Shown one piece after another: positions 1-57,922 of a DNA stretch of 57,922 nt. Source of the stretch: Bacteroidia bacterium (lineage in GTDB: Bacteria > Bacteroidota > Bacteroidia > UKL13-3). Within the stretch, counting starts at the first letter, position 1. Every line of letters begins with the position of its first letter. The stretch lies in assembly GCA_023151275.1 (NCBI GenBank), contig JAKLJI010000020.1, positions 1 through 57,922 of the forward strand, read 5' to 3'. A program made the position numbers and the translations under genes. Under the pieces are notes generated by a model, which was given only the letters and a program-made list of their open reading frames with translations, was not told the origin of the DNA and did no database searches.

Positions 1-28
1 AAGGTCAACCGCAAGCTTCATTCAACAC

Positions 29-69
29 AGGCTTAAATCGAAGCCGGAAGAAGGGCTTCGTTTAAGCCT
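29..69 (-). terminator. Hairpin at the 3' end of the TIR/SLOG operon
   Basis: Arms at 29-45 and 54-69 form a stem of about 16 bp (one bulge) around an 8-nt loop. The stem abuts the stop codon of the SLOG gene. There is no clear T-run after it on the minus strand, so it could be a terminator or mRNA-stabilising hairpin, or an end structure of the island. Confidence 0.6.
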
Positions 70-1046
70 TATTTGTTCAAGCTGGTCTTCTCAATTATTT
101 TCTTTAAGCCTTTCATTATAAGAATTACTATTTCATGTATATTTTGACTTTCGAACAGAACAAGATTTTCATCGACAGTTAAACCATTCATATCCGATAA
201 TATTTCGAGTTGGAATTGATTTAAGAAATCTAAAAGATCATTGTAATCTATAGGCACACTTGCTTTATCTGAATATACATTCTTAAATTCCTGAATAAAA
301 GAATTACTGTATTGAAACTCATTAGTCAATTCTTTAGGAACATTACCTTGAATAACATTTGAAAGAGATTTGGCAGCACCTCCAAAGCCACCAATTATGT
401 ATATAGGTTTATTTGCCTTTAGTGAATAGTACGCTTCTTCAATTATGCCTGGTAAATAGCCTAAATAATTACTTTGTTTTCCACCCAATAAAATTCTCGC
501 ATTACTTTCATTAGCCATTAATCTTCTCATGTCTGAGAAACATTCTGAGAAAATATACCGGTCTTCGATATTATTAAAGGGGTTATATTTCCGATTCTTA
601 TCGATTTCTCCTAAATGCGGTGGTATTTCAATCACAAAAGGTTCAACCTGCTGTTTAACAAAATCCGCTCTCATTTCTAATGTAAGAGAAATGCTGTTTG
701 GAAAAGGGAAATAGTTTACAAATCGAAATGATTTATCATTCAAAAATTTGTATTGATAAGATAACTCTGCAAATAGCTTGGTAAATCCTTCATTTTTTAA
801 GTGACCGCCATACAAAAGTTTACCGCCATTTGCCATGATATAACGAGCTAATTCAATCATTACATCTTTTAAATGGTGAGTTGAAAGCCCCAATAGTTCT
901 AAATCCTCATTGTCAGAAATCGAAACAGCAACTCTTATTCCGTTTAGGACTCCTTTTTGTCTTGATTTTGCCTCAAGTTCCTTTTGCTCTGCGATTGATT
1001 CTGCAAGATTTTCAGAAATTCCCGATATGTTCTTTTCAGCTTCCAT
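69..1046 (-). CDS. Stand-alone SLOG-domain protein (putative nucleotide-signal receptor)
   Basis: This 325-aa soluble protein has a Rossmann-like fold with SLOG/LOG-type glycine motifs. RVAVSIS (38-44) opens the first strand, GGKLLYGGH (74-82) is the first glycine loop, ILLGGK (185-190) and PGIIEE (199-204) form the second, and PIYIIGGFGGAA (214-225) follows. The first 35 residues and the last 80 look helical. SLOG domains bind nucleotide-derived ligands; in Thoeris ThsA a SLOG domain senses the cyclic ADP-ribose isomer made by TIR proteins. Here no SIR2 or membrane domain is fused to it. It is the last gene of the five-gene operon, starting 2 nt after the stop of the double-TIR gene. Inferred role: receptor for a signal made by the TIR proteins. 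The SLOG assignment is good; the ligand is a guess. Confidence 0.75.
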   Translation of the reverse strand: MEAEKNISGISENLAESIAEQKELEAKSRQKGVLNGIRVAVSISDNEDLELLGLSTHHLKDVMIELARYIMANGGKLLYGGHLKNEGFTKLFAELSYQYKFLNDKSFRFVNYFPFPNSISLTLEMRADFVKQQVEPFVIEIPPHLGEIDKNRKYNPFNNIEDRYIFSECFSDMRRLMANESNARILLGGKQSNYLGYLPGIIEEAYYSLKANKPIYIIGGFGGAAKSLSNVIQGNVPKELTNEFQYSNSFIQEFKNVYSDKASVPIDYNDLLDFLNQFQLEILSDMNGLTVDENLVLFESQNIHEIVILIMKGLKKIIEKTSLNK

Positions 1047-1048
1047 TT

Positions 1049-2215
1049 TTACAATGTTGGTAAGTAAATAGGTGTAACAAATTTGATGTCCTTATCTATG
1101 TCGTTTAATATTCTAAGTTCTTCAGCTCCCAGTGGTGGTTCAGGATAAAGTACAATCAGTTTCTTTTTTTCTGAAAGCTTCATCTTATATAGGTCTATAT
1201 AATTGAATAGCTCCGGGGGTGATGTGATCGTAACAAACTCGGCTTGGTCATTCTTGAATTCAGCCTCAAATGATTGTAACAATTCTCGTTGATAAAGATT
1301 GTTTACTACTTGATAAAGCGTTAAGGTCAGTATTTCTATGAAACTTGAAGATTCATCATCTTTTAATGTTATTGTAGGTGTATTACCCATATAAGGGAAT
1401 GCTCTCTTTTCACCATCCTTAATATCATGTACTACAACAATGGAGCATTTATTTCGCTTTGCAACAAGGACTTCAATACGGCACCATTCTCTGGATGAAT
1501 ATTCATCTGTATGAAAAACAACCAAAGCGGCATTCTCAATATTAGCCTCAATTTGCTTCTCAAATTCATAGCCATCAGCAATATCAACTGTATCGAAGAA
1601 TACATCCAGCTTAGTTTCTGATTCAACAAATACTTTAAATTTCTTTGTTGTTTCTTCTCCATCCTTTTTGGCGTGGCTTAAAAACAGTTTTACTGGAGAT
1701 GGTATTTTACTGCCTTTTTTATCCATCCAAACTGGTTGGAAATTCATCAGTAATCGAGCACAATCATGTAAAAGTTCTGATTTTATTTTTCTGATTCCCT
1801 TTTCGTATTCTTCTCGAATATTAATAAATCCATCATCGTATCTGATGAATTGAATGGAGTCAAGTCCACATCCAATACCTGTAGCTTGTTTACATAATGC
1901 AATTGGATAAATTCTAGTATTGTCATCCATTAGACTAATAAGTTGCTTTGTATACTCTTGAAAACCTCCATTTGTCATGTAATTTTCATCAATGAGCAGA
2001 ATAATTGCGTTTCTCCTTGCAACGTTTATATCAACTGGAATAAGAGAAGCACTTCGATAGTATACTTGTATTCCTAAGCCTCTTGAAAGTGGCTCTTCAA
2101 TATCTCTGCAAAATGTGCTGTACAAATCATTAGCAATTTGTTTTCCCTCTACAAAGGAAGGATGCCAGACCACAAAAAGTGATAATGGATATTTTAGTCT
2201 GTTTTTCATTCGCAA
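1049..2215 (-). CDS. Protein with two TIR-type domains
   Basis: 388 aa. The second half is a convincing TIR domain: VKLFLSH (175-181) starts the first strand, and SREWCRIE (241-248) carries the Trp and the Glu (E248) expected at the NAD-cleaving site. The first half (about 10-130) has the same layout (SLFVVWHPS, then IILLIDENYM, then YPIAL) but no W-x-x-E, so it is probably a degenerate TIR. A tail (about 315-388) contains LIVLYPEPPLGAEEL, which I do not recognise. TIR enzymes hydrolyse or cyclise NAD+. The gene overlaps the upstream DUF1863 gene by 10 nt and is followed 2 nt later by the SLOG gene, so the set is probably co-translated. The catalytic call for the second domain is inference from one motif. 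Confidence 0.8.
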   Translation of the reverse strand: MRMKNRLKYPLSLFVVWHPSFVEGKQIANDLYSTFCRDIEEPLSRGLGIQVYYRSASLIPVDINVARRNAIILLIDENYMTNGGFQEYTKQLISLMDDNTRIYPIALCKQATGIGCGLDSIQFIRYDDGFINIREEYEKGIRKIKSELLHDCARLLMNFQPVWMDKKGSKIPSPVKLFLSHAKKDGEETTKKFKVFVESETKLDVFFDTVDIADGYEFEKQIEANIENAALVVFHTDEYSSREWCRIEVLVAKRNKCSIVVVHDIKDGEKRAFPYMGNTPTITLKDDESSSFIEILTLTLYQVVNNLYQRELLQSFEAEFKNDQAEFVTITSPPELFNYIDLYKMKLSEKKKLIVLYPEPPLGAEELRILNDIDKDIKFVTPIYLPTL

Positions 2216-2997
2216 GTGTCTTTATCCATTTGTGGAATGGATTTGTTTATGATTTTTTCAGTTTCACTTTTGCCATTGAAGGCATTCTCAATGTATTGTT
2301 GCATTTTTACCCGGTCATCTGTCCAATCGTATAATTTAGCATACCCAGAGTCAAGATTAGCGGCTAACCTCTTAGGTAAATTAGCCGGGTTGTATTTTTT
2401 GCCTTCACCATGGTCGGGATGACTTGGTAGTAGTAGTCCTATTAAACCTGAGTTGCCGCCTACTCTTGATGAAATTGCACCCGAAATTTCCCAATCAACA
2501 TGCTTACGACATTTTGTTTTTGGACCAACCAAAACAACCAATACAGTTGTATCAGACAAGTATTCCTTCTGAATCAACTGCTTTATATATTCATCACTGT
2601 TGTCTGAATCAATGTCGCCATCTTCAACGGATTTACTTACTATTAAATCACCAAAAAGATTCTCGAATTTAGTTCTATAATCTTGATCATCTTTATGATA
2701 GTAGCTAACAAAGGTCTTCCTTTTTGTATCGTTTAACGGCAGTTTAAAAGGCCACTTAAAATAACCGCCTTCATAAGTAAATGGATTACCTCTTATCCAT
2801 TTATCTTCTTCTTTCGGATTAGGTGTCATGACTGAAATTTGATAACCAGCAGTAATCTTATTAACCATCCACTGTCTGCTCTGTGTTGTTCCATTGTCAA
2901 GGCTTTGTCCATCGTATTCATAAACAGTTACATCACGAATGAGTTGGCCGTCTTCTCTAAAAGAGAGTCTTGTTACGAAGTATTCTTTATTTGCCAT
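2206..2997 (-). CDS. ThsB-like (DUF1863/MTH538-type) TIR protein with an N-terminal extra domain
   Basis: 263 aa. Residues 94 to about 230 form a TIR-like domain of the DUF1863 type: KTFVSYYHKDD (94-104), TVLVVLVGPKT (151-161) and HVDWEI (166-171) with the putative catalytic Glu at 170. The ThsB subunit of Thoeris belongs to this type. Residues 1-90 form a separate small domain, with RQWMVNKITAGYQISV (41-56), that faintly resembles DUF3892 domains; this is uncertain. It starts 9 nt after the stop of the upstream TIR gene and overlaps the next gene by 10 nt. Expected role: sensing infection and making a nucleotide messenger from NAD+. Which of the four TIR proteins is active cannot be told from sequence. 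Confidence 0.78.
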   Translation of the reverse strand: MANKEYFVTRLSFREDGQLIRDVTVYEYDGQSLDNGTTQSRQWMVNKITAGYQISVMTPNPKEEDKWIRGNPFTYEGGYFKWPFKLPLNDTKRKTFVSYYHKDDQDYRTKFENLFGDLIVSKSVEDGDIDSDNSDEYIKQLIQKEYLSDTTVLVVLVGPKTKCRKHVDWEISGAISSRVGGNSGLIGLLLPSHPDHGEGKKYNPANLPKRLAANLDSGYAKLYDWTDDRVKMQQYIENAFNGKSETEKIINKSIPQMDKDTCE

Positions 2998-3006
2998 ATC
3001 TGTAAA

Positions 3007-3570
3007 TTAGTATTTGTCACTTATCAAACTATCCATAACTCCATACAATGGATTCAAGGAGCTACCATGGTCACTCATCATTTTGGTTTCCAACAATATT
3101 TCTTTCTTTTTCCCACTCAATCGTTCGACAAGCCCATTTAAGTCATATATGTCTCTTATAATTGTTGCAGTTCTCACATATTCGGGGAGCTTTCCTTTTG
3201 GAATTCCTTTTAAACAAAGTACCCCTAAGTCGGTTTTATCATATCCATATCCAATTTCAAATGGAACCCATGTAGAATATAAGGTATCTGGAGAAACTAA
3301 AACTAGCATATGACTACTATTGTTAATTCCGTTGCAAATTGCCTTTGTTACCTCCTTAGGATTGTCATTTTGATGTTGGAGTTTCAATTCTTTATCATAA
3401 ATGTCTATGTAAACATCTATGCCTGCTCCCTGTAAGTAGTCTGCAACTTTAATAGCTGCATCTCTGTCTTTCTTCTGATATGAGATAAATACACACTTTA
3501 TACCAAGAGAAACTACTTGATTCCTTGATTGATATTTTGTTGGATAATAAAATCTATTTAATCCTGTCAT
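3007..3570 (-). CDS. Single-domain TIR protein
   Basis: 187 aa, one TIR domain. CVFISYQKKDRD (26-37) is the first strand and loop, GIDVYIDIYD (50-59) the second, MLVLVSPDTLYSTWVPFEIGYG (88-109 region) the strand and helix holding the putative catalytic Glu (E105). This WVPFEIGY form differs from the DWEI form of the two flanking DUF1863 proteins, so the operon mixes two TIR subfamilies. No transmembrane segment or extra domain is visible. It starts 5 nt downstream of the first gene of the operon. Expected activity: NAD+ cleavage or cyclisation, by family knowledge. Confidence 0.8.
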   Translation of the reverse strand: MTGLNRFYYPTKYQSRNQVVSLGIKCVFISYQKKDRDAAIKVADYLQGAGIDVYIDIYDKELKLQHQNDNPKEVTKAICNGINNSSHMLVLVSPDTLYSTWVPFEIGYGYDKTDLGVLCLKGIPKGKLPEYVRTATIIRDIYDLNGLVERLSGKKKEILLETKMMSDHGSSLNPLYGVMDSLISDKY

Positions 3571-3575
3571 GATGT

Positions 3576-4118
3576 TTAAATTCTAAAACCTAGAAAATTC
3601 CAATAGTCTTCCTCCATTCGCTCTCTGCTGTTATCTATTTTTCGGGGGACATTGGTTCTGTTCCAATAGGCATAGTTCACTTTACTTTCAAAATCTCTTT
3701 CTAGATTTTCCCATTTCATACTAACTGCATATCCTGATTTAATATTGTCGGCTAATCTGTCTGGCACAGAATGACTTTCAGTTGGAAGATAGATAGCTAA
3801 AAGTCCATTTGGTTTAAATGATTTCAATGGGTCGTATGGATGCGTGTAACCTCTCAAAGACGCCCAAATTTCCCAGTCAATCCATTTTCGATGTCCAGTC
3901 CTTGAACCAACTAGAACAACGGTTACAGAACAGTTCCGCATTTTTTCACGAACCTTCTTATAAATTGTTTCATCAGTTAAATGTCCAATATCGTCCTTAA
4001 GAGAATAGTCAGCTACCCTCATATTTGTGATTGTCTTGCGGAGTTTAGCCAAATATTTTTGGTCGTTGTCGTGATGATAACTTACAAAACAGTTTCGGAT
4101 TTTCTTTTCTATTGCCAT
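3576..4118 (-). CDS. ThsB-like (DUF1863-type) TIR protein, first gene of the operon
   Basis: 180 aa, almost entirely one DUF1863/ThsB-like domain: RNCFVSYHHDNDQ (8-20), CSVTVVLVGSRTGHRKWIDWEIW (within 63-85) with the putative catalytic Glu at 83, and LLAIYLPT further on. It is the closest of the five proteins to the known Thoeris ThsB layout, and shares both motif spacing and a C-terminal 'LADNIKSGYA' stretch with the protein encoded at 2206-2997 ('LAANLDSGYA'), suggesting duplication within the operon. It begins the tight run of minus-strand genes. The 161-nt gap upstream separates it from the graspetide genes, so it probably has its own promoter. Confidence 0.8.
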   Translation of the reverse strand: MAIEKKIRNCFVSYHHDNDQKYLAKLRKTITNMRVADYSLKDDIGHLTDETIYKKVREKMRNCSVTVVLVGSRTGHRKWIDWEIWASLRGYTHPYDPLKSFKPNGLLAIYLPTESHSVPDRLADNIKSGYAVSMKWENLERDFESKVNYAYWNRTNVPRKIDNSRERMEEDYWNFLGFRI

Positions 4119-4180
4119 AATATAGAATCTCTTTTAATTGTTGCTGTGTCGTCTCTTAGCCTTGCTTGTAACGGTTTGCA

Positions 4181-4190
4181 GTTAGGCGTA
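4181..4190 (+). repeat. gttaggcgta, left member of an inverted pair
   Basis: The motif is the exact reverse complement of tacgcctaac at 6464-6473. On the minus strand this copy reads GCCTAAC, fitting the integron core RYYYAAC, and lies just after the last graspetide-cluster gene. The 4119-4279 gap otherwise holds nothing I recognise. The attC reading is inference; no complete attC fold was found. Confidence 0.45.
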
Positions 4191-4279
4191 TGTGCTTCTC
4201 TCTGAGTTATGTTTTGATTGTCCAATTGTCTATATTTTGTAGTGTTTGTAACATGTTTTTTGCTTGTTGATACATCGAA

Positions 4280-5062
4280 TTACTCACAAGGATTTTTAGG
4301 CTTTTTCTTAGGGCAAGGAATAAATATTTTCTTGATAATTGTTGTGTCTGTCTTGCCGTTATTATTTATAAAAACAGGATTGTTTTCGATATTAATTTTT
4401 GGAGTTTGGTTGTAATCACAAGATGTTGACTTGTTAGAATCAGGTGTTTTGTCTTGCACTTTTGGTTTAATAAACAAAAGCGAACAGCAAATTAAAACGC
4501 CCAATAAAGCAGTTAGTGTATTTGCTACTTTAAAAGAGTTGTAAGAGTGAATTAGGTTCGTTGCTTTAGTATTATTCGTTTTTAAATTTTGATTAGCTCC
4601 GTGCAATAAATCCTTTATCTCAATTGCTGTAAACTCATCTGTTGTTTTGTCTTGGTATTTAAGAACATTAGTCGGTGAAGGTTTACTATAAATAAAATTC
4701 TTGATGTTAAAATTTTTGATTGCATTTCTAATTGTCAGCATATAGAATAGAAAAGCTAATATCAAGATGACAAGAAAAAGTAAGCGAATTAACAAAGTCT
4801 GCCCACTAACTTTGTCTATGAATATGGGAATAAATAAATTTAAAAGTGAGAATATGATTCCCGTCTGAGAAACAAGTTGTGAGGTTTTATTTTCAATTAA
4901 ACTCAACCTGCTATTTTCTTCAGCTTCAATTGATTTTAGAAACTCTTTGTGTGCTTTTATTTTGTCTTTGTCTGTAGTGATATAGTCTGCGACAGAATAT
5001 GTGTAAGGATTTACATCAGATTTATCTAACCAAAGCCCAAACTTATTTAGAAAGGTTTTCAT
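4280..5062 (-). CDS. Membrane protein with three predicted TM helices, downstream of the graspetide ligase
   Basis: 260 aa. Hydrophobic stretches at about 66-84, 90-110 and 178-198 look like a TM hairpin plus a third helix. The N-terminal 60 residues are charged and helical (KDKIKAHKEFLKSIEAEENSR), and a polar, Asn/Lys-rich tail follows residue 200. I recognise no family with certainty; the layout recalls small membrane proteins of the SLATT or cyclic-nucleotide-effector kind, but no diagnostic motif is present. Its start lies 2 nt after the stop of the ATP-grasp gene, so it belongs to that operon. Possible roles are export or immunity for the graspetide. A role as membrane effector for the downstream TIR/SLOG genes is also possible but is not shown by anything in the sequence. 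Confidence 0.7.
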   Translation of the reverse strand: MKTFLNKFGLWLDKSDVNPYTYSVADYITTDKDKIKAHKEFLKSIEAEENSRLSLIENKTSQLVSQTGIIFSLLNLFIPIFIDKVSGQTLLIRLLFLVILILAFLFYMLTIRNAIKNFNIKNFIYSKPSPTNVLKYQDKTTDEFTAIEIKDLLHGANQNLKTNNTKATNLIHSYNSFKVANTLTALLGVLICCSLLFIKPKVQDKTPDSNKSTSCDYNQTPKINIENNPVFINNNGKTDTTIIKKIFIPCPKKKPKNPCE

Positions 5063-5064
5063 TT

Positions 5065-5982
5065 TTATTTTATTAGTTGATTAATGATTGCGTCTGATAT
5101 TTTTTGTCCTGTTTGAGTTTCAATCCAGGCCCATTGTCCGTTCGGATTGATTTCTAAAAACACATATTCCTCATTAGGCGTTTTTATCAAATCAATTGCT
5201 CCAAATTTTAAATCAAGTTCTTTCAAAAGTGTGATGCACTTTTGTTGTATTTCGTTAGGTATTTCAACTGGTTCAAATTTTAATTTCTTTTTCCTCCAAT
5301 CATTTTTTGTTTCCTCGTCTGCCTGTGAATAAACTGCTGCGGAAAAAACCAAATCTCCAACAACCGTAACTCTTAATTCATACTCTTTGGGAATATTTTT
5401 TTGATAGATGCAAGGTGTTAAATCATAGCTTTCAATATTAGTAATATAATCTTCAGGAATGGGATTAGTAAAAATGAAGGCGGAGCCTTCATTGTATTGA
5501 ATTCTTGTTTGTGAAATTGGTTTTAGAATTATGTCATGATTGCAATCAGAGTAAAATTGTTTTAGTTCTTGCTTTGAGTTTGTTATCAGTGTTTGCGGAA
5601 TATTGAACCCAATTTTAATTGCGGTTTTCAATTGCAGCAGTTTATTTTCCGCTTCATAAACAGCAGAAGGAGAACTTAACCAGTTTGCAGTAAGAGTAGA
5701 AAAAATATTCTCGAATAGACTTTCTGTTTCGTATAAGATGTAAAGTTTCTCTTCTCTTTTCAGTCCTTTAATCTCTGGTAATTTTGTTCTGCGAAACCAA
5801 ACTGATTTATACTTTTCCTCTCCAAGAATTGAATATGTAAAATTTGAATTCAGTTTAATTTTATATTCATCTTTAAAGATGTCCTCACAGTTTAATCGCT
5901 TGTATGCAATACCTCTTTGATTTAGTTTATTGATTACAAAGTCAGCTGTAAAATCAGTTTTGTGAGTTATTATTAAAATCAT
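5065..5982 (-). CDS. ATP-grasp graspetide macrocyclase (MvdD/MdnB-like ligase)
   Basis: 305 aa, the usual length for microviridin-type ATP-grasp ligases. Visible motifs are VWFRR (61-65) in the N-terminal domain, ILKP (152-155) of the ATP-binding domain, ELRVTVVG (202-209), GAIDLI (261-266) and FLEINPNGQWAWIE (275-288). The last carries the metal-binding Glu/Asn and the Asn-Gly-Gln-Trp signature of this family. Such enzymes use ATP to activate Asp/Glu side chains of a precursor peptide and join them to Thr/Ser hydroxyls (esters) or Lys (amide). The gene overlaps the precursor stop by the tetranucleotide ATGA, so the two are translationally coupled. There is only one ligase, so ester macrocycles alone are expected. 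Confidence 0.9.
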   Translation of the reverse strand: MILIITHKTDFTADFVINKLNQRGIAYKRLNCEDIFKDEYKIKLNSNFTYSILGEEKYKSVWFRRTKLPEIKGLKREEKLYILYETESLFENIFSTLTANWLSSPSAVYEAENKLLQLKTAIKIGFNIPQTLITNSKQELKQFYSDCNHDIILKPISQTRIQYNEGSAFIFTNPIPEDYITNIESYDLTPCIYQKNIPKEYELRVTVVGDLVFSAAVYSQADEETKNDWRKKKLKFEPVEIPNEIQQKCITLLKELDLKFGAIDLIKTPNEEYVFLEINPNGQWAWIETQTGQKISDAIINQLIK

Positions 5983-6398
5983 TTCCAGTCCTTGTCTTGG
6001 TCTGTTGATTCTGTTGATTCAGTCAATGTTGAAGTGTCCATGAGTGCTTGCATGGTCATTCTGTCTCTGTCGCTATCTGACTGTTCGGTTGAAGTAAAAG
6101 TTCTTGTTTCAGTATCCATAAGATTCTTCATTCCATTATGGTCTGTGTCGGTTGTTTCACCCTCTGCTCTTGTAAAAGTTTCGGTGTCAGTAAGCATGCT
6201 AATTCCATTTTTGTCAGTATCAGCATCTTCGCCATCTGCTTTCGTAAATGTTTCTGTGTCCATACTAATGCTATCTATTGCAGGGTGTCTTGTTATTTTG
6301 TTTACACTTAAATTTAGTTGGTCGTCATACTCAATTAAGGAAAAATCAAGGTCTGCACCTGTCGGTGTTTCTTTGAATTGGAATGCTAATGGTCTCAT
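5979..6398 (-). CDS. Multi-core graspetide precursor peptide (four Thr/acid-rich cores)
   Basis: 139 aa. Residues 1-45 look like a leader (RPLAFQFKET, then DFSLIEYDDQLNLSV). Four repeated cores follow, at about 48-62, 72-86, 98-110 and 122-135, each fitting TxTxT-x(2-4)-ExxDxD. For example core 1 has T48/T50/T52, E57, D60 and D62. Linkers share a (M/L)xxLMD-like stretch before the next core. Repeated Thr donors and acidic acceptors are the mark of graspetides, and the adjoining ATP-grasp ligase supports this. From memory, a bicyclic multi-core group with a TxTxTxxExxDxD consensus has been described; I cannot check it here. No Cys, no signal peptide and no obvious protease site are seen. A precursor of this kind would yield several rings per molecule or several products after cleavage. 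Confidence 0.88.
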   Translation of the reverse strand: MRPLAFQFKETPTGADLDFSLIEYDDQLNLSVNKITRHPAIDSISMDTETFTKADGEDADTDKNGISMLTDTETFTRAEGETTDTDHNGMKNLMDTETRTFTSTEQSDSDRDRMTMQALMDTSTLTESTESTDQDKDWK

Positions 6399-6463
6399 TT
6401 TATTATTATTTAAAAGTTAGTTTTTACTACTGTCGTTAAAAGTTAGCACGGTCGCCATAGCAT

Positions 6464-6473
6464 TACGCCTAAC
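6464..6473 (-). repeat. tacgcctaac, right member of the inverted pair
   Basis: Exact inverted copy of the motif at 4181-4190. On the minus strand it reads GTTAGGC, fitting the integron GTTRRRY core, and sits about 65 nt before the graspetide precursor start. The minus-strand order GTTAGGC - three genes - GCCTAAC matches that of an integrated gene cassette. Confidence 0.45.
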
Positions 6474-6750
6474 GTGATAATAAACTCCACATCATTGGGG
6501 CTATTTTAATAAGGCGCAAATGAATTGCATCTATTTCCCTCAATTCACAGATTTGTTGATTATATTCCTGAACCGGCTTGTAAGCGCCTAGCAGTTTTGA
6601 ATTAAAAAGCGAGGGCATTGTGCTTCCTCTAAATTCCGCATTGCGGATCACGTTTGAGAATAGGAGGTAGGTAAATTGAATAATCATAGGTTGTGCTAAA
6701 GTACGTATTATTTTTTTATAATTCGTTGGGTGGTGTAAAAAAAACTTCAA
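6469..6750 (-). other. Unrecognised 93-codon open frame ending at the island border
   Basis: An open frame on the minus strand whose stop codon TAG is formed by the GTTAGG of the inverted-pair motif. The peptide (FRGSTMPSLFNSKLLGAYK, then EYNQQICELREID) resembles nothing I know and has no signal or domain motif. It may be a gene fragment cut by insertion of the island, a small real gene, or chance. Coding status is doubtful. Confidence 0.25.
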
Positions 6751-6900
6751 GGCGGGGGCTAGTAGCTTTTGGCCCTTGGCTGTTAGCTATTGGCCACACT
6801 GTCGAGTCCTGAGAGGGCCAATTGCAATTGGCCCATAGATGCTCAGGCTCCCAAAGCCATCGCCAAAAGCCATCGCCAAAGTGGTTTCCTTGTTCTGCGA
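6735..6900. repeat. Dispersed 'gccatcgcc' repeat patch with a perfect palindrome
   Basis: This patch holds ttttggcccttggctgttag and two copies of gccatcgccaaa (6857-6880), the same vocabulary as the tandem arrays at 10.7 kb and 48.9 kb. Inside it, 6815-6834 is a perfect 20-bp palindrome (gggccaattgcaattggccc). No coding frame is supported here. Confidence 0.65.
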
Positions 6901-6967
6901 GAGGGACAGCAAGGGATAGCCCACAGGCTGAAAATGCTGCGGATGTTGCGGGGGCAAAGCGACCAAC

Positions 6968-7035
6968 GGAAGCTCTTGCATCCCGCTTACAGCCGCGCTT
7001 TTTTCAGGCGAGGACTAGCAGTGGATGGCCCGGCC
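6968..7035 (+). repeat. GC-rich intergenic element, copy A
   Basis: Positions 7009-7035 match 41427-41453 at 24 of 27 bases, and the upstream anchors ggaagc and tacagc recur at similar distances. It is GC-rich compared with its surroundings. I do not know the element; a mobile non-coding repeat or structured RNA is possible. Confidence 0.6.
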
Positions 7036-7112
7036 TGCCTGCACGTAGCTTTGATGGTTTGCTAAAATGTCCTTGGCAGGCTCGCCCAATAAATCCAAAT
7101 CCGGTGAATGCA

Positions 7113-7219
7113 CCACCCATTCCTCAACTTTCTCTTTTCCATCTCTTACTCTTTCCCTTTCTCTTGCTATTTCTTCTTTTTCCTCTTTCTCTTTCCCTTT
7201 CTCTTTCTTTTCTTCGCTT
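7113..7219 (+). repeat. About 100-nt polypyrimidine tract before xerD
   Basis: The plus strand is nearly pure C/T, built from ctttctctttccc-like units, and ends directly before the proposed GTG start of xerD. The open frame through it would encode a Leu/Phe/Ser low-complexity peptide, which I do not take as protein. Such tracts can form triplex DNA or unstructured mRNA leaders. Confidence 0.7.
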
Positions 7220-7220
7220 T

Positions 7221-8123
7221 GTGTGGGATTCCTGGATAAAGGGCTTTTTGGTGTATTTGCGGCTTGAGAAGTCATTGCTGCCGAATAGTATTGAGGCGTA
7301 TCGCCACGATATTCGCCTTTTGGCGCAGTTTCTGGCTTTGGAGCATCCGGGCCTTAGTCCCGAGCAGGTTACGCTAAATCACCTGAGGGCGTTTATTAAG
7401 TACCTGAATGAAATTCCGCTGAGTGCGGGCTCCCAGGCGCGGGTGCTTTCGGGCATCAAGGCTTTTTTTCATTTTTTGATTCTGGAAGATCATATCACGA
7501 AAAATCCGGCGGAATTGCTGCAAGGTCCTAAATTGAGCCGCAAAATTCCGGATGTGTTGGAGCTGCATGAAATTGATGCCATGGCGGCGGTGATTGATAC
7601 CATGAAACCGGAAGGCCTGCGCAATAGAGCTATTCTTGAAACCATGTACTCCTGCGGATTGCGGGTGAGCGAAACGGTGAACCTGAAAATTTCTGCGATT
7701 TATGTGGAGGAGGAATTTATTCGCGTTACGGGCAAGGGCGATAAGGAAAGGCTGGTGCCTATTGGACAAACAGCCTTGAAGTTTATAGACATGTACCTGC
7801 GCGAGCAACGCAACCACATGACTCCCAAACCGGGCAATACGGATATTCTTTTTTTGAACCGAAGAGGTTCGAAACTGAGTCGGGTAATGGTGTTTTACCT
7901 CATAAAAGAATGGGCCGAAAGGGCGGGCATTCAGAAAAATATCAGTCCACATACGCTGCGGCATTCCTTTGCTTCCAGCTTGGTGGAAGCCGGTGCAGAC
8001 TTAAGGGCGGTACAACAAATGTTAGGACACGAAAGCATTACCACCACCGAAATTTACACGCATATAGACCGCAGTTACCTGCAACAAGTTGTGCATGATT
8101 ATCACCCCCGTTCGAAGAAATAA
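7221..8123 (+). CDS. xerD: Tyrosine recombinase XerD
   Basis: Site-specific recombinase that resolves chromosome dimers at dif with XerC. From the GTG at 7221 the product is 300 aa, the normal XerD length, opening with WDSWIKGFLVYLRLEKSL, the typical N-terminal SAM-like DNA-binding domain. The catalytic set is visible: Arg in CGLRVSE, Lys in GKGDKERLVP, HTLRH, LGHESITTTEIYTH with the His and the nucleophilic Tyr. The reading frame is open much further upstream, but that part crosses repeats and the pyrimidine tract, so the GTG start is preferred; no ATG is available nearby. It could be named XerC by a strict search, but the sequence looks more like Bacteroidota XerD. Confidence 0.9.
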   Translation: MWDSWIKGFLVYLRLEKSLLPNSIEAYRHDIRLLAQFLALEHPGLSPEQVTLNHLRAFIKYLNEIPLSAGSQARVLSGIKAFFHFLILEDHITKNPAELLQGPKLSRKIPDVLELHEIDAMAAVIDTMKPEGLRNRAILETMYSCGLRVSETVNLKISAIYVEEEFIRVTGKGDKERLVPIGQTALKFIDMYLREQRNHMTPKPGNTDILFLNRRGSKLSRVMVFYLIKEWAERAGIQKNISPHTLRHSFASSLVEAGADLRAVQQMLGHESITTTEIYTHIDRSYLQQVVHDYHPRSKK

Positions 8124-8192
8124 GCGGTAAAATGCAGGGATAAGGTGCAGTTTGGCATAGTTTTCGTACCTTGCTGACGAAAGATTTCGAAC

Positions 8193-8576
8193 ATGAAACG
8201 ACTCCTCCTCATTGGACTATTGCTTGCCTGGTTTCCGGTGGTTGCCTTGGCCGATACGTTTGATGATATTTTGACGCAAATGCGCGCTGCCAATGCGAAA
8301 GAATTGGTGAAGTATTTTTCGGGTAGTGTAGAGCTTACACTTCTTGACAACGAAGGCATTTATTCCAAACAACAGGCCGAGCAAATGCTACGTAATTTCT
8401 TCAATCAGAATCCGCCCAAGAACCTGAATATTCAACACAAAGGCGCTTCGGGACAAGGAGCCAAATACGCCATTGCCACCTACGAATCTACCAATGGACG
8501 ATTCCGTACCTACCTGTTTTTGAAGGACTCGGGCAATGGTTTGCTGATTCATGAATTCCGCATTGAGCGCGAATAA
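8193..8576 (+). CDS. Secreted DUF4783 protein
   Basis: 127 aa. Residues 1-20 (MKRLLLIGLLLAWFPVVALA) form a Sec signal peptide with a cleavage site near ALA. The rest, about 105 residues, matches the small cone-shaped NTF2-like DUF4783 family known mainly from Bacteroidota: FDDILTQMRAANAKELVKYF, then VELTL, then YSKQQAEQMLRNFF. It is probably periplasmic or exported. Function is unknown. It stands alone between xerD and gpmI on the same strand. Confidence 0.75.
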   Translation: MKRLLLIGLLLAWFPVVALADTFDDILTQMRAANAKELVKYFSGSVELTLLDNEGIYSKQQAEQMLRNFFNQNPPKNLNIQHKGASGQGAKYAIATYESTNGRFRTYLFLKDSGNGLLIHEFRIERE

Positions 8577-8637
8577 GTTGATGCGTTAAGCTGTTCTGTG
8601 GCTGATTTTTTTCAGGCCCGAAGCCAGTCAAAAAGAC

Positions 8638-8645
8638 TAACTTAG
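8638..8645 (+). promoter_or_regulatory. Weak -7-like box before gpmI
   Basis: taacttag ends 5 nt before the gpmI ATG. It matches TAnnTTTG except at one position, and fits the short-leader pattern seen at other genes in this window. Confidence 0.4.
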
Positions 8646-8650
8646 CCGCC

Positions 8651-10180
8651 ATGAACAAACGCGTTATTCTGCTCATTTTGGATGGTTGGGGCAATGGAAA
8701 GCCCTATGCCGGAAATGCCATCAACCTAGCCAATAAACCCAATTTCGACCGTCTGATGTCCAGTTATCCCCATGCCGAATTGCATACCTGCGGCAACTGG
8801 GTTGGTTTGCCTGAAGGACAAATGGGAAATTCGGAAGTTGGGCACATGAACATTGGTGCAGGACGCGTAGTTTGGCAGCAATTGGTTTTGATAAATAAGG
8901 CATTTGAAGAAGGACATGTGGCCAGCAACGCTGTGCTTTTGGAAGCAGTAGCCAAAGCCAAAGCAGCCAATTCCAAAATTCATTTAATTGGTTTGGTATC
9001 GGATGGAGGAGTGCATTCTTCACTGGAGCATTTGAAAGGATTATGCAGTTTTATGCAACAGCAAGGCATGGACTCCTTTTATGTGCATGCCTTTACGGAT
9101 GGTCGCGATACCGACCCCAAAGGTGGCTTAAATTACCTTGGCGATTTGACGAAAACCCTGGATGAAACCGGAGGTAAATTGGCATCGATTACCGGAAGGT
9201 ATTATGCCATGGACCGCGATAAGCGCTGGGAGCGCGTGAAGCTGGCTTACGATGCCTTGGTTAACGGAGTAGGAGAAAAAAGCAATGCTCCCCTAAAAAC
9301 TTTGGCGGCACGTTACGAAGCTCAGGAAACGGATGAGTTTATAAAACCCATTGTATGCACGGATGAGGCCGACAATGCACTTGCCAGCATTCAGGAAAAC
9401 GATGTGGTAATCAATTTCAATTTCAGAACCGACCGCGGGCGTGAGATTACCATGGCACTTACCCAGCAAGCCTTTCCTGAACAGGGTATGAAGCCCTTGA
9501 ACCTGCATTATATTACGCTTACGGACTACGATAAAACCTTCAAAAACGTGCAGGTAGTTTTTCCGGATATTGAATTGAACAATACCTTGGGCGAAGTGTT
9601 GGAGTCGGCGGGTAAGAAACAGGTTCGGATTGCTGAAACGGAGAAGTATCCGCATGTTACTTTCTTTTTCAGTGGAGGAAGGGAAACGCCCTTTGAGGGA
9701 GAGCGCAGGCATATGGCTCCATCGCCCAAAGTTGCCACGTACGACCTGATGCCGGAGATGAGTGCGGACCAGGTTTGTGCATTTACCCTGGAAGAAATTG
9801 AGAAGAACGAAGTTGATTTTATGTGCGTGAATTTTGCCAATCCGGATATGGTTGGACATACCGGTGTGGTGCCTGCCGAGGTAAAAGCCATTGAAAAGGT
9901 AGATGAATGCCTGGGTAAAATTGTGGAAGCAGCCCTGGCAAAAGGCTATTCGCTCTTGGTAACCGCCGATCATGGCAATGGCGAATACATGATTAATGAA
10001 GAAGATGGGTCGCCCAATACCGCGCATACCACGAATGATGTCCCCTTGATGTTGATTGAAGCAGAGAAAGGGACGCAAATTCGCAGTGGTAAACTCGCTG
10101 ATTTGGCGCCTACAACCCTTGCCTTGATGGGCATTCCGCAACCAAAGGAAATGAGCGGCGAAAATTTGTTATGCGATTAA
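8651..10180 (+). CDS. gpmI: 2,3-bisphosphoglycerate-independent phosphoglycerate mutase
   Basis: Interconverts 3- and 2-phosphoglycerate in glycolysis and gluconeogenesis. 509 aa, the usual iPGM length. Residues 8-14 (LILDGWG) hold the first metal-binding Asp, and MGNSEVGHMNIGAGR (58-72) contains the catalytic Ser61 that carries the phospho-enzyme. HAFTDGRDTDP marks the inserted transferase domain, and VTADHGNGEYM near the C terminus gives further Mn-binding residues. The ATG follows a -7-like box at 5 nt. The next gene overlaps its end by 10 nt, so the two are probably co-transcribed. Confidence 0.96.
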   Translation: MNKRVILLILDGWGNGKPYAGNAINLANKPNFDRLMSSYPHAELHTCGNWVGLPEGQMGNSEVGHMNIGAGRVVWQQLVLINKAFEEGHVASNAVLLEAVAKAKAANSKIHLIGLVSDGGVHSSLEHLKGLCSFMQQQGMDSFYVHAFTDGRDTDPKGGLNYLGDLTKTLDETGGKLASITGRYYAMDRDKRWERVKLAYDALVNGVGEKSNAPLKTLAARYEAQETDEFIKPIVCTDEADNALASIQENDVVINFNFRTDRGREITMALTQQAFPEQGMKPLNLHYITLTDYDKTFKNVQVVFPDIELNNTLGEVLESAGKKQVRIAETEKYPHVTFFFSGGRETPFEGERRHMAPSPKVATYDLMPEMSADQVCAFTLEEIEKNEVDFMCVNFANPDMVGHTGVVPAEVKAIEKVDECLGKIVEAALAKGYSLLVTADHGNGEYMINEEDGSPNTAHTTNDVPLMLIEAEKGTQIRSGKLADLAPTTLALMGIPQPKEMSGENLLCD

Positions 10181-10734
10181 TTGTTTTCTTTCTTGGTCTG
10201 ATTTTCTTGGCCTGCAATTCCAAACCCAAAGCGGTGGCGAATGCTAATTTGCTTGCTGAAAATTGGTTGGAACAGGAATTGCTGCGCTTGCAAGCCGATA
10301 GCTCGTTTTGGGAGATACACTTGGAATACCAGGGAAAGCAGGATAGCCGAAAGCCCAAAGCCGGTGATTGGCAAAAGCTGTTGGAAGAGTTGAATGGGAG
10401 GGAAGTGAAAAAAGCCTTGCAGCAAGCGGCACTTGACTCGGGATTGCATGAGATTCGTTTAGAGGGAGATTGTTCAGCGCATAGTATTTTGTGCGCCGAT
10501 AAAGCAAGTAAATTGAAGAACTTGAAATGGCGGGAATGCGCAGGCAAGCTTTCAGAAATGGAGGTTCTGTTTATGCAGCAAACGGCCATTTTCAGTTCGG
10601 GGAAAACCATTCGGTATGAATTGGGAAAATCGTATTTGCAAACCTATTGGGAATGCCTTCCGGGAGGAGATACGCTTGTGACGCGGATTGAAGCGAGAAT
10701 AAATGCAGGCGATGGCGATGGCTTTTGGCGATAG
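10171..10734 (+). CDS. Putative lipoprotein, unknown function, with a repeat-derived C terminus
   Basis: 187 aa. The N terminus MRLIVFFLGLIFLACNS is a lipoprotein signal with a lipobox (FLAC, Cys15). The mature part is charged and Leu/Glu-rich with four more Cys (LEGDCSAHSILC, WRECAG, YWECLPGG); no known domain. It overlaps gpmI by 10 nt. The last residues (GDGDGFWR) and the stop codon are encoded by the gcgatggcgatggcttttggcgatag unit that begins the tandem array downstream, so the original 3' end has probably been replaced or extended by the repeat. Confidence 0.65.
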   Translation: MRLIVFFLGLIFLACNSKPKAVANANLLAENWLEQELLRLQADSSFWEIHLEYQGKQDSRKPKAGDWQKLLEELNGREVKKALQQAALDSGLHEIRLEGDCSAHSILCADKASKLKNLKWRECAGKLSEMEVLFMQQTAIFSSGKTIRYELGKSYLQTYWECLPGGDTLVTRIEARINAGDGDGFWR

Positions 10735-11870
10735 CTTTTGTTTCGCAACCGATTTTAAAGGGTGGGCCATTGGCCTTTGGCCTTTTGCTATTAGCCAAAA
10801 ATTATGTGGGATGATAAATACAATTGGTATCGCTACTCCAATCGTTTGTGTATTCCCAAAGGCCATCGCTGTTTTCAATCCCGTTAGGGGGGGCACTATG
10901 AAAGCGATGGCTGTTGGCTATGGCTATGGCTTTTGATGCGCAACCGATTTAATGGCAGGGCTTTTTGCCATTTGCCTTAAGCGCAAATGTCAACTGGGTA
11001 TTATCAATAATAAAGGGTTAGCTAATTAAAATCGTTTACGTATTCCAAAAGGCCATCGCCAATAGCCATCGCTATATCTTTTGGGGCGCGACCGATTTTA
11101 AGGGTTGGCCATTAGCCAAAAATTTTTGGCGATGATAAATACCCTAGGTTTCGCTAATCCAATCGTTTACGTATTCCAGAAGGCCATCGCTGTTTTCAAC
11201 CCCGTTAGGGGTGGCACTATGAAAGCAATGGCTGTTGGCTATGGCTTTTGATGCGCAACCGATTTAATGGCAGGGCTTTTTGCCTTTAGCCTTAAGCGCA
11301 AATGTCAACTGGGTATTATCAATAATAAAGGGTTAGCTAATTAAAATCATTTACGTATTCCCAAAGGCCATAGCTAATAGCCATCGCCATAGCCGCATTT
11401 CAGGCTATTGCTTTTGGCCATAGCTATGGCTTTTTAATGATGGGCCTTTGGCCCTTGGCCCAAATTTCAACTCTTGATGGGGGATAAAAACAATAGGTAT
11501 CACAACTCCAATCGTTTGTGTATTCCCAAAGGCCATAGCTAATAGCCATCGCCAAAGCTTTTGATGCGCAACCGATTTTAAGGGTGGGCCATTAGCCCTT
11601 GGCCTTTTGCTATTAGCCCAAAATTATGGGGGATGATAAATACAATTGGTTTAGCTACTCCAATCGTTTACATATTCCAAATGGCCATCGCTAATAGCCA
11701 TCGCCATAGCTTTTGAAGCGCAACCTATTTTAAAGGGTGGGCCATTAGCCCTTGGCCTTTTGCTATTAGCCCAAAAATTATGTGGGATGATAAATACAAT
11801 TGGTTTCGCTAATCCAATCGTTTACATATTCCAAAAGGCCATAGCTAATAGCCATCGCCAAAGCTTCATC
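10705..11870. repeat. Degenerate tandem array, about seven units of 135-194 bp
   Basis: Fills the space between the lipoprotein gene and thyA. The anchor gcgcaaccgatttta recurs at about 10744, 10938, 11086, 11253, (degenerate near 11431), 11566 and 11718. Each unit then has gggccattagccc/ttggcc, a gatgataaatacaattggt block, caatcgtttacgtattcc and a gccatcgc cluster. A ccccgttagggg mini-hairpin with ggcactatgaaag appears in two units (about 10877 and 11199). Spacing and sequence are too variable for CRISPR. Short open frames inside are not supported as genes. Confidence 0.85.
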
Positions 11871-11943
11871 TATTCAAATCGTTTACGAGATCAAAGCCAA
11901 AAGCTCCAAAAAGCAAAACATTGTTATATTTACATCGCGAATC

Positions 11944-11951
11944 TAAATTCG
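11944..11951 (+). promoter_or_regulatory. -7 box of thyA
   Basis: taaattcg fits TAnnTTcG and ends 10 nt before the thyA ATG. It lies just beyond the repeat array. Confidence 0.55.
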
Positions 11952-11961
11952 CCATTTCATC

Positions 11962-12756
11962 ATGACACAATACGAAGAGCTTCTTGCTTATATTTATAAA
12001 AACGGGGCCACCAAAACCGATCGCACCGGTACCGGCACCCGCAGTATTTTTGGAGCTCAGCTTCGCTTTCCATTGCAAGAGGGATTTCCTTTGATAACCA
12101 CCAAGAAGGTTCATTTAAAATCGATTATACATGAGCTATTGTGGTTTATCAAAGGCGAAACCAATACCGCTTATTTAAAGGAAAACGGGGTGAGTATTTG
12201 GGATGAATGGGCGGATAAAGAGGGGAACTTGGGGCCCGTTTATGGCTACCAATGGCGCAGCTGGCCAAAGCCGGATGGTGGACATATTGACCAATTGCAA
12301 GAAGTAATTGATACCATTCGCAAGAATCCCGATTCGCGCAGGATTATTGTGAGTGCCTGGAATGTAGCTGATTTGTCGAAAATGGCCTTGATGCCTTGCC
12401 ATGCCTTTTTTCAGTTTTATGTAGCAGATGGCAAATTGAGTTGCCAATTGTACCAGCGCAGTGCCGATATGTTTCTGGGAGTACCATTCAACATTGCGAG
12501 TTATGCCTTGCTTACCCTCATGGTGGCAAAAATTACCGGATTAGAACCGGGAGATTTTGTACATACCTTCGGCGATGCACATATTTATTCCAACCATTTT
12601 GAGCAGGTTGAATTGCAATTGAGCCGGGATGCAAGGCCATATCCCACCATGCTTATTCATGGCAACCAAAAAGAAATTGGCGATTTTGTATATGCTGATT
12701 TTGAGTTGAAGGATTACAATCCGCATCCAGCCATTAAGGCGCCTGTGGCGGTTTGA
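11962..12756 (+). CDS. thyA: Thymidylate synthase
   Basis: Methylates dUMP to dTMP with methylene-tetrahydrofolate. 264 aa, exactly the length of the short bacterial form. Motifs: [12 protein letters not shown] (folate/phosphate loop), [10 protein letters not shown], the catalytic Cys in [34 protein letters not shown], and HIYSNHFEQ. The C terminus ends IKAPVAV as expected. The start follows a -7 box by 10 nt. It stands downstream of the tandem array and upstream of the photolyase pair on the same strand. Confidence 0.97.
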
Positions 12757-12814
12757 TTGAATTTGTATTCGCAAAAGTTTACAAACAAAACCCGAATCTT
12801 TGGGTTGATTGGGA

Positions 12815-12967
12815 ATGCGTTCTGTAAAGAAACAAAACCTACCTGAGAAGCTATGTAAAACCTGTGGTCGGCCATTTACGTGGCGAAAAAAATGGGAGCG
12901 TTGTTGGGATGAGGTGATGTATTGCAGCGAACGCTGTAAGCGAAACAAACATGAACAAAAAGGATAA
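12815..12967 (+). CDS. Small DUF2256 zinc-finger-like protein
   Basis: 50 aa, too short for usual ORF cut-offs. [21 protein letters not shown] then YCSERCK gives four Cys in two pairs (C14/C17 and C37/C41), the DUF2256 pattern, probably one zinc site. The family is often found next to photolyase/cryptochrome genes, and here its last 17 nt overlap the start of the photolyase gene, so coupled translation is likely. Molecular function is unknown. Confidence 0.85.
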
Positions 12968-14213
12968 AGGATTGGTTTGGTTGCAAACCAATTTGCGTCT
13001 ACAATCAAATTCGAGCATTGAAGCGGCTGCCTCAGCCTGTAAATCCTTGGCTTTTCTCTATATTTTACCTGAGCATTGGTTTGAACCAACAAGCTGGGGC
13101 TTTACGCGAATTGGCGAACACCGCTTGCGGTTTTTGGTAGATAGTCTGATTGACTTGAGTCATAACCTGGAAAAACAAGGTCATAGCCTGTGTTTTCGCA
13201 GGGGAAATCCCGAAGAGCTTATTCCGGCATTGATACAGGAGTATGGTTTTGATAGCCTTTTCGTGCAACAGATTTATGCCAGCGAAGAGCAAAAGGTTAT
13301 GAAAAGCCTTCATGCAAGTCTTAAAATTCCCATGCACCTAAGCGACGACAATTACCTGTATCGTCCAGACCAATTGCCTTTTGATTTGCAAGAGCTGCCT
13401 GAGATGTTTACGCGCTTCAGAAATAGTGTGGAGCGAAAACCCTTGAAAGGAAGGATGGGTAAATTGGTTGATTTGAAGCAAAACCTAAGTTTCGAATTGT
13501 ATTCAGAACCTTTTCCTGAATTGACCTGTGCGGCACATCCCTGGTTTGCCGGAGGGGAGAGCGCCGGATTGAAACACCTGAAGAACTATTTGAATTCAGG
13601 ACATGTTCGGCATTACAAAGAAACCCGAAACGGGATGGTGGATAAGGAAGAATCATCGAAATTGAGTCCATGGTTGGCCTTGGGCTGTTTGAATGCTCAT
13701 ACTGTTTTGGCTCTTTTGCGGGAACATGAGGAGGAAGAAGGCGCAAATGAATCGACCTATTGGTTGTGGTTTGAATTGTTGTGGCGCGATTATTTTAGGC
13801 TGGTTGCTGCACGGTATGGCAATGCGCTGTTTTTGCCTGGAGGCATTCAAGGCAAACGCAAAAAAATGGCCTTTAAAAAGGCGGTATTTGAACGCTTTGT
13901 GGAAGGTCGAACTCCCGAACCCTTTGTAAACGCCAACATGAATGAATTGAGGCTTAGCGGTTGGATGAGCAATAGAGGACGGCAAAATGTAGCCTCATTT
14001 TGGGTGCATGATTTAGGCATGGATTGGCGGGCAGCAGCTGCTTGGTTTGAACACAGTTTAATAGATTACGACGTGGCCAGCAATTATGGCAATTGGATGT
14101 ATGTTGCCGGAGTTGGAAACGACCCCAGACCCAATCGCAAGTTCAATATTCGGAAGCAAGCCGAGCAATACGATGCTGATGGAAGGTATCAACAAAAATG
14201 GGCGAATAGGTGA
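12951..14213 (+). CDS. DASH-type cryptochrome / photolyase
   Basis: 420 aa FAD flavoprotein of the photolyase/cryptochrome family, DASH branch. Seen: [13 protein letters not shown], then [73 protein letters not shown] and [16 protein letters not shown], all typical of the FAD-binding half. Family knowledge: DASH proteins repair cyclobutane dimers in single-stranded or looped DNA using blue light. The N-terminal signature reads [12 protein letters not shown] instead of the common VWFRNDLRLHDN, and the usual TG-P-VDANMREL reads [13 protein letters not shown], so it is a divergent member. It is preceded by the overlapping DUF2256 gene. Confidence 0.9.
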
Positions 14214-14263
14214 TGATTGGTTGTCGTGTTAAGCGAGCCGAAAAAAAGCTGTAATTTGCGCAA

Positions 14264-14632
14264 GTGAAAGAATTTTTATTGGTAGCTATCGGGGGCATGG
14301 TGGGTGCAAGTTTGCGCTACCTGATTTCGCTTACCCTGGCTCAGGCTGTCAATACCGGATTTCCATTGGCAACCTTGCTCATTAATTTATCGGGATGCTT
14401 GTTTATAGGCTTGTTGTATGGCAATTTTTCGGGTACAACTCAATTTAGCTGGATACAGCCGTTTTTGATGATTGGCTTGCTGGGCGGATTTACCACCTTT
14501 TCCAGTTTTTCGCTGGAGAGCATTCACCTGCTTCAATCAGGAGCCATTGGTAATTTGATTGTTTATTTGCTTGCAAGCAATTTGGGAGGATTGAGTTTGG
14601 CTTGGTTGGGCATACAATGGGCTGCAAAATGA
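14264..14632 (+). CDS. crcB: Fluoride channel CrcB/Fluc
   Basis: 122 aa with four hydrophobic helices, the normal size of a Fluc fluoride exporter subunit (dual-topology dimer). GGMVGASLRYL near the N terminus, FPLATLLINLSGCLFIGLLYG with the pore Asn, and GLLGGFTTFSSFSLES with the Phe box are all diagnostic. Start is GTG at 14264. No fluoride riboswitch is evident upstream. Its stop overlaps the rsgA start (ATGA), beginning a four-gene coupled operon. Confidence 0.93.
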   Translation: MKEFLLVAIGGMVGASLRYLISLTLAQAVNTGFPLATLLINLSGCLFIGLLYGNFSGTTQFSWIQPFLMIGLLGGFTTFSSFSLESIHLLQSGAIGNLIVYLLASNLGGLSLAWLGIQWAAK

Positions 14633-15549
14633 AAGGAAGGGTTTTAAAATCAACAGGCAGCTGGTATCAGGTTGAGCTGGAAGATGGCAGACATTTGCCA
14701 TGTAGGATAAAGGGAAAGTTTAGGTTGGATGGCATCAAGCATACCAATCCCATCAGTGTGGGCGATGTGGTGTCCATTGAATTTGAAGCCGGAACCGATA
14801 ATGGAGTTATCAAAGCCATCGACGACAGACGGAATTATATCATCCGCAAATCGAATAACCTGAGCAAGCAAACCCAATTGATTGCCTCCAATTTGGACCA
14901 GGCATTTTTGGTGGTTACTCTTGCTTTTCCTAAAACCTCACTTGGTTTTATTGATCGCTTTTTGCTCACCGCCGAGGCTTATCATATACCTGCAATTTTG
15001 GTCTTTAACAAGCAAGATTTGGTGCTTGATGAATTGGCAGATTACCAGGAACAGGTAATTGCCATGTATGAAAAAATTGGCTACACCTGTTTGAAGGTTT
15101 CAGCTCGAACTGGCGAAGGCATGGGTGGTTTGAAGGCATTGTTGCAAGGGAAAACCAGTTTGTTTTCGGGCCATAGTGGAGTTGGGAAATCGAGTTTATT
15201 GAATGCCATTGAGCCCGGATTGGGTGTGAAAACCGCTGAGATTTCAAGCTATTCGTTAAAAGGACAGCATACCACCACCTTTGCCGAGATGCACAAATTG
15301 AGCATGGGAGGGTATTTAATTGATACCCCCGGCATCCGTGAATTTGGTTTGGTTGATTTTGAAAAAACGGAATATTCACACTATTTCCGTGAGATTCAGC
15401 CCTATATTGGAAAATGCAAGTTTAACAATTGCATTCACGTCAATGAGCCCGGTTGCGCAGTTTTGGATGCAATAAGAGCCGGAGAAATTCCGGTAGAGCG
15501 CTATGGAAGTTACTTGAGTATTTTAAACAACGAAGATATATACGACTGA
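14629..15549 (+). CDS. rsgA: Ribosome small-subunit biogenesis GTPase RsgA
   Basis: 306 aa from the ATG overlapping the crcB stop; an upstream in-frame start would lie inside crcB and is not preferred. Residues about 1-70 are an OB fold. The GTPase motifs are circularly permuted, as in this family: NKQDL (G4), then GHSGVGKSSLLN (G1), HTTTF (G2) and DTPGIREF (G3). The C-terminal zinc knuckle is CKFNNCIHVNEPGC. It checks late 30S subunit maturation. Its stop overlaps the dtd start. Confidence 0.96.
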   Translation: MKGRVLKSTGSWYQVELEDGRHLPCRIKGKFRLDGIKHTNPISVGDVVSIEFEAGTDNGVIKAIDDRRNYIIRKSNNLSKQTQLIASNLDQAFLVVTLAFPKTSLGFIDRFLLTAEAYHIPAILVFNKQDLVLDELADYQEQVIAMYEKIGYTCLKVSARTGEGMGGLKALLQGKTSLFSGHSGVGKSSLLNAIEPGLGVKTAEISSYSLKGQHTTTFAEMHKLSMGGYLIDTPGIREFGLVDFEKTEYSHYFREIQPYIGKCKFNNCIHVNEPGCAVLDAIRAGEIPVERYGSYLSILNNEDIYD

Positions 15550-16007
15550 TGCGGGTAGTTATTCAACGTGTTTTAGAGGCCGCTGTTCGGGTTGATAACC
15601 AAGTGAGCGGCGAAATTGGAAAAGGCTTGTTGATTTTAGCCGGATTTGAAGACGCAGATACCACGAAGGATTTGGAATGGATGGCATCAAAAATTAGTAA
15701 GATGCGCTTGTTTCCGGATGAAGCAGGAGTGATGAATAAGAGTGTATTGGAGGCAGGTGGGGAACTGTTGGTAGTAAGCCAATTTACCCTACATGCCGAT
15801 GCCCGAAAAGGGAATCGACCTTCCTATATCAAGGCGGCAAGACCTGAAAATGCCATTCCTTTGTACGAGGAATTTAAGCAAGTGCTAAGTCGGGAGCAAG
15901 GAAAGCCTGTTGCATGCGGCATTTTTGGAGCCGACATGAAAGTTTCCCTGATTAACGACGGTCCGGTAACTATTTTACTTGATTCACAAAAAGACCTAAA
16001 CGCATGA
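15549..16007 (+). CDS. dtd: D-aminoacyl-tRNA deacylase
   Basis: 152 aa, standard Dtd length. Removes D-amino acids wrongly charged on tRNA. Start MRVVIQRVLEAAVRVD, then the conserved active-site elements LLVVSQFTL (SQFTL Thr motif) and NDGPVTI (the Gly-Pro motif near the C terminus), here INDGPVTILLDS. The ATG overlaps the rsgA TGA by one base and its stop overlaps the next start by ATGA. Longer in-frame extensions would lie inside rsgA. Confidence 0.96.
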   Translation: MRVVIQRVLEAAVRVDNQVSGEIGKGLLILAGFEDADTTKDLEWMASKISKMRLFPDEAGVMNKSVLEAGGELLVVSQFTLHADARKGNRPSYIKAARPENAIPLYEEFKQVLSREQGKPVACGIFGADMKVSLINDGPVTILLDSQKDLNA

Positions 16008-16330
16008 CATTAAACGAAGCCCAACAAGAAGTTGATACCTGGATAAAAACAATTGGGGTAAGGTATTTTAGTGAGCTAACCAATACAGCCATTTTGATGG
16101 AAGAGGTTGGAGAATTGGCTCGAATTATGGCCAGAAAATATGGAGAGCAAAGCTTCAAAGCCGGAGAGGATGCCGAAAAACTATCGGATGAAATGGCGGA
16201 TGTATTGTGGGTTTTAATTTGCTTGGCCAATCAAACCGGCGTAAACCTGGAAGAGGCTTTTCGTAAGAACATGGAAAAGAAAACTTCAAGAGACAAGGAT
16301 AGGCATCAACAAAATTCAAAGTTGAGATAG
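16004..16330 (+). CDS. MazG-like nucleotide pyrophosphohydrolase
   Basis: 108 aa, one all-alpha NTP-PPase domain. MEEVGELARIMARKY and LSDEMADVLWVLICLANQ give the EExxE and ExxD acidic motifs that bind Mg and the triphosphate. These enzymes split non-canonical NTPs to NMP and PPi. Last gene of the coupled crcB-rsgA-dtd run (ATGA overlap). The pairing with Dtd is common in Bacteroidota, as far as I recall, and suggests a shared quality-control role. Confidence 0.88.
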   Translation: MTLNEAQQEVDTWIKTIGVRYFSELTNTAILMEEVGELARIMARKYGEQSFKAGEDAEKLSDEMADVLWVLICLANQTGVNLEEAFRKNMEKKTSRDKDRHQQNSKLR

Positions 16331-16455
16331 CATTTGATTGTTTCACGCTTTAAGGTTCAAGCAATATTCTGAAAGCAATTTTGTGAGCGCGTTGACCCAA
16401 ATCAAACGGTTGATATTTTGGGTGAAAAGCTGCAAGGTAATCTGCCAATAAAACT

Positions 16456-16463
16456 TAATTTTG
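16456..16463 (+). promoter_or_regulatory. -7 box (taattttg), 6 nt before the start codon
   Basis: Perfect TAnnTTTG. The ATG at 16470 follows after only 6 nt, so the transcript should be leaderless or nearly so. Confidence 0.65.
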
Positions 16464-16469
16464 CGGCCG

Positions 16470-17402
16470 ATGGAAACCAACGAAAGCAATAAAAAACAGC
16501 GTCTTATCATCATTATTCTATCAGCAACCAATATTTTAACCTTGTTGTTGCTGGCCTTTTTTGTGTTTAACTATTTTCAGACTGATAAAAAGCTTGTCGT
16601 AACAGAAGAAAAACTATTCTCATCCGATTCAACTCGAATGGAGCTTGATACCTTGTTGAGTCAGACCAGCTTGGAGTTGGATCAATACAAGGGTAGGAAT
16701 GAGGAATTGGATAATTTCTTAAGAGCTAAGAACGATTCTCTGCAACAATTCGCAGAACGAATTGAAGGCTTACTTCGTCAGGGCCGCTTAACCCGCGAGC
16801 AATTGAACCAGGCCAAAGATGAGCTTGATCTGTTACGCTATTACAAGCGCAAGTATTTGGGCCAAATTGATTCGTTGAGCAATGTGATTGTGGCCAAAGA
16901 TGTAGAGATTCAAACCTTAAAAACAGACATTACCAAGCAAAAGCGGAAGAACGAAGATTTGACCATGGACAATGTACGTTTAAGTACCAAAGTTGCCATT
17001 GGAGCACGCTTGCAAGCTGGAAATGTATTTGTAACCGGAATAAAACTGCGTAGCAACGGAAAAGAGAAAGAAACAATCAGAGCCTCACAAATTGAGCAAT
17101 TGAAAGTTACCTTTACTCTGGGCGAGAACTATGTGGCCGAAAAAGGGAATAAGGACATTTTCCTGAAGATTGTTGGTCCGGATGGAGCAACGGTTTACAA
17201 CCAGAATGCAGGTTCGGGTACGTTTGTGTTTCAGAACGAAGAGTCTCTTTACAGTGCACGTAAGACCATTGAGTTCAATCAAACCGAACAAGCTGTTACC
17301 GTTTATTGGAACAGTGGAAACCCCTTGGTAAAAGGAAATTACAAAGCCGAATTGTATTGTGAAGGCTTCCGAATTGGACAAACCCAGTTTGAACTGAAAT
17401 AG
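16470..17402 (+). CDS. Membrane-anchored coiled-coil protein, function unknown
   Basis: 310 aa. A short cytoplasmic N terminus (METNESNKKQR) is followed by one TM helix (about 12-33) and a long coiled coil (about 45-170; heptads rich in Leu, Glu and Lys). A C-terminal beta-rich domain (about 175-310) contains GARLQAGNVFVTGIKL, IFLKIVGPDGATVYN and NYKAELYCEGFRIGQ. The layout, anchor plus coil plus periplasmic beta domain, suggests an envelope protein. I do not know the family beyond frequent Bacteroidota hypotheticals. The ATG at 16470 is chosen over an upstream TTG because that TTG lies inside the -7 box. Confidence 0.8.
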   Translation: METNESNKKQRLIIIILSATNILTLLLLAFFVFNYFQTDKKLVVTEEKLFSSDSTRMELDTLLSQTSLELDQYKGRNEELDNFLRAKNDSLQQFAERIEGLLRQGRLTREQLNQAKDELDLLRYYKRKYLGQIDSLSNVIVAKDVEIQTLKTDITKQKRKNEDLTMDNVRLSTKVAIGARLQAGNVFVTGIKLRSNGKEKETIRASQIEQLKVTFTLGENYVAEKGNKDIFLKIVGPDGATVYNQNAGSGTFVFQNEESLYSARKTIEFNQTEQAVTVYWNSGNPLVKGNYKAELYCEGFRIGQTQFELK

Positions 17403-17440
17403 CGGAGGCTAAAAAAAGCAGTTTATTTTTTAGGGAATAC

Positions 17441-17448
17441 TATATTCG
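17441..17448 (+). promoter_or_regulatory. -7 box (tatattcg) of the small lipoprotein gene
   Basis: TAnnTTcG, 18 nt before the ATG at 17467. Confidence 0.5.
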
Positions 17449-17466
17449 CACAGCAAAATCGAGAAC

Positions 17467-17676
17467 ATGAAGAAATTACTTGCCATTGCCGTTGTAGCAC
17501 TTTCATTGGGTGCATGTCATTACGGAACCGAAGAAGCGCAAAAAACGCTTGAAACCAATTCCGAATACAAAGCAGAAAAAGCTGATTATTCAGTGAACCG
17601 TGCCAATGTTGCGGCACCTGAAGAAGCAGCTCCAGCAGCTGAAGCTGCACCTGCCGATACAACTGCTAAAAAATAA
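17467..17676 (+). CDS. Small Ala/Glu-rich lipoprotein
   Basis: 69 aa. MKKLLAIAVVALSLGAC is a lipoprotein signal with lipobox LGAC (Cys17). The mature 53 residues are hydrophilic, ending in an Ala/Pro/Glu repeat (APEEAAPAAEAAPADTTAKK) that is likely unstructured. No domain known. It is 2 nt upstream of msrC, so probably in the same transcript. Confidence 0.75.
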   Translation: MKKLLAIAVVALSLGACHYGTEEAQKTLETNSEYKAEKADYSVNRANVAAPEEAAPAAEAAPADTTAKK

Positions 17677-17678
17677 AT

Positions 17679-18161
17679 ATGGCAGAGGATCTGAAGCTGG
17701 TAACAGGTTCAAAATCCGAAAAATACGAGAATCTTTTACCTCAGCTTTTTGCCTTGTGCGAAGGCGAGGAAGATCAAATAGCCAACCTGGCCAACAGCGC
17801 AGCTGCCTTAAAAGAGGCATTCAACTGGTGGTGGGTTGGCTTTTATATTGTTCGGGGTGATGAACTGGTATTGGGTCCCTTTCAAGGGCCGGTAGCTTGC
17901 ACACGCATCAAGAAAGGAAAAGGAGTTTGTGGAAGTGCCTGGGAGCAGAAAAAAGTGCTGCTTGTTCCGGATGTGGAGCAATTTCCCGGTCATATTGCAT
18001 GCAGTTCTGCATCAAAATCGGAGATTGTGGTACCCTTGATAAAGGATGGGGAAGTGGTAGCCGTTTTGGATGTGGATAGCGAGTTTCCTGATTTTTTTGA
18101 TGCAACAGATGCCCTGTATTTGGAAAAGTTGCAAGCCTTTCTTGTATCAACTTGTTTTTAA
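17679..18161 (+). CDS. msrC: Free methionine-(R)-sulfoxide reductase (GAF domain)
   Basis: 160 aa, a single GAF domain of the fRMsr type. WWWVGFYIV and LVLGPFQGPVACTRIKKGKGVCG contain two of the catalytic Cys; DVEQFPGHIACSSASKSEIVVPL holds the third, and VLDVDS is the conserved end. The three Cys positions agree with the MsrC mechanism (sulfenic acid, then disulfide), so this is more than a generic GAF protein. It repairs free Met-R-sulfoxide under oxidative stress. It follows a small lipoprotein by 2 nt. Confidence 0.9.
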   Translation: MAEDLKLVTGSKSEKYENLLPQLFALCEGEEDQIANLANSAAALKEAFNWWWVGFYIVRGDELVLGPFQGPVACTRIKKGKGVCGSAWEQKKVLLVPDVEQFPGHIACSSASKSEIVVPLIKDGEVVAVLDVDSEFPDFFDATDALYLEKLQAFLVSTCF

Positions 18162-18233
18162 TCAATGGGTTGAGTTTAGTTGCCGACAAACATTGCAACA
18201 GAAACTTATCATGTTTGTCTGCCTGAAATGCCC

Positions 18234-18241
18234 TATTTTCG
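18234..18241 (+). promoter_or_regulatory. -7 box (tattttcg) of yidC
   Basis: TAnnTTcG, 19 nt before the yidC ATG. Confidence 0.5.
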
Positions 18242-18260
18242 CGCCGTTTAAGTTTAATCC

Positions 18261-20084
18261 ATGGATAGAAATTCGCTCATAGGAATGGGGCTGATCTTCG
18301 TGATACTGGTCACATTTGCCTATGTAAATCAACCTTCAGCAGAAGAGATTGCTTCACAAAAAAGATTAAAAGATTCGTTGGAGCTGGTTCAGAAAGCCAG
18401 CGACAGCCTAACTAAAGTTGTTGGGGCTGAAATTGCCAAGGCCCAAGCCCTGCAAACCACAGATTCGGTAAGTTTATCAAACCGCTTCGGAAGTTTCTCT
18501 TCCTATTCAAGCGGAACAGAAGAATTCTTAACCCTGGAAAGCAAAGAGCTCAAAGTTACATTTAGCAACAAAGGCGGACGCATTTACAACGTTGAGTTGA
18601 AGAATTACAAGCGTTCAGATGGCTCGCCTTTGGTATTGGTAGATGGAAAGGAAAGCTCATTTGCTTATGAGTTTCCAACCAATGATGCTAAAGCAATTAG
18701 CTCAGCCGATTTGTACTTCAAAGCAGTTCCATCAGCAGATGGAAAAGGTTTAACTTACAAGGTTGAATTGGGTGAGGGTAAATCAATCGAACACCGTTTT
18801 GTTTTGGACGATAAAGATTTTCAGGTGAAATTTCAGTTGGCATTGAATGGCATGGAATCCATTATTGCATCCAATACCCGCTTTTTGGATTTAAGCTGGA
18901 AACAAACCCTCTTGTCGCAGGAAAAAACGCATGATGCTGAGGAACGTACCTCAACAGTTTACTACCGCTATTCGGAAGACGACCCAGATTTCATTTCAGA
19001 AACGAAAGATGAGAAACAGGACCTGAAAACTCCAGTGCAATGGGTAAGTTTCAAGCAACAGTATTTCAATAGCTCGCTTATTGCTGAAAAGGAAGCATTC
19101 TTAGAGGGCGTTGTTGAAACCAAAAAGGACGAAAACAAGAAGAAGGTGAAATTTGTAAGTGCTAGTTTGGTTGTGCCTTATAACCATGGTGCAAGCGAGG
19201 TGAACGATTACCGTTTTTATTTTGGTCCGAACCACTATAAAACACTTCAAACCTTGAATGTTCAATTGGAGAAAGTAGTTCCAATGGGATGGGGAATTTT
19301 TGGTTTGGTAAACAAATACCTAACCGTGAATGTGTTTTACTGGTTGGGTCAATACCTCAGCAGCTTTGGTTTGATTATCTTTTTATTGACCTTGATTGTA
19401 AAAGTAATCTTGTTCCCATTGGTTTACCGTTCTTATTTGTCGTCTGCAAAAATGCGCGTGTTAAAACCAGAAATGGATGCCATCAAGGAAAAATATCCAA
19501 ACGATTTGGCTCGCCAACAGCAGGAAAACATGAAGATGTACCGCAAAGCCGGTGTTAATCCAATGGGTGGTTGTGTACCGGTATTGCTTCAAATGCCAAT
19601 TTTGATTGCCATGTTCCAATTCTTCCCAAGTGCATTTGAGTTGAGGCAGCAATCCTTTTTGTGGGCTAGCGATTTATCAACTTACGATAGCATTCTGAAC
19701 CTACCTTTCAGCATTCCATTTTACGGCGACCACGTGAGTTTATTCACCTTGTTGATGACTGCATCCACCTTGGTTTATACCATGTACAACAACGAGATGA
19801 CAGGAGTTACCGGACAAATGAAGTACATCAGCTACCTGATGCCAATAATGTTCTTAGGATTCTTTAACTCGTATTCATCAGGACTTACGTACTACTATTT
19901 TGTATCCAACTTGTTTACCATTGGACAACAATTGCTCATCCGCAGTTTTGTAGATGATAAGTCAATTCATGCCATGGTTGAAGAGAATAAGAAAAAGCCA
20001 GTAACCAAATCGAGGTTGCAACAGAAGCTGGAGGATATGGCCCGTAAGCGGGGCATTGATCCGGATAAATTAGGAGGAAACTAA
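18261..20084 (+). CDS. yidC: Membrane protein insertase YidC
   Basis: 607 aa, the long Gram-negative form. TM1 is at residues 3-22 (LIGMGLIFVILVTFAYVNQP), followed by a periplasmic beta-supersandwich domain (about 60-350). The conserved TM core follows: WGIFGLVNKYLTVNVFYWL, GLIIFLLTLIVKVILFPLVYRSYLSSAKM with the hydrophilic-groove Arg, NPMGGCVPVLLQMPILIAMFQFFPSAFEL, and the last TM pair near FFNSYSSGLTYYYFVSNLF. A basic C-terminal tail follows. It inserts inner-membrane proteins alone or with SecYEG. A strong terminator follows 6 nt later. Confidence 0.97.
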   Translation: MDRNSLIGMGLIFVILVTFAYVNQPSAEEIASQKRLKDSLELVQKASDSLTKVVGAEIAKAQALQTTDSVSLSNRFGSFSSYSSGTEEFLTLESKELKVTFSNKGGRIYNVELKNYKRSDGSPLVLVDGKESSFAYEFPTNDAKAISSADLYFKAVPSADGKGLTYKVELGEGKSIEHRFVLDDKDFQVKFQLALNGMESIIASNTRFLDLSWKQTLLSQEKTHDAEERTSTVYYRYSEDDPDFISETKDEKQDLKTPVQWVSFKQQYFNSSLIAEKEAFLEGVVETKKDENKKKVKFVSASLVVPYNHGASEVNDYRFYFGPNHYKTLQTLNVQLEKVVPMGWGIFGLVNKYLTVNVFYWLGQYLSSFGLIIFLLTLIVKVILFPLVYRSYLSSAKMRVLKPEMDAIKEKYPNDLARQQQENMKMYRKAGVNPMGGCVPVLLQMPILIAMFQFFPSAFELRQQSFLWASDLSTYDSILNLPFSIPFYGDHVSLFTLLMTASTLVYTMYNNEMTGVTGQMKYISYLMPIMFLGFFNSYSSGLTYYYFVSNLFTIGQQLLIRSFVDDKSIHAMVEENKKKPVTKSRLQQKLEDMARKRGIDPDKLGGN

Positions 20085-20090
20085 AAAAAG

Positions 20091-20116
20091 AGAGCGGGCA
20101 ACCGCTCTTTTTTTTT
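20091..20116 (+). terminator. Rho-independent terminator after yidC
   Basis: Stem agagcgg / ccgctct with loop gcaa, then eight T. Preceded by an A-run, so it may act in both directions. The 20117-20343 stretch after it shows nothing recognisable. Confidence 0.92.
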
Positions 20117-20343
20117 GCGCCTAAGTTTATGATGATTCTATTGGGTAAAATATTTTTGGAATGAATTGATTGAGCTACTCGCGGGTTAATTAGATTTTGT
20201 CCTAAAGGAAAACTAATGCCCATGAAATAGGATTACACCATGAAAGTAATAATAAGGTCAGGTGTAATTGAACCATTTTGTCCAATTTAGCGGTGTTTAG
20301 ATTAGCGGTTCACAGGATTGGACTGAATTTTAAATGATTTTTT

Positions 20344-20351
20344 TATCTTGC
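20344..20351 (+). promoter_or_regulatory. -7-like box (tatcttgc), 4 nt before mntA
   Basis: TAnnTTgc ends 4 nt before the ATG at 20356, the same spacing as at engB, ubiE and hisS. Confidence 0.5.
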
Positions 20352-20355
20352 AGTT

Positions 20356-20646
20356 ATGTTAACTCGGTCAGAAGTTGAGCTTAAATTAAAGCGGATAAAG
20401 CCCGAGCTTGCTGAAAAGTTTCAAGTGAGCCGAATTGGGTATTTTGGCTCATTTGCCAATGGTGAACAAGGTGAGGATAGCGATCTTGATTTGCTTGTTG
20501 AGTTTTCTGCTCCCATAGGCTGGAAATTCTTTACGCTCGAAAAGTTTCTAGAAAAAACCTTTGGTATTCCAATTGACCTTGTAACTCACAATGCCCTGAA
20601 AGAACAAATCAAAGATCCCATTTTAAACCAGGTACACTACGTCTGA
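20356..20646 (+). CDS. mntA: MNT-type nucleotidyltransferase (antitoxin of a HEPN/MNT pair)
   Basis: 96 aa. IGYFGSFANGEQGEDSDLDLLVEF carries the minimal nucleotidyltransferase signature GS-x(n)-DxD (Asp pair in DLDLL). In HEPN/MNT systems the MNT protein neutralises its HEPN ribonuclease by adding AMP to a Tyr near the active site. The partner gene begins 2 nt downstream. The start sits 4 nt after a -7-like box. Confidence 0.88.
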   Translation: MLTRSEVELKLKRIKPELAEKFQVSRIGYFGSFANGEQGEDSDLDLLVEFSAPIGWKFFTLEKFLEKTFGIPIDLVTHNALKEQIKDPILNQVHYV

Positions 20647-20648
20647 AG

Positions 20649-21006
20649 TTGAAAAACCGAGATTATTTACTTTTCTTGAATGATATTGCTGTTTCGATGG
20701 CGAGGGTTCAGGAGTATATTGAAGGCTTAGATTTTCAAAAGTTTAAATGGGACTACAAGACGGTTGATGCAGTTATTAGGAATTTTGAAGTAATAGGGGA
20801 AGCAAGTAAAAATTTGCCGAGACAAGTAAAAGACAAGTACCCCCCAAATTCCTTGGGAGGAAATGTATCGATTGAGAAATAGAATCTCGCACGAGTATTT
20901 TGGTATTGATTATGAGATTCTGTGGAATATTGCTAAAGAGCATTTACCTCAAAATTATCAGGATATTTTGATTGTTCTGGAAATTGAAAGTCAATTAAGG
21001 AGCTAG
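20649..21006 (+). pseudogene. hepT: HEPN (DUF86) toxin gene, frameshifted in a C6 run
   Basis: From the TTG at 20649 the frame encodes a normal HEPN N terminus (FLNDIAVSMARVQEYIEGLDF, then AVIRNFEVIGEASKNLPRQVKDKYP) and then breaks, stopping at 20882 after 77 aa. Removing one C from the six C at 20840-20845 restores YPQIPWEEMYRLRNRISHEYF, including the catalytic RxxxxH, and continues to the TAG at 21004-21006. As written the toxin lacks its RNase motif. It may be a true inactivating or phase-variable slip, or a sequencing error in a homopolymer. The neighbouring antitoxin is intact. Confidence 0.85.
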
Positions 21007-21074
21007 TTGGCTGCTCAATAAAACTTGAAATTCAAGGTTCTTAAAAATTATCCACCTAATTTGGTAAGCCTATT

Positions 21075-21824
21075 CTAATCACCAATTTTATACTTGCCTT
21101 TGCTGTCAATGGAGTAGGGGATTGTTTTGCGTTCCCGTTGCCAGTATTTCCAAGCGGGCTCAAGCTGCTTCCAAAAGCTTTTCCGAGAATCTGTTTCTGG
21201 TAAATTGGCAAGTTGTTCTTCCATGTTTTCCCGGTTCATTTGAAAGGGGAATAAATACACCGGAATAACTTGTTGCCCATTGCTTTTTGCATGTACAGCC
21301 ATCAGGTATATTTCTTCAATTCGGAAATCGCGCATGGCAAGACAGCCAATGCTTACGCAACTTCCATGGATAAAAATCTGGCCACCCGGATTTTTAGGGT
21401 CCGATAATTTCCGGTCGCTTGCATTGGGATAATTGACCTGTAGGGAAAGGTGATAGTTACTTAGCGGGTTGAAGCTTGAAATTTGGTATAAGCCTTCCGG
21501 GACTTGCCTGTCGCCCTCCTTCCGTTTGGGGCCCAACTCTCCGGATGCATAACAGATTGGATAGCTTTTGAAAAGACTATAAGTAGCAGTCCCCTTTTTT
21601 CTGACATACAATTCAAGTTGTTCCTCCTCTTTGTAGCCAAGCAGTAGACACTCCATTTCAGCTATTGGAATTTGTTTTGCTTCAAGCTGCGCTGTAAGTG
21701 TTTTTTCATGCTTATGCCAGGCATTGGCAACCCTGGTATACCTTAATTGACTTTTGAAAAAGCTTTCCTTGCCAGGTTTTGGCGTCAGCAAAACCAAAAG
21801 AAGTAAGGGGTAGTAAATGTTCAT
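21075..21824 (-). CDS. L,D-transpeptidase-like protein (YafK/YkuD fold)
   Basis: 249 aa with an N-terminal hydrophobic stretch (MNIYYPLLLLVLLTPKPG) that could be a short signal. The catalytic signature IFIHGSCVSIGCLAM gives HGxxxxxGC, the YkuD active site with His and Cys. ASGELGPKRKEGDRQVPEGLYQI is the typical YafK stretch before it. These enzymes make or remodel 3-3 crosslinks or protein links in peptidoglycan. It overlaps the deacetylase gene by four bases (ATGA), so the two are coupled and probably both act on the cell wall. Confidence 0.85.
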   Translation of the reverse strand: MNIYYPLLLLVLLTPKPGKESFFKSQLRYTRVANAWHKHEKTLTAQLEAKQIPIAEMECLLLGYKEEEQLELYVRKKGTATYSLFKSYPICYASGELGPKRKEGDRQVPEGLYQISSFNPLSNYHLSLQVNYPNASDRKLSDPKNPGGQIFIHGSCVSIGCLAMRDFRIEEIYLMAVHAKSNGQQVIPVYLFPFQMNRENMEEQLANLPETDSRKSFWKQLEPAWKYWQRERKTIPYSIDSKGKYKIGD

Positions 21825-22543
21825 TTTTCACTGTTCTCAATTTCATCCAATCGGAGGAATTCAAAATTTTCCGACTTCAACTGGACGATAATGCTGTCAA
21901 CCGCTTGAATAAACGCATCTGAATCTGCATTTTTTCCATCGTGTAAATAAACGATATAGCCTGGAGCTGCATGGTCAATAACCTGAGTTGAAATACTGTC
22001 TGCGATGTATGGAAGATTGTATTCAGCAGGCGGATCATAGGTGCCGGTTACCAGGGTTTTGTCCATCTGCTTCAATACCCATGGAAGAAAGATGAACTTG
22101 GCCGTGAAAGGAGGTCGAAAATACCGAACTTCCTTTTGTCCGAGCGCCTGAATAAGGCTATCCGTTTTTTCGATTTCAGCCCTAATAAAATCAGGACTTA
22201 CAAAAACCAAGCGTTTGTGACTATATGCATGATTTCCCAATAAATGCCCTTCTTGAAAAATCTGCTTTGCAATTTCAGGATGCTTTTCAATGTTCTTGCC
22301 AAGTAAAAAGAACGTAGCTTTTACATTGTGTTTTCTGAGCAAAGCCAGCAGCTTAGGAGTCCTAGAGGTTGAAGGGCCATCGTCAAACGTTAGCGCAATC
22401 TGTTTTTTTGAGGTGGGGAAATAGTTAAGCGGTTTAATGAATAGGCTATGTTCCCAAGAACGACTATACCAATAGGCACCTGCAAGTGCTCCCAAAATGA
22501 GCGCAAAAAGAAATCCGGAAATGAAAAAGAGTACTTTTTTCAT
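21821..22543 (-). CDS. Polysaccharide deacetylase (NodB domain), membrane-anchored
   Basis: 240 aa from the ATG at 22543; this start gives a proper membrane anchor (MKKVLFFISGFLFALILGALAGAYWY), whereas the longer frame has an odd leader. NodB motifs: ALTFDDGPS (first Asp of the catalytic and metal set), LGNHAYSHKRL (HxxxH metal ligands), RYFRPPF, and IVYLHDGKN. It should remove N-acetyl groups from peptidoglycan or another glycan in the periplasm. Coupled with the L,D-transpeptidase-like gene downstream. Confidence 0.88.
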   Translation of the reverse strand: MKKVLFFISGFLFALILGALAGAYWYSRSWEHSLFIKPLNYFPTSKKQIALTFDDGPSTSRTPKLLALLRKHNVKATFFLLGKNIEKHPEIAKQIFQEGHLLGNHAYSHKRLVFVSPDFIRAEIEKTDSLIQALGQKEVRYFRPPFTAKFIFLPWVLKQMDKTLVTGTYDPPAEYNLPYIADSISTQVIDHAAPGYIVYLHDGKNADSDAFIQAVDSIIVQLKSENFEFLRLDEIENSEK

Positions 22544-22593
22544 GCAGTCTATTCTGCAATAAACGGAATTTGTTAATCGCAATTCAAAGAAAA

Positions 22594-22622
22594 AACCCAA
22601 CCAGTGGCGAATTGGTTGGGTT
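22594..22622 (-). terminator. Intrinsic terminator downstream of the tyrS/flavin-reductase transcript
   Basis: Perfect 10-bp stem (22594-22603 with 22613-22622) and 9-nt loop; the plus-strand A-run before it is a T-run on the minus strand. It is about 190 nt past the flavin-reductase stop; nothing else is recognised in 22623-22813. Confidence 0.8.
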
Positions 22623-22813
22623 ATTTGTATAAAGCAAAATGAATTTTAGATACCACAATTAGTATAAATACCGTGCCAGAGCTTAAAATCTATTAATCGA
22701 AAGGTGTTAAAGTTTAGAATTTCAGGTGATTAAAAGTTTAAGCGCTTTTGTTTGATTTATCATTTGCTTCAAATTGTATAGAAATTAGAACAGGTCGTGT
22801 CTATTTTCAGACA

Positions 22814-23701
22814 TCAACTCAACAGTACCTTCCAGGCTTCTTCCACTTGGTTTTGTTCCAAAAGGCGGTGGGCAAGCTGGTGAAGGAGGTTTTGTTTCTG
22901 CTCTTTTCCGGTATCTGCCTGAAGAATCTGATTCAATTCTTTGTTCAGTTTTGCATAAATCGCAATACTGTCGGCATCAGGAAGCTGCTCCACATTGCCC
23001 AGCATTCCCAAATCGTTTCCGGTTAGGGTTTTACTTAAGCGAACAAATTCTGGCAGCGCATCAAAGCCAATACCTAAATTTTTGGCGGGTTTAGGTACTT
23101 CAAACAAGGCATTTCCTGAAGCCCGAACATACCAATCTGAACCCAGTCGCCCAACAAGGTCCATCTTGTGTTGGTCGATCCGTCCATCTGCCGTTAAAAC
23201 ATCCGGATGAATATGCATGAGCAGCATTTCGGCAACGATTAAATTTCCGGCACCGCCTTCCGTTCCGGTTTCAATCACGTCCTTTACCCGACATTCAAAC
23301 TGAACCGGACTTTGGGCAACCCGAAAAGGCTTTACTTTTTCACTCTTCAACATGGTAAATCCGGCCTTTTCAAATTCATTGATGCCTTTCGGGTATTCAC
23401 AGCTTGCCAAGTTCATTTGTTGAACCATGGCATAATTCACCACATTGATAACAACCTCTTTGGTTTCGAGCACATTTTCAAGGGTATGCTTAATGCTATT
23501 GTCCCTTACCCGGCGTGCCGGTGAGAAAATAAAGGTTACCGGATTCGAACCAAAAACATTAAAGAAACTAAATGGCGATAGGTTGGGATTGCCTTTTTTA
23601 TCAATGGTACTTGCAAAGCAGATTGGCCTTGGAGCCACTGCCGTAAGTAAAGCATTATGAAAGCTTGCCAAAGGCAAGTCTTTCGGACCAATGGTTTTCA
23701 T
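22814..23701 (-). CDS. Flavin reductase-like (FMN-binding split barrel) protein
   Basis: 295 aa from the ATG at 23701; the frame extends upstream into tyrS but that part is not protein-like. Residues about 5-200 form the split-barrel domain: TAVAPRPICFASTIDKKGNPNLSPFSFF, then SNPVTFIFSPAR and NSIKHTLENV are typical for FMN/NADPH flavin reductases of the DIM6/NTAB type. A helical tail of about 70 residues follows. Substrate unknown. It starts 1 nt after the tyrS stop, so it is co-transcribed with tyrS. Confidence 0.85.
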   Translation of the reverse strand: MKTIGPKDLPLASFHNALLTAVAPRPICFASTIDKKGNPNLSPFSFFNVFGSNPVTFIFSPARRVRDNSIKHTLENVLETKEVVINVVNYAMVQQMNLASCEYPKGINEFEKAGFTMLKSEKVKPFRVAQSPVQFECRVKDVIETGTEGGAGNLIVAEMLLMHIHPDVLTADGRIDQHKMDLVGRLGSDWYVRASGNALFEVPKPAKNLGIGFDALPEFVRLSKTLTGNDLGMLGNVEQLPDADSIAIYAKLNKELNQILQADTGKEQKQNLLHQLAHRLLEQNQVEEAWKVLLS

Positions 23702-23702
23702 A

Positions 23703-24995
23703 TCAGTTTTCAATATGGATAAGGTAATAGCTTTTCTTTCCTTTTTGAACAAAGAGGTATTTGTTATGAATCAGGTTTTGGGTTGAAAACACCTGGTTGA
23801 TGTCGGCAATTTTCTCGCGGTTGATTGATACACCACCACCTTGTAGCATTTTTCTGCATTCGCCTTTTGAAGGGAACACCTGAGTAAATTCAGCTAGCAA
23901 ATCAATCACCCCAATGCCTTGTTCTATTTTTTCTGCCTGAATACCGAATTGTGGCAAGCCATCAAAAATATCTAGGAATGTGGCTTCATCTAGTTTGGTG
24001 AATTCCTCAATTCCTGAGGAAGAAAACAAGATTTGAGAAACATGTACAGCGTTTTCCCAAGCTTCTTGCCCATGGCAGCGAATGGTAATTTCTTTAGCCA
24101 GTGCTTTTTGAAGAATTCTCAAGTGCTTGGCTTGTTCGTGTTCGGCCTCTATGGCTTCAATTTCAGCCTGGGTATGCAAGGTAAAAATCCGAATCCATGC
24201 AGCGGCATCTTCATCGCTTGCATTGAGCCAGAACTGGTAAAATTTGTAGGGAGATGTGCGAGCCGGATCAAGCCAAACCGCACCACTTTCGGTTTTGCCG
24301 AATTTGGTCCCATCTGATTTTTTTATCAATTGGGTGGTAATGGCAAAAGCTTCTCCACCTTCTTTTCTGCGAATAAGTTCAGAGCCTGTAACAATGTTTC
24401 CCCATTGGTCTGAACCTCCCATTTGTACCTTGCAATTGTGGTTTTTCCAGAGGTAGTAAAAATCGTATCCCTGCACCAATTGGTAGCTGAATTCGGTAAA
24501 GCTCATTCCCGATTCACCTTCCAAACGTTTTTTTACAGAGTCTTTCGACATCATGTAATTCACGGTGATATGCTTGCCAACGTCGCGAATGAAATCCAAG
24601 AAATTGAAATTTTTGAACCAGTCGTAGTTGTTCACCATAACGGCAGAATTTTCACCGGAGTCAAAATTCAAAAACTTGCGCAATTGGGTTTCAATGCAGG
24701 CTTGATTGTGCCGCAATGACGCTTCATCCAACAAGTTTCGTTCAGCCGATTTACCGGAAGGGTCGCCAACCATGCCCGTTGCGCCACCAACCAAGGCAAA
24801 CGGACGATGTCCTGCGCGCTGGAAATGAATCAGGGTCATGATTTGGGTCAAGTGACCTACGTGCAAGCTATCAGCTGTGGGGTCGAAACCAATGTACCCA
24901 CTGCAGATTCCAGTGTTTAAAAGTTCCTCGGTTCCCGGCATGATATCGTGCAACATGCCTCTCCATTTCAATTCTTCAATAAAATTTGTCTGCAT
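23703..24995 (-). CDS. tyrS: Tyrosyl-tRNA synthetase
   Basis: 430 aa class I synthetase. [16 protein letters not shown] carries the HIGH-like [18 protein letters not shown] is the tyrosine-binding signature, and KFGKTESG the KMSKS-like loop. A C-terminal S4 domain follows ([20 protein letters not shown]). Charges tRNA-Tyr. A -7 box lies 17 nt before the start on the minus strand. The flavin-reductase gene follows directly. Confidence 0.97.
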
Positions 24996-25012
24996 GGGAA
25001 ATTCTTTGGCCT

Positions 25013-25020
25013 CGAAAATA
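25013..25020 (-). promoter_or_regulatory. -7 box (tattttcg) of tyrS
   Basis: TAnnTTcG on the minus strand, 17 nt before the tyrS ATG. Confidence 0.5.
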
Positions 25021-25079
25021 CAGCATACGCTTCAAATCACTAGGCATTCCCAATAAATTTCAGGAACTTGCCCATTCCC

Positions 25080-25727
25080 ATGAATTTCTTATCGCATTAC
25101 TTTGTTCGCTCACGGCCAAATGATTCCTTATTCAATTTGGGCTTGATTTTGCCGGATTTATTCAGGGGAAGTATACGCCAATTTGAATTGACTTTGCCCG
25201 GCAAGAATTCGCTCTTGGAGGGCTGTTTGGCGCATATTAAGGACGATAAGCAATTCCATGCCTCACTATTTTTTGAGCAAGGCGCCGAGGCTTGTCTGCA
25301 TGAATTGAAACAGGCTCCAGGATTGGAAGAGGTTGAGCGCAAATGGTTTCTGGCACATATTCTGTTTGAAATGCTAATGGATCGTCTTTTGGTAAGGCAT
25401 TTGCCGGGTTTGTGTTTGCGGTTTTATGCAGATTTGGAATCAGCAGATAAGTCAGAAGTGCATGCTTTTCTTAAAGCCCATCATGTTTCAGATAGCGAGG
25501 TGCTGTTGCGCAGGCTTGAGTTGTTTACGCGAGCTGCCTACATCCGGAATTATACAGACAATAACCTGTTTGGCTATTCGTTAACCCGGGTTATGATGCG
25601 TGTTGGTTTGCCTGAATTGGGGTTTAAGCAACGAGCAGATTTGCAAGCTTGCGTAAACCGATTGGAACAAACTTGGTTTAAGGAAGTACAAACACGTATT
25701 TTTGAAATGAAACAGGTAACTGCATGA
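25080..25727 (+). CDS. AcpH-like protein (acyl carrier protein phosphodiesterase family, tentative)
   Basis: 215 aa from the ATG at 25080 (an upstream TTG is not preferred). MNFLSHYFV at the N terminus and GLILPDLFRG resemble the MNFLAH...GNFxGD pattern of the DUF479/AcpH family. HIKDDKQFHASLFFEQ and LAHILFEMLMDRLLVRH give several His/Asp that could bind metal. All-helical. The family releases phosphopantetheine from ACP, but this member is divergent and the function is a guess. It overlaps the next gene by ATGA. Confidence 0.55.
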   Translation: MNFLSHYFVRSRPNDSLFNLGLILPDLFRGSIRQFELTLPGKNSLLEGCLAHIKDDKQFHASLFFEQGAEACLHELKQAPGLEEVERKWFLAHILFEMLMDRLLVRHLPGLCLRFYADLESADKSEVHAFLKAHHVSDSEVLLRRLELFTRAAYIRNYTDNNLFGYSLTRVMMRVGLPELGFKQRADLQACVNRLEQTWFKEVQTRIFEMKQVTA

Positions 25728-26788
25728 AGAAAATTGTCTTGATTTCACTGCTTCTTGGAAGCTTTTCGGCCGGAGCACAGGTTTTAAAATACAGCAATGC
25801 CTTTTTAGGAATGGGTGTTGGAGCTAGAGCTCTCGGAATGGGAAGCGCAGTAGTTGCCGGTCCGGGTGATGTGTTTAGTAGTTATTGGAATCCTGCGGGG
25901 TTGATGGATGTGTCTGATAATTTGCAAATTGGTTTGATGCATAACGAGCAATTTGCAGGTATTGCCAAGCATGACTTTGGGGCAGTTACTTTTGGGTTGA
26001 ACGATAGAAGCCGCGCTGCAATTAGCTTTATCCGCATGGGAATTGATGGCATTCCCAATACGCTTTACCTCATGCAGGATGGACAAATCAACTACAACCT
26101 GATAAAAGAATTCTCAGCAGTTGATTATGCATTTATTGGTTCCTATGCCACGAAGACCAAGTTTGAAAATTTGGATATTGGAGGAAATGTCAAAATTATT
26201 CGCCGTGTAATTGGTGATTTTGGTGGTGCCTGGGGTTTTGGATTAGATGCATCTGCTCTTTACAAAACAGGTAGATACCGCATGGCTATTCAGGCTTTCG
26301 ACATAACCGGAACCTTCAATGCCTGGACCTACAAACTAAGTGATGCCGATAAACAGCAATTGCTAAGCACAGGGAATGAACTTCCAAAAGGTGGACTTGA
26401 AATTACAACTCCTCGATTGGCCTTAGGTATTTCTGCTTTGTACACGCTTTGGTCCGAGCGATTAACAATTCGACCCGAAATTAATGCAGATTTCACAACT
26501 GATGGCCAGCGAAATGTATTGATAAGCAGTTCTTTGTTTAATTTGGACCCACGAATTGGACTTGAATTGGGATACAAGAATCTCTTGTTCTTAAGAGGCG
26601 GTGTAAATAGGTTTCAACGTGTGAAAGATTTTGATGGTACACAAGGTTTGACGGCAATGCCTTCTATCGGTGCCGGAATCCGTTTTAATCGCTTTGCTAT
26701 TGATTATGCCTTAGGAAATGCCTTCAACCAAGGGTTTATTTCGATGAGTAATATTATCAGTTTAAAACTTTCTGTTAATCGGAAATAA
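25724..26788 (+). CDS. PorV/PorQ-like outer-membrane barrel protein
   Basis: 354 aa with a Sec signal (MKKIVLISLLLGSFSAGAQ). GMGVGARALGMGSAVVAGPGDVFSSYWNPAGL is the hallmark opening of the PorV/PorQ (UPF0164-type, FadL-like) barrels of Bacteroidota. The rest alternates as beta strands, ending in an aromatic/charged strand. PorV shuttles type IX secretion substrates to the attachment complex; paralogues (PorV2, PorQ) exist, and I cannot tell which this is. Coupled to the AcpH-like gene by ATGA. The 255-nt gap after it holds nothing I recognise. Confidence 0.82.
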   Translation: MKKIVLISLLLGSFSAGAQVLKYSNAFLGMGVGARALGMGSAVVAGPGDVFSSYWNPAGLMDVSDNLQIGLMHNEQFAGIAKHDFGAVTFGLNDRSRAAISFIRMGIDGIPNTLYLMQDGQINYNLIKEFSAVDYAFIGSYATKTKFENLDIGGNVKIIRRVIGDFGGAWGFGLDASALYKTGRYRMAIQAFDITGTFNAWTYKLSDADKQQLLSTGNELPKGGLEITTPRLALGISALYTLWSERLTIRPEINADFTTDGQRNVLISSSLFNLDPRIGLELGYKNLLFLRGGVNRFQRVKDFDGTQGLTAMPSIGAGIRFNRFAIDYALGNAFNQGFISMSNIISLKLSVNRK

Positions 26789-27043
26789 GCCCAAGGTTTG
26801 AATTTGGCCCTATGAATACCTGAGCTTGTAACTTGAAATCAGCCTCAATATTTCTAGGCTTCTACCTTTTTAAATTTGTTGGATGGGTTTATTCAATAGC
26901 CCTGATTTTTTAATTCTTTTCGAGCTCAATCTCAAATCCGGCAAATGCATCAAGAAGCTTGGATTGAATGACTTTTTTTGAACTTATGGTTCAGGTGTGA
27001 ATTGATTGTTTTCTATAAACAAAGCAACCCATTACAGGAAGTC

Positions 27044-28525
27044 TTATTCTTTGAGTAATGCGTTTTTGTGGTAAAGGTCCATGGCGGTAATCATGGCAAA
27101 AGCACCCCAAATGAGTACAGCAATTTTATCTTGTTCGCTGTAATTGTTCAGCAAACCGTGTATGTAATAGGTAATCAAGCCAAGCAGAATGGCAGCGCTA
27201 AACATTCTTACCTGAATAATCGGACTGTGGTAAACCAGGTTAAGTCCAAAGTGAAACACAAGCAACAAAACCGCAATGATTGTCAACATACCGGGCCAGC
27301 CGGTTTCGGCCAATGGGTTTAGAAATTCGCTGTGGGCGTGGCCTTGGTCGCCAAATGCTGTTGTAATGGGTGTTTTGAATTCAGGATCTTGATAGGGCGC
27401 ATAGGTAAATGAATACGCACCCGGTCCAAATCCAACTATAGGTTTTTCTGCAGCCATATTGATGGCTGCCATCCACCTATTTACGCGTTCCAAGTTGGAA
27501 ACGTCGTTGCGCACATTGGAAACCGATTCCAGGTGCTTTTCAAAACCTTCTGCCGAATTTTGTTTGTTTTGATACAGTTGAAAAAAGATATCGTCAAAAT
27601 TGGCAACAATGAATAATGAGGCAAATGCCAATACCGAAAGCATTTGCCATAAACGCACCCTAAAAATCATCAAAACGGCAAAACCTGCTGCCCCTGCCAA
27701 ACTTAACCAAGCGGCCCTGGTGAAAGAAAAGGCAACCCCTGCCGAAAACAATAGGAATAAAAATGCAGCTGCAATTACCAATCCGGGATGCGCCTGAATG
27801 CGAAATCCAAAAAGGAGATAGATGGCCAATAAGGGAATGAAAAAAGCAATGGCAGCAGCGTAAATTCCGTGTGCGATGTAAAAGGGGGCCATTATTTCAA
27901 AGGAAGTTACCTGTGAAAAGTTATCATCGCTGTGTTTAATCAAGGTCCAAATTACCACACCTGCCAATGGAATCATATAAGCCCATAAATATTCCGAAAT
28001 GCGGTTGAACTTCTTAAAAAGTACAACCCCCAGGAAATAGAAAAGTACGATATACCAAATTCGGGAAAGCAGGAACTTGAATGAAACAATAACTTCCTGG
28101 CTAGTTAAACAGGTAAAAAATATCCAAGCCGTGTTTACGAGGATGGCGATGGTTATCGGGTGTTTCAGAACCTTAAAATCGTACTCCCCATCAATAATAA
28201 ACTTGTAAACAACTAAAAGGAAAACACCAATAATAAGAGGTTCATCGGGTAAGCTAATACCTAAGCCTAAACCAATATCTTCAATGTTGATGGAAAGTGG
28301 TACAAGAAATACAATTGCAATCAGAAGGAGGTCGAGTTTGAGTGCAGCAAGTAATGCAAGCGCAGCAAACAAAGGCAAAACGGAAAACCAATACCATTCA
28401 AGTGCGATGGCAATGGTATTTAGCAGAATAAAGGCTCCAGCAATTAAGAAGAGCCATTTTTCTTTTGACCCGCTTTGAAGAAGCTTAAGCAATGAAATTT
28501 TCTTTTTCGTTTTTGAATTTCTCAA
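27044..28525 (-). CDS. O-antigen ligase / polymerase (Wzy-WaaL family)
   Basis: 493 aa, about 11-12 TM helices. A large extracytoplasmic loop follows a Wzy_C-type signature: VGFGPGAYSFTYAPYQDP, then AHSEFLNPLAETGWPGML, where the His and the surrounding residues are the conserved ligase/polymerase loop. Arg residues in SFTRAAWLSLAG are also typical. It polymerises or ligates a surface polysaccharide. It is last in a wzx-wzz-ligase operon, overlapping wzz by 41 nt. Polymerase and ligase cannot be separated by sequence reading. Confidence 0.85.
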   Translation of the reverse strand: MRNSKTKKKISLLKLLQSGSKEKWLFLIAGAFILLNTIAIALEWYWFSVLPLFAALALLAALKLDLLLIAIVFLVPLSINIEDIGLGLGISLPDEPLIIGVFLLVVYKFIIDGEYDFKVLKHPITIAILVNTAWIFFTCLTSQEVIVSFKFLLSRIWYIVLFYFLGVVLFKKFNRISEYLWAYMIPLAGVVIWTLIKHSDDNFSQVTSFEIMAPFYIAHGIYAAAIAFFIPLLAIYLLFGFRIQAHPGLVIAAAFLFLLFSAGVAFSFTRAAWLSLAGAAGFAVLMIFRVRLWQMLSVLAFASLFIVANFDDIFFQLYQNKQNSAEGFEKHLESVSNVRNDVSNLERVNRWMAAINMAAEKPIVGFGPGAYSFTYAPYQDPEFKTPITTAFGDQGHAHSEFLNPLAETGWPGMLTIIAVLLLVFHFGLNLVYHSPIIQVRMFSAAILLGLITYYIHGLLNNYSEQDKIAVLIWGAFAMITAMDLYHKNALLKE

Positions 28526-29495
28526 TGAAAAGCAGCACGATGCAACTAACTACAAAAGTGCCAATAACAGAGCCAACCAATATCATCCAACGGATAGGAT
28601 AGGTTTTACGTTCTGCTGGAGCAGCAGTTTGCAAAATGAACACATTACTTAATCGGGCATCAACGTCAATTTTGGCCTGGTCTAATTTCTTTTTCAGTTC
28701 GTTCAGTTGTTCAACCTGAAGTTCGAGTGTTCCATAGAGGTATTGAGATTCTGCGCCATACAAAGCCAAGGCTTTTTGTTGCTTGGTTACGTATTCGTTC
28801 TGACCCACTTTTCCGATTACTTCGGTAATGGCTTTGGCTTGTTCTTCAAACGAATAAACTCCTTTGTTGCCCAATTCCTGCATGCGGCTCTTGATGCTGT
28901 TAACCTCTTCCTCTTTGCGTTTGTATTCAGCTTCAATAATGCTTAGGGCTTGCATGGCAACGCGGTTTTGAACTTCAGTTTTTACCGAATCAAGAATACT
29001 TACAATGCCATTGGCAATTTCGGCCGCTTTTACCGGGTCTTCATCAAGCACGTTGATTTCAATAGACGCATAAGGGGTTTTCTTGGTTGAAATGTTTTTG
29101 GCATACATTTTTCCAACCTTGAAATTTTTCTCTTTATCGTCGGGAGCAATGCGGTAATGGTTAACCAAATCGTAGTTCCGAATTACACGCGATTTCAATA
29201 CATCTGATTCAAGAATCTGGACATATTGCTGAGCGGCAACCTGCTCACCAAACTCAAGCGGGTCTTTTTGCCTTACACGGGTATCCGTTAACAAGGCATT
29301 TGAAATGGAGTTGTTGGTGGATGGATAAAACACCGCTGTTGATTTAAAGCGAGGTTTAATAACCAGTGGACTTGAAATGATGATGGAAAGAACCGCCGCC
29401 ACTCCCGATAGAATAATCAATTGTTTGCGCCAACGGACAATGAATACAAATACATCTATCAGCTCAAAATAGTATTGTTTCTTTCTTTTATTCAT
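28485..29495 (-). CDS. Chain-length determinant (Wzz/PCP) protein
   Basis: 336 aa. TM1 is at about 25-48 (LIILSGVAAVLSIIISSPLVI) and TM2 at about 300-325 (WMILVGSVIGTFVVSCIVLLF). The periplasmic part between them has a predicted coiled region (LSIIEAEYKRKEEEVNSIKSRM) and the Pro-rich PAERKTYPIRW just before TM2, all as in Wzz. No cytoplasmic tyrosine-kinase domain is fused. It sets glycan chain length together with the neighbouring polymerase/ligase. Confidence 0.87.
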   Translation of the reverse strand: MNKRKKQYYFELIDVFVFIVRWRKQLIILSGVAAVLSIIISSPLVIKPRFKSTAVFYPSTNNSISNALLTDTRVRQKDPLEFGEQVAAQQYVQILESDVLKSRVIRNYDLVNHYRIAPDDKEKNFKVGKMYAKNISTKKTPYASIEINVLDEDPVKAAEIANGIVSILDSVKTEVQNRVAMQALSIIEAEYKRKEEEVNSIKSRMQELGNKGVYSFEEQAKAITEVIGKVGQNEYVTKQQKALALYGAESQYLYGTLELQVEQLNELKKKLDQAKIDVDARLSNVFILQTAAPAERKTYPIRWMILVGSVIGTFVVSCIVLLFIEKFKNEKENFIA

Positions 29496-29526
29496 AACCT
29501 AATCCGACAAAAATAGGAAAATCAAA

Positions 29527-30981
29527 CTATTTCCTTTCCCTTTTATCCATGAGTCCTTTCAGCAATCCGGAGCTTTCGGCAGGATTGATGAGTTTTAAAC
29601 TCAAAAGCAGAAATATTAATAAGCTTCCAATGGCCAGAATGCCAATCAACCAGTCTGAAATCCAATTTCTTATAAGAAGGCTTCCTAAAACTAGGAGCAA
29701 TGCTGCAAGCAGGAACTTCAGCGCAAAGCCTTTTTCAAAGTTGAGTTTAAGATTTTTTCTAGCGAACCAAAAATTGCTGAATCCGATGAATAGTTGGGTA
29801 GTAGCGCTGGCAATGGCTGCTCCCAAAGCCTGGTATTTTGGAATCAAAAATCCGTTCAGCCCGAGGTTTATTACCAAAGCAACAAGTGCCAAACTGTTCA
29901 AGGTGCGTAAGTGCGCTGCCGCAGTGAGTAGGGTCCCAAAAACATACATGCTTGCTAATCCTAGAAAGCTAAACATCACAGTTCCAAATACCATAGCTGC
30001 ATACGAGGTGCTTTTGGGATTCATTTGGTGCATTATTTCGGATTGATACAACCAGGCTGCCATGCAAAGGGTTAGGGCCGGTAAAATCATTATGGTGCCT
30101 GAAAATTGAACAATCCCACTGATGTTTTCTTTGGTGGCAAGCATTCTGGCAAACAAGGGCAAAAGCATCATGCTGACCATTGCTGCCATCATATTGGATG
30201 CATCAAGCAGCCGGTAGGCAGAGGCATAAATGCCATTCATGTAATCTCCGTTTTCAATCAATTTGGGCATTATCACTGCATCCAAACGTGTGTATAGCGT
30301 CATGAGAAGAGATAGCAATGCATAGGGAAGCATTTGTTTCAAAACCTGCACCAATTCAGGGGTTTTGAATCCAAAACGCAGACCTTTTAAATGTTTCCAC
30401 AAAACGGCCAGGGTTATGCTTACTGCAATGGTATAGGCAAAGGTTTGCGCGTAAATAAAGCGGCTTATGCTCATTTCAAGGAAGCTGGTCCATAACATCA
30501 AACCGCAAAAAATGATCATGAGCAATCGGTCGATTACCGAAAGGAAGGCATCCGTTTTGAAGAGCTGCAAGCCACCTACAATGGCCCTGAAATACATGTA
30601 AAAATAGGAGAGGATTTGGTTGATGGTCAGGAAAAACAGAAGTCCAACCCGATAATCATCAAACCCATTAGCCAAACCCAAGGCAATGGTAACGCCTACA
30701 TACAACAGCGAGGAGAGTAATTTGAAACCTGTTAGCGGAATAAACTCCGCTTTTAACCTTTCCGGATCCCTTGCAACTGTTGATGAAACATAGGTGTTGA
30801 TTCCCATTTCGAGCAGGGTAATCAGCAGCATGCTAAAGTTAAACAGGTTTAGATAAATCCCGTAATCAACATAGCCTACGTGGTTTTGAACGCCCCGGTC
30901 GATACCCAGAATCCAGAATGGCTTAATCAACAGATTAACCGACATCAAAAGGATGAGGTTGCTAACGAAGGCTTTTTTCAT
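29527..30981 (-). CDS. Polysaccharide flippase (Wzx/MATE-like)
   Basis: 484 aa, 12-14 TM helices throughout, of the polysaccharide-transport MOP superfamily. The N-terminal pairs (LILLMSVNLLIKPFWILGIDRGVQN, then LFNFSMLLITLLEMGINTYVS) are typical. It flips lipid-linked glycan units across the inner membrane. First gene of the wzx-wzz-ligase operon; 31 nt separate it from wzz. Its promoter is back-to-back with that of the family 9 glycosyltransferase. Confidence 0.85.
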   Translation of the reverse strand: MKKAFVSNLILLMSVNLLIKPFWILGIDRGVQNHVGYVDYGIYLNLFNFSMLLITLLEMGINTYVSSTVARDPERLKAEFIPLTGFKLLSSLLYVGVTIALGLANGFDDYRVGLLFFLTINQILSYFYMYFRAIVGGLQLFKTDAFLSVIDRLLMIIFCGLMLWTSFLEMSISRFIYAQTFAYTIAVSITLAVLWKHLKGLRFGFKTPELVQVLKQMLPYALLSLLMTLYTRLDAVIMPKLIENGDYMNGIYASAYRLLDASNMMAAMVSMMLLPLFARMLATKENISGIVQFSGTIMILPALTLCMAAWLYQSEIMHQMNPKSTSYAAMVFGTVMFSFLGLASMYVFGTLLTAAAHLRTLNSLALVALVINLGLNGFLIPKYQALGAAIASATTQLFIGFSNFWFARKNLKLNFEKGFALKFLLAALLLVLGSLLIRNWISDWLIGILAIGSLLIFLLLSLKLINPAESSGLLKGLMDKRERK

Positions 30982-30987
30982 GCGCAG

Positions 30988-30996
30988 CGAAAATTA
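30988..30996 (-). promoter_or_regulatory. -7-like box (taattttcg), 6 nt before wzx
   Basis: On the minus strand taattttcg ends 6 nt before the ATG at 30981. A caactttg box for the divergent gene is at about 31009-31016. Confidence 0.5.
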
Positions 30997-31029
30997 ATCA
31001 TTCGGCCCAACTTTGTATCATTGCAGAAC

Positions 31030-32076
31030 ATGATCCCTCATAATTTTTCAGAGAAATTGCTTTATGCGGCAACCGCGGCTTATTCTCGCTTGCGAAGAAA
31101 TGGCCTGAATAATGCTGAGAATATCAAGAATATTGTTGCTGTAAAATGGGATGAAATTGGTGATTTATGCTATGCACTGGGTGTTTTTGATGCATTGAAA
31201 TCCAAGTATCCCGGATGCAAAATTCAGCTGATTTGTAAGCCTTTTGCCTTAAGTCTGGTCGCGGAGCATCCATCCATTGATGAAGTTGCAACAGATTTTA
31301 ACAAGCTGCCTGCTCAAATTGACCTCTGGCTTGAATTGCGCGGAACTTCTGAAAGTCTTTTCAAAGCTATGCGCGCACATCCCCGCATTTTTCTGGATCG
31401 TGCTTCTGTTCGCCTTTCCAACAAAAAAATGGGTGGACATCCGCATGAAACGGTTACCAACTTACAGATTATTGAACCTTTGACAGGTAAGTTGGATGTG
31501 GCGGAATTTTTTCCAAAACTCCATCCGTCTTCTTCTTCTCAAAGCCTCGTCGAAAATTGGCTTAAAGAGGAGCAACTTGGCAACTATGTCGTTTTTCACC
31601 CAGGAGCGAGACGTGTGTTGAGGCAATGGTCACCCCAGCGATTTGGTGAGATTGGTAATTACATTTTCAATCGCTATGGTTATCAGGTTGTTTTGATTGG
31701 CGATGTCAGCGAACAGGATTTGCTTGCAGCTATTCAGGCTCAACTTCCGTCTGCTTCAAAGGTATTTCCTGCAAGCATGGGACTTGATGGCTTGAGTGCT
31801 TTGTTGGCTAGGGCAAGTTTTTATTTAGGAAATGAAAGCGGTCCTTTGTGCATGGCAGCTGTTAGCGATATTCCCTGCCTGGGCTTGTTTGGTCCCGGTG
31901 AACCCAAGGTGTTTTATCCACCCGGCCCCAAGAGCAGGTATATACACCATGTGCTGGATTGCAATCCTTGCGACCAGTTGCAGTGCAAGTATCCCGAAAA
32001 TAGCTGTATGAATCGCATTCAAACCCAAGACGTTAAAATCCTAGTTGATGAATTACTCGATGACACTAAAAAGTAA
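31030..32076 (+). CDS. Family 9 glycosyltransferase (heptosyltransferase-like)
   Basis: 348 aa from the ATG at 31030; the open frame upstream overlaps wzx and is not used. VAVKWDEIGDLCYALGVFDALKSKYP is the N-terminal Rossmann opening; VVFHPGARRVLRQWSPQRFGEIG and GNESGPLCMAAVSDIPCLGLFGPGEP are the two nucleotide-sugar site motifs of GT9. CNPCDQLQCKYPENSCM is the usual C-terminal cysteine segment. It adds a heptose or related sugar to an LPS core. It lies head-to-head with the export genes, so it probably serves the same polysaccharide. Confidence 0.87.
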   Translation: MIPHNFSEKLLYAATAAYSRLRRNGLNNAENIKNIVAVKWDEIGDLCYALGVFDALKSKYPGCKIQLICKPFALSLVAEHPSIDEVATDFNKLPAQIDLWLELRGTSESLFKAMRAHPRIFLDRASVRLSNKKMGGHPHETVTNLQIIEPLTGKLDVAEFFPKLHPSSSSQSLVENWLKEEQLGNYVVFHPGARRVLRQWSPQRFGEIGNYIFNRYGYQVVLIGDVSEQDLLAAIQAQLPSASKVFPASMGLDGLSALLARASFYLGNESGPLCMAAVSDIPCLGLFGPGEPKVFYPPGPKSRYIHHVLDCNPCDQLQCKYPENSCMNRIQTQDVKILVDELLDDTKK

Positions 32077-32836
32077 GTTTGCTCTATTCGCTTGTCTTAG
32101 CTTGTTGTTTCCCTTAATTTCATTTGCCGGGAATGGAAAAAAGGCCAGGCAAAAAGCTTTTTTGCGTGAAGTAAAAGAGTATAATCAGAAGGGCATTTTG
32201 TTCTTTGCCAAAGGAACAGATCCGGTTTGGTCCTTGGAGTTTGATAAGCCCAAGAATCAAATTCGCTTTTTGGCAGCAGATGGGATGGTTTTCGCGAGTG
32301 AATATCAAGAACCCATGCCCGATTTCCACTCAAAAACTGGTGATTTGTTTCTGAACATCAAAATCAAGTTGGGCAATATGCAAATTCGCTTAAAACCTCA
32401 GGTTTTGCGCAACGATAGTCAGAATTGGTTTTACAATGTTGTAGTGGATGTGAAATACGACGCCGACCGTATTTACCAGCATTACGAAGGTTTTGGCCGA
32501 TATGTACCGGATGAGCGTTTGCAGGGTGCTTGGAAATTAAGTTCCCTGAATGGTAAACCCGCTTCTGCCTGGAAAGGAAAGAAAGCTTGGATTCAATTGG
32601 ATGTGGAATCATTGCTTTTACAAGGGAATAATTCCTGCAACGCCCTTTCTGGGGATTTTTTGAGTGCGCCGGGTCGACTTGAGTTTTCACAACTTGCTAG
32701 CACGCGGATGTTTTGTGAAGGCAGTGCGGAGGCTCCTTTGATGCTTATTCTAAGAGATGTTAGTGCCTATCAAATTCAGGAGAAAAAATTGAGAATGCAA
32801 ACCCGGGATGGTAGATTCCTGGAATGGAAAAAATAG
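32060..32836 (+). CDS. Exported META-domain protein
   Basis: 258 aa from the ATG at 32060, which gives a clean Sec signal ([24 protein letters not shown]); in-frame starts at 32045 and 32048 add only a few residues. An unidentified domain (about 30-155) is followed by a META/DUF306 domain: [15 protein letters not shown], then [31 protein letters not shown], ending in DGRFLEWKK. The gene overlaps the end of the glycosyltransferase by 17 nt. Role unknown; META proteins are often linked with stress or HslJ-like novobiocin tolerance. Confidence 0.8.
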
Positions 32837-32837
32837 C

Positions 32838-33437
32838 ATGGCATTAAAGCGATACCTGGAAAAAAATCGCCTGGAAGTAGGTTGTGATGAGGCGGGAAGA
32901 GGCTGTTTGGCTGGTCCCGTTTTTGCAGCTGCGGTAATTTTGAATCCGGATAAACCCATCCAAGGTTTAGATGATTCCAAGCAGCTTAGTGAAACTCGCC
33001 GGGATTCACTTCGATTAGAAATTGAAGAAAAAGCACTTGCCTGGGCAGTTGCCAGTTTAAGTCCCGCCGAAATTGACAAGGTCAATATTTTAAAGGCCAG
33101 TTTTTTGTCGATGCATAAGGCCCTACAATCGCTTTCCTTTAAACCCGAACATATTTTGGTAGATGGAAATCGATTTATCCCTTTTCCATCCATTACCCAT
33201 ACTTGCATTGTAAAAGGCGATGCAAAATTTCAATCCATAGCTGCTGCTTCAATCCTTGCAAAAACGTATCGGGATGAATATATGCTTAAGATTCACGATG
33301 AATTCCCCATGTACTCCTGGAATCAAAATAAAGGGTATCCCACCACTGCCCACAGGGAGGCCATTCGCCAACATGGGCCATGCAAGCATCACCGCATGAG
33401 TTTCCGTTTGCTCAACGAGCAGCTTACTTTATTTTGA
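32838..33437 (+). CDS. rnhB: Ribonuclease HII
   Basis: 199 aa, normal length. [22 protein letters not shown] contains the catalytic Asp-Glu pair, ILVDGN the third acidic residue, and [24 protein letters not shown] the conserved Lys and the fourth. [26 protein letters not shown] is the end motif. Removes ribonucleotides and Okazaki primers from DNA. Start is 1 nt after the META gene's stop. It overlaps the convergent aroE by 9 nt. Confidence 0.96.
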
Positions 33438-34169
33438 GTTCCAAATGGAGAATGCGGCTTCTGCTTGAAGATGCAGCATTTGAAGTCCGTTTTTGATTTT
33501 GGCACCTCTTTTTGCAGATTCTTCCAAAAATCGGGTTTGATCGGGATTGTAAATCAAGTCGTAACACCAATGATTTTCAGTTATCAACTCATAATTCAAG
33601 GGAACCAAATCCTCAGGATTGGGATGCATACCCAATGGACTGCAATTTACAATCAGTTGGTGCTCGCGGTAATCAGTTTCGGTTAAATCGGTATAGGCTT
33701 TTTTTTGGGTTGATGGGTTGGCATGCAAACCCACTTTCGTGACCCGGATATTTTCTTGATTCAACACATGGATAATCGCTTTTGCAGCGCCGCCAATTCC
33801 AAGAACCAGGGCAGATTCAGGCTTATAATCACCAAGCCATTCCAACAAAGAAGTTTTGAAGCCAATTGCATCGGTATTGTGTCCGAGTTTTTGTCCATTT
33901 GTAAAATGAATGCAGTTCACCGCTCCAATGGCTTCTGCCTCTGGTGAAAGCGAATCCAGGTAAGGAATAATAGCCTGTTTGTGCGGAATGGTGACGCTTA
34001 ATCCATTCAGCTCCGGATGGTTTTTGCAGAGCAAATCAAATTCCTCAATTTGCTCAAGCGGATAATTTTCATAACTCGAGTCCTTCATGTTTAGGTTTTC
34101 AAAGCGTTTTGTAAACCATGCTTTTGAAAACCCATTTTTTAAGGGATAACCAATCAATCCAGCTTTCAT
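33429..34169 (-). CDS. aroE: Shikimate dehydrogenase
   Basis: 246 aa. [16 protein letters not shown] contains the catalytic Lys, GAVNCIHF and GHNTDAIGF the shikimate-binding Asn and catalytic Asp, and [16 protein letters not shown] is the NADPH loop; [10 protein letters not shown] also matches. The N terminus is [16 protein letters not shown]. Reduces 3-dehydroshikimate in aromatic amino acid synthesis. Slightly short (about 270 usual), as in many Bacteroidota. Convergent with rnhB, ends overlapping by 9 nt. Confidence 0.95.
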
Positions 34170-34230
34170 GTCGCCAAATTAGGCAGATTCTGAAAGTTCT
34201 TGAGGGAATAAATTTAGGGTAGCCTAAAAA

Positions 34231-36516
34231 ATGTTTTTGATTTTTCTAAAAATCAATCATTTTTGCAATGTGAAATGGCTTAAGTTATTGGTTTTATGTT
34301 TGTTGTTGCAGGTGCAGCTCTCCGCGCAATCGCTGGAAGTTCGTGTTTTCGATGGCCAGGAACCCTTGATAGGCGTTTCGGTTAGGCTTCCTTTATTGGC
34401 AAAAGGAGGTTTTACCAATGAGCAAGGCATTTTGAAATTGGAGCAGATTCAGGTCGGGTTTCACGAGTTGGAACTCAGCTATATTGGTTATGAAAACCTC
34501 AAAACTACGGTAGAAATAAAGGCTAGTGAGCAAACTAAGTTGAGCCTCCGTTTGCGCAGAAAGTCGCAACATCTTGAGGAATTTACGGTAACAGGCACTT
34601 TAAGTGCCCGAAGAAAAAGTGATTCGCCTGTTCCGGTTGAAATTTTTAGTCGGAGCTACTTTAAGCAAAGCGGTTCGGTGAATTTGCTTGAAGGTTTGCA
34701 ACGTGTAAATGGAGTTTTACCGGTAAATGCGTGCAATGTTTGTCAAACCGCGGAAATTCGAATCAATGGCATGGCGGGGCCTTATACCCTTGTTTTGATT
34801 GATGGAATGCCTATTGTTAGCGCGCTTTCAAGTGTATATGGTTTTAGTGGAATTCCGGTTTCCATGGTTGAGCGGGTTGAAGTGGTTAAAGGTCCGGCTG
34901 CAACGCTGTATGGAAGTGAGGCCGTGGCAGGAATCATTAATATTATTACCCTAAAACCCAATAAGGCACCGCGTTTTCTAGTTGATTACCAGCTAAGCTC
35001 CTACCGTGAGCAAAGTTTGGATTTGGCTTTGCGACTTGGTACAGATTCATCTGCCTGGCTGATTTCCGCCAATGCTTTTGAATACAGTTTACCAATTGAT
35101 AGAAACGGAGATGGATTTCGGGATATTCCTTTGCAGCAGCGACTTTCTCTGTTCAGTAAGTGGGAAGGGAAAAACAGTTTGGGCAAGGCTTCAATGGCAT
35201 TTCGCTTGGTTGGAGAAAATCGCATGGGTGGACAACTGAACTACTCCCGCGAATGGATGGGAACCGATAGCATTTATGGTGAAGGCATTCAAACTGCGCG
35301 CTTGGAATGGATAGGAAAGCAGGATTGGAAATTGGGTCAACTCAAACGTCATTTTCAATACTCCTGGAATTACCACGATCAGTATTCGGCTTATGGAACC
35401 ACTTGGTATTTAGGCAAGCAACAAACAGCATTCATTCAAGATTATGGAGTTCTTGAACGTGGAAAGCATGAAATAACCAATGGACTTGCACTTCGCTTTT
35501 CCTGGTACGACGACAATTCTCCGGTTACCTCAACAGCTGATGGCGCCTTAAATAAACCGGCAGTTTCGATTTTGCCGGGAGTGTTTATTCAGGATGAATT
35601 TAAAATCAACCCCAAAAACACCTTGCTTACCGGGTTGAGGTTGGATTATTTTGGCATACATGGCCCCATTTTTTCGCCACGCATCAATTACCGTTGGAAA
35701 CCGGATGCCCGACAAACCTTTCGACTTTCCGGCGGAAATGGATTTCGGGTGGTGAATTTGTTCACCGAAGATCATGCTGCACTTACCGGGGCAAGAACTT
35801 TAATTATAAAGGAAGCGCTTAAACCTGAGCAAAGTTGGAACCTGAACCTGAATTATTCACGTTTCTTTAGTATCAGTTCAGGATTTTTAAATGCAGATGC
35901 ATCCCTTTTTTCAACCTGGTTTAGCAACCGCATTATTGCTGATTATGATACGGATCCCAGAGCGGTAATTTATCAGAATCTGGATGAACATGCGGTTTCG
36001 CGGGGATTAAGCATGAATTTTGAGGCTGGTTTTTCCTTCCCATTGAAGCTCAGTTCAGGATTTACCTGGATGGATGTGTATTCCATCCAAGTGCTCAACA
36101 ATGGCCAAAAGGAAAAACGCAGGCAACTTCATGCGCCTGAATTCTCGGGTAATTTTCAGGCCTCCTGGTTTTTCAAAAAGCCGGAAATTAGCTTAGATAT
36201 CAGTGCTCAATTTACCGGTCCTATGCGTTTACCCGTACAAGCCAATGATTTCAGACCCAATTATTCGCCTTTCTATACCTTGGGAACCATTCAGTTGTTA
36301 AAAACCTTTGATGCTGGATTTGAATTTACTTTTGGGTGTAAGAACATCTTCAATTTCATTCCACAGCATGCCATCATGCGGCCTTTTGATCCCTTCAACA
36401 AGCAAGCCGCAGATTTACAAACAAATCCAATGGGTTATACTTTCGACCCTTCTTATGCCTATGCACCCTTGCAAGGAAGAAGGTGGTTTTTGGGATTGCG
36501 TTATTCCCTTCGTTGA
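34231..36516 (+). CDS. TonB-dependent outer-membrane receptor
   Basis: 761 aa. Signal peptide (LLVLCLLLQVQLSAQ), then a CarboxypepD_reg-like domain (about 35-110), plug (EEFTVTGTLSARRKSDSPVPVEIF, then RINGMAGPYTLVLIDGMPIVS, ERVEVVKGPAATLYGSEAVAGIINIIT) and a long beta-barrel ending LGLRYSLR. A CNVC pair (PVNACNVCQTAEIRING) lies in the plug; a Cys-x-x-Cys plug is seen in some TonB receptors for metals or haem, so the ligand may be metal-linked (inference). Start: ATG 34231 gives an extra 13-residue leader overlapping the palindrome at 34237-34256; a GTG at 34270 (VKWLKLLVLCLLL) gives a cleaner signal peptide. Confidence 0.9.
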   Translation: MFLIFLKINHFCNVKWLKLLVLCLLLQVQLSAQSLEVRVFDGQEPLIGVSVRLPLLAKGGFTNEQGILKLEQIQVGFHELELSYIGYENLKTTVEIKASEQTKLSLRLRRKSQHLEEFTVTGTLSARRKSDSPVPVEIFSRSYFKQSGSVNLLEGLQRVNGVLPVNACNVCQTAEIRINGMAGPYTLVLIDGMPIVSALSSVYGFSGIPVSMVERVEVVKGPAATLYGSEAVAGIINIITLKPNKAPRFLVDYQLSSYREQSLDLALRLGTDSSAWLISANAFEYSLPIDRNGDGFRDIPLQQRLSLFSKWEGKNSLGKASMAFRLVGENRMGGQLNYSREWMGTDSIYGEGIQTARLEWIGKQDWKLGQLKRHFQYSWNYHDQYSAYGTTWYLGKQQTAFIQDYGVLERGKHEITNGLALRFSWYDDNSPVTSTADGALNKPAVSILPGVFIQDEFKINPKNTLLTGLRLDYFGIHGPIFSPRINYRWKPDARQTFRLSGGNGFRVVNLFTEDHAALTGARTLIIKEALKPEQSWNLNLNYSRFFSISSGFLNADASLFSTWFSNRIIADYDTDPRAVIYQNLDEHAVSRGLSMNFEAGFSFPLKLSSGFTWMDVYSIQVLNNGQKEKRRQLHAPEFSGNFQASWFFKKPEISLDISAQFTGPMRLPVQANDFRPNYSPFYTLGTIQLLKTFDAGFEFTFGCKNIFNFIPQHAIMRPFDPFNKQAADLQTNPMGYTFDPSYAYAPLQGRRWFLGLRYSLR
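34237..34256. promoter_or_regulatory. Perfect inverted repeat at the 5' end of the TonB receptor gene
   Basis: ttgattttt-ct-aaaaatcaa, two 9-bp arms around 2 nt. If translation starts at the GTG at 34270, this is an upstream site and could be an operator; if at 34231, it is coding. AT-rich symmetry of this size suits a dimeric regulator such as a Fur/MntR-like one, but the regulator is unknown. Confidence 0.4.
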
Positions 36517-36531
36517 AGCGCCATTTAATTG

Positions 36532-36539
36532 TATTTTTG
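36532..36539 (+). promoter_or_regulatory. -7 box (tatttttg), 4 nt before engB
   Basis: Exact TAnnTTTG ending 4 nt before the ATG at 36544. The start of transcription should fall at or next to the ATG, so the mRNA is predicted leaderless. Confidence 0.7.
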
Positions 36540-36543
36540 CGGT

Positions 36544-37155
36544 ATGGAAGTAAAATCGGCGGTATTTAAAATGAGTGTTTCGGGCTTGAAGGAATGTCCA
36601 AAACCCGTTTATCCGGAATATGCCTTTATCGGACGAAGCAATGTTGGGAAATCCTCGCTGATTAATATGTTGTGCGGAAAGAAGGAAATGGCCAGAACCT
36701 CATCAACTCCGGGTAAAACGGTGAGCATGAACTATTTCATGATTAATGATAACTGGTACCTGGTTGACTTACCGGGCTATGGTTTTGCAAAACGAAGCAA
36801 AACCTTGCGGCATGAATGGAGTCATTCCTTGTCGGAATACATCAAAAAGCGGGAGAATTTGGCCTGTGTTTTTGTTTTGGTTGATTCGCGCATACCACCT
36901 CAGTTGAACGACCTCAGTTTTGTAAATTTTTTGGGAGAGAATCAAATTCCGTTTTCTATCATCTTTACCAAATTAGACAAATTGAAACCTCAAGAAGCCG
37001 AGGCAAATATTGAAGCATTTTGTGAAGAAATGTCCAAGGACTGGGCACATTTACCCGATATGTTCCGCACATCTGCTCTGGATAAAACCGGCAGAAAAGA
37101 GGTGCTGAACGCAATTGGCGCCATTAACGATTCTTTTTGGCAGTCCCGCAAATAG
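36544..37155 (+). CDS. engB: Ribosome biogenesis GTPase EngB (YsxC/YihA)
   Basis: 203 aa, one GTPase domain. FIGRSNVGKSSLINML (G1), TSSTPGKT (G2), VDLPGYGFAKRS (G3), FTKLDKL (G4) and the G5-type RTSALDKTGRKE are all seen in order. Essential in 50S subunit assembly. The ATG at 36544 is preferred over the TTG at 36529, because that TTG lies upstream of the -7 box. It is followed by ubiE with a 26-nt gap that holds another promoter. Confidence 0.95.
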   Translation: MEVKSAVFKMSVSGLKECPKPVYPEYAFIGRSNVGKSSLINMLCGKKEMARTSSTPGKTVSMNYFMINDNWYLVDLPGYGFAKRSKTLRHEWSHSLSEYIKKRENLACVFVLVDSRIPPQLNDLSFVNFLGENQIPFSIIFTKLDKLKPQEAEANIEAFCEEMSKDWAHLPDMFRTSALDKTGRKEVLNAIGAINDSFWQSRK

Positions 37156-37169
37156 GGAATCAATCTCTT

Positions 37170-37177
37170 TATATTCG
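37170..37177 (+). promoter_or_regulatory. -7 box (tatattcg), 4 nt before ubiE
   Basis: TAnnTTcG ends 4 nt before the ATG at 37182, the same geometry as engB. Confidence 0.6.
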
Positions 37178-37181
37178 CAGC

Positions 37182-37910
37182 ATGAAGGAAGTGAAACCTG
37201 ATCAGCAGTCCAGCAGTTCCAAAAAGGAGCAGGTGGAGGCTATGTTCGACAGCATTGCACACAAGTACGATTTTTTAAACCGCTTCCTCTCTTTAGGGAT
37301 TGATAAAGGATGGCGCACCAAAGCAATGAAAGCTTTGAAAGGAAAAGCTCCAAAGCGCATTCTGGATGTGGCTACAGGCACCGGAGATTTGGCATTGGAA
37401 GCCATGAGGGTTCTAAAGCCGCATGAAATTGTGGGTTTGGACTTGTCTGAACAAATGTTATCGTTTGGAAGAGAGAAGATTAAAGCTCAAGGACTGGATG
37501 GGAAAATAAGCATGATTAAAGGGGATAGTGAGAATTTACCCTTTGCAGACCATTCGTTTGATGCGATAACCGTTGCCTTTGGCGTTAGGAATTTCCAGAA
37601 TCTGGAAGCAGGGCTTCGTGAAATGCACCGCGTTTTGAAGCCGGGTGGACAGGTGGCTATTCTTGAGTTTTCAAAACCACATGGATTTCCATTTAAGCAA
37701 GTGTTTAATTTTTACTTCAAAAATATTCTTCCGGTATGGGGCAATTTGCTATCAAAAAGCAGCAATGCCTATACGTATTTGCCTGAATCAGTGCAGCATT
37801 TTCCGGAGGGAGAATCTTTTTTAAGAATCATGAAGTCTTGCGGATATCAATCTGTTTCGGCAGAACCCTTAACTTTCGGCACGTGCACCTTATACCTGGG
37901 AGGAAAATAA
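37182..37910 (+). CDS. ubiE: Demethylmenaquinone methyltransferase UbiE/MenG
   Basis: 242 aa SAM-dependent methyltransferase. KKEQVEAMFDSIAHKYDFLNRFLSLGIDKGWR is the family's N-terminal signature; LDVATGTGDLALEA (motif I), GLDLSEQML, and NLPFADHSFDAITVAFGVRNFQN follow. It makes menaquinone, the usual quinone of Bacteroidota. The C terminus overlaps the next gene by 28 nt if the GTG start is right. This ubiE then porT order is frequent in Bacteroidota. Confidence 0.95.
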   Translation: MKEVKPDQQSSSSKKEQVEAMFDSIAHKYDFLNRFLSLGIDKGWRTKAMKALKGKAPKRILDVATGTGDLALEAMRVLKPHEIVGLDLSEQMLSFGREKIKAQGLDGKISMIKGDSENLPFADHSFDAITVAFGVRNFQNLEAGLREMHRVLKPGGQVAILEFSKPHGFPFKQVFNFYFKNILPVWGNLLSKSSNAYTYLPESVQHFPEGESFLRIMKSCGYQSVSAEPLTFGTCTLYLGGK

Positions 37911-38590
37911 GCGGAATTATCTTGTTGCTGCTGGTAGCAATTGGCTCGTATGCTCAACCAAATTTGGAGCAATACGATAACCGTCGCCTGCACTTTGGAT
38001 TTACCCTGGCCACCAATTTGGGTCGCGCTCGTTTGGATATGAAAACGCTGAATTTACCCGGCGATTCATTGATGAACGTGAATGTGAAAACCTTCCCGGG
38101 AATTGGTTTAGGTGCCGTAACCAATTTGCACCTGGGCGATAATTTTGATATTCGCCTGATTGCCCCTGTAATTTCGTTTGTGCAACGCAACCTTGTCTAT
38201 GATTTTCCGGGTTCGAAAGATGAGATAAAGATTGAGTCGGCTTATTGCGATGCTTCTTTGTTGTTGAAATACAAATCGGCGCGACGCAAAAACACACGAC
38301 TTTACGTGATTGGCGGTTTGCGCATGAGCTATGATTTTGCATCAACGGTTAGTAAGAACCGGGGATTGCAGGATCCGGTTGTTTCCTTGCAGCCCATTAC
38401 CTATGGTTGGGAAACAGGCGTGGGGTTTGATTTTTACTTTGAATACTTCAAGTTTTCTCCTGAGCTAAAAGCCTGTCAAACCTTTGGAAACGCCATGTAC
38501 CGTGATGGATTCATTTATACGAATTACATAGAGCGTATGGCCCCACAGCTCATTCAATTCTCCCTGCACTTTGAAGGAGGACCGAATTAG
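37883..38590 (+). CDS. PorT-like outer-membrane beta-barrel protein
   Basis: 235 aa from the GTG at 37883, which leads into a signal segment (ISGIILLLLVAIGSYAQ); an earlier TTG (37838) lies deeper inside ubiE and no ATG is available, so the start is uncertain. NRRLHFGFTLATNLGRARL, then TFPGIGLGAVTNLHLGDNFDIRLIAPVISF and LLLKYKSARR fit the PorT/outer-membrane-barrel family. PorT is part of type IX secretion. The position directly after ubiE supports this. Confidence 0.78.
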   Translation: MHLIPGRKISGIILLLLVAIGSYAQPNLEQYDNRRLHFGFTLATNLGRARLDMKTLNLPGDSLMNVNVKTFPGIGLGAVTNLHLGDNFDIRLIAPVISFVQRNLVYDFPGSKDEIKIESAYCDASLLLKYKSARRKNTRLYVIGGLRMSYDFASTVSKNRGLQDPVVSLQPITYGWETGVGFDFYFEYFKFSPELKACQTFGNAMYRDGFIYTNYIERMAPQLIQFSLHFEGGPN

Positions 38591-38649
38591 TGGAAGATAA
38601 AAATACCATTTCAACATCAATGCAACAGTAAGTAAGCAGAAACCCTATT

Positions 38650-38832
38650 TTAAGGGTCAATATGGAAATCTGCGACTAAGCCATTTGGCAATTTTTCATC
38701 AAACCAATGCCAAATATCAAATCGGTAGGTTCCCTTTTCCCACCAATTAAAATCAATTTCAATTTCATCTTCTGAATTGGTTGGAATATCTCCAAACTCC
38801 TCCCACATTTTTTCAAGTTCCGCTATTTCCAT
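38650..38832 (-). CDS. Small acidic conserved protein, function unknown
   Basis: 60 aa from MEIAELEKMWEEF at 38832 (an in-frame ATG at 38850 would add six residues). Very acidic and Trp-rich: FGDIPTNSEDEIEIDFNWW, then GTYRFDIWHWFDE. I recall similar small proteins (EFGDxPI...DEIE...FPKGTxRxEIWHWF) from many bacteria and phages, with no known function. The coding frame overlaps the nuclease-like gene's end by 20 nt, so the two are an operon. Strong acidity could point to an inhibitor of a nucleic-acid enzyme, but that is a guess. Confidence 0.65.
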   Translation of the reverse strand: MEIAELEKMWEEFGDIPTNSEDEIEIDFNWWEKGTYRFDIWHWFDEKLPNGLVADFHIDP

Positions 38833-39790
38833 TGTGAAAATCCTTTTCAATTATTAATAAAAAATTCATTAGTTCTCCTTCTGTTGTTAGAAACACTTCA
38901 TATCTCTCAGAACCTATACTACCTTTCTTTTTACCATTTGGACGAACCCTGTCGTCAACAATTTCACCTAATGAAACAACTTCGTCAAGGTTGGTATTGA
39001 TTACTAAAAAACATTTCTTACCTGTTTTTCCTGCATATCCAATTACCGAGAATGTTTGGTTGCCAAAAACTACTTTTATTTTACTAGCTTGAGCTTCAAC
39101 TGATATTTCACCTAAGTTTTTTAAGTGTTCATAAAAAATCTTGAAAAGTCTTTTTGCTTCTTCTTTGCCGTATAAAAAAGCTTCAACATCTGCTAATTCT
39201 GGTCGATTGTCAATTATGTTTTTAATCTTTTGAAGTTTTGCAGCATTTTCTTTTTCTATCAAATCATCAGGGTCGTTGTTTAGATAATCGATGAGCAAAA
39301 GTTGATTTTCAAACCATAAGTATTTGATGAGTGTAATTTCTCCTTTGCTCTTTTTGGCTTTATCTACATCAGTTGGAGAGAATGTTTTGGCTATTAGAAT
39401 TAATTCAATACTATCCTTTGAGATTTCATTGAATTTAGGTAATTCAATTTCATAAGTCTGTGTTGCAAATAAATAGATTTCAGCAAAATTATTTTCAACA
39501 AAATCTTTATAATCAGAAGCTTGATGCCTTATGTTTTTGTCTGCATCTTTTTTCAATTCAAAGATTACAAACTTTTTGCTTTTGGGATTATAAGCTAAAA
39601 TGTCAATTCTGCCAGAACCACCTTTACTTCGAACATTACCGTCTAAGCAAAATTCGTTTTTAATAAACGTAAAATGCGGAAAAAACTCTTTCCAATTTTC
39701 CGATAAAAATCTATTTAATTCGGCTTCTGATTTGTTTACCTGTTTTAAAAACTTCTTATTATCTGTTGAATATAATTTTAACATACTCAA
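38813..39790 (-). CDS. PD-(D/E)XK nuclease-like protein (DUF91/NucS-related), AT-rich
   Basis: 325 aa. FLSENWKEFFPHFTFIKNEFCL then GGSGRIDILAYNPKSKKFVIFELKKDA carries the Asp (RIDIL) and the ELK of a PD-(D/E)XK nuclease core; RHQASDYKDFVENNF follows, as in DUF91-type proteins. The C-terminal half (about 180-325) is a separate domain with unknown role. The gene is much more AT-rich than its neighbours, suggesting transfer. It probably pairs with the small acidic protein. It could be a defence nuclease, but I see no helicase or methylase nearby. The 39791-40007 gap holds no gene, only a C8 run before the tgt stop. Confidence 0.72.
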   Translation of the reverse strand: MSMLKLYSTDNKKFLKQVNKSEAELNRFLSENWKEFFPHFTFIKNEFCLDGNVRSKGGSGRIDILAYNPKSKKFVIFELKKDADKNIRHQASDYKDFVENNFAEIYLFATQTYEIELPKFNEISKDSIELILIAKTFSPTDVDKAKKSKGEITLIKYLWFENQLLLIDYLNNDPDDLIEKENAAKLQKIKNIIDNRPELADVEAFLYGKEEAKRLFKIFYEHLKNLGEISVEAQASKIKVVFGNQTFSVIGYAGKTGKKCFLVINTNLDEVVSLGEIVDDRVRPNGKKKGSIGSERYEVFLTTEGELMNFLLIIEKDFHNGNSGT

Positions 39791-40007
39791 GTCTTTTTTT
39801 GATAATACTACTTATGCTGCTTTAGGATTAGAAACGAAATTCGTTATAAGTTTAAGAGTAAAATTGTCAAGGGAAAATAAGTTTGATGTGTTTGAGATAT
39901 TTGTACATTACAAGAGGATGTGGGTTAGAGGTTCATTGTTTTGTTGACAATAAATCCGAACTACAACTATTGTAGGGACATTCTACTCTTTAAGGAAATC
40001 CCCCCCC

Positions 40008-41126
40008 TCACAACCTCTTGTTAATTTTCTCCAGAATTTCTTTTTTCCAGCTCATGAAGTCGCCGGCAATGATGTGCTTGCGGGCTTCCTGGCTAAGCCA
40101 AACGTAAAAGCTCAGGTTTTGAATACTGGCAATGGTTGCTCCCAGCATTTCATTGCATTTAATGAGGTGCTTTACATAAGCTTTAGAATAGTCGGGGGTG
40201 AAAATGGGGTCGAGTGGGCTGAAATCTAATTTCCATTTTTCGTTTTTGATGTTGATAATGCCCTCGGAGGTAAAAATGAAACCATGGCGTGCATTTCGGG
40301 TTGGCATAACACAATCAAACATATCAACTCCCTGCGAAATGCCTTCCAGAATGTTTTCCGGGGTTCCAACGCCCATCAAGTAGCGCGGCTTGTCTTGGGG
40401 CAAAATTTCACATACCAAGGCGGTCATTTCATACATCAGCTCGTGTGGTTCGCCAACACTCAATCCGCCAATTGCATTTCCATCCATTCCCTGGTCGGCA
40501 ATAAACTTCGCCGATTCTTTGCGCAAATCTGCATTTACTCCACCTTGTACGATGGGGAATAAGCTTTGGTAATGACCGTATTGGGCATCGGTTTCTTTGT
40601 AACGTTTGATGCAACGCAACAACCACCGGTGGGTTAGGTCCATGCTCTTTTTTACGTAGCTGTAATCGGCAGGGTAGGGTGGACATTCATCAAATGCCAT
40701 AAAGATATCAGCGCCAATGGTACGTTGGATGTCGGTAGCATCTTCCGGACTTAAAAATATTTTTGCGCCATCCAAATGGGAGCGAAACGAAACCCCTTCC
40801 TCTTTGATTTTACGCATATTGCTCAGGCTGAACACCTGATAGCCTCCCGAATCGGTTAGCATGGGTCGGTCCCAATTCATGAATTTATGAACTCCGCCGG
40901 CGGCTTTGATGACTTCCATACCCGGTCTAAGAAAAACGTGGTAGGTATTGGCGAGAATAATCTGTGCTTGAATGCGCTCACGGAGGTCGTTTTGGGTAAC
41001 CGACTTTACGGTAGCCTGGGTTCCAACGGGCATAAAAATGGGCGTGAGTATTTTCCCACGTGAAGTTTCTATCTCTCCTGCTCTGGCATTGCTGGAGGCG
41101 TCTTTTGCGAGTAAGTTAAATTTCAT
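40008..41126 (-). CDS. tgt: tRNA-guanine transglycosylase (queuosine synthesis)
   Basis: 372 aa. ILANTYHVFLRPG, DRPMLTDSGGYQVFSL with the general acid/base Asp, FDECPPYPADYSYVKKSMDLT, IVQGGVNADLRKESA and GVGTPENILEGISQGVDMFDCVMPTRNARHG with the nucleophilic Asp are all present. It exchanges guanine-34 for preQ1. The C-terminal zinc segment, normally CxCxxC, reads FSPLDPIFTPDYSKAYVKHL, so the cysteine ligands are absent; I recall the same in other Bacteroidota enzymes. A -7 box lies 6 nt before the start. Confidence 0.94.
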   Translation of the reverse strand: MKFNLLAKDASSNARAGEIETSRGKILTPIFMPVGTQATVKSVTQNDLRERIQAQIILANTYHVFLRPGMEVIKAAGGVHKFMNWDRPMLTDSGGYQVFSLSNMRKIKEEGVSFRSHLDGAKIFLSPEDATDIQRTIGADIFMAFDECPPYPADYSYVKKSMDLTHRWLLRCIKRYKETDAQYGHYQSLFPIVQGGVNADLRKESAKFIADQGMDGNAIGGLSVGEPHELMYEMTALVCEILPQDKPRYLMGVGTPENILEGISQGVDMFDCVMPTRNARHGFIFTSEGIINIKNEKWKLDFSPLDPIFTPDYSKAYVKHLIKCNEMLGATIASIQNLSFYVWLSQEARKHIIAGDFMSWKKEILEKINKRL

Positions 41127-41132
41127 GAGCTA

Positions 41133-41140
41133 CAAAGTTA
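41133..41140 (-). promoter_or_regulatory. -7 box (taactttg), 6 nt before tgt
   Basis: Exact TAnnTTTG on the minus strand, ending 6 nt before the ATG. Confidence 0.65.
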
Positions 41141-41388
41141 ACCGGGCATGTTAGCTAAACAAAGAAGGTTTTGGATTCAGGCAGGTTGGGTGTTAAGGTA
41201 TTGGATGGTAAGTAAGCCACACATTTGGGATTCGATGGTATGAATTTTGGGTTTGGTACGCGGTCGTAAAGGTCCGTCGAATTCCGGCGCAGGGACAGCA
41301 GCGCTAACCCGGAGGGCGGCGGGCGTGTAGGGTTTTAAATCTGGTGACAACTTGTGATGGAGCTGTTGGTGCAGCGAGGCGACCGGCA

Positions 41389-41453
41389 GGAAGCCCGCGC
41401 TGCGCCTACAGCTCCCGCCCGCCGACCGAGGATTAGAAGCGGATGGCCCGGCC
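41389..41453 (+). repeat. GC-rich intergenic element, copy B
   Basis: Matches copy A (6968-7035): the block at 41427-41453 is 24/27 identical, and ggaagc (41389) and tacagc recur. The surrounding 41270-41510 is very GC-rich and rich in ggcggg/cccgcc, so it can fold strongly. No coding signature: an antisense open frame here is not used. Confidence 0.6.
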
Positions 41454-41523
41454 CGGCTGGCGACGCGGATTTGTGATTGGAACGAAATTGTATAGCCAGC
41501 CGGGAGCGCCCCACATAAAAAAA

Positions 41524-41547
41524 ACCGAACCCTTTTGGAGTCCGGTT
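41524..41547 (-). terminator. Intrinsic terminator, Omp28-like gene
   Basis: On the minus strand, a stem of about 9 bp with two G-T pairs and an AAAA loop is followed by eight T. The plus strand also has T6 after it, so it may act in both directions. Confidence 0.78.
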
Positions 41548-41574
41548 TTTTGTGAATTTGAAGTTCAGACTGGA

Positions 41575-42429
41575 TTATTTCTGGTCTGAAGCAGCGTTTA
41601 CGAAAGTGTATTTGCCATCGGTACCTTTTTTGAAGATAACGCACAGTACTGACCAGTTTGCTTTTTCTGTGTCGATTGGCAAGTAGGTTGAGAATTCTTT
41701 TGTTACTACTTTGTTTGCATCTATAGTACCAGAAGCAATTACGTCACCCCAGTTTTTCTCAGCAATTTCGTCCATTGACTGTTTCAACACATAGTGGTGC
41801 TCAGTTGCATTTGGATAAGAAGAGTGGCCAGATTGAGGAGCTTTGTCTTTGTCTTTGATAAGGAATACACCCAAGGTATAATCACCGGTAGTTGATTCAA
41901 AGAATTTGGTATGGGTTTTAACTTTCAATTTGTACCAACCCGCTTCTTCAACCCATTCTGTTGAAATAGCAGTGTTAGCTAAAGCAGCTTTTGCAGCATG
42001 TGCAGAAACTTCAGTGTTTACCATTTCTTTTTCTTTGGTAACGTTTACACCACTGCTTGTGCGTGACAATTGAGGGGTGAAGCTAGCGCAGAAAGTTGGG
42101 TATCCGGTAATTCCCCAAGCTTTGTCCCAAGTTGTAGCGATATTGGTGATGAAGTCTTTTGCTACGAAGTTTTGGCTGTAAGTTCCAACGAAGTAAGCTT
42201 TTCCTTTGTTGGTGTTAATCAATTCTTCAAAAGCTGTCCAACCCCAGCCACCGCATGGAGGGCAAGCAGAACCTGTAACTTTGTTAACCACGCTGCGGGA
42301 AACACGTGCTACTGCAATATCGTTTCCGCCGCCGTTACCTGTGTTTTCGCTCGATTCTTTTTTACATCCTGCCAAGGTAAGGCTTGCAAGTGCCACTACT
42401 GCAACACCTTTAAGTAATTGTTTTTTCAT
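41575..42429 (-). CDS. Omp28-related lipoprotein with a CPPC thioredoxin-like motif
   Basis: 284 aa from the ATG at 42429 (a longer frame adds a non-typical leader). MKKQLLKGVAVVALASLTLAGC is a lipoprotein signal with lipobox LAGC (Cys22). The start of the mature domain has KVTGSACPPCGGWGWTAFEEL, a CPPC active-site-like pair at the place used by Omp28 and thioredoxin-like proteins; GITGYPTF is also thioredoxin-like (cis-Pro). The rest is beta-rich. Function unknown; probably in the envelope. Terminator follows. Confidence 0.8.
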   Translation of the reverse strand: MKKQLLKGVAVVALASLTLAGCKKESSENTGNGGGNDIAVARVSRSVVNKVTGSACPPCGGWGWTAFEELINTNKGKAYFVGTYSQNFVAKDFITNIATTWDKAWGITGYPTFCASFTPQLSRTSSGVNVTKEKEMVNTEVSAHAAKAALANTAISTEWVEEAGWYKLKVKTHTKFFESTTGDYTLGVFLIKDKDKAPQSGHSSYPNATEHHYVLKQSMDEIAEKNWGDVIASGTIDANKVVTKEFSTYLPIDTEKANWSVLCVIFKKGTDGKYTFVNAASDQK

Positions 42430-42525
42430 GTTTATAGAGTTGTTTGTTTTGATTGCTTTAAACAAATATTTTAAAAAAATTGATAATTACAAGAGTTCAT
42501 TCCCTTAAAATTGGTTGCAGGCCTG

Positions 42526-43386
42526 TCACAATTTTTTTTCTACCCGCATGCTTAGGTCGATGCTTTTGCTGGAATGGGTTAATGCACCCACCGAAATATA
42601 ATCTACTCCGCTGGCTGCAAAGTCTTTGATAGTGGCCATGGTAATTCCTCCGGAGGCTTCTGTTTCATAGCGTTTGTCGATAAGTGCAACCGCTTCTTTT
42701 AGGAGCTCCGGGTTGAAATTGTCCAACATAATGCGATGAACACCTCCAATACGAAGCACTTCACGTACCTCATCCAGGCTGCGGGTTTCAATTTCAATTT
42801 TCAGGTTAAGTCCCTTTTCTTTCAGGTAGGCATGGGTTTTTTGAATTGCAGCTTCAATTCCACCGGCAAAATCAATATGATTGTCTTTCAACATCACCAT
42901 GTCATACAAGCCCATACGATGGTTTTCACAACCACCTGTACGCACTGCCCACTTTTCGAGCAAACGCATACCGGGTGTGGTTTTGCGGGTGTCTAAAATG
43001 GTAGTATGATAGCCTTTTAGCAAGTCGGAAATTTTGCGGCTTTGTGTGGCAATGCCACTTAAACGTTGCATGAAATTCAATACCAAACGCTCGGCGGTGA
43101 GGATTGAAATGTCTGAGCCTTTTACGTCGAATACCCGATCGCCCTTTTGTATGGCATCCCCATCTTTGAGGTGCGGAATGTATTCGAGGCTTTCATCAAT
43201 GCGGGCAAAGATTTTTTTTGCAAGTTCGATGCCGGCAATTACGCCGTCTTCTTTGGCTACGCAATAGGCATGGCCTTTTCTGTCGGCTGGAATGCAGGAA
43301 AGTGAGCTATGGTCACCATCGCCAACATCTTCTCGGATGGCGATTTCTATCAATTCATTGATATCGGGATGATTAATGATGTTCAT
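42526..43386 (-). CDS. nadC: Quinolinate phosphoribosyltransferase
   Basis: 286 aa, usual length. KTTPGMRLLEKWAVRTGGCENHRMGLYDMVMLKDNHI is the family's active-site stretch, with the Arg, Lys and His that bind quinolinate; EIETRSLDEV and MLDNF and EASGGIT follow. Converts quinolinate and PRPP to nicotinate mononucleotide in NAD synthesis. Its ATG overlaps the hutH stop by four bases. Confidence 0.96.
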   Translation of the reverse strand: MNIINHPDINELIEIAIREDVGDGDHSSLSCIPADRKGHAYCVAKEDGVIAGIELAKKIFARIDESLEYIPHLKDGDAIQKGDRVFDVKGSDISILTAERLVLNFMQRLSGIATQSRKISDLLKGYHTTILDTRKTTPGMRLLEKWAVRTGGCENHRMGLYDMVMLKDNHIDFAGGIEAAIQKTHAYLKEKGLNLKIEIETRSLDEVREVLRIGGVHRIMLDNFNPELLKEAVALIDKRYETEASGGITMATIKDFAASGVDYISVGALTHSSKSIDLSMRVEKKL

Positions 43387-44885
43387 TGCAGGAGTTGGTT
43401 TTGAATAAATTGAACAGAACCTTGAATATCGGCATGAAGGTAGCGGTCGTCTTCTAAACGTGTAACTTGTTTTCTGTATGCAGCAAGAAAAGCCTCGAGT
43501 GCAGCAGAGCTTGTGAAAGGCCTTCTGAATTCAATGGCCTGTGCGGCATTCATCAGTTCGATGGCAATAATTTTTTCGAGGTTGAAATATACCTTCAGGC
43601 ATTTGGTTGCGGCATTGGCTCCCATAGAAACATGGTCTTCTTGTCCGTTGCTACTAACAATGCTATCGGCACTGGCAGGTGTACAGTATTGCTTGTTCTG
43701 ACTTACAATTGAAGCCGCAGTGTATTGGGGAATCATAAATCCGGAATTCAATCCCGGATTGGCAGTTAGGAAAGCCGGCAATCCGCGCAAACCTGCAATC
43801 AGTTGGTAGGTTCTGCGCTCAGAAATGCTTCCCAATTCTGCCAGGGCTATGGCTAGAAAATCTAGCACCAGGGCCAAGGGTTGTCCGTGGAAATTCCCTC
43901 CCGATAGAATACGGTCATCTTCGGGGAAAACATTCGGATTATCAGTAACAGATGAAATCTCTCGTTCAATTACGCTGGCCGCATAAGCAATGGTATCAAA
44001 TGAAGCACCATGCACTTGTGGAATGCAACGAAAAGCATAAGGGTCTTGCACATGTACCTTTTCGCGAGATTGCAGCGCTGAGCCTGCCAGCAACTCACGC
44101 ATTTGCCTAGCGGTTTCCAGTTGTCCGGCATGCGGCCTTATGCGATGCAGCGCTTCTTCAAAGGGCTCTGGTCTGCCATCAAATGCTTCCAGCGATAAGG
44201 CAGCTGTTTTGCTTATCAAGCCAAAAAGGGATTGTGATTTTAAGACCAACCAGCTTCCGTAAGCACTCATAAATTGGGTGCCATTGATTAAGGCAAGACC
44301 TTCTTTTGATTTGAGGGTGATGGGTTTTAATCCCACCTCTTTTAGCACTTCTGCGGCAGGCTTGCGTATGCGTGTTCCGGCTTCTTCAACCCAAAATTCA
44401 CCGTGACCAATCAAGGGCAAACTTAAATGGGCAAGTGGCGCTAAATCTCCCGATGCGCCAAGCGAGCCTTGCTCATACACTACGGGTAAAAGATTCTTGT
44501 TGAAAAAGGCCATCAGCATTTCAACTGTTTCTACTTGTACTGCAGAATGTCCGGCTGCAAGCGATTGAATTTTTAACAAGAGCATCAACTTCACAATCTC
44601 ATGCGGAACAAAATCTCCTGTTCCACAAGCATGCGAAAGCAGCAGGTTTTCTTGCAATTTGCTTAGGTCGGTATCGCTAATTCGGGTATTGCAAAGTGAA
44701 CCAAATCCGGTATTGATTCCGTAAAAGGCCTTATCGTTTCCATCCAGTTTTTTGTCGAGGTAAATTCGGCAATTTTCTATGGCAAGTCTCGATTCCGGGC
44801 TCAGTTCCAGATGAAGTTGGTTGTTTAAAATCAGCGCAACATCTTTTAAATGCAATGTACTGCTGATGGTATACTTGGATGACAT
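43383..44885 (-). CDS. hutH: Histidine ammonia-lyase
   Basis: 500 aa, MIO-type lyase. GSLGASGDLAPLAHLSLPLIGHG contains the Ala-Ser-Gly that self-cyclises into the MIO prosthetic group. YGINTGFG, QDPYAFRCIPQVHGA and NGQEDHVSMG are conserved. Forms urocanate from histidine. No other hut genes are in view; it sits between hisS and nadC. Phe/Tyr ammonia-lyase is a less likely alternative because the HAL-type signatures agree better. Confidence 0.92.
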   Translation of the reverse strand: MSSKYTISSTLHLKDVALILNNQLHLELSPESRLAIENCRIYLDKKLDGNDKAFYGINTGFGSLCNTRISDTDLSKLQENLLLSHACGTGDFVPHEIVKLMLLLKIQSLAAGHSAVQVETVEMLMAFFNKNLLPVVYEQGSLGASGDLAPLAHLSLPLIGHGEFWVEEAGTRIRKPAAEVLKEVGLKPITLKSKEGLALINGTQFMSAYGSWLVLKSQSLFGLISKTAALSLEAFDGRPEPFEEALHRIRPHAGQLETARQMRELLAGSALQSREKVHVQDPYAFRCIPQVHGASFDTIAYAASVIEREISSVTDNPNVFPEDDRILSGGNFHGQPLALVLDFLAIALAELGSISERRTYQLIAGLRGLPAFLTANPGLNSGFMIPQYTAASIVSQNKQYCTPASADSIVSSNGQEDHVSMGANAATKCLKVYFNLEKIIAIELMNAAQAIEFRRPFTSSAALEAFLAAYRKQVTRLEDDRYLHADIQGSVQFIQNQLLQ

Positions 44886-44887
44886 GG

Positions 44888-46321
44888 TTAGTTTTCTAAT
44901 AGATGATGAATAAGTTCTTCGAGCTTGAAACTGCTCTGCACTCCTGTTACGAGGTTTTTTAAACTGAAGCTTGAGCTGTTTACTTCATTTTCTCCGGCAA
45001 TAAGCGCAAATGGAATGCCTAGTGCGTTGGCATAATCAAGTTGCTTTCCTATTTTCCTGGTAATATCAGGATATACTTCGCAAGCAATTCCGGCTTTACG
45101 CAACTGGTAGCAGGCATTGAGCACATAGCTTCTTCCGGCTTCATCAAAATGGCAAGCCAAAACCCGGCTTGGTGATGCCGATAAACTGGGAGGGAAGAGC
45201 TTTAGTTCTTCCAATACATCGTAAATGCGATCGAGTCCAAAAGAAATGCCCACGCCCGACACACCCGGTAGTCCAAAAATTCCTGTCAGGTTATCGTAGC
45301 GTCCACCTCCGCCAATGCTCGATTTTAGACTACCTGTTGCGGCTTGAACCTCAAAAATGGCACCTGTATAATAGCTTAATCCTCTGGCGAGGCATAGATC
45401 GAGTTCAAGGGTATTGTTCAGGTTAGGACCTAAGAATTTCAAAACCGCCTCAAGCTCTGCTTTTCCTGTTTTGAAATCTTCTTCTTCTCCACAAATGGAT
45501 TCAAGTCCGGCCATGGCGCCATCCATGGTTTTAGGCAATTGCAGAAAGCGTTCAATCCGATTGATTTGTTCGCTATTCAAGCCTTTTTCGGCCAGTTCTT
45601 TTAGCACCATTTCCAAACCAATTTTATCCAGTTTATCAATGGCAATAGTAATTGGAGTTAAGAGGTTGGCAGCACCGCAGGCCTTGGCCAATGCCGAAAG
45701 AAATTTACGGTTATTTAGCTTGATGATAACGGGAAGCCCAAGACTTGAAAAAGCATCGTCGTAAATGTGAATCAACTCAGCCTCATACAGCAAGCTATCC
45801 GAGCCCACCACATCGGCATCGCATTGCCAGAACTCGCGGTAGCGGCCCTTTTGCGGACGATCGGCTCGCCAAACGGCTTGCATTTGGTAGCGCTTAAACG
45901 GAAAGCTAATCTGGTTTCGGTTCATCACCACATAGCGCGCAAAAGGAACCGTCAAATCGTAGCGCAATCCTTTTTCTGCCAGAAAAGGCAAGGAGCGTTT
46001 CGCATCCAAATCGGCTACTTTCCCACTTGAAGAAGGTAAAAAGGTTGGATCCATTTCTTCATGCCCAAGTCCGCGCTGGTTGTATTCAATTAACTTTTTG
46101 AAGTAATCGCCTGAGTTTAGTATTTTAAAGAGCAATTGATCTCCTTCATCGCCGTATTTTCCGGTAAGGGTTGTCAGGTTTTCCATGCTTGGTGTTTCAA
46201 GCGGCATAAAGCCTGAAAGCCTGAACGCCTGTTCCAGTTTCCCTAAAATGTACTTTCGTTTTTGAACTTCCTTAGGACCAAAATCTCGGGTGCCCTGAGG
46301 AATGCTGGGTTTCTGTGCCAT
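44888..46321 (-). CDS. hisS: Histidyl-tRNA synthetase
   Basis: 477 aa class II synthetase. Motif 1-like IPQGTRDFGPKE at the N terminus, LTVPFARYVVMNR, FKRYQMQAVWRADRPQKGRYREFWQCDADVVG (motif 2), ARGLSYYTGAIFE (histidine A loop), SIGGGGRYDNL (motif 3) and GVGISFGLDRIY. The anticodon-binding C-terminal domain follows. It is somewhat longer than the usual 420 aa, as in other Bacteroidota. A -7 box lies 4 nt before the start. HutH follows 2 nt later. Confidence 0.96.
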   Translation of the reverse strand: MAQKPSIPQGTRDFGPKEVQKRKYILGKLEQAFRLSGFMPLETPSMENLTTLTGKYGDEGDQLLFKILNSGDYFKKLIEYNQRGLGHEEMDPTFLPSSSGKVADLDAKRSLPFLAEKGLRYDLTVPFARYVVMNRNQISFPFKRYQMQAVWRADRPQKGRYREFWQCDADVVGSDSLLYEAELIHIYDDAFSSLGLPVIIKLNNRKFLSALAKACGAANLLTPITIAIDKLDKIGLEMVLKELAEKGLNSEQINRIERFLQLPKTMDGAMAGLESICGEEEDFKTGKAELEAVLKFLGPNLNNTLELDLCLARGLSYYTGAIFEVQAATGSLKSSIGGGGRYDNLTGIFGLPGVSGVGISFGLDRIYDVLEELKLFPPSLSASPSRVLACHFDEAGRSYVLNACYQLRKAGIACEVYPDITRKIGKQLDYANALGIPFALIAGENEVNSSSFSLKNLVTGVQSSFKLEELIHHLLEN

Positions 46322-46325
46322 GGGA

Positions 46326-46333
46326 CGAAGATA
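46326..46333 (-). promoter_or_regulatory. -7 box (tatcttcg), 4 nt before hisS
   Basis: TAnnTTcG ends 4 nt before the ATG on the minus strand. A ttttg lies 20 nt upstream of it, the correct place for the -33 element. Confidence 0.65.
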
Positions 46334-46358
46334 AAGGCCCCCGGCCTATGCACCAAAA

Positions 46359-47483
46359 CTAAATCAGTCCGCTTTGATTGGCGAGTTTTTCTGCTGCTCC
46401 TGATGCCAAGGCAACGCCCATTCCATTCATGCGAATGGCCGCAAAAACACCGGGTTCAACCTCGTCGATAAAGGGTTTTTTATCCGGCGAAAAGGCCATA
46501 ATACCGCTCCAGTTCATGTCTTCTTCCCAGTGCATATTCGGCAAAATCCAATCGCTTAAGTGTTCTCTCAAGCTGTTTAAAATCAGACTGTTCTCTCCAA
46601 ATGCTGTCGTGTTTTCGCCTTCAAAATCCAGGTTTCTGCCACCTCCAAACAATACCCTATTGCCCACATTCCTGAAATAGTAATAGCCTTCATCAAAACT
46701 AAAGGTTCCTTGAAAGGGGAGTTGCTCAAGTGGTTTTGTTACCAATACCTGACCTCTTCCGGGCTCAAGTTTTATTTGAGGAAGCAGGGTAGAGGAGAAG
46801 GCGTTGGTGCAAATAAACAAACGTTGGGTTTTCACCGAAAGAACGCGTTCCCCGGATTGCAATTCAACCCGTATTTCAGATGGTCCCGATTCATAGTTTT
46901 TGACCTGAGTGCCTTGCAAAATCAAGGCTCCCAAGCTTGCTGCTTTTCCCCATAAACTGCGAATGGCTTTGCCCGAATGCAATTGCCCATCTAGCCGGTT
47001 CTCAATTATTTTCCAAACGCTTTTGGATGCAAATCCAAATCGGTTATCGGTTATTGAATAAACCTCTTTTGCCACAGGTTCAAGCAGTTTGTTCAAGGTC
47101 AAAATTTCATCGCCAAGTTGTTCGCGTTCCTGTTTTAAAACTTCAAACGAGCCCAATGCTTCAAACTCCAGGGCTTGTTCACCAATGCGGCTTCTCAGCT
47201 TTTGCAAACCTTTCCAGCGGCGCTCAAATAATTCCACAAAAGCCTGTTCGCCCATTTGTTCAATATCGTGCAAAGCTTCAGTCAATGGACCCGTGCAAGC
47301 AAATCCGGCATTGCGCGTACTTGCTCCCAAAGGAAGCAGGCCCGCATCGCAAATTAAAACCCGCAACTTCGGCGCCCGTTCAAGCAATTCGCAGGCCAGC
47401 GAAAGGCCTGTTATTCCTGCACCTGCAATCACCGCATCGTATTCAATCCAGCTTTCTCTTTCCCAGAAACTTAATCCTTCCAC
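46359..47483 (-). CDS. FAD-dependent oxidoreductase (DAO family)
   Basis: 374 aa. DAVIAGAGITGLSLACELLERAP is the N-terminal GxGxxG dinucleotide fold, followed by ASTRNAGFACTGPLTEAL, which is typical of D-amino acid oxidase/glycine oxidase-like proteins. A C-terminal ...GVFAAIRMNGMGVALASGAAEKLA closes the FAD domain. It oxidises an amine or amino acid substrate, identity unknown. Separate from hisS by 37 nt. Confidence 0.85.
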   Translation of the reverse strand: MEGLSFWERESWIEYDAVIAGAGITGLSLACELLERAPKLRVLICDAGLLPLGASTRNAGFACTGPLTEALHDIEQMGEQAFVELFERRWKGLQKLRSRIGEQALEFEALGSFEVLKQEREQLGDEILTLNKLLEPVAKEVYSITDNRFGFASKSVWKIIENRLDGQLHSGKAIRSLWGKAASLGALILQGTQVKNYESGPSEIRVELQSGERVLSVKTQRLFICTNAFSSTLLPQIKLEPGRGQVLVTKPLEQLPFQGTFSFDEGYYYFRNVGNRVLFGGGRNLDFEGENTTAFGENSLILNSLREHLSDWILPNMHWEEDMNWSGIMAFSPDKKPFIDEVEPGVFAAIRMNGMGVALASGAAEKLANQSGLI

Positions 47484-47550
47484 TTTAAATTTAACTTAAT
47501 TGTGTGCGGATGAAAGGTAGGCAAACGTCTTGAAAATTAGATTTGTCAAA

Positions 47551-48573
47551 ATGAAATTGCTTAAACCCCTACTTTGGATAGCTTTTGCCTTGGTTGGATT
47601 TGCTGCCGGATACTTGGTTTTTCATCAACCCAAACCGCTTGCTCAGCCTACCGAAGCCTCGCCTTCCGTTCAGAATTTACCTAACCTGAATCCTTATGTA
47701 GCTTTTCGTCCACAGGTGAATTTAAACCCCCGCGAAATGCGCTCCATACGTCCGCAAGTGGAGGAATACCTAAATACGGCTAGACGTTCTTATCCCGATT
47801 TACATGTGTCGTATTATTTCAGGGATTTGGCAAGTGGGCAATGGGTTGGTATCAACGAAAAGGACTTATTTGCGCCAGCCAGTTTGCTCAAAATTCCGGT
47901 AATGATTAGTGTGCTGAAGGAGGCAGAATCCAATCCCGACTTGCTCCAAGTAAAGGCCCAATACGATTCTACCTTAATGGCTGCAATTGATGAAGATAAG
48001 GATGATGGATTTCCCAAACAGCATGGACAATGGTTTACCGTTGATGAGCTGCTTCATCAGATGATAGCTTATTCCGATAACAAGGCTACCTTAATGCTTA
48101 TGCAAGTGATAGGTGAGCAAAAGGTTAATCAGGTAACGCGCGACTTGAACCTCAATGTTTCATCGGAGTTGGGCATGCATTCCAATTTTGTGAGTGTGAA
48201 AAATTTTGCGGGACTTTTTCGCATATTATACAATGCCACTTACCTGTCTCCTGCAATGTCGGATAAGGCTTTGAATTACCTCAAGCAAACGCATTATTCC
48301 GGCGGAATTCGCAAAGCCATTCCTCAGGAAATTCCCTTCGCTCAAAAGTATGGCACCCGCGATGAAATCAGTGCCGACGGAAGATACACCAATTTCCAAC
48401 TGCATCAATTTGGTATTGTTTACGCACCGCAAAAGCCTTTTCTAATCGGCATCATGACTCGCGGAGCTACACCGCAGGTGCGCGAGAAAATCATCGAAGA
48501 TTTAGGAAAACTCACCTACCAAAAAGTGGATGAGTTTGTTCAAAAATCCATGCCCGATGTTATCCTTCAATAG
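47551..48573 (+). CDS. Class A beta-lactamase-like serine hydrolase
   Basis: 340 aa from the ATG at 47551 (an earlier TTG at 47530 is not preferred). A membrane anchor or uncleaved signal (LLKPLLWIAFALVGFAAGYLVF) is followed by a Pro-rich linker. The SxxK motif is in FAPASLLKIPVM, SDN in IAYSDNKATLML, and the KTG position reads KYGT (QKYGTRDE). The catalytic triad elements are thus present, but the KTG box is altered. So it could be a DD-peptidase-like or beta-lactamase-family enzyme; resistance is not shown. Periplasmic. Confidence 0.8.
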   Translation: MKLLKPLLWIAFALVGFAAGYLVFHQPKPLAQPTEASPSVQNLPNLNPYVAFRPQVNLNPREMRSIRPQVEEYLNTARRSYPDLHVSYYFRDLASGQWVGINEKDLFAPASLLKIPVMISVLKEAESNPDLLQVKAQYDSTLMAAIDEDKDDGFPKQHGQWFTVDELLHQMIAYSDNKATLMLMQVIGEQKVNQVTRDLNLNVSSELGMHSNFVSVKNFAGLFRILYNATYLSPAMSDKALNYLKQTHYSGGIRKAIPQEIPFAQKYGTRDEISADGRYTNFQLHQFGIVYAPQKPFLIGIMTRGATPQVREKIIEDLGKLTYQKVDEFVQKSMPDVILQ

Positions 48574-48708
48574 CCATTTCTAGTGGAAGTCTAAACCCAT
48601 TTCTAGTTCAAGTTTTGAAGTTGGGCGTTTCCCCATTGGCCATTAAAATTACTAAGCCATTGCATTTACATGCAGCCAATGGGGCCGGTTCATCCGCTTG
48701 TACTCCGC

Positions 48709-48779
48709 GCCGGCAGACTTTGCGTTTTTAGCAAGCCGATTGGTCTTTCTGCCGGCAGCCCAACCGCTTGCAAAAACGC
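48709..48779. repeat. Interleaved inverted-repeat element (pseudoknot-like topology)
   Basis: Arm a gccggcaga (48709-48717) pairs with a' tctgccggc (48748-48756). Arm b (48722-48736, gcgtttttagcaagc) pairs with b' (48766-48779, gcttgcaaaaacgc) with one bulge. The order a-b-a'-b' cannot form two plain hairpins together. GC-rich 48700-48830 lies between two genes with no coding sequence. Confidence 0.6.
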
Positions 48780-48929
48780 TAAAGCTGCCGTCTTGCGGGG
48801 TACCGCTCCTGCACCTAACGCGGTAAAATATTGAATCGGTTAAAACCATGAAGGATAAGAATGGGGTAAGCAAAAATCCACATCCAGAAATTTTCAATAT
48901 GACAAATGGGCAAAGCAAAAAGCCATCGC

Positions 48930-49490
48930 CATAACCCAATGCAAAAGGCCCTGAATTTCAAATCGTCCACGCAAACCAAGCCATCGCCAAAAGCCATAGC
49001 CATAGTTCATTGATTGTAAATCGTCCACGAAAACCAAAGCCAAGGGCCAAAAGCCAAAAGCAAAAGGCCCAGAATTTCAAATCGTCCACGCCATCCTCGC
49101 CATCGCCAAAAGCCATCGCCATAGTTCATCAAATTCAATCGTCCTCGAAATCCAAAGCCAAGGGCCAACAGCCAAAAGCAAATGGCCCAGAATTTCAAAT
49201 CGTCCACACCATCCAAGCCATCGCCAAAAGCCATCGCCATAGTTCATCAAATTCAATCGTCCACGAAAACCAAAGCCAAGGGCCAACAGCCAAAAGCAAA
49301 TGGCCCAGAATTTCAAATCGTCCACGCCATCCAAGCCATCGCCAAAAGCCATCGCTATAGTTCATTGATTTTAAATCGTCCACGAAAACCAAAGCCAAGG
49401 GCAAACGGCCAAATGCCAATGGCCCCGAATTAAAAATCGTCCACGCAATCAAAGCTATCGCCAATAGCCATCGCTATAGCTTTAGTTAAT
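48930..49490. repeat. Tandem array, about 118-bp units in two 59-bp halves
   Basis: tcgtccacga-like anchors at 49021, 49139, 49257 and 49376 give a period of 118-119 bp; a second phase (tcgtccacgc) at about 48963, 49082, 49200, 49318 and 49438 marks half-units. Each holds gccatcgccaaaagccatcgcc and gccaagggccaacagccaaaagc. The array runs up to the ettA stop codon. Related to the 10.7-kb array and the 6.8-kb patch. Open frames through it are repeat artefacts. Confidence 0.88.
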
Positions 49491-51158
49491 AGGTTTAAAT
49501 CTTACACGATGCGGATTGGTATCAATGCCTCTTTGTTTTTTATTCTCTTCGTAATCTGAATAATTGCCCTCAAACCAATACACCTGTGAATTGCCTTCAA
49601 AGGCAAGAATATGGGTTGCAATGCGGTCAATAAACCAGCGATCGTGCGAAATCACCACTACGCAACCCGCAAAATTTTCAATAGCTTCTTCTAAAGCACG
49701 CAAGGTGTTTACGTCAATATCGTTAGTTGGCTCGTCGAGCAACAACACGTTACCACCTTCTTTTAAAGTAATAGCCAAATGCACACGGTTGCGTTCACCT
49801 CCCGAAAGCACACCAACCTTTTTGCTTTGGTCGTTACCGCTAAAGTTGAACTTTGAAATATAGGCACGTGCATTCACCTGCTTGTCGCCCACTATCATGG
49901 TTTCGGTTCCACCACTAATAACCTCAAATACCGATTTTTCGGGCAATAAGTCCTTGTGGCTTTGATCCACATAAGCGGTTTTAACGGTTTCACCCACGAT
50001 AAAGTCGCCTGAATCCGGTTGTTCAAGACCCATCATCATGCGGAACAAGGTGGTTTTACCAACACCGTTCGGACCAATAATTCCCACAATACCACCTTTG
50101 GGTAGCGCGAACGAAAGGTTTTCGTACAATAACTTGTTTCCAAAAGCCTTGCTCACATTGCGAGCTTCCAGAACCACATCTCCCAAACGAGGTCCCGGAG
50201 GAATAAAGAGTTCAAGGGTTTGTTCTTTTTCCTTTTGCTCTTCATTCAACATTTTATCATAGGCATTCAAGCGGGCTTTTTGCTTGGCATGTCGGCCCTT
50301 GGCACCCATGCGCACCCATTCCAATTCGCGTTTCAGGGCTTTAGCGCGTTTGCCCTCTTGTTTTTCTTCTGCTTCTAAGCGGTTTGCTTTCTGTTCAAGC
50401 CACGAAGAGTAATTGCCTTTCCAAGGAATACCTTCACCCCGGTCGAGTTCCAAAATCCAACCTGCAACATTGTCGAGGAAGTAACGGTCGTGCGTAACAG
50501 CAATAACGGTACCCGGGAAATTTTGAAGGAATTGTTCCAACCAATCCACACTTTCTGCATCCAGGTGGTTGGTAGGCTCATCAAGCAAAAGGATATCCGG
50601 ATTGCTAAGCAATAAGCGACAAAGGGCTACTCGGCGGCGTTCTCCACCCGACAAAACATTCACGGGCGTATCGCCTTCCGGACAGCGCAACGCGTCCATT
50701 GCCTTTTCAAGTTTATTGTCGAGTTCCCAGGCATCGTTTTGTTCCAATTGTTCCATCACGGTTGCCTGTCTGTCGAGGATTTTCATCATTTCATCCCCAT
50801 CCAGTTCCGGGTCGGCAAGCTTGTTGTTAATGGCTTCAAACTCATCCAACATATCGGTAATATGCTTTACGCCTTCCTTTACCGATTCGAGAACGGTTTT
50901 GCTTTCATCCAGTTCAGGCTCTTGTTCCAGGTAACCAATTTTGTAGTTTTTGTTATCGAAAACTACCTCGCCTTGGAAGTTTTTATCAACGCCGGCAATA
51001 ATGCGCAGCAAGCTTGATTTACCTGAGCCATTCAAACCCAGCACACCAATTTTGGCGCCATAGTAGAAGGAGAGGTAAATGTTTTTCAGCACTTGTTTGC
51101 TAGGCGGATAGGTTTTAGAAACCCCCGCCATAGAGAATATTATTTTATGATCTGTCAT
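49482..51158 (-). CDS. ettA: Energy-dependent translational throttle EttA (ABC-F)
   Basis: 558 aa, two ABC ATPase domains with no TM. GLNGSGKSSLLRIIAG and LSGGERRRVALCRLLLSNPDILLLDEPTNHLD (domain 1), then GPNGVGKTTLFRMMMG and LSGGERNRVHLAITLKEGGNVLLLDEPTNDID (domain 2). The linker (about 245-320, EKQEGKRAKALKRELEWVRMGAKGRHAKQK) fits EttA, which controls the first peptide bond according to ATP level. Minus-strand -7 box 16 nt before the start. Its stop borders the tandem array. Confidence 0.95.
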   Translation of the reverse strand: MTDHKIIFSMAGVSKTYPPSKQVLKNIYLSFYYGAKIGVLGLNGSGKSSLLRIIAGVDKNFQGEVVFDNKNYKIGYLEQEPELDESKTVLESVKEGVKHITDMLDEFEAINNKLADPELDGDEMMKILDRQATVMEQLEQNDAWELDNKLEKAMDALRCPEGDTPVNVLSGGERRRVALCRLLLSNPDILLLDEPTNHLDAESVDWLEQFLQNFPGTVIAVTHDRYFLDNVAGWILELDRGEGIPWKGNYSSWLEQKANRLEAEEKQEGKRAKALKRELEWVRMGAKGRHAKQKARLNAYDKMLNEEQKEKEQTLELFIPPGPRLGDVVLEARNVSKAFGNKLLYENLSFALPKGGIVGIIGPNGVGKTTLFRMMMGLEQPDSGDFIVGETVKTAYVDQSHKDLLPEKSVFEVISGGTETMIVGDKQVNARAYISKFNFSGNDQSKKVGVLSGGERNRVHLAITLKEGGNVLLLDEPTNDIDVNTLRALEEAIENFAGCVVVISHDRWFIDRIATHILAFEGNSQVYWFEGNYSDYEENKKQRGIDTNPHRVRFKPIN

Positions 51159-51174
51159 GGTGATAAGCTGACTT

Positions 51175-51182
51175 CAAATATA
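51175..51182 (-). promoter_or_regulatory. -7 box (tatatttg) of ettA
   Basis: Exact TAnnTTTG on the minus strand, 16 nt before the ettA ATG. Confidence 0.6.
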
Positions 51183-51525
51183 AGCTGAGCAATTTAAAGC
51201 AACATTGAAAAGTCAAAAACGATCTTTTCATTTTGTGTTTGGGCTTTTGTTTTTGAGACACAAGATTGATTTGTTCTGAAATTCTTGTTAAAGCCTCCTC
51301 AATTGCATGCAATTAGGGTGGAAATTAGTATAAATTTAACGTCAATTTTTTTAGAATTTTTCAAGAGAAAAAATGGGTCAAATAATGTATAAAAGGATGC
51401 ATTTTTTACGGATTCAGCCTGTTTTTGGTAGTTTTTTCAGGATTTACATCAAAAAAACCTGCTAGAAAATCGCAGTTTATCGCACTTTTATACCGCTTAA
51501 AAAAATCCCCTTTGAGAAGTTTAAC

Positions 51526-51555
51526 TTGACTTTGGTCATGAAATGGCTAACTTGC
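51526..51555 (+). promoter_or_regulatory. Promoter of the giant surface protein gene
   Basis: -33-like ttg (51526-51528), 19-nt spacer, -7-like taacttgc (51548-51555). The ATG is 31 nt further on. The 51183-51525 stretch before it is AT-rich, with many A/T runs and no gene. Confidence 0.55.
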
Positions 51556-51586
51556 TTTTAGAAAAAATTAACACAAAGCTTACACT

Positions 51587-54500
51587 ATGGTTAAATCGTT
51601 TACCCAAGGCCGGATTTTTTCCGTGCTAAAAAGACAAAGGTTATTGTTTGCCTTTTTGTCCCTACTTCTGTTTGCCTTGGAAGGCAGGGCACAAGTCAGT
51701 TTAACCGCAACCAGCGGTACAGGAACAGGTTCATTTACAACACTAAAAGCTGCCTTTGATGCTATCAATGCAGGTACTCACCAAGGTGCGATTGTGATTA
51801 GCATCTCTGCAAATACTACGGAATCTGCGCCATGTGTATTAAATAGTTCAGGCGCTGGAAGTGCAAGTTACACCAGTGTTTTAGTGAGACCAACAAATGA
51901 CGGCGTAACCGTATCAGGCTCCACGGCAACGGGAAGAGGCTTGGTAGAGCTAAATGGAGCTGATAACATCACCATTGATGGGGACAATCCAAATACAGGA
52001 GGTACGAATAAGAACTTAACTATTACCAATACTGCTACTAATACAATTACTTATAATTCTGTTATTCGTATTGCATGTGGAACAGCAGCCCCTTACTTGG
52101 ATAACAACAATATCGCTATAAAGAACCTAATTCTGAATGGAAGTGCAACAGGTAGAAATGGTTCGGGTTTTACATCAACCACAGCGTCAGAAAATACCAC
52201 ATTCGGAATAATTGTAGGTCCTAATGGTGCAGCTACTCCAACTGCAATTACATCCATAACTACAGCGATTAACGCTTCCGCAACAGTAAATTCTTTTCAA
52301 GTTGATAACAATACCATAAATCGTGTGGCAAGAGGCGTAGTGTTTTTGGGCAATTCTGCGACTAGTTCAAACTCTGTTACCATTACAAATAACACTATTG
52401 GAGATCAAACAGCATTAAGTGGATCAGCTCCATATACCTCACCCTCCACCACGGTTTACACCAAAGGCATTTTTGTAAGGGGTATGACCTCTTTGACTAT
52501 TTCTGGAAATACAATCAAAAATATTATTAGTTACGTAGGAACTGCCAAATCTGCAATTGAGTTAAATACCGCAGTTGGAACAGGTGTTGGTACAGTTGCC
52601 ATTAACAACAACATTATAGAAGGGGTGGTGTCCAATGGTTCAAGCGCCGCTGATGGAATATTGGTAAGTTCTGCAGCTGTGCAAGCTTCTGTGAGCGGTA
52701 ATTCAGTTACGAATGTTCAGACAGTTGGAACTGCAAGTGCATCTGGGATTACGCTTTCAAACTCATCAAGTTCTGTACCTTCTGTTACATTAAACAAAAA
52801 TAAGATAACCCAAATTTATGCCCTAAATACCGGAGCATATGCAGCACGTGGAATTTTAGTTTCAAGTGGTAATAACTATGTTATTACAAACAACTGGATA
52901 TCAGACTTATTAGCAGTTAATGACAATTCTACCACAAGCACCACTTATGCTGTAAAAGGTATTTCCTTGGCTTCCGGAACAGGGCATAAGGTTTATCATA
53001 ATTCTGTAGTTCTAAGAGGAACATTCTTTGGAACATTGACGACCCCTGACAATACAACCTGCTTAATGATTGGTGCTGCTTCCCAAACCGGTATCGATAT
53101 TCGGAATAACTTGTTTGAAAATACAATTGTTAACAATGCGGCAGTTGCCAATGCTTGTTTACAATTGCCTTCAGGGGCAACAAGCTCTATGAATTTGACT
53201 TTGAATAACAATGCATACTACACCGGTTCATCATCCAACAATTATTTATTAATTACACAAGCAACCTTTAATTCCTTCACCGCTGCAAATTTTAATAGTA
53301 CCTCTTCAAGTCCTGCCACAAACGCTAGATCTTATACCAGTTCCTTGTCTTCCGCTGGAACTAACGATAATGCGTCTTTTGCATTCACCACTACGGCACC
53401 AGTTGTATCAGCTTCAGACCTCCACCTTTCAACTTCAAGCCCAACTGTTTTGGAGTCGGGTGGAGCAAGCGTAGGAATAACAGAAGATATTGATGGCGAT
53501 GTTAGACCAGGTCCGGTTGGTTCTGCCAATGGAGGAGGTACTGTTGCAGATATTGGTTCTGATGAATTTGACGGTATTCCTTCTGATGTTACCCCTCCAA
53601 TCATTTCTTTTACACCGCTTGCAACTACGTGTTTAAACGCATCAAGAACCTTAACTGCAACCATTTCAGATGCATCTGGAGTACCAACAACAGGCGGAGA
53701 TTTACCTGTTTTATATTGGAAAGTTAATGGTGGTGCCTACTCCAGCTCCCAAGGTGTTCATGTGACAGGAAATACATTTGAGTTCAGCTTTGGTGGTGGT
53801 GTGTCTTCCTTGGATACAGTTAGTTATTATATTGTTGCCCAAGATAATGCGGGTAATGTTGGTGCATTTCCAAGTACTGGTGCAAGTGGTCTTTCAATAA
53901 GTCCTCCAACTGCTGCAATAGCTCCCACCAATCCTAGTAGTTATGTTATTGGACAGAATTTGAGCGGAACATATACTGTTGGTTCTGGTGGAAATTATTC
54001 AACTCTTACAGCCGCTGTGGCTGCGTACAATGGAAATTGCTTAAGTGGACCAGTTGTATTCTCCTTGACAGATGCTACATATTCATCTGCTGAAACCTTT
54101 CCAATAACAATCAATGAGAATAGTTTTGCAAGCCTTACCAATACCTTAACAATTGTTCCAGCAACTGGCGTTAATGCAACTGTTACCAGCTCAATTGCTA
54201 GTCCATTGTTTATACTCAATGGCAGTGATTATGTGATTTTTGAGGGTTCTAACAATTCATCCTCGAGCAGGAACCTTACTTTTTACAATTCATCTGCATC
54301 TAGCCCAACATTAATTCAAATGCGAAGCTTAGGTGCGAATGCTGGTGCAACCAACAATACTGTTAAAAATACGATTCTTCGTACAGCTGTAAATTCAACA
54401 ACAGGTTATGGCATTGCAATTGGTGGTTCAACTCTTGGCACATCCGGTTCAGATAATGATAATAATACCATTCAGAATAACCTGATAGAGGAACCCGTAA

Positions 54501-57500
54501 TCGGAATTTATGCAATAGGCGATGCGGCTAATTCTTCAACTGGTATGGATAACCTAGTTGTATCCCAGAATACAATTACCGCAAATGGTACACTTACTGG
54601 GTACATGGCAATGCGAATTGGAAATGCGCTTTCTGCAGATATTAATCGTAATACCATTAGTATTCAAACCAGTGGAGCTTCACTTTGTGGTATTTCCCTT
54701 GAAACCGGTTTTATCAATTCAAGTGTAACAAGGAACCTGATTTCAAAAGTTCAAACTACAAACACAAGTTCAATTCCCGTAGTAAGGGGAATTTCAATTG
54801 CCACAGGTTCTGGAAGCAGCAATGTTACAATCGCCAATAATGTGATTAGTAATGTTATTTCTTTTTATGCTACAACCAATTTAGGTTCTAATCCTTGTGG
54901 TATTCTGGTAGGTGCAAGTGGAATAAATACCACCTATACCAATTTGACTGGAGGTGTAAATATTGATTACAACTCAATCAATATGTTTGGTACAGTAGAT
55001 AGAAGTTCGGCTTGTCTTAATTTTGGTGTGTTTTTTGGAAGTAATGTGAGCAATATTAATTTTAGAAATAATGTTGTTTCAAATGCAATAATCAACGGAA
55101 ATGCCTCCGCTGGAGCATCTAAAAGTTTTGCGATTTATTCGCAATCAGCTAATACTGCATTTACTGCCATGGATAACAATTGTTTCTTTGTTTCTGGAGC
55201 TCAAGGTGTCCTCGGTTTCCTTGGGTCCGATGCTGCAGCCATAACCGATATTCGGAGCCTTTTTGGTCAGAACCTAAATTCAATCAATAGCAATCCACTC
55301 TTCAATTCAAATACAAATTTAAGACCTATTTTCGGCTCTCCGTTACTGGGTGCTGGTGTTCCAATTGTTGGTCTTTCTGTTGATTATTTAGGTGGTTCCA
55401 GAAGCGCAACCGCTCCTTCAATCGGGGCCTACGAGTCTGGTGCTGATGCTACTGCACCAGTTATTTCATACTCAGGTATTGCAAATACCCAATCTACATC
55501 CAATCAAACGGTTTCTGCAACCATTACAGATTCTGGAATCGGTGCATCAGGTGTTGATATTTCTACCTCCAACAAACCAGCTATCTATTTCCGCAAGCAT
55601 TCTGATGCAAATGCATTTGGAGTTGCCAATAACTCAACCGGAAATGGATGGAAATACAAACAAACCACATCTACAAGTTCTCCATTTTCACTTGAAATTG
55701 ATGGTTCATTGTTGCAATCAGCTCCAACAGCAGGAGATACCATATTTTACTTTGTGGTAGCTCAGGATTCAGCTGGAAATATTGCAGCTGAAACAAGTGC
55801 AGGTTTTGCCGCAACTTCAGTTACCAGCGTTACCGCAGCACCAACCACGCTTAGCCGTTATATTATCGTTGGCCCTCCATTGGCAGGAACTTATACGGTA
55901 GGTACAGGTGGAAATTTCACTACGATTACAGAGGCTGTTAATAACCTCAATCTTCGTGGTGTTTCTGCTGCGGTTGTTTTTGAGTTAACAGACGCGCTTT
56001 ATTCAACCGGAGAAACCTTCCCGATTGTTTTAAGTAACTATACAGGAATTAGTGCTTCAAATACCGTTACCATCCTCCCAGCTGCGGCAAATAGTGCGGC
56101 AGAAATTAGTGGAACCAATGCCACTGCCATTTTCTCTTTTGACAATGGAGACTATTATACACTAGATGGCAGACCTGGTGGAACAGGCAGTACATCTGCA
56201 TTAACAATTTCTAATGCAAATACTAATGCACCAACCATACGATTCATCAATGATGCAAGCAATAATGTGGTAAAGTTCGCTGCAATTAAGGGGGCAAGTA
56301 CATCAAGCACAAGTGGTGTAGTTGTTTTTGGAACTACTACCCAAACTGATGGAAATGATGCAAACACAATCTCTAATAATTCAATTTCGAATTCAACGGG
56401 TGGAAATCCATATAACTTAATTTACAGCGCTGGTACAGCTGCAAAAACGAATTCAGGAAATACCATTTCAGATAATAATCTTTCCGACTTTTTTAATGCA
56501 AGTGGTGCGAATGCGATTGCCATTTCATCCAACTCTACAGGATTCTCCATTACAGGGAATAGCATTTATCAAAGTGCAACAAGAACAGTAGGAGGGACAT
56601 TCAGAGGAATTAGCATAGACAATACTTCAGGTTCAAATTTCACTGTTAGTAACAATTATATTGGAGGTTCTGCACCATTAGCAGCAGGTACAGCTATGAC
56701 GTTTGCTTCTGCAGCAACTGTTTTTCAGGGAATTTACATCAATGCCGATACCAGCGTTGCGAGTAGCGTTCAAGGAAATACGATTCAGAATATCAATATT
56801 ACTACAACGTCTACTAGTACTGTTCAAGGTTTAATTTATCTCAACGCGGGTAGGTTTAATGTAGGCACAATTACAGCAAACACATTGGGTTCAACTAGCG
56901 CCACTGGTTCAATATTGATTTCTACAACAGGTTCAACTGGGACCTTCGCTGCAATAGGGTTGGGAACCTCAAATTTTGCAGAGGTTAATATTTCCAACAA
57001 TCAAATTGGAGGGATTGAATTTAGTGGAACAGGTAACATGAGTTTGAGGGGTATTGATTTGGCTGGCTCAACAGGAAGATTCAATGTAAGCAATAACTTG
57101 ATTGGCAGTACAACCATAGCCAATAGTTTAAGTCAGGGTACCAATAATAGTCTTATTGGAATCATCAATCGGAACTCTTCTGCTACTCAGCCAATCGTTA
57201 TTTCAAACAATACCATTGCAAATGGAACTATAACATTGGCTACAGGCGCTGCAACCATAAGAGGTATTACTAGTGGAACTCCTAATCTTCAGATTACCAA
57301 CAATACGATTTATAACTTAAGCTCCAATAATGCAACTACTTCCACAGGTCAAAGCTCTGCTGTTATTGGAATTATTCACTCAGCTACAGGAACCAATGGG
57401 CAAACTTGTAGTGGAAATACAATTCATAGTTTAAGTTCTACAGCTGCCGCAGCAGTTTCAGTAATAGGAATTCATGCCAATACCGCAACCTCAGGTACTA

Positions 57501-57922
57501 ATGTCTTTCATAAAAACAATATTCATTCGCTTTCGGCTACCAATGCCAGTTCAAGAGTTATAGGTATTGAAATGGCTGGTGGTAATGCCAATTATTACAA
57601 CAACTTCATTCGCTTAGGTATTGATGCAAGTGGAAGCGCAGTTACTTCATCAGTGAGGTTCTTTGGATTTAACGAGACCTCAGGTACCAATAACGTGTAT
57701 TTCAATACTGTGTATATTGGAGGTTCAGGAGTTGGTAGTGGAAATGACAGTACGTTAGCATTTACTAGCTCCGTTACAGGTGTAACCCGTGAAATAAGAA
57801 ATAATTACTTCTACAACGAAAGAACAAATGGTTCAGGAACAGGTATTCACTATGCAATCCAGGTAGGAGGAACCTCTATTAATCCGACAGGCTTAACATT
57901 GAATAACAACAATTACTATGTA
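51587..57922 (+). CDS. Giant modular parallel beta-helix surface protein (3' end outside the window)
   Basis: 2112 codons are open without a stop and the frame leaves the window. Residues 1-36 form a Sec signal (FAFLSLLLFALEGRAQ, cleavage after AQ). Three modules begin with a similar opening: residue 38 (TATSGTGTGSFTTLKAAFDAI), 794 (GTYTVGSGGNYSTLTAAVAAY) and 1434 (GTYTVGTGGNFTTITEAVNNL). Each continues as an Asn/Ser/Thr/Gly-rich stack of NNxI-type repeats, as in right-handed beta-helices. Between them lie Ig-like pieces at about 667-770 (SYYIVAQDNAGNVGAF) and 1287-1405 (IFYFVVAQDSAGNIAA), each preceded by a closing motif (DIDGDVRPGP; SIGAYESG). Very few Cys. Inferred: surface adhesin or structural protein, probably secreted by type IX; the C-terminal sorting domain would be outside the window. 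Confidence 0.85.
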   Translation, partial: MVKSFTQGRIFSVLKRQRLLFAFLSLLLFALEGRAQVSLTATSGTGTGSFTTLKAAFDAINAGTHQGAIVISISANTTESAPCVLNSSGAGSASYTSVLVRPTNDGVTVSGSTATGRGLVELNGADNITIDGDNPNTGGTNKNLTITNTATNTITYNSVIRIACGTAAPYLDNNNIAIKNLILNGSATGRNGSGFTSTTASENTTFGIIVGPNGAATPTAITSITTAINASATVNSFQVDNNTINRVARGVVFLGNSATSSNSVTITNNTIGDQTALSGSAPYTSPSTTVYTKGIFVRGMTSLTISGNTIKNIISYVGTAKSAIELNTAVGTGVGTVAINNNIIEGVVSNGSSAADGILVSSAAVQASVSGNSVTNVQTVGTASASGITLSNSSSSVPSVTLNKNKITQIYALNTGAYAARGILVSSGNNYVITNNWISDLLAVNDNSTTSTTYAVKGISLASGTGHKVYHNSVVLRGTFFGTLTTPDNTTCLMIGAASQTGIDIRNNLFENTIVNNAAVANACLQLPSGATSSMNLTLNNNAYYTGSSSNNYLLITQATFNSFTAANFNSTSSSPATNARSYTSSLSSAGTNDNASFAFTTTAPVVSASDLHLSTSSPTVLESGGASVGITEDIDGDVRPGPVGSANGGGTVADIGSDEFDGIPSDVTPPIISFTPLATTCLNASRTLTATISDASGVPTTGGDLPVLYWKVNGGAYSSSQGVHVTGNTFEFSFGGGVSSLDTVSYYIVAQDNAGNVGAFPSTGASGLSISPPTAAIAPTNPSSYVIGQNLSGTYTVGSGGNYSTLTAAVAAYNGNCLSGPVVFSLTDATYSSAETFPITINENSFASLTNTLTIVPATGVNATVTSSIASPLFILNGSDYVIFEGSNNSSSSRNLTFYNSSASSPTLIQMRSLGANAGATNNTVKNTILRTAVNSTTGYGIAIGGSTLGTSGSDNDNNTIQNNLIEEPVIGIYAIGDAANSSTGMDNLVVSQNTITANGTLTGYMAMRIGNALSADINRNTISIQTSGASLCGISLETGFINSSVTRNLISKVQTTNTSSIPVVRGISIATGSGSSNVTIANNVISNVISFYATTNLGSNPCGILVGASGINTTYTNLTGGVNIDYNSINMFGTVDRSSACLNFGVFFGSNVSNINFRNNVVSNAIINGNASAGASKSFAIYSQSANTAFTAMDNNCFFVSGAQGVLGFLGSDAAAITDIRSLFGQNLNSINSNPLFNSNTNLRPIFGSPLLGAGVPIVGLSVDYLGGSRSATAPSIGAYESGADATAPVISYSGIANTQSTSNQTVSATITDSGIGASGVDISTSNKPAIYFRKHSDANAFGVANNSTGNGWKYKQTTSTSSPFSLEIDGSLLQSAPTAGDTIFYFVVAQDSAGNIAAETSAGFAATSVTSVTAAPTTLSRYIIVGPPLAGTYTVGTGGNFTTITEAVNNLNLRGVSAAVVFELTDALYSTGETFPIVLSNYTGISASNTVTILPAAANSAAEISGTNATAIFSFDNGDYYTLDGRPGGTGSTSALTISNANTNAPTIRFINDASNNVVKFAAIKGASTSSTSGVVVFGTTTQTDGNDANTISNNSISNSTGGNPYNLIYSAGTAAKTNSGNTISDNNLSDFFNASGANAIAISSNSTGFSITGNSIYQSATRTVGGTFRGISIDNTSGSNFTVSNNYIGGSAPLAAGTAMTFASAATVFQGIYINADTSVASSVQGNTIQNINITTTSTSTVQGLIYLNAGRFNVGTITANTLGSTSATGSILISTTGSTGTFAAIGLGTSNFAEVNISNNQIGGIEFSGTGNMSLRGIDLAGSTGRFNVSNNLIGSTTIANSLSQGTNNSLIGIINRNSSATQPIVISNNTIANGTITLATGAATIRGITSGTPNLQITNNTIYNLSSNNATTSTGQSSAVIGIIHSATGTNGQTCSGNTIHSLSSTAAAAVSVIGIHANTATSGTNVFHKNNIHSLSATNASSRVIGIEMAGGNANYYNNFIRLGIDASGSAVTSSVRFFGFNETSGTNNVYFNTVYIGGSGVGSGNDSTLAFTSSVTGVTREIRNNYFYNERTNGSGTGIHYAIQVGGTSINPTGLTLNNNNYYV

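What the first reader, a model, noticed from the sequence alone, without database searches (positions are those of the whole stretch)
69..4118. Five-gene TIR/TIR-like plus stand-alone SLOG operon without a visible effector
Seen: four consecutive genes with TIR-type domains of at least two subfamilies (DWEI-type DUF1863 twice, WVPFE-type once, a double-TIR protein once) followed by a SLOG protein, with gaps or overlaps of -10 to +9 nt. Known: in Thoeris a ThsB TIR makes a cADPR isomer sensed by the SLOG domain of ThsA, whose SIR2 domain destroys NAD+. Inference: a related signalling system in which several TIR sensors feed one SLOG receptor and the effector is missing, is encoded elsewhere, is one of the TIR domains itself, or is the membrane protein upstream. 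I know of no described system with this composition.
Basis: partly seen in the sequence, partly recalled or inferred. Interest (0 to 1): 0.88.

Follow-up and report, generated by a model that had tools for sequence, protein, structure and literature searches.

The report
Split TIR–SLOG suicide-switch defence operon
Five adjacent bacterial genes look like a Thoeris-type anti-virus alarm in which three TIR proteins probably make a signal from NAD+ and a sensor protein (SLOG), paired with a fourth TIR protein, probably reads it and kills the infected cell, so the 'missing' killer is most likely the gene right beside the sensor.

Summary
The five genes exist as described: four TIR genes and an LD_cluster2 SLOG gene, tightly packed. 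The claim that no effector is visible does not hold. The 388-aa TIR gene directly upstream of the SLOG gene is fused to it in 20 of 78 evaluable relatives and abuts or overlaps it in the other 58. Seeded from the SLOG instead, 7 of 8 genomes agree. The two proteins co-diverge (r = 0.88). Its TIR domain has the SARM1 fold and an invariant catalytic Glu. The SLOG model's best PDB match is the 3'cADPR-bound ThsA SLOG, with two ligand-contacting residues conserved. The upstream membrane protein belongs to a separate ATP-grasp peptide cluster. Best reading: ThsB-like TIRs make an ADPR-type signal and a split TIR–SLOG effector reads it and destroys NAD+ (inferred, untested). Nearest known kind: type III Thoeris, which has the same gene layout but a sister SLOG family (LD_cluster3); the window proteins miss its NCBIfam cut-offs. 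New variant of a known kind. Side finding: a base-modification-like gene cassette recurs around this module, though not in the window.

The parts
3576..4118 (-). ThsB-type TIR protein, 180 aa; putative sensor/signal synthase; catalytic Glu E83 at 3870-3872
   Evidence: Pfam ThsB_TIR E 1.9e-19; Glu in 6 of 6 members aligned under this label
3007..3570 (-). TIR_2/ThsB-type TIR protein, 187 aa; putative sensor/signal synthase; E105 at 3256-3258
   Evidence: Pfam TIR_2 E 2.6e-13, ThsB_TIR E 6.9e-11; Glu in 65 of 66 members aligned
2206..2997 (-). ThsB-type TIR protein with ~90-aa N-terminal extension, 263 aa; putative sensor/signal synthase; E170 at 2488-2490
   Evidence: Pfam ThsB_TIR E 3.3e-18; Glu in 79 of 81 members aligned
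1049..2215 (-). TIR388: N-terminal alpha/beta domain, TIR domain (about 174-305), C-terminal alpha/beta tail; putative NADase effector half; E248 at 1472-1474
   Evidence: Pfam TIR_2; model pLDDT 86.7; SARM1 TIR Z 16.0; W244, C245, E248 invariant in 40 of 40; fused to or next to the SLOG in 78 of 78 evaluable loci
69..1046 (-). LD_cluster2 SLOG protein, 325 aa; putative ADPR-type signal receptor half of the effector; R174 at 525-527, E204 at 435-437
   Evidence: Pfam LD_cluster2 E 5.7e-92; model pLDDT 91.4; BcThsA SLOG with 3'cADPR Z 16.6; R174/E204 align with ThsA R371/E403
29..69 (-). RNA hairpin starting at the last base of the SLOG stop codon; possible end of the transcript (no T-run)
   Evidence: minimum free energy -26.1 kcal/mol for the 75-nt stretch, z -4.8; arms located

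Best explanation
A Thoeris-like abortive-infection operon. Steps: (1) one or more of the three ThsB-type TIR proteins (180, 187, 263 aa) recognises a phage component (inferred from Thoeris). (2) The activated TIR converts NAD+ into an ADP-ribose-derived signal, exact molecule unknown (inferred from family and conserved catalytic Glu). (3) The SLOG protein binds the signal in the pocket that ThsA uses for 3'cADPR (fold and two contact residues shown by computation; ligand inferred). (4) The SLOG protein forms one effector with the adjacent 388-aa TIR protein; in many relatives the two are a single polypeptide (genetic linkage and fusion shown; physical complex inferred). (5) Signal binding assembles the 388-aa TIR domains into an active NADase, and NAD+ loss stops the infected cell (inferred by analogy with SIR2-SLOG ThsA and CARF-TIR Cat1).
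For: Of 80 genome loci seeded with the 388-aa TIR, 2 are cut by contig ends; in the other 78 the SLOG is fused (20) or abuts/overlaps it (58), -31 to +8 nt in the 54 split pairs measured. SLOG-seeded: 7 of 8 genomes. Plasmids: 11 of 11 records with either gene have both side by side or fused, counting one where an IS breaks the TIR (all opened; profiles). Co-divergence r 0.881 over 90 loci, best of 1,000 permutations 0.07; the fusion state needs at least 7 changes, 4 forced. TIR domain fold: SARM1 Z 16.0, SPARTA, Cat1 Z 13.4; E248 invariant 40 of 40. SLOG: BcThsA+3'cADPR is rank 1 in Foldseek (E 1e-4) and VIA (Z 16.6), followed by other ThsA and TRPM2. R174 and E204 invariant 38 of 38 and aligned with ThsA R371 and E403, named as 3'cADPR-coordinating in PMC10022894 (passages). 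Five-gene set in the same order in L025 and L026, and by TIR class in L040. Five of the loci lie inside a type I R-M operon (Pfam on L023).
Against: No experiment. Fusion and linkage show a functional unit, not which half kills: the 388-aa TIR could be another signal maker. The two aligned SLOG residues are (recalled) also the conserved Arg and Glu of LOG enzymes, so catalysis is not excluded; K388 of ThsA has its counterpart one column off and is not invariant. One SLOG (G351) stands without the TIR on its 6.3-kb contig. 22 of 80 loci had no TIR gene under 420 aa within 6 kb by my profiles; some of these carry longer TIR proteins (L052, L063), others may sense otherwise. The contig ends 68 bases after the SLOG gene.
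Confidence: 0.6

Rival explanations
1. The 388-aa TIR with its SLOG is a signal amplifier or second synthase: SLOG binding of a first signal switches on the TIR to make more or another messenger, and the killer is encoded elsewhere or differs between hosts.
For: TIR domains of ThsB type make signals, so an active TIR (E248 invariant) need not be a depleting NADase. The neighbours of the module differ widely.
Against: Closest folds include SARM1 and NAD+-depleting bacterial TIR effectors (SPARTA, Cat1). No shared additional gene after the SLOG in the five nearest relatives. No other STALD SLOG or ThsB_TIR in the genome.
Confidence: 0.2
2. The SLOG is an enzyme of LOG type that cuts or converts the TIR product, either finishing the signal or switching it off.
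For: Invariant R174 and E204; LOG proteins are among the structural matches (5zbl, 7w2i); PMC9503650 argues that some SLOG domains act on N-glycosidic bonds (passages).
Against: Best structural matches are receptor SLOGs (ThsA with 3'cADPR, then TRPM2/TRPM8) ahead of LOGs from cytokinin metabolism. Repeated fusion to a TIR with a conserved catalytic Glu fits a sensor better.
Confidence: 0.12
3. The 260-aa membrane protein upstream (4280-5062) is the effector.
For: Next gene upstream, same strand; membrane effectors exist in type II Thoeris (PMC11204291, passages).
Against: 161 nt separate it from the first TIR gene but only 2 nt from the ATP-grasp gene. Besides the window, 1 of 116 relatives has a homologue, and there it lies next to the ATP-grasp homologue and a precursor homologue. 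No tblastn match to it, the ATP-grasp or the precursor in 132 other fetched loci, which include all the TIR388 and ThcA loci.
Confidence: 0.02
4. An unread gene beyond the contig end is the effector.
For: Contig stops 68 bases after the SLOG gene.
Against: Hairpin at the stop, though without a T-run; what follows the SLOG differs in the five nearest relatives: a transposase-like gene on the other strand (by eye), a Fic protein, a calcineurin-like phosphoesterase, an unidentified protein, a type I R subunit.
Confidence: 0.04

Closest known systems
Type III Thoeris (NCBIfam ThcA NF058525, ThcB4 NF058526)
   Same: Stand-alone SLOG directly downstream of a ~390-aa protein with a central TIR in the 4 of 5 loci where that side can be read, and 1-3 further TIR genes beside them. 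SLOG families detectably related (hhalign E 4e-7); TIR parts align (E 6e-10).
   Different: ThcA is LD_cluster3 (PF18180), the window SLOG LD_cluster2 (PF18163). The window SLOG has no ThcA match at E 1 and TIR388 scores 40 bits against a ThcB4 cut-off of 220. N- and C-terminal domains of TIR388 and ThcB4 are not detectably alike (4 ThcB4 rows only). I could not read a paper on type III.
Type I Thoeris (SIR2-SLOG ThsA with ThsB TIRs)
   Same: ThsB-type TIRs; SLOG with the ThsA fold and conserved R371/E403 positions; more than one ThsB occurs (PMC11204291 and PMC12578639, passages).
   Different: No SIR2 domain in the operon; the partner of the SLOG is a TIR, in most loci a separate gene.
Cat1 (CARF-TIR of type III CRISPR)
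   Same: Ligand-sensing domain coupled to a TIR NADase; TIR fold match Z 13.4.
   Different: Different sensor domain, and a nucleotide signal made by Cas10 (PMC12162218, passages).
Type II and type IV Thoeris
   Same: TIR-made ADPR-derived signals act on a co-encoded effector (PMC12948488 and PMC12847820, passages).
   Different: Effectors are TM-macro (II) and caspase-like (IV); Pfam finds neither domain in the operon.

Membership tests
Thoeris in general | One or more ThsB-type TIR genes in an operon | tested here: met
   ThsB_TIR above Pfam cut-off in the 180-, 187- and 263-aa proteins
Thoeris in general | Effector with an ADPR-signal-binding domain in the same operon | tested here: inconclusive
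   SLOG with ThsA-like fold and pocket residues, fused to a TIR in relatives; binding untested
Thoeris in general | Phage protection through a TIR-made signal | not testable with these tools
   Needs an experiment
Type I Thoeris | SIR2-SLOG ThsA | tested here: not met
   No SIR2 in the operon; SLOG below the STALD cut-off (22.7 vs 24 bits); no other STALD in the genome
Type II Thoeris | TM-macro ThsA | tested here: not met
   No macro domain by Pfam in the operon or the three genes upstream; the rest of the genome was not searched for one
Type III Thoeris | ThcA SLOG (NF058525, cut-off 110 bits) | tested here: not met
   No match at E 1 for the window SLOG and none at E 0.001 in the genome
Type III Thoeris | ThcB4 TIR (NF058526, cut-off 220 bits) | tested here: not met
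   TIR388 scores 40.4 bits, TIR region only
Type III Thoeris | Gene layout: stand-alone SLOG right after a ~390-aa TIR, with ThsB-like TIRs | tested here: met
   Window compared with ThcA loci L102, L104-L106; layout read from those loci, as no paper on type III was seen
Type IV Thoeris | Caspase-like protease effector | tested here: not met
   No peptidase domain by Pfam in the eight proteins scanned; the rest of the genome was not searched for one

The most novel reading that the evidence does not exclude
An all-TIR Thoeris branch, spread over at least ten phyla by the labels of its contigs, in which one domain type senses, signals and kills, with the receptor SLOG either fused to the killer TIR or split from it; and in roughly a third of the loci the module is wired to a base-modification-like cassette (Nmad2, MazG/MazG_C, HMUDK_hel, thymidylate synthase-like, UDG-like), which could make or sense modified nucleotides as part of the same defence.
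Probability: 0.25. Interest if true: 0.78.

Novelty: new variant of a known kind. Interest (0 to 1): 0.52.

Why it matters
It turns a puzzle (a receptor with no effector) into a direct hypothesis: the killer is the adjacent TIR. It predicts a Thoeris branch whose signal maker and executioner are both TIR enzymes, and it gives named pocket and catalytic residues to test. A relative of the module is on the chromosome of 12 of 5,426 complete E. coli genomes, so tests are feasible in a common host. The recurrent base-modification-like cassette is a separate open question.

Tried and rejected
Membrane protein as effector: rejected. Effector elsewhere in the genome: no second STALD or ThsB_TIR; macro, caspase-like and SIR2 genes elsewhere were not searched for. 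PF18723 gave nothing in the window's genome; no control rang, but the same family rang in 6 of 395 genomes of the phylum. SLOG in phages: no tblastn match at E 1e-5 in 50,697 records. phmmer of the SLOG against PDB sequences: only chance matches; profile A4 likewise. N-terminal domain of TIR388 as a second TIR: hhalign too weak; the VIA list covers residues 173-305, so that domain's fold is untested. Foldseek's top rows for TIR388 were sugar isomerase (SIS) domains at TM about 0.2, read as generic Rossmann matches. Pycsar TM hit of the membrane protein: E 0.02, ignored.

A terminator after the SLOG: there is a hairpin but no T-run, so it is called only a hairpin. K388 of ThsA: not claimed as conserved. 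My first fusion count (21) included L048, which is split. Three loci (L066, L096, L099) had the SLOG hidden by my ORF filter and were recovered by six-frame search. One search parsed 79 of 80 loci (L099 dropped), and the same filter may hide neighbours. could not test the 139-aa precursor (the filter hid even the window's copy), so tblastn was run on the DNA. My first 'fused' tag was over-applied and was replaced. Two plasmid records with TIR388 seemed at first to lack the SLOG; opened and searched by profile, both have it right after TIR388. Loci L010 and L043 come from the same contig and give identical TIR388 rows. A family labelled 'c17SLOG?' turned out to be a TIR protein. The UDG-like family has no Pfam match at E 0.001; its name is the annotation in two plasmid records.

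Literature on type III: searches of the held library gave no description of ThcA/ThcB4 or of a TIR-SLOG effector that I saw in the listings; most subscription papers are not held, so this is no proof of absence. The 2015 SLOG classification paper was not held.
Full report
Observation. The minus strand of 69-4118 carries five close-packed genes, in transcription order TIR180, TIR187, TIR263, TIR388 and SLOG325 (gaps 5, 9, -10, 2 nt). Pfam names the first three ThsB_TIR/TIR_2, finds one TIR_2 in TIR388 at residues 178-285, and names the last LD_cluster2 (PF18163, E 5.7e-92). PADLOC gives only low-scoring partial matches, mostly to ThsB, and NCBIfam gives no match over its cut-off for these five. 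The first 6 kb are 31-36% G+C against 35-47% in the rest of the window. TIR388 is 88-93% identical to proteins of four other Bacteroidota (a Bacteroidales MAG, Agriterribacter, a Flavobacteriales MAG, Algoriphagus) but only 40% identical to that of G048, a member of its own family. That pattern suggests horizontal transfer.

The missing effector. Plasmids of Gloeothece, Priestia and Aureispira carry TIR388 and SLOG as one protein of about 690 aa, while Klebsiella and Pseudomonas veronii plasmids carry them as adjacent genes. A scan of the species-genome collection with the TIR388 alignment gave 129 relatives, of which the best 80 were kept. Two of these are cut by contig ends. In the other 78 the SLOG is fused (20) or abuts/overlaps TIR388 (58), with spacing -31 to +8 nt in the 54 pairs measured. 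The converse test starts from the SLOG: it occurs in the window's genome and one of 146 other relatives, and in the window's genome and six others in a draw of 395 genomes of the phylum. Of these eight genomes, seven have TIR388 next to or fused to it; G351 does not, on a 6.3-kb contig. In all 11 plasmid records that match either protein (9 for SLOG, 11 for TIR388) both genes are there together: three fused, seven side by side, and in L006 TIR388 is broken up by an IS3 element. TIR388 and SLOG distances correlate at 0.881 over 90 loci (best of 1,000 permutations 0.07). Fusion needs at least 7 changes on the TIR388 tree, 4 of them forced by well-supported branches. So the two genes form one functional unit that was repeatedly fused or split.

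Parts of the unit. The TIR388 model (pLDDT 86.7, pTM 0.88) has an N-terminal alpha/beta domain, a TIR domain and a short C-terminal alpha/beta tail. The TIR part matches SARM1 TIR (Z 16.0, rmsd 2.5, 124 aligned), SPARTA TIRs and Cat1. W244, C245 and E248 are invariant in 40 of 40 sequences. The SLOG model (pLDDT 91.4) matches the BcThsA SLOG with 3'cADPR best, in Foldseek (E 1e-4) and in VIA (Z 16.6, rmsd 2.8, 183 aligned), ahead of TRPM2/TRPM8, DprA and LOG proteins. Profile alignment places R174 and E204 on ThsA R371 and E403. PMC10022894 (passages) names R371, K388 and E403 as coordinating 3'cADPR; it also reports that mutants of these residues were overactive in planta. R174 and E204 are invariant in 38 of 38; K190 is one column off K388 and varies. 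The same Arg and Glu are, from memory, also conserved in LOG enzymes, so a catalytic role is not excluded.

The other TIRs. The catalytic Glu is present in 79 of 81 TIR263-like, 65 of 66 TIR187-like and 6 of 6 TIR180-like proteins aligned (labels are by best profile and overlap). Within 6 kb, 58 of 80 loci have one to three further TIR genes under 420 aa by my profiles and 22 have none, some of which carry longer TIR proteins instead. The full five-gene set in window order recurs in L025 (Algoriphagus) and L026 (Ferruginibacter), and by TIR class in L040 (Mesonia); L022 has the same five with the first two swapped. Several ThsB per system is known in Thoeris (PMC11204291 and PMC12578639, passages).

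What is not part of it. Upstream lie a 260-aa membrane protein, an ATP-grasp enzyme of the MvdC/MvdD kind (E 1e-68, below cut-off) and a 139-aa repeat peptide. None of the three has a tblastn match (E 1e-3) in 132 other fetched loci, which include all the TIR388 and ThcA loci. In genome G074 all three recur together in the same order (precursor 115 aa, ATP-grasp 314 aa, membrane protein 252 aa), and my profiles find no TIR or SLOG on that 14-kb stretch. They are a separate peptide-maturation cluster. Downstream, the contig ends; a hairpin begins at the SLOG stop codon (z -4.8, no T-run), and the five nearest relatives have different genes after the SLOG.

Mechanism. Steps shown by computation: genes, linkage, fusion, folds, conserved residues. 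Steps inferred: phage sensing by the ThsB-type TIRs, an ADPR-type signal, its binding by the SLOG, assembly of TIR388 into an NADase, NAD+ loss. The analogy is to ThsA, where signal binding to the SLOG drives assembly and NADase activity (PMC12948488, passages), and to Cat1, where ligand-driven stacking builds the TIR active site (PMC12162218, passages).

Comparison with known systems. NCBIfam names a type III Thoeris with ThcA, a 184-aa SLOG, and ThcB4, a 375-aa TIR. In a draw of 395 Bacteroidota genomes ThcA occurs in 5 (phylum by the organisms of related loci). Read here, four of these loci have a ThcB4-like TIR directly upstream of ThcA, while the fifth is cut by the contig end; two of the four were scanned and pass the ThcB4 cut-off. 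ThcA is LD_cluster3 (PF18180 in three loci scanned). The window SLOG is LD_cluster2, unmatched by the ThcA model at E 1, and TIR388 scores 40 of the 220 bits needed; relatives score a little higher but all below cut-off. By profile the two SLOG families are related (E 4e-7) and so are the TIR regions (E 6e-10). The window system is therefore best filed as a sister variant of type III Thoeris, not as a proven member. No paper describing type III could be read.

A side finding. Around TIR388-SLOG, a base-modification-like cassette recurs: of 79 loci parsed, Nmad2 in 30, MazG with MazG_C in 27, HMUDK_hel in 21, a UDG-like protein in 11 and a thymidylate synthase-like protein in 4. In 23 loci at least one of these lies in the same operon, often between TIR genes (Pfam names from representatives; the UDG-like family has no Pfam match and is named after two plasmid annotations). 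In the phylum draw, HMUDK_hel is in 6 of 395 genomes and LD_cluster2 in 7, both in 2 (hypergeometric 0.004; adjacent in G174, on different contigs in G404). HMUDK_hel also occurs without TIR388-SLOG in the 14-16 kb read around it in four genomes, one of them with a TIR gene and Nmad2. An E. coli chromosome locus has TIR, TIR, TIR388, SLOG and, on the other strand, Nmad2, TIR, HMUDK_hel and thymidylate synthase. The window and its nearest relatives L022-L026 lack the cassette.

Verdict. It is a new variant of a known kind, with a testable all-TIR mechanism.

Noticed in passing
L027-L032, L036-L039, L041-L044, L051, L060, L069-L071, L073-L076, L079, L098, L138, L145 (not in the window): A base-modification-like cassette (Nmad2, MazG/MazG_C, HMUDK_hel, thymidylate synthase-like, UDG-like, in varying combinations) recurs around TIR388-SLOG, in 23 of 79 loci within the same operon, often between the TIR genes (L138, L145).
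   Followed up: partly
window 4280-6398, minus strand; L128 6332-8356: Three-gene cluster: repeat-bearing precursor (TETFT...D.D repeats), MvdC/D-like ATP-grasp ligase, membrane protein; conserved as a block in G074. Candidate graspetide (omega-ester peptide) cluster with an unusual membrane partner.
   Followed up: partly
window 29-69, minus strand: Strong hairpin starting at the SLOG stop codon (z -4.8) without a T-run; function unknown.
   Followed up: no
L023, L024, L026, L035, L040: The TIR-SLOG genes lie inside a type I restriction-modification operon, between hsdS and hsdR (Pfam on the L023 members).
   Followed up: partly
L138 (E. coli chromosome, NZ_CP031653.1 1932004-1951460): A relative of TIR388-SLOG is on the chromosome of 12 of 5,426 complete E. 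coli genomes (megablast, so a lower bound), in the one opened beside an AriA-like ATPase gene and a MobC gene; annotated only as TIR and hypothetical proteins.
   Followed up: partly
L034, L064, L094: A further ~340-aa family (cluster 17) recurs in three loci, in L034 and L094 directly after the SLOG; the L094 member has a C-terminal TIR_2 domain and an unidentified N-terminal part.
   Followed up: partly
L020/L129 (G351:C13): An LD_cluster2 SLOG gene without the TIR388 gene on a 6.3-kb contig; the one exception found.
   Followed up: partly
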